This document shows, one piece after another, positions 1 to 8,479 of a stretch of 8,479 bases of DNA. Position 1 is the first letter of the stretch. Each line of letters begins with the position of its first letter. The notes below the pieces were generated by a model, which made no database searches, was not told the origin of the DNA, and saw only the letters and a program-made list of their open reading frames with translations. Both the position numbers and the translations under genes were made by a program. Source of the stretch: Burkholderiales bacterium (GTDB taxonomy: Bacteria > Pseudomonadota > Gammaproteobacteria > Burkholderiales > SG8-39); NCBI GenBank assembly GCA_029266935.1, contig JAQSVY010000043.1, forward strand, positions 1-8,479, given 5' to 3'.

Positions 1-428
1 GCGCCGGTGCTCGTCGAGGTGCTCGACTGGCCGCTCGTGCTGCCGCTCGTCGAGGACGAAGGCGTGGTCTGCGAGCTGGTGCTGCCCGAGGCGCTGGAAC
101 TCGAGGGCGTCGTGGTCTGCGAGCTGGTGCTGCCGCTTGCCGTGGGCGATGGCGTGGTCTGCGAGCTGGTGCTGCCGCTTGCCGAGGACGATGGCGTGGT
201 CTGGGAGCTGGTGCTGCCGCTTACCGCGCCGCGCTCGCGCAGGCAGCGCTCTTTCTCGGCAGGCATCATGTTGTCGCAGTTGCTGCTCGCCATGCCGCCG
301 GCAGCTGCGCTACCCGACCCGCCGCTCGTCTGCGCGCCGGTGCTGCCCGACGAGGTCTGGGCGAAGGACGCGCTCGACAGCGCAAGGAGCGCCGCGGCGG
401 TTGCACAAGCTAGAACTTTCACATTCAT
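1..428 (-). CDS. Secreted Ser/Thr-rich repeat protein, 3' end outside window
   Basis: No stop codon is reached before the window edge, so 142 residues are visible and the C-terminus is missing. The N-terminus is a classical Sec signal peptide: MNVKVLACATAAALLALSS, then a probable cleavage after the A of ASFA, before QTSSG (about residue 23/24). A short Gly/Ser/Ala linker leads to a cysteine element, C-x10-C-L-x-E (bases 276-278 and 243-245 encode the two Cys). From base 221 down to base 6 the protein is a tandem repeat of the type SGSTSSQTTPSSSA. The start is well supported: AAGAGGAG lies 7 bases upstream of the ATG. The gene is third in a leftward row of small exported proteins, 67 bases after the previous one, and shares the cysteine element with it. 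Function unknown. The Ser/Thr/Gly tail suggests an extended, surface or periplasmic linker, possibly a glycosylation target; that is inference. Existence as a gene is fairly sure because signal peptide, ribosome binding site and motif all agree in one frame. Confidence 0.8.
   Translation of the reverse strand, partial: MNVKVLACATAAALLALSSASFAQTSSGSTGAQTSGGSGSAAAGGMASSNCDNMMPAEKERCLRERGAVSGSTSSQTTPSSSASGSTSSQTTPSPTASGSTSSQTTTPSSSSASGSTSSQTTPSSSTSGSTSGQSSTSTSTG
6..221 (-). repeat. Tandem 42-nt repeats encoding SGSTSSQTTPSSSA-like units
   Basis: Five head-to-tail units are seen inside the Ser/Thr-rich gene, at 180-221, 138-179, 90-137, 48-89 and 6-47. Four are 42 bases (14 codons); the unit at 90-137 has two extra codons (16 residues, TTTPSSSSA ending). 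Units 1-4 keep SGSTSSQTT, while the last decays to SGSTSGQSSTSTST. The high identity at DNA level between units suggests recent duplication or slippage. The array may continue past the left edge. Confidence 0.85.
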
Positions 429-435
429 CTGGATG

Positions 436-443
436 CTCCTCTT
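436..443 (-). promoter_or_regulatory. Ribosome binding site of the Ser/Thr-rich secreted protein
   Basis: AAGAGGAG on the minus strand, 7 bases before the ATG at 428. It is the clearest Shine-Dalgarno sequence in the window and decides the start of a gene that lacks a stop codon inside the window. Confidence 0.75.
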
Positions 444-495
444 GAGGAACGGGTTGGTGGGAATTGCAGCGCGGGACACGCAAGCACCATGCCGG

Positions 496-804
496 TCATC
501 GCGGCGCGCCTGGGCCGACAGGAGCACCGCCGCTTGAGCCGCTCGAAGTCCCGGTTCCGATGCCCGATCCCGTGCCGGTGCTCTCCGGCCCGCTCGCGCG
601 GCCGGCCTCCATGGGCTTGCGCTCCTCGGCGAGGCAACGTTGCCTGGCGTTTCCCTGGAGCCGCGCGCACGGATTCGCCGGGTCGCGCGGCACGCTCTCG
701 GGCAGGCGGGGCAGGTCGGAACCCGAGCGGATGCGGGTGCCGGGGCCTTCCGCCATCAGCGTTCCGGCAAAAAGAAGGAGCGCAAGTGCGGGAAGAAGCC
801 GCAT
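496..804 (-). CDS. Small secreted protein with C-x10-C element
   Basis: 102 residues. The first 18 or so form a signal peptide (MRLLPALALLLFAGTLMA, likely cleaved before EGPG). Residues 19-45 are polar and Pro-rich. C46 and C57 form C-x10-C followed by L-A-E-E, with a Gly in the middle (CARLQGNARQRC). Residues 70-102 are Gly/Ser/Thr/Pro-rich with no predicted fold. The open frame extends 100 codons upstream to 1104, but the signal peptide fixes the start at the ATG at 804. That ATG lies one base after the stop of the upstream lipoprotein gene (TGATATG), so translation is probably coupled; no good Shine-Dalgarno is seen. The two Cys could form an intramolecular disulfide in the periplasm. Similar short Cys elements occur in unnamed small exported proteins of betaproteobacteria, as far as I recall. 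No function can be given. Confidence 0.72.
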   Translation of the reverse strand: MRLLPALALLLFAGTLMAEGPGTRIRSGSDLPRLPESVPRDPANPCARLQGNARQRCLAEERKPMEAGRASGPESTGTGSGIGTGTSSGSSGGAPVGPGAPR

Positions 805-805
805 A

Positions 806-907
806 TCAGCGCGCCGAGCCAGATTCGGCTGCCGAGCCGGCGTACTGGTTGCTCGCGCAGGCGGCTGTGCTAAGCGCGAGCAGCGGGACGATGAGCGGAC
901 GCCACAT
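806..907 (-). CDS. Very small putative lipoprotein (33 aa)
   Basis: The sequence starts MWRPLIVPLLALSTAAC, a short charged start, a hydrophobic core and a lipobox-like TAAC with C17 as the lipidation site. T at -3 is less usual than L/V/I. The mature part would be only 17 residues, polar and Ala/Ser-rich (CASNQYAGSAAESGSAR). The frame is open further upstream (to 1003), but that part looks like shadow sequence and the lipoprotein signal sets the start at 907. The start lies inside the 3' end of the topoisomerase gene (38-base overlap), and the stop is one base before the next ATG. No convincing Shine-Dalgarno. It is not recognisable as an entericidin or other named peptide. It could also be a leader-type ORF that only serves to couple translation to the next gene. 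Confidence is moderate because of the size. Confidence 0.5.
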   Translation of the reverse strand: MWRPLIVPLLALSTAACASNQYAGSAAESGSAR

Positions 908-2003
908 GGCCGCGCTGCGGCAATCTGCGTGCCTGGGTCCTTCGCAATTGGATGGAGCGGCGGAGAAGTGTGCCGAGCGGCGCTTGCGGCCTGGGCTCGG
1001 CACGCAGCACGCGCACGACGGCCGCTTCCTCCGCGGCGCCGTTCATCAGGTCGTGCAGGCGGCCATCCAGGTAGGTATCGATGACGCGGGGATGGATGTA
1101 GCACTTGCGGCAGACCGCTTTGGTATTTCCCAACGCCTTGGCCACGGACGCCACCGCCCGGGTGAGGTGGCGTCGGCCCTCGGCGCCGGAGGCGGGCGGC
1201 GCGAGCCTGCGCAGCTCGCGCGCGCAGAGCACCGTCCCCGCCCAGGTACGGAAATCCTTGCTCGTGAACGCCTCGCCCGCGCTTGCCTTGAGGTAGTCGT
1301 TCACGTCGCCCGACTCGATCGGTCGGGTTCCGCCGGCCTCGTCGACATAGCCGAAGAGCTCCTCGCCGGGCAGCTCGCGCATGCGTCGCACGATCGCCGC
1401 GAGGCGCCCGTCGGTGAGCTCGACTGCGTGCTGCACGCCGCTCTTGCCGCGGAAGCAGAAGCGCAGCGTCGCGCCGTCGATGCGCACCTGCCGGCCGCGC
1501 AGCGTCGTAAGGCCGAAGGACTCGTTCTCGCGCGCGTATTCCTCGTTACCCACCCGGATTAGCGTCGCCTCCAGCAGCCGCACCACGGCGGCGAGCGCCT
1601 TCTCGCGCGGCAGCCCCGGGCGTGCCAGGTCGCGGCCGGTGCGGCGCCGGATGCGCGGCAGGGCCCGCGCAAACGCGACCAGCCGCCCGTATTTCGTCTC
1701 GTCGCGCGTCTCCCGCCAGCGCGGGTGGTAGCGGTACTGCTTGCGCCCGCGCGCGTCGCGGCCGGTCGCCTGCAGGTGCCCGTCGTCGCGCGCGCAGATC
1801 CACACCTCGCGCCACGCCGGCGGGATGGCGAGCGAGCGGATGCGCTTGAGCGTTGCCTCGTCGCGCACCGCCTTGCCGCCCGCGCGCCGGTAGCGGAAGG
1901 CGCCGGCCTCGCCTTCGCGCGAGATGCCCGGCACGGCATCCGCCACATATCGCAGTCCGGCCGCCTGCGCCGACCGCTCCGGGTGCAAATCGGGGGGGCG
2001 CAT
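870..2003 (-). CDS. DNA topoisomerase IB (poxvirus/bacterial type)
   Basis: Relaxes supercoiled DNA by nicking one strand through a 3'-phosphotyrosyl intermediate, without ATP. With the start at 2003 it has 377 residues, in the range of bacterial type IB enzymes. Family hallmarks occur in order: an N-terminal AAGLRYVADAVPGISR, the beta-rich IPPAWREVWICARDDGHLQA and GRKQYRYHPRW (catalytic Lys region), then LIRVGNEEYARENESFGLTT (catalytic Arg), FRGKSG, SKDFRTWAGT (second Arg) and GNTKAVCRKCYIHP, whose Tyr is the nucleophile. ATGs at 2036 and 2075 are in frame too. I prefer 2003 because homology starts just after it and it leaves room for a promoter before the divergent kinase at 2082; no start has a good Shine-Dalgarno. 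The last ~45 residues (Arg/Pro-rich) do not resemble the family and overlap the lipoprotein gene by 38 bases, so the C-terminus may be extended by a lost stop. Function is sure, start and tail less so. Confidence 0.92.
   Translation of the reverse strand: MRPPDLHPERSAQAAGLRYVADAVPGISREGEAGAFRYRRAGGKAVRDEATLKRIRSLAIPPAWREVWICARDDGHLQATGRDARGRKQYRYHPRWRETRDETKYGRLVAFARALPRIRRRTGRDLARPGLPREKALAAVVRLLEATLIRVGNEEYARENESFGLTTLRGRQVRIDGATLRFCFRGKSGVQHAVELTDGRLAAIVRRMRELPGEELFGYVDEAGGTRPIESGDVNDYLKASAGEAFTSKDFRTWAGTVLCARELRRLAPPASGAEGRRHLTRAVASVAKALGNTKAVCRKCYIHPRVIDTYLDGRLHDLMNGAAEEAAVVRVLRAEPRPQAPLGTLLRRSIQLRRTQARRLPQRGHVASAHRPAARA
970..1003. repeat. 9-bp inverted repeat in the 3' tail of the topoisomerase gene
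   Basis: GTGCCGAGC at 970-978 and GCTCGGCAC at 995-1003 are perfect inverted copies with a 16-base spacer that can add three more pairs (979-981 with 989-991). On the minus strand it is not followed by a T run, so it is not a canonical intrinsic terminator. It lies about 60 bases upstream of the small lipoprotein start, in the part of the topoisomerase frame that lacks family similarity. Confidence 0.5.
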
Positions 2004-2081
2004 GTAAGACTTGCCGATGACCCGGCGGGTGCCCATGGCCGGGCTCAGTCGCAAAGCGCGTGCCAGCGTTACCATTCGTCC

Positions 2082-3185
2082 GTGAAGCAACTACGCTTCG
2101 TCGCCGCCGCCCTGCAACGTCTGGTCGACAAGATCGACCCGCAGGCCGGCCGCTACCGCATGCTGTTCGAGTCGAGCCCGCTGCCGATGTGGGTGTTCGA
2201 CGCCGAGACGCTGCGCTTTCTCGCGGTGAACGACGCGGCGGTGCGCCTCTATGGCTACACGAGCTCGGAGTTCCTGCAGATGAGCGCCACCGACGTGCGC
2301 CACCCGGAGGAACGGCACATCTTCCGCGACTTCGTGCACCGCGACGCGGGAACGGTGAACCGCGCGCTCTTCCGCCACCTGAAGAAAAATGGCGAGACGC
2401 TGCACATCGACGGTGTCGGGCACCTCGTCAGCTGGCGCGGGCGAGCGGCGCGGCTGGTCGTCATCAACGACATCACCGAGCGGCTGCGCGCGCAGGAGGC
2501 GCTCGAGCGCCTGAACCAGGAGCTCGAGCTCTCGCATGAGCGGCTGCGCGCGCTGTCGCGGCGCCTGTTCGGGGTGCAGGAGGACGAGCGCCGGCGCCTG
2601 GCGCGCGACCTGCACGACGATATCGGCCAGGCGCTCACCGCGCTCAAGATCCAGCTCGAATCGCGCGCGCGCGTCGAGGAGTGCGTCGAGACGGTGCGCC
2701 ATACCCTTGAGCGGGTGCGCCAGCTCTCGCTCAGCCTGCGTCCCTCGCAGCTCGACGACCTCGGCCTCGCCGCGGCGTTGCGCTCGCACCTCGACCGTCA
2801 GGCGCGCGTCGCCGGCATCGCCGCGCATTTCGACGCCACCGACGCGCCGCCCGACATGGGCCCGGAGACCGAGACGGCCTGCTTCCGAGTGGCGCAGGAA
2901 GCGGTCAACAACGTGCTGCGCCATGCCGACGCGCGCAACCTCTGGGTGCGGCTCTTTACCGCCGGCGGCCGGCTCGCGCTTTCGGTGCGCGACGACGGGC
3001 ACGGCTTCGACCTCGAGGACATCCGCACCCGCAGCGGCGCCGACTCGAGCCTCGGGCTGGTCGGCATGGAGGAGCGCATCGCGCTGGTCGGCGGCTCGCT
3101 CGAGCTGCGCTCCGACCGGGAAAAGGGCACGGTGGTGGTCGCCACCTTCCCGGTGCTGCGCGTGAAGGGCGAGCAGGCGGCCTGA
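2082..3185 (+). CDS. PAS sensor histidine kinase, NarX/DegS class (HisKA_3)
   Basis: Soluble kinase of 367 residues that probably phosphorylates the response regulator encoded next. Residues 1-24 are a short N-terminus. Residues 25 to about 131 are a PAS domain (YRMLFESSPLPMWVFD at the start, VVINDITERL at the end). A short coiled-coil linker covers about 132-160. The HisKA_3 dimerisation helix carries RDLHDDIGQ with the phospho-acceptor H178 and the D-x-x-x-Q motif (D179, Q183) known from NarX-type kinases to support phosphatase activity. The HATPase domain shows an N box (QEAVNNVLRHA, N276/N277), a G1 box (DDGHGFD, D304-G308) and a G2 box (GLVGMEERI). No transmembrane helix, so the signal is cytoplasmic; no ligand-binding Cys or His pattern points to haem or FeS. 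The GTG at 2082 is chosen because the frame upstream is antisense to the topoisomerase gene and has no PAS-like content. No clear Shine-Dalgarno. Divergent from the topoisomerase gene. Confidence 0.9.
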   Translation: MKQLRFVAAALQRLVDKIDPQAGRYRMLFESSPLPMWVFDAETLRFLAVNDAAVRLYGYTSSEFLQMSATDVRHPEERHIFRDFVHRDAGTVNRALFRHLKKNGETLHIDGVGHLVSWRGRAARLVVINDITERLRAQEALERLNQELELSHERLRALSRRLFGVQEDERRRLARDLHDDIGQALTALKIQLESRARVEECVETVRHTLERVRQLSLSLRPSQLDDLGLAAALRSHLDRQARVAGIAAHFDATDAPPDMGPETETACFRVAQEAVNNVLRHADARNLWVRLFTAGGRLALSVRDDGHGFDLEDIRTRSGADSSLGLVGMEERIALVGGSLELRSDREKGTVVVATFPVLRVKGEQAA

Positions 3186-3210
3186 TGTTGCTAAGGCTCC
3201 CCGCGTCCCG

Positions 3211-3855
3211 ATGATCCGCGTCCTCCTCGCCGACGATCACGCGCTCGTGCGTGCGGGTATCCGCTCGCTCCTCAACGGCATGGACGAGGTCGAGGTGGTA
3301 GCCGAGGCTTCCAGCGGCGAGGAGGCGATCGAGCTTGCCGCCTCGAGCCGCCCGGACGTGGTGCTGATGGACATCGCCATGAAGGGCATCACCGGCCTGG
3401 AAGCGGCGGCGCGCATGCGCATCCGCCACCCCGAGGCGCGCGTAGTGATCCTCTCGATGCACTCGGGCGAGGAGTACGTGCTGCAGGCGCTTCGCGCTGG
3501 CGCCGCCGGTTACCTGCTCAAGGACGCGGCGACCGGCGAGCTGGAGCTCGCGCTGAGGAGCGTGATGCGCGGGGAGAGCTGGCTCTCGCCAGCGGTGTCG
3601 CGCCAGGTGGTGGAAGGCTATGTGCAGCGCCCCGGGGGAGAGCAGGCGCCCGAGTTGCTCACCGCGCGCCAGCGCGAGGTGCTGCGGCTCGTCGCCAGCG
3701 GCAAGAGCACCAAGGAGATCGCCTTCCTGCTCAACCTCTCGGTAAAGACCGTGGAGACGCACCGCGCGCAGATCATGGACCGCCTGGGCATCCGCGACGT
3801 CGCGGGCCTGGTGCGCTATGCATTGCGCACCGGCCTCGTTCCCCCCGACGGCTAG
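3211..3855 (+). CDS. NarL/FixJ (LuxR-type) response regulator
   Basis: DNA-binding transcription regulator of 214 residues, the likely partner of the upstream kinase (25-base gap). The receiver domain (1 to about 120) has the acidic pair D8/D9, phospho-acceptor D54 in VVLMDIAMKG, switch S82 in ILSMHS and K104 in YLLKDA, so all phosphorylation residues are present. A linker (about 121-148) leads to the LuxR helix-turn-helix: LTARQREVLRLVASGKSTKE and LSVKTVETHRAQIMDRLGI, complete to about residue 210. The length is normal for the family. The ATG at 3211 begins directly at the first beta strand (MIRVLLADDH); the preceding sequence lacks a clear Shine-Dalgarno, so translation may depend on coupling to the kinase. 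Targets are unknown; autoregulation or control of the receiver gene downstream through the palindromic gap is possible. Confidence 0.93.
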   Translation: MIRVLLADDHALVRAGIRSLLNGMDEVEVVAEASSGEEAIELAASSRPDVVLMDIAMKGITGLEAAARMRIRHPEARVVILSMHSGEEYVLQALRAGAAGYLLKDAATGELELALRSVMRGESWLSPAVSRQVVEGYVQRPGGEQAPELLTARQREVLRLVASGKSTKEIAFLLNLSVKTVETHRAQIMDRLGIRDVAGLVRYALRTGLVPPDG

Positions 3856-3872
3856 AGGAAATAAACGGGAGA

Positions 3873-3901
3873 TAGGGTATTTCCCAACCTGGGGTAAGGA
3901 A
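3873..3901. promoter_or_regulatory. Palindromic operator-like stretch before the receiver gene
   Basis: The 89-base gap between the response regulator and the receiver protein holds an AT-richer, symmetric stretch: GGGTATTTCCC (3875-3885, near-palindrome), CCCAACCTGGG (3883-3893, 4-bp arms CCCA/TGGG), outer TTCC (3881-3884) and GGAA (3898-3901), and a direct repeat GGGTA at 3875 and 3892, 17 bases apart. This is the only clearly non-coding-looking symmetric sequence in the gap, placed about 45-70 bases before the GTG at 3945. It could bind the adjacent LuxR-type regulator or be part of a promoter. No convincing -35/-10 pair is seen. Function inferred only. Confidence 0.35.
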
Positions 3902-3944
3902 GGCCCCGATGTTCGCCTGCCGCGGCGGCGCGTAGTCTCGAGTT

Positions 3945-4325
3945 GTGAACACGACTCCATCGCGTCGCGTCGCCATCGCCGATGACAGCCCTGCATTCCT
4001 CGCCGCGGCCGCGAGCCACGTCGCCAGCCTGCCCGGATTCGTTCTCGCCGGCACCGCCGGCACGGCTCGCCAGGCGCTGGCGCTCGTCGAGTCGGTGATG
4101 CCCGATGTGCTGCTGCTCGACCTGGGGCTCGCGCCCAAGCGCGGCCTCGAGCTCGTGCGGCGCGTGAAGGCGGGGCCGCGCGCGCCCGCGGTGGTCGCGC
4201 TTGCGCTCTTCCATGCGCCGGAGATGCTCGCCGCGGCCAAGCGCGCCGGCGCCGACGCCCTCGTTTGCAAGGAAACCTTCGTCGCCGGCCTGGGCGAGGC
4301 GCTCGCTAGCCTGTTTCCGGCCTGA
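3945..4325 (+). CDS. Stand-alone receiver-domain protein lacking the switch Thr/Ser
   Basis: A CheY-like single-domain protein of 126 residues with no output domain. It has the acidic pair D13/D14 (VAIADDSP), phospho-acceptor D59 (DVLLLDLGL) and the conserved Lys K109 (ALVCKE). The position that is Thr or Ser in normal receivers is Ala (A87, in VVALALFHAPE), so the usual switch response is likely altered. The start is GTG at 3945; an AT-poor leader with only a weak GAG precedes it. It lies 89 bases after a NarL-type regulator and may be a phosphate sink, a decoy for the kinase or a protein-interaction module in the same pathway. Its 3' end overlaps the convergent TPR gene by 20 bases. Family assignment is firm, role is inferred. 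Confidence 0.85.
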   Translation: MNTTPSRRVAIADDSPAFLAAAASHVASLPGFVLAGTAGTARQALALVESVMPDVLLLDLGLAPKRGLELVRRVKAGPRAPAVVALALFHAPEMLAAAKRAGADALVCKETFVAGLGEALASLFPA

Positions 4326-4647
4326 GCCGCCGCTTCTCAATCTCACGGGCCAGGCGCCGGGCGAATACGGTCATCTCCTTCTCGGCCTGGCGGTCGCCTT
4401 TCTTCTTTGCCGCCTCGATGCCATGCCGATAGGCTTCCAAGGCATCACCTAAAGCACTCGTTTCAGATAGCGCCTTTCCCAGCGCCTTCCACGCGGCGGA
4501 GTAAAGTGGGTCGCGGGCGACGGCCTCGCGAAGCTGCGCCGCTGCCTCGGCGTGGCGGCCCGCCTTGGCGTACTCCAGACCGAGCGAATAGCGCAGCAGC
4601 GCGCCGTCGCGCGCCGTGCCGAGCAGCTTCTCGAGCGTGGAAATCAT
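4306..4647 (-). CDS. Small tetratricopeptide-repeat protein
   Basis: 113 residues. The segment from [35 protein letters not shown] to about [29 protein letters not shown] gives two TPR-type helix pairs, with the usual G/Y/A and P spacing (AVARDP). The C-terminus is a charged helix ([20 protein letters not shown]). There is no signal peptide, so it is cytoplasmic. It resembles a short TPR protein family common in proteobacteria that I cannot name; TPRs mediate protein binding, and no partner is evident. The frame is open upstream to 4725, but the ATG at 4647 fits the conserved start MISTLEKLL and avoids overlap with ridA; no good Shine-Dalgarno. It is transcribed away from ridA (31-base gap between start codons) and overlaps the receiver gene by 20 bases tail to tail. 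Confidence 0.85.
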
Positions 4648-4663
4648 TGGGCTAAGATACACG

Positions 4664-4681
4664 CATGAAGGCGTCTTCATG
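4664..4681 (+). promoter_or_regulatory. Inverted repeat covering ridA ribosome binding site and start codon
   Basis: CATGAAG (4664-4670) and CTTCATG (4675-4681) are perfect inverted copies separated by GCGT. The best Shine-Dalgarno for ridA, GAAGG (4667-4671), lies in the left arm and loop edge, 7 bases before the ATG (4679-4681), which closes the right arm. In RNA this 7-bp hairpin would hide both. As DNA it sits in the 31-base gap between the divergent TPR and ridA starts and could equally be an operator. A weak -10-like TAAGAT (4653-4658) precedes it. Confidence 0.4.
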
Positions 4682-5071
4682 AAGACCGTGATCCAGACGA
4701 AGGACGCGCCGGCGGCGATCGGCACCTACTCTCAGGCGGTGAAGGTGGGAGGGGAAGCCGGCGGCTCCACGGTGTACGTCTCGGGGCAGATCGGCCTCGA
4801 CCCGACGACGATGCAGATGGCCGAGGGCATCGAGGCGCAGACTCACCGTGTCTTCCGCAACCTCGCCGCGGTGGCGGACGCGGCAGGCCTGGGCCTGCAT
4901 GACGCCGTGCGCATGACGGTGTACCTGACCGACCTCGCGCACTTCGCGCGCGTTAACGAGATCATGGCGCAGTACGTGCGCGAGCCCTTTCCCGCGCGCG
5001 CGGCGGTCGGCGTGGCGGGGTTGCCGCGCGGCGCGCTGGTCGAGATCGACGCGATCCTGCACGCGGGGTGA
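4679..5071 (+). CDS. ridA: RidA family enamine/imine deaminase
   Basis: Hydrolyses reactive 2-aminoacrylate and related enamines/imines made by PLP enzymes such as threonine dehydratase, giving 2-keto acids and ammonia in the cytoplasm; works as a trimer. The length of 130 residues is normal. Active-site residues of the archetypal RidA subgroup are present: Y17 in GTYSQA, R107 in PARAAVGV (the Arg that separates active RidA from inactive relatives) and E122 in [19 protein letters not shown] and the NEIMAQY region also fit. The ATG at 4679 gives the standard N-terminus ([20 protein letters not shown]); an upstream GTG at 4616 lies antisense to the TPR gene and is rejected. The stop overlaps the recG start in GTGA, so the two are co-translated. 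Regulation by the hairpin over its start is possible. Confidence 0.94.
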
Positions 5072-7032
5072 AGTCGAAGGGGACGGCCGGCAAGCTCGAG
5101 AAGCTGGGCCTGCGCTCGCGCTTCGACCTGATCCTGCACCTGCCGCTGCGATACGAGGACGAGACCTCGATTACCCCGCCCGAGCTGGCGCCGGTCGGCA
5201 AGCCCGTCCTGGTCGAGGCGCGCGTCGTGCGCGCCGAGATTGCCTACCGGCCGAAACGCCAGCTCGTGGTGCATGCCGAGGGGGTGGCGCTGCGCTTCTT
5301 CAACTTCTACGGGAGCCAGGTAAGGCAATTCGAGCGCGCCGCCGAGCTGGGTCTGCGGGTGCGCGCCTTCGGCGAAGTGCGCGGCGGCTGGATGGTGCAC
5401 CCGCGCTACCGCATCGTCGTGGAGGGCGAGCCGCTCGGAGAGGCTCTGACGCCGATTTATTCCACCACCGCCGGCCTTTCGCAGGCGGAGCTGCGGACCC
5501 TGATACTGCAGGCGCTCGATGCCGAGGCTCTCGACGATACGATTCCTTCTTTTTTGCGGGAAAAGTATCAACTGAAAAGCTTCGAAGAGAGCGTTCGGCT
5601 GCTGCACCGTCCCGTTCCCGGCGTCGACAATGCCGCGGCCTGGCGGCGCATGAAGTTCGACGAGCTCCTGGCGCACCAGCTGTCGATGAAATTCGCCTAC
5701 CGCGCGCGTCGCTCGCGCCGGGCGCCCCCGCTTCCCGGCAACGGCGCGCTCGTGAACGCGTTCCTGAAGCGCCTGCCCTTCCGGCTGACGCGCGCCCAAG
5801 CGCGCGTGCTGAACGAGATCACGAGCGATCTGCGCGAGCCCCATCCCATGCAGCGCCTGCTGCAGGGTGATGTCGGCAGCGGCAAGACCATTATCGCCGC
5901 CATCGCCTGCCTGGTCGCCGCCGACGCCGGCTGGCAGGCGGCGGTGATGGCACCGACCGAGATCCTCGCCGAGCAGCACTGGCGGAAGTTCGGCGAATGG
6001 TTCGCGCCGCTGGGGGTCGAGCTCGCCTGGCTGCACGGCGGCTCGCCGAAGAAGCAGAAAAAAGCGCTCCTGGACGCGCAGATCATCATCGGTACGCACG
6101 CGCTCATCCAGGAAGGCGTCGGGTTCGCGCGCCTGGGGCTCGCCATCGTTGACGAGCAGCACCGCTTCGGCGTGCGCCAGCGCCTCACCCTGAGGCAGAA
6201 GGCCGACGCCGCGCAGCCGCACCAGCTCATGATGAGCGCCACGCCGATTCCGCGCACGCTCTACATGACGGCCTACGCCGACCTCGACGTCTCCACCATC
6301 GACGAGCTGCCGCCGGGCCGCCAGCCGGTCGCGACGCGGCTCATCGCCGCCGCGCGGCGCGCGGAGGTGCTCGGGCGCATCCGCGACGCGGTGGGAGAAG
6401 GCCAGCAGGCCTATTGGGTCTGCCCGGTGATCGAGGAGTCGAAGGAAGGGCTGCAGACCGCGCTAGAGACCTACGAGACGCTCGTCGGCGAGCTGAAAGG
6501 CCTGCGCGTCGCGCTGTTGCATGGCCGCCTGCCGGCCGAGCAGAAGGCTGCCGTGATGGACGACTTTTCCCACAACAGGATCCACCTGCTGGTCTGCACG
6601 ACCGTGATCGAGGTGGGGGTGGACGTGCCCAACGCGTCCCTGATGGTGATCGAGAGCGCGGAGCGCTTCGGCCTCGCCCAGCTGCACCAGCTGCGCGGCC
6701 GGGTGGGCCGCGGCGCGCGCGACAGCGTGTGCATCCTGCTTTTCGGCGAGCGTCTCTCCGACAGCGCCCGGGGCCGCCTGCAGGCCATCTTCGAGAACGC
6801 CGACGGCTTCCGCGTCGCGGAGCTCGATCTGAAGCTGCGCGGCCAGGGCGACTTCCTCGGCGAGCGCCAGAGCGGGAACCCGCTGCTGCGCTTCGCCGAC
6901 GTCGACCTCGACCAGGGCCTGGTGCTCGAGGCGCAGGCGGCGGCGCTGCAGCTCATCGAGCAAGACCCCGCCGCGGCGCGACGGCATGTGGCGCGCTGGC
7001 TCGGCTCGCGGCAGGAACTCCTGCGGGCCTGA
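5068..7032 (+). CDS. recG: ATP-dependent DNA helicase RecG
   Basis: Helicase that reverses stalled replication forks and branch-migrates Holliday junctions and R-loops. 654 residues, about 40 fewer than E. coli RecG. The wedge/OB domain starts almost at once ([25 protein letters not shown]) and contains the typical [14 protein letters not shown] and MVHPRYRI parts. The helicase core shows Walker A GDVGSGKT (K273), DEQH box D362-H365 within DEQHRFG, and motif [12 protein letters not shown]. The C-terminal half shows [20 protein letters not shown] and the [12 protein letters not shown] block (motif VI), followed by [18 protein letters not shown]. All motifs are intact. The GTG start overlaps the ridA stop by 4 bases (GTGA); it removes only the N-terminal dozen or so residues of E. 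coli RecG, and no earlier in-frame start is obvious. The two large open frames antisense to it are shadows. Confidence 0.96.
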
Positions 7033-7046
7033 GTTATCCTTTGCGC

Positions 7047-7931
7047 ATGGACCTCGCCGTCATCACCCGGCGCCTGGATGCCTACGAGCGGCTGATCCGG
7101 CTCGACAAGCCGATCGGCGCGCTGCTCCTGCTCTGGCCGACGCTGTGGGCGGTGTGGCTCGCCTCGGGCGGCACGCCGCGCGCGGACATCCTGCTCATCT
7201 TCGTGGTCGGCACGATCCTCATGCGCTCGGCGGGCTGCGCCATCAACGACTACGCCGACCGCGACTTCGACCCGCACGTCGAGCGTACGCGCCTGCGGCC
7301 GCTCGCCGCGCGCGAGATCGCGCCGAAAGAGGCGCTCTTCGTTGCCGCCGCGCTCGCAGCCGCCGCCTTCAGCCTGGTGCTGTTCCTCAACCGCTTCGCC
7401 ATCGCGCTGTCCTTCGTCGCCCTGGCCATCGCCGCCGCGTACCCGTTCACGAAGCGTGTGTTCCCGGTGCCGCAGGCGGCACTCGGCATCGCCTTCGGCT
7501 TCGGCATCCCGATGGCCTACGCCGCGATCCAGGAGCGCCTGCCACTCGAATGCTGGCTGCTGCTCGCCGCGAACGTGTGCTACTCCTTCGCCTACGACAC
7601 GGAGTACGCGATGGTCGATCGCGACGATGACGCAAGACTGGGGATCCGCACCTCGGCGCTGACGCTTGGCCGGTGGGACGTCGCCGCGGTAATGGCCAGC
7701 TACGTGCTCATGCTGGCGATTCTTTCCTTCACCGGTATCTACCTCAACCTCGCCTGGCCTTACCATGCCGGGCTCGGCATCGCCGGGACGATGATGCTCT
7801 ATCACTGGTTCCTGATCCGCGACCGCAGCCGCGACGGCTGCTTCAAGGCCTTCCGGCACAACAATTGGGTAGGCCTCGCCATTCTCGCGGGCATCGTCGC
7901 GAGCACGCCGATGCGCCTGCCGTGGCGCTGA
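7047..7931 (+). CDS. ubiA: 4-hydroxybenzoate polyprenyltransferase UbiA
   Basis: Membrane enzyme that attaches the polyprenyl tail to 4-hydroxybenzoate in ubiquinone synthesis. 294 residues, normal length, with about nine hydrophobic segments (roughly 24-41, 47-64, 97-115, 117-131, 143-161, 166-183, 212-232, 238-256, 274-288). The two Mg/diphosphate motifs are intact: NDYADRDFD (N67, D68, D71, D75) and YDTEYAMVDRDDD (D184, D191, D195). The start RRLDAYERLIRLDKPIGALL is typical of UbiA. The ATG at 7047 lies 14 bases after the recG stop; no obvious Shine-Dalgarno. A longer reading frame opens upstream from 6414 inside recG, but that part is a shadow of recG. No ubiC (chorismate lyase) is next to it in this window. 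4-HB-specific assignment rests on overall similarity and is well supported. Confidence 0.94.
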   Translation: MDLAVITRRLDAYERLIRLDKPIGALLLLWPTLWAVWLASGGTPRADILLIFVVGTILMRSAGCAINDYADRDFDPHVERTRLRPLAAREIAPKEALFVAAALAAAAFSLVLFLNRFAIALSFVALAIAAAYPFTKRVFPVPQAALGIAFGFGIPMAYAAIQERLPLECWLLLAANVCYSFAYDTEYAMVDRDDDARLGIRTSALTLGRWDVAAVMASYVLMLAILSFTGIYLNLAWPYHAGLGIAGTMMLYHWFLIRDRSRDGCFKAFRHNNWVGLAILAGIVASTPMRLPWR

Positions 7932-8464
7932 GCGATCCGGGCGTCGCGCTGACGAGGTTCGACTTCACCGCCGGGCCGCTGCGCGGCACGCACCTCACGC
8001 TCTTTCCCGCCTGCCTCGTGCATCGCGGCGAGTCGCACTTCGAGACCCTGCCGCTCGTGGCGGTCGCCTCGGTGCGCGTCGCCTTCGAGCGCGACGCGCG
8101 CAAGCTGGGCTGGGGTGCCGCGCTCATCGTGCTGGCGCTCGTGCTGCTCGCCATCGCCTCGCCGATCGCTACCTTTGCCAATGGCCTCGCGGCGGACCTC
8201 GCCGCCGCCGGCTCGCAGGGCGTCGCCCGCGGGCTACTCGCTTTTTTCCGTTTTCTCGAGGCGGTGGGCAGCCTCCTGCCGGCGGTCGGCCTTGCCTGCG
8301 CGCTCGGCGGCGCGGCCCTCGCGGCGCTGGGCTGGATCGGCGAGACCAGGCTCGCGATCGCGCTTCCCGGCGCCGAACGTATCTTCACCACGCGCGGGCG
8401 CGACCCGCGCCTGCTCGACTTCTCGGAGGCGCTGAGCGAGCGCATGATGGCGCTGCCGCGGTGA
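7922..8464 (+). CDS. Unrecognised membrane protein with two helices
   Basis: 180 residues from a GTG at 7922; this start overlaps the ubiA stop by 10 bases and no ATG or other better start is seen. Residues 12-58 are a polar, beta-like stretch (TRFDFTAGPLRGTHLTLFPA to about VRVAFERD). Two transmembrane helices follow (about 63-82 and 115-138) with a short Ala/Gly loop containing a second weakly hydrophobic segment. Residues 141-180 are again a beta-like then helical stretch (ETRLAIALPG, then DPRLLDFSEALSERMM). The pattern beta strands, helix hairpin, strands plus amphipathic helix resembles a bacterial PH-like domain split by a membrane hairpin; this is a guess from visual reading only. No signal peptide and no catalytic motif. 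The tight overlap with ubiA and the next gene suggests one transcript. Possible role at the cytoplasmic membrane; I do not recognise a family. Confidence 0.75.
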   Translation: MALSDPGVALTRFDFTAGPLRGTHLTLFPACLVHRGESHFETLPLVAVASVRVAFERDARKLGWGAALIVLALVLLAIASPIATFANGLAADLAAAGSQGVARGLLAFFRFLEAVGSLLPAVGLACALGGAALAALGWIGETRLAIALPGAERIFTTRGRDPRLLDFSEALSERMMALPR

Positions 8465-8479
8465 GCTACGCGGACCTCC
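8461..8479 (+). CDS. Possible start of next gene, cut by window end
   Basis: The final GTGA at 8461-8464 joins the stop of the membrane protein to a possible GTG start of a gene reading M-S-Y-A-D-L. Only six codons are visible, and no Shine-Dalgarno is evident, so no product can be proposed. It is listed because the same 4-base GTGA junction joins ridA to recG. Confidence 0.3.

What the first reader, a model, noticed from the sequence alone, without database searches (positions are those of the whole stretch)
1..907. Three-gene row of tiny exported proteins behind topoisomerase IB
A 33-residue lipoprotein-like peptide, a 102-residue secreted protein and a Ser/Thr-repeat secreted protein run in one direction, with a one-base gap between the first two and a 67-base gap before the third. 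All three carry export signals. The last two carry the same cysteine element. None matches a family I know. Such compact exported sets are often missed because they are short and overlapped by long antisense frames.
Basis: partly seen in the sequence, partly recalled or inferred. Interest (0 to 1): 0.7.

Follow-up and report, generated by a model that had tools for sequence, protein, structure and literature searches.

The report
Modular exported proteins behind topoisomerase IB
In a group of betaproteobacteria known from metagenome assemblies, the gene for topoisomerase IB is followed by one to three genes for small proteins that are predicted to be exported, share a few building pieces and reach the cut-off of no family in the two catalogues scanned; they likely work in the cell envelope.

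Summary
Three same-strand genes lie at 806-907 (33 aa), 496-804 (102 aa) and <1-428 (>=142 aa, cut by the contig end). Coding is supported: among five genomes (window included) the 102-aa frame outscores the other five frames in 10 of 10 pairs, and 284 homologues were found (E<=0.01). All 7 genus genomes with this topoisomerase IB have one to three such genes behind it, in 5 of 7 before a convergent tRNA-Ala(CGC); eight contigs with a paralogous topoisomerase IB show no C-x10-C profile match. The row is not a fixed triple: content and order vary, and the 33-aa gene is a shortened copy of a lipoprotein family (mostly 70-88 aa), lacking its most conserved block. The proteins share modules: a C-x10-C element, the only part AlphaFold2 models with confidence; a tail GRAAGAGGSHAPGSTG shared by the lipoproteins and C-x10-C fusion proteins; and a C-terminal Arg (292 of 320 proteins held). 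The element recurs across the order in unnamed exported proteins. No Pfam family matches; NCBIfam matches stay below cut-off where the cut-off was seen. Function is inferred: disulfide-stapled, mostly disordered envelope proteins presenting a tail, lipid-anchored or soluble. Interest moderate.

The parts
806..907 (-). lip: 33-aa predicted lipoprotein, shortened member of a family mostly 70-88 aa long; keeps signal, lipobox (STAAC) and C-terminal AAESGSAR, lacks the GRAAGAGGSHAPGSTG block
496..804 (-). sec: 102-aa protein, signal peptide + GPGTRIR + C-x10-C element + GPESTGTGSG + C-terminal APR
634..669 (-). C-x10-C element of sec (C46 to C57), predicted short helix, turn, helix
1..428 (-). ser: Ser/Thr-rich protein, signal peptide + C-x10-C + repeats of about 14 residues; incomplete at the contig end
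243..278 (-). C-x10-C element of ser (C51 to C62)
33..226 (.). tandem repeat, period 42, 4.5 copies, coding the Ser/Thr repeats of ser
870..2036 (-). topoisomerase IB (open frame to 2090; ATG at 2036 chosen by eye); its 3' end overlaps the start of lip
2082..3185 (+). PAS histidine kinase (GTG at 2082 chosen by eye), divergent from topoisomerase IB; conserved neighbour also in G001, where the cassette is absent
3211..3855 (+). LuxR-type response regulator, conserved neighbour

Best explanation
Behind topoisomerase IB sits a variable set of one to three small-protein genes whose products are predicted to be exported and would act in the cell envelope as likely disordered proteins that present a Gly-rich tail, either lipid-anchored (lip type) or soluble and likely stapled by a C-x10-C disulfide (sec and ser types). 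Shown: the genes, their conservation, their position behind topoisomerase IB, the shared C-x10-C element, the lipoprotein tail recurring in C-x10-C fusion proteins, and the near-constant C-terminal Arg. Predicted: Sec export, lipidation and outer-membrane sorting, disorder outside the element, and short helices in the element. Inferred: one transcript with topoisomerase IB (first start within -89 to +25 bases of its stop in 5 of 7 loci), an intramolecular disulfide in the periplasm, and an envelope partner that binds the tail. The window's 33-aa lipoprotein lacks that tail and is probably impaired.
For: Behind this topoisomerase IB in 7 of 7 genus genomes that carry it; no C-x10-C profile match at E<=0.1 on the 8 contigs with the paralogous topoisomerase IB. 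First start relative to the topoisomerase IB stop: -38 (G000), +25 (G010), -8 (G008), -17 (G005), +76 (G003) as printed; -89 (G009) from the lip ATG at L105 5317 and the stop at 5405 printed there (the -104 in its table came from a wrong start that I had typed); +120 (G006) from L120 461 and stop 340. sec against ser element P = 3.4e-9; lip tail against fusion proteins P = 2.7e-16, 73% identity over 37 columns. Spacing is exactly 10 in 119 of 120 listed sec hits and 92 of 95 newly listed ser-type hits; the four exceptions have 9. C-terminal Arg in 292 of 320 proteins held. AlphaFold2: sec element blocks pLDDT 77 and 89, all other 10-residue blocks 64 or less, helices 45-48 and 52-62; ser-type element blocks 77 and 78, helix 69-81. 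Residue after the lipobox Cys: A, V, T, S or I in 75 of 75 counted, out of 91 lipoproteins without C-x10-C.
Against: No experiment. The disulfide, lipidation, partner and operon are untested. The sec tail (GPESTGMGSG) resembles the lip tail only weakly (hhalign probability 22%), so a common tail for all three kinds is not established; it is firm only for lip and the ser-type fusions (35 proteins hold both tail and C-x10-C). In the window itself neither lip nor the visible part of ser holds that tail. The second model shows one helix only, no clear hairpin. In the genus only G009 gave a lip match below E 0.01 besides G010 itself. Four genus genomes lack this topoisomerase IB and any sec-family match, two of them 96-97% complete, so the set is dispensable. 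In G004 and G007 ser-type genes stand 2-6 kb from tRNA-Ala with no orthologous topoisomerase IB found in the genome. The paralogue control is weak in places: only 267 bases lie downstream of it in G000 and 853 in G002, and the loose pattern scan hit one long unrelated-looking frame each in L111 and L113. No promoter or terminator was found in 1-2300.
Confidence: 0.4

Rival explanations
1. They are exported protective disordered proteins of the hydrophilin or LEA-like kind that shield envelope proteins during drying or osmotic stress.
For: Gly 11.8-23.4% in the five mature sequences computed; low model confidence outside the element, which fits disorder.
Against: The hydrophilicity criterion (recalled: mean above 1, taken here as mean Kyte-Doolittle below -1) is not met: -0.86, -0.52, -0.76, -0.54, -0.42. 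Strict motif conservation (both Cys, tail, C-terminal Arg) is not expected of a pure composition effect.
Confidence: 0.15
2. The Ser/Thr/Pro-rich stretches are O-glycosylation platforms, giving mucin-like periplasmic or surface proteins.
For: Ser+Thr 54% in the visible mature part of ser; TPSVTPSQTP repeats in homologues.
Against: PglL_A: 0 of 11 genus genomes, but the control set was silent too, so uninformative. Wzy_C_2: 8 of 11 match at E<=0.001 but 1 of 11 over the cut-off. lip and sec have only 15-24% Ser+Thr.
Confidence: 0.12
3. sec is a distant relative of the entry-exclusion protein TrbK-alt of conjugation loci and would block incoming transfer.
For: NCBIfam TIGR04360 matches 9 of 117 sec-family members at E<=0.01, best 7.5e-5. 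In the three matches seen in detail the stretch runs from the signal peptide through the Cys pair, profile 1-63 of 73.
Against: The three matches seen score 14-18 bits against a cut-off of 33; the window sec has none; ten further members have none; no conjugation gene among the window proteins scanned. Signal-peptide similarity may explain much of the score.
Confidence: 0.06
4. They are secreted peptides used against other cells (bacteriocin-like) with the lipoprotein as immunity protein.
For: Small, predicted exported, clustered, lineage-restricted.
Against: Sec-type signals rather than a double-glycine leader, by eye; no lipoprotein at 4 of 7 loci (G008, G005, G003, G006), and its tail is shared with other proteins; no exporter among the window proteins scanned.
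Confidence: 0.04
5. A lineage-specific, loosely constrained gene family kept by linkage, with no specific role at this locus.
For: Content varies from genome to genome; the window lip is shortened and the G009 lip is frameshifted.
Against: Both Cys in every row of two alignments (117 rows, 74 rows), near-invariant tail, codon-level conservation.
Confidence: 0.18

Closest known systems
Unnamed Lys-rich multi-copy exported proteins of the order (core CDALAGNAKDVC), found here
   Same: Signal peptide (crude rule); C-x10-C with the core C-[DE]-x-[LM]-x-G-x-x-[KR]-x-x-C
   Different: Two or three copies in Ala/Lys-rich stretches; no Gly tail; a link to topoisomerase IB was not examined
TrbK-alt, putative entry exclusion protein (NCBIfam TIGR04360)
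   Same: Weak profile match over signal peptide and Cys pair in 9 of 117 sec-family members
   Different: Below the curated cut-off where seen; no match for the window sec; no conjugation locus seen
Hydrophilins (recalled class)
   Same: Small, Gly-rich, predicted disordered
   Different: Not hydrophilic enough; conserved Cys pair and tail; exported
CHCH proteins with paired CX9C/CX10C motifs (CX10C seen only in the search listing for PMC12114033; family features recalled)
   Same: Helical segments with a Cys spacing of 9-10
   Different: Two Cys pairs and mitochondrial in CHCH; one pair here, bacterial; no sequence relation shown
Gram-negative lipoproteins with a lipobox (recalled rule)
   Same: Lipobox, and no Asp after the Cys in the 75 lip members counted
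   Different: Mature part is a Gly-rich tail of no known family

Membership tests
Hydrophilin (recalled definition) | Gly above 6% | tested here: met
   11.8-23.4% in 5 of 5 mature sequences
Hydrophilin (recalled definition) | hydrophilicity above 1 (mean Kyte-Doolittle below -1) | tested here: not met
   -0.42 to -0.86 in 5 of 5
Bacterial lipoprotein | signal sequence ending in a lipobox Cys | tested here: met
   by eye and pattern in the window copy and family
Bacterial lipoprotein | lipid attached to the Cys | not testable with these tools
   needs labelling
Order-wide C-x10-C exported proteins | signal peptide and core C-x2-[LM]-x-G-x2-[KR]-x2-C | tested here: met
   in the window ser copy position 6 is P instead of G
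Order-wide C-x10-C exported proteins | disulfide between the two Cys | not testable with these tools
   inferred only
TrbK-alt (NCBIfam TIGR04360) | score over the curated cut-off (33 bits) | tested here: not met
   14.0, 15.8 and 18.0 bits in 3 of 10 members, 0 of 10, no match for the window sec; the score of the best member (E 7.5e-5) was not shown
TrbK-alt (NCBIfam TIGR04360) | place in a conjugation locus | tested here: not met
   no such gene among the window proteins scanned; seven loci share a non-conjugative neighbourhood
CHCH twin CX9C | two Cys pairs | tested here: not met
   sec has exactly one pair
Any Pfam family | match (E<=0.01) | tested here: not met
   sec family 0 of 117, ser-type 0 of 15, lip family 0 of 21 including the window lip, window sec and ser 0
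Any NCBIfam family | match at curated score | tested here: inconclusive
   window lip, sec, ser: none at E<=1. sec family: TrbK-alt 9, PtrA domain 3 and XpsN 1 of 117 at E<=0.01; all scores seen in detail are below cut-off, not all were seen
Class II bacteriocin (recalled) | double-glycine leader and dedicated exporter | tested here: not met
   Sec-type signals by eye; no exporter among the window proteins scanned

The most novel reading that the evidence does not exclude
A tiny disulfide-stapled helical module (C-x10-C) is shuffled across the exported proteome of an order of betaproteobacteria (Burkholderiales, going by the record title of one relative), and in this clade it has been combined with a near-invariant GRAAGAGGSHAPGSTG tail and a C-terminal Arg into an undescribed envelope tail-display system, with lipid-anchored and soluble versions expressed from the topoisomerase IB operon.
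Probability: 0.35. Interest if true: 0.65.

Novelty: new variant of a known kind. Interest (0 to 1): 0.47.

Why it matters
These are conserved, lineage-defining proteins, predicted to be exported, that the sources name only hypothetical where they name them. They define at least two reusable modules (C-x10-C element, GSHAPGSTG tail) without a Pfam entry, and one module reaches across a whole order. If the mechanism holds, they are a simple test case of how disordered proteins are stapled, anchored and protected in the envelope, and of why envelope genes ride behind a DNA topoisomerase.

Tried and rejected
Antisense or spurious frames: rejected. Long antisense frames exist, but sec is the best-conserved frame in 10 of 10 pairs.

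Mobile island at the tRNA: not supported. The flanks (SapC gene, by Pfam in G007, and by eye in G010 and G001; tRNA-Ala; kinase to RecG block) are syntenic, and G001 has a receiver-GGDEF-EAL gene (Pfam) in place of topoisomerase IB and cassette. Control by the neighbouring kinase/regulator: not specific, since they are present in G001 without the cassette.

Structured RNA: no Rfam match at the gathering score. PDB sequence matches of the sec profile (9 at E<=1, best E = 1.3e-4) were judged low-complexity and discounted; no fold search was run because only about 20 residues are modelled with confidence. Glycosylation-enzyme tests were inconclusive.

A census of 413 kb from two relatives (181,122 + 231,890 bases) gave 324 crude signal-peptide small frames. 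Among those with third-position GC above 0.7, five hold some C-x10-C and none the core motif. It uses a home-made hydropathy rule, not SignalP.

The idea that the C-terminal Arg blocks tail-specific protease Prc was considered. Passages of PMC7481392 say Prc prefers nonpolar C-termini but that three natural substrates lack one, so it remains a suggestion.

Paper searches: motif strings, 0 papers; listings only. No paper on these proteins was found in those seven searches; subscription journals are mostly not held.

The main odds stand.

Rows chosen or dropped: alignment A4 holds the window sec and 116 of the 120 listed sec hits (left out: P0002, P0004, P0036, P0118; P0118 is the one with spacing 9). 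A7 holds 59 of the 95 newly listed ser-type hits, 12 fusion proteins and 3 locus proteins. Only 120 of the 284 sec hits were listed.

Full report
WHAT IS THERE. The window is one 8479-bp contig of a 56.5% complete genome. On its minus strand, behind topoisomerase IB (PF01028 and PF21338), lie lip (806-907, 33 aa), sec (496-804, 102 aa) and ser (starts at 428, open at the contig end). lip overlaps the topoisomerase IB frame by 38 bases, lip and sec are one base apart, sec and ser 67.

ARE THEY REAL GENES. Searching sec in the genome and 60 relatives matched the genome itself and 5 of 10 same-genus genomes, none of 50 others. With a five-row profile, 7 of 11 genus genomes and, weakly, 3 of 87 other family genomes match at E<=0.01. 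The five sec proteins align with both Cys invariant and GPG.RIR and GP..TG.GSG largely kept. Codon positions 1, 2 and 3 differ in 42%, 41% and 63% of 971 codon pairs; 232 of 406 identical-residue pairs use different codons; the sense frame scores highest in 10 of 10 pairs, with one antisense frame second on average. A profile search of 5.8 billion proteins gave 284 at E<=0.01 (candidates capped at 7991, 120 hits listed). The lipoprotein of G010 gave 104 at E<=1, the ser-type profile 107 at E<=0.001.

THE LOCUS. All 11 genus genomes carry a topoisomerase IB. Seven, the window's own included, carry the orthologue (63-67% identity in the six others); eight further matches at 53-57% are a paralogue. 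Behind the orthologue stand: lip-sec-ser in G000; lip-sec in G010; lip (frame broken)-sec-ser in G009; sec in G008; ser-sec in G005; ser in G003; ser plus a sec-like protein in G006. A convergent tRNA-Ala(CGC) follows in 5 of 7. The window contig ends before that point, and none was found on the rest of the G005 contig. Upstream, the kinase, regulator, receiver, TPR, RidA and RecG genes are conserved as far as each contig reaches; in G006 only the C-terminal part of the kinase matches. In G001 (96% complete) the kinase block and tRNA-Ala are present, but a receiver-GGDEF-EAL gene stands between them, and no topoisomerase IB or sec match lies on that fetched stretch. G004 and G007 have ser-type genes 2-6 kb from tRNA-Ala in the matching orientation; the G004 copy is cut by its contig end. 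None of the 8 paralogue contigs has a C-x10-C profile match at E<=0.1, though in G000 and G002 little sequence lies downstream of the paralogue (267 and 853 bases).

THE 33-aa PEPTIDE. Of 91 relatives without C-x10-C, 70 are 70-88 aa long and 86 hold the GGSHAPG[SG][TS]G core of the tail (alignment). The window copy matches P0206 over the first 20 residues (14 identical; not significant alone, E = 12) and the last 8 (8 identical, E = 0.003) and lacks what lies between. It is a shortened member, by real deletion or by assembly error in a Gly-rich stretch. A search of the genus with the G010 lipoprotein found G010 itself and G009 (3.4e-5); the other matches, E 0.016-0.098, are weak, and none is the window's lip. 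The lip profile does not find the window's genome at E<=0.001 either, with 14 of 78 candidates scored there.

MODULES. sec and ser share the C-x10-C element (P = 3.4e-9). The lip tail recurs at the end of ser-type proteins that also hold C-x10-C (P = 2.7e-16; 35 such proteins; for example P0208, P0211, P0218). Eight of 320 proteins have two elements by a strict pattern. Across 232 elements, position 6 is Gly in 206, position 9 is Lys or Arg in 221, and position 13 is Leu in 184. The spacing is 10 in 119 of 120 listed sec hits and 92 of 95 newly listed ser-type hits, and 9 in the other four. The C-terminal residue is Arg in 292 of 320. The sec tail resembles the lip tail only weakly (22%).

HOW WIDE. 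A 28-position profile of the element (18 rows: 16 from genus loci, P0211, and one from G092 of the same family) gave 31 matches at E<=0.001 in 9 of 11 genus genomes, 15 of them not in the model, and in 1 of 87 other family genomes, G092, whose row was in the model. Of the 14 loci holding these 15 matches, 12 have a frame with a crude signal peptide, 1 does not and 1 is cut by its contig end. Across the order, 12 of 199 other genomes match at E<=0.001 and 49 of 199 at E<=0.1. The frames read out there include Lys-rich proteins with a crude signal peptide and two or three copies of the core. Six proteins (five from the order, one of a second genus family) have no Pfam match at cut-off; one has two matches below it, Med19 and DUF4148. 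Three of them and P0211 have NCBIfam matches only below cut-off or none. The lip tail profile found 1 of 399 order genomes, weakly and with a stop inside; the rows shown scored at most 14 candidates a genome, so this is a lower bound.

STRUCTURE. AlphaFold2 on 117 sec rows is confident only in the element: helices 45-48 and 52-62, block pLDDT 77 and 89. On 74 ser-type rows it predicts a helix at 69-81, block pLDDT 77-78. The rest is low confidence, which fits disorder but does not prove it.

KNOWN FAMILIES. Pfam: 0 of 117 sec, 0 of 15 ser-type and 0 of 21 lip members. NCBIfam: nothing for the window's three proteins. Of 117 sec members 9 match TrbK-alt, 3 a PtrA domain and 1 XpsN at E<=0.01. 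In 20 members scanned singly, three TrbK-alt matches score 14-18 bits against a cut-off of 33 and run from the signal peptide through the Cys pair. A distant kinship with TrbK-alt is therefore open but not shown.

MECHANISM. I commit to envelope proteins that present a tail and are stapled by a disulfide. The lip form would be anchored in the outer membrane (no Asp after the lipobox Cys in 75 of 75 counted; the sorting rule is recalled), and the sec and ser forms would be soluble in the oxidising periplasm. Starts that overlap or nearly touch the topoisomerase IB stop in 5 of 7 loci suggest one transcript, which is inferred; no promoter or terminator was found in 1-2300. The set is dispensable within the genus.

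NOVELTY. No Pfam family, no NCBIfam match at a cut-off that was seen, and no paper on these proteins in the searches. As a kind (small exported envelope proteins) it is known; the modules and their combination are not described in what I could search.

Noticed in passing
L208, L226, L227, L229, L259, L263, L264, L268, L269: A second unnamed exported family in the genus, mostly with a GAIKGGSILPGE-like stretch before a C-x10-C element.
   Followed up: partly
L230, L233-L235, L238-L241, L244, L247, L249-L251, L254, L257, L271: Lys-rich proteins with a crude signal peptide and two or three C-x10-C-like elements, across the order and once in the genus; those scanned have no Pfam or NCBIfam match at cut-off.
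   Followed up: partly
sec-family proteins P0061, P0092, P0099: Weak NCBIfam match to the putative entry exclusion protein TrbK-alt, below cut-off, over signal peptide and Cys pair.
   Followed up: partly
L105 5317-5490: The G009 lipoprotein changes frame after GSTGLGAGTMG; frame broken or sequence error.
   Followed up: no
L156 5603-8512: G001 has a receiver-GGDEF-EAL gene between tRNA-Ala and the kinase where relatives have topoisomerase IB and the cassette.
   Followed up: partly
L011, L012, L013, L016, L017: Topoisomerase IB close to the window's (58-60% identity) on contigs binned as Nitrospira, Binatia and Dehalococcoidia: transfer or mis-binning.
   Followed up: no
window 3945-4325: A lone receiver-domain protein after the response regulator, also found in the relatives whose contigs reach it.
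   Followed up: no
window 7925-8464: A 179-aa frame after UbiA with no Pfam match at E<=0.01, 51% identical to its counterpart in G008.
   Followed up: no
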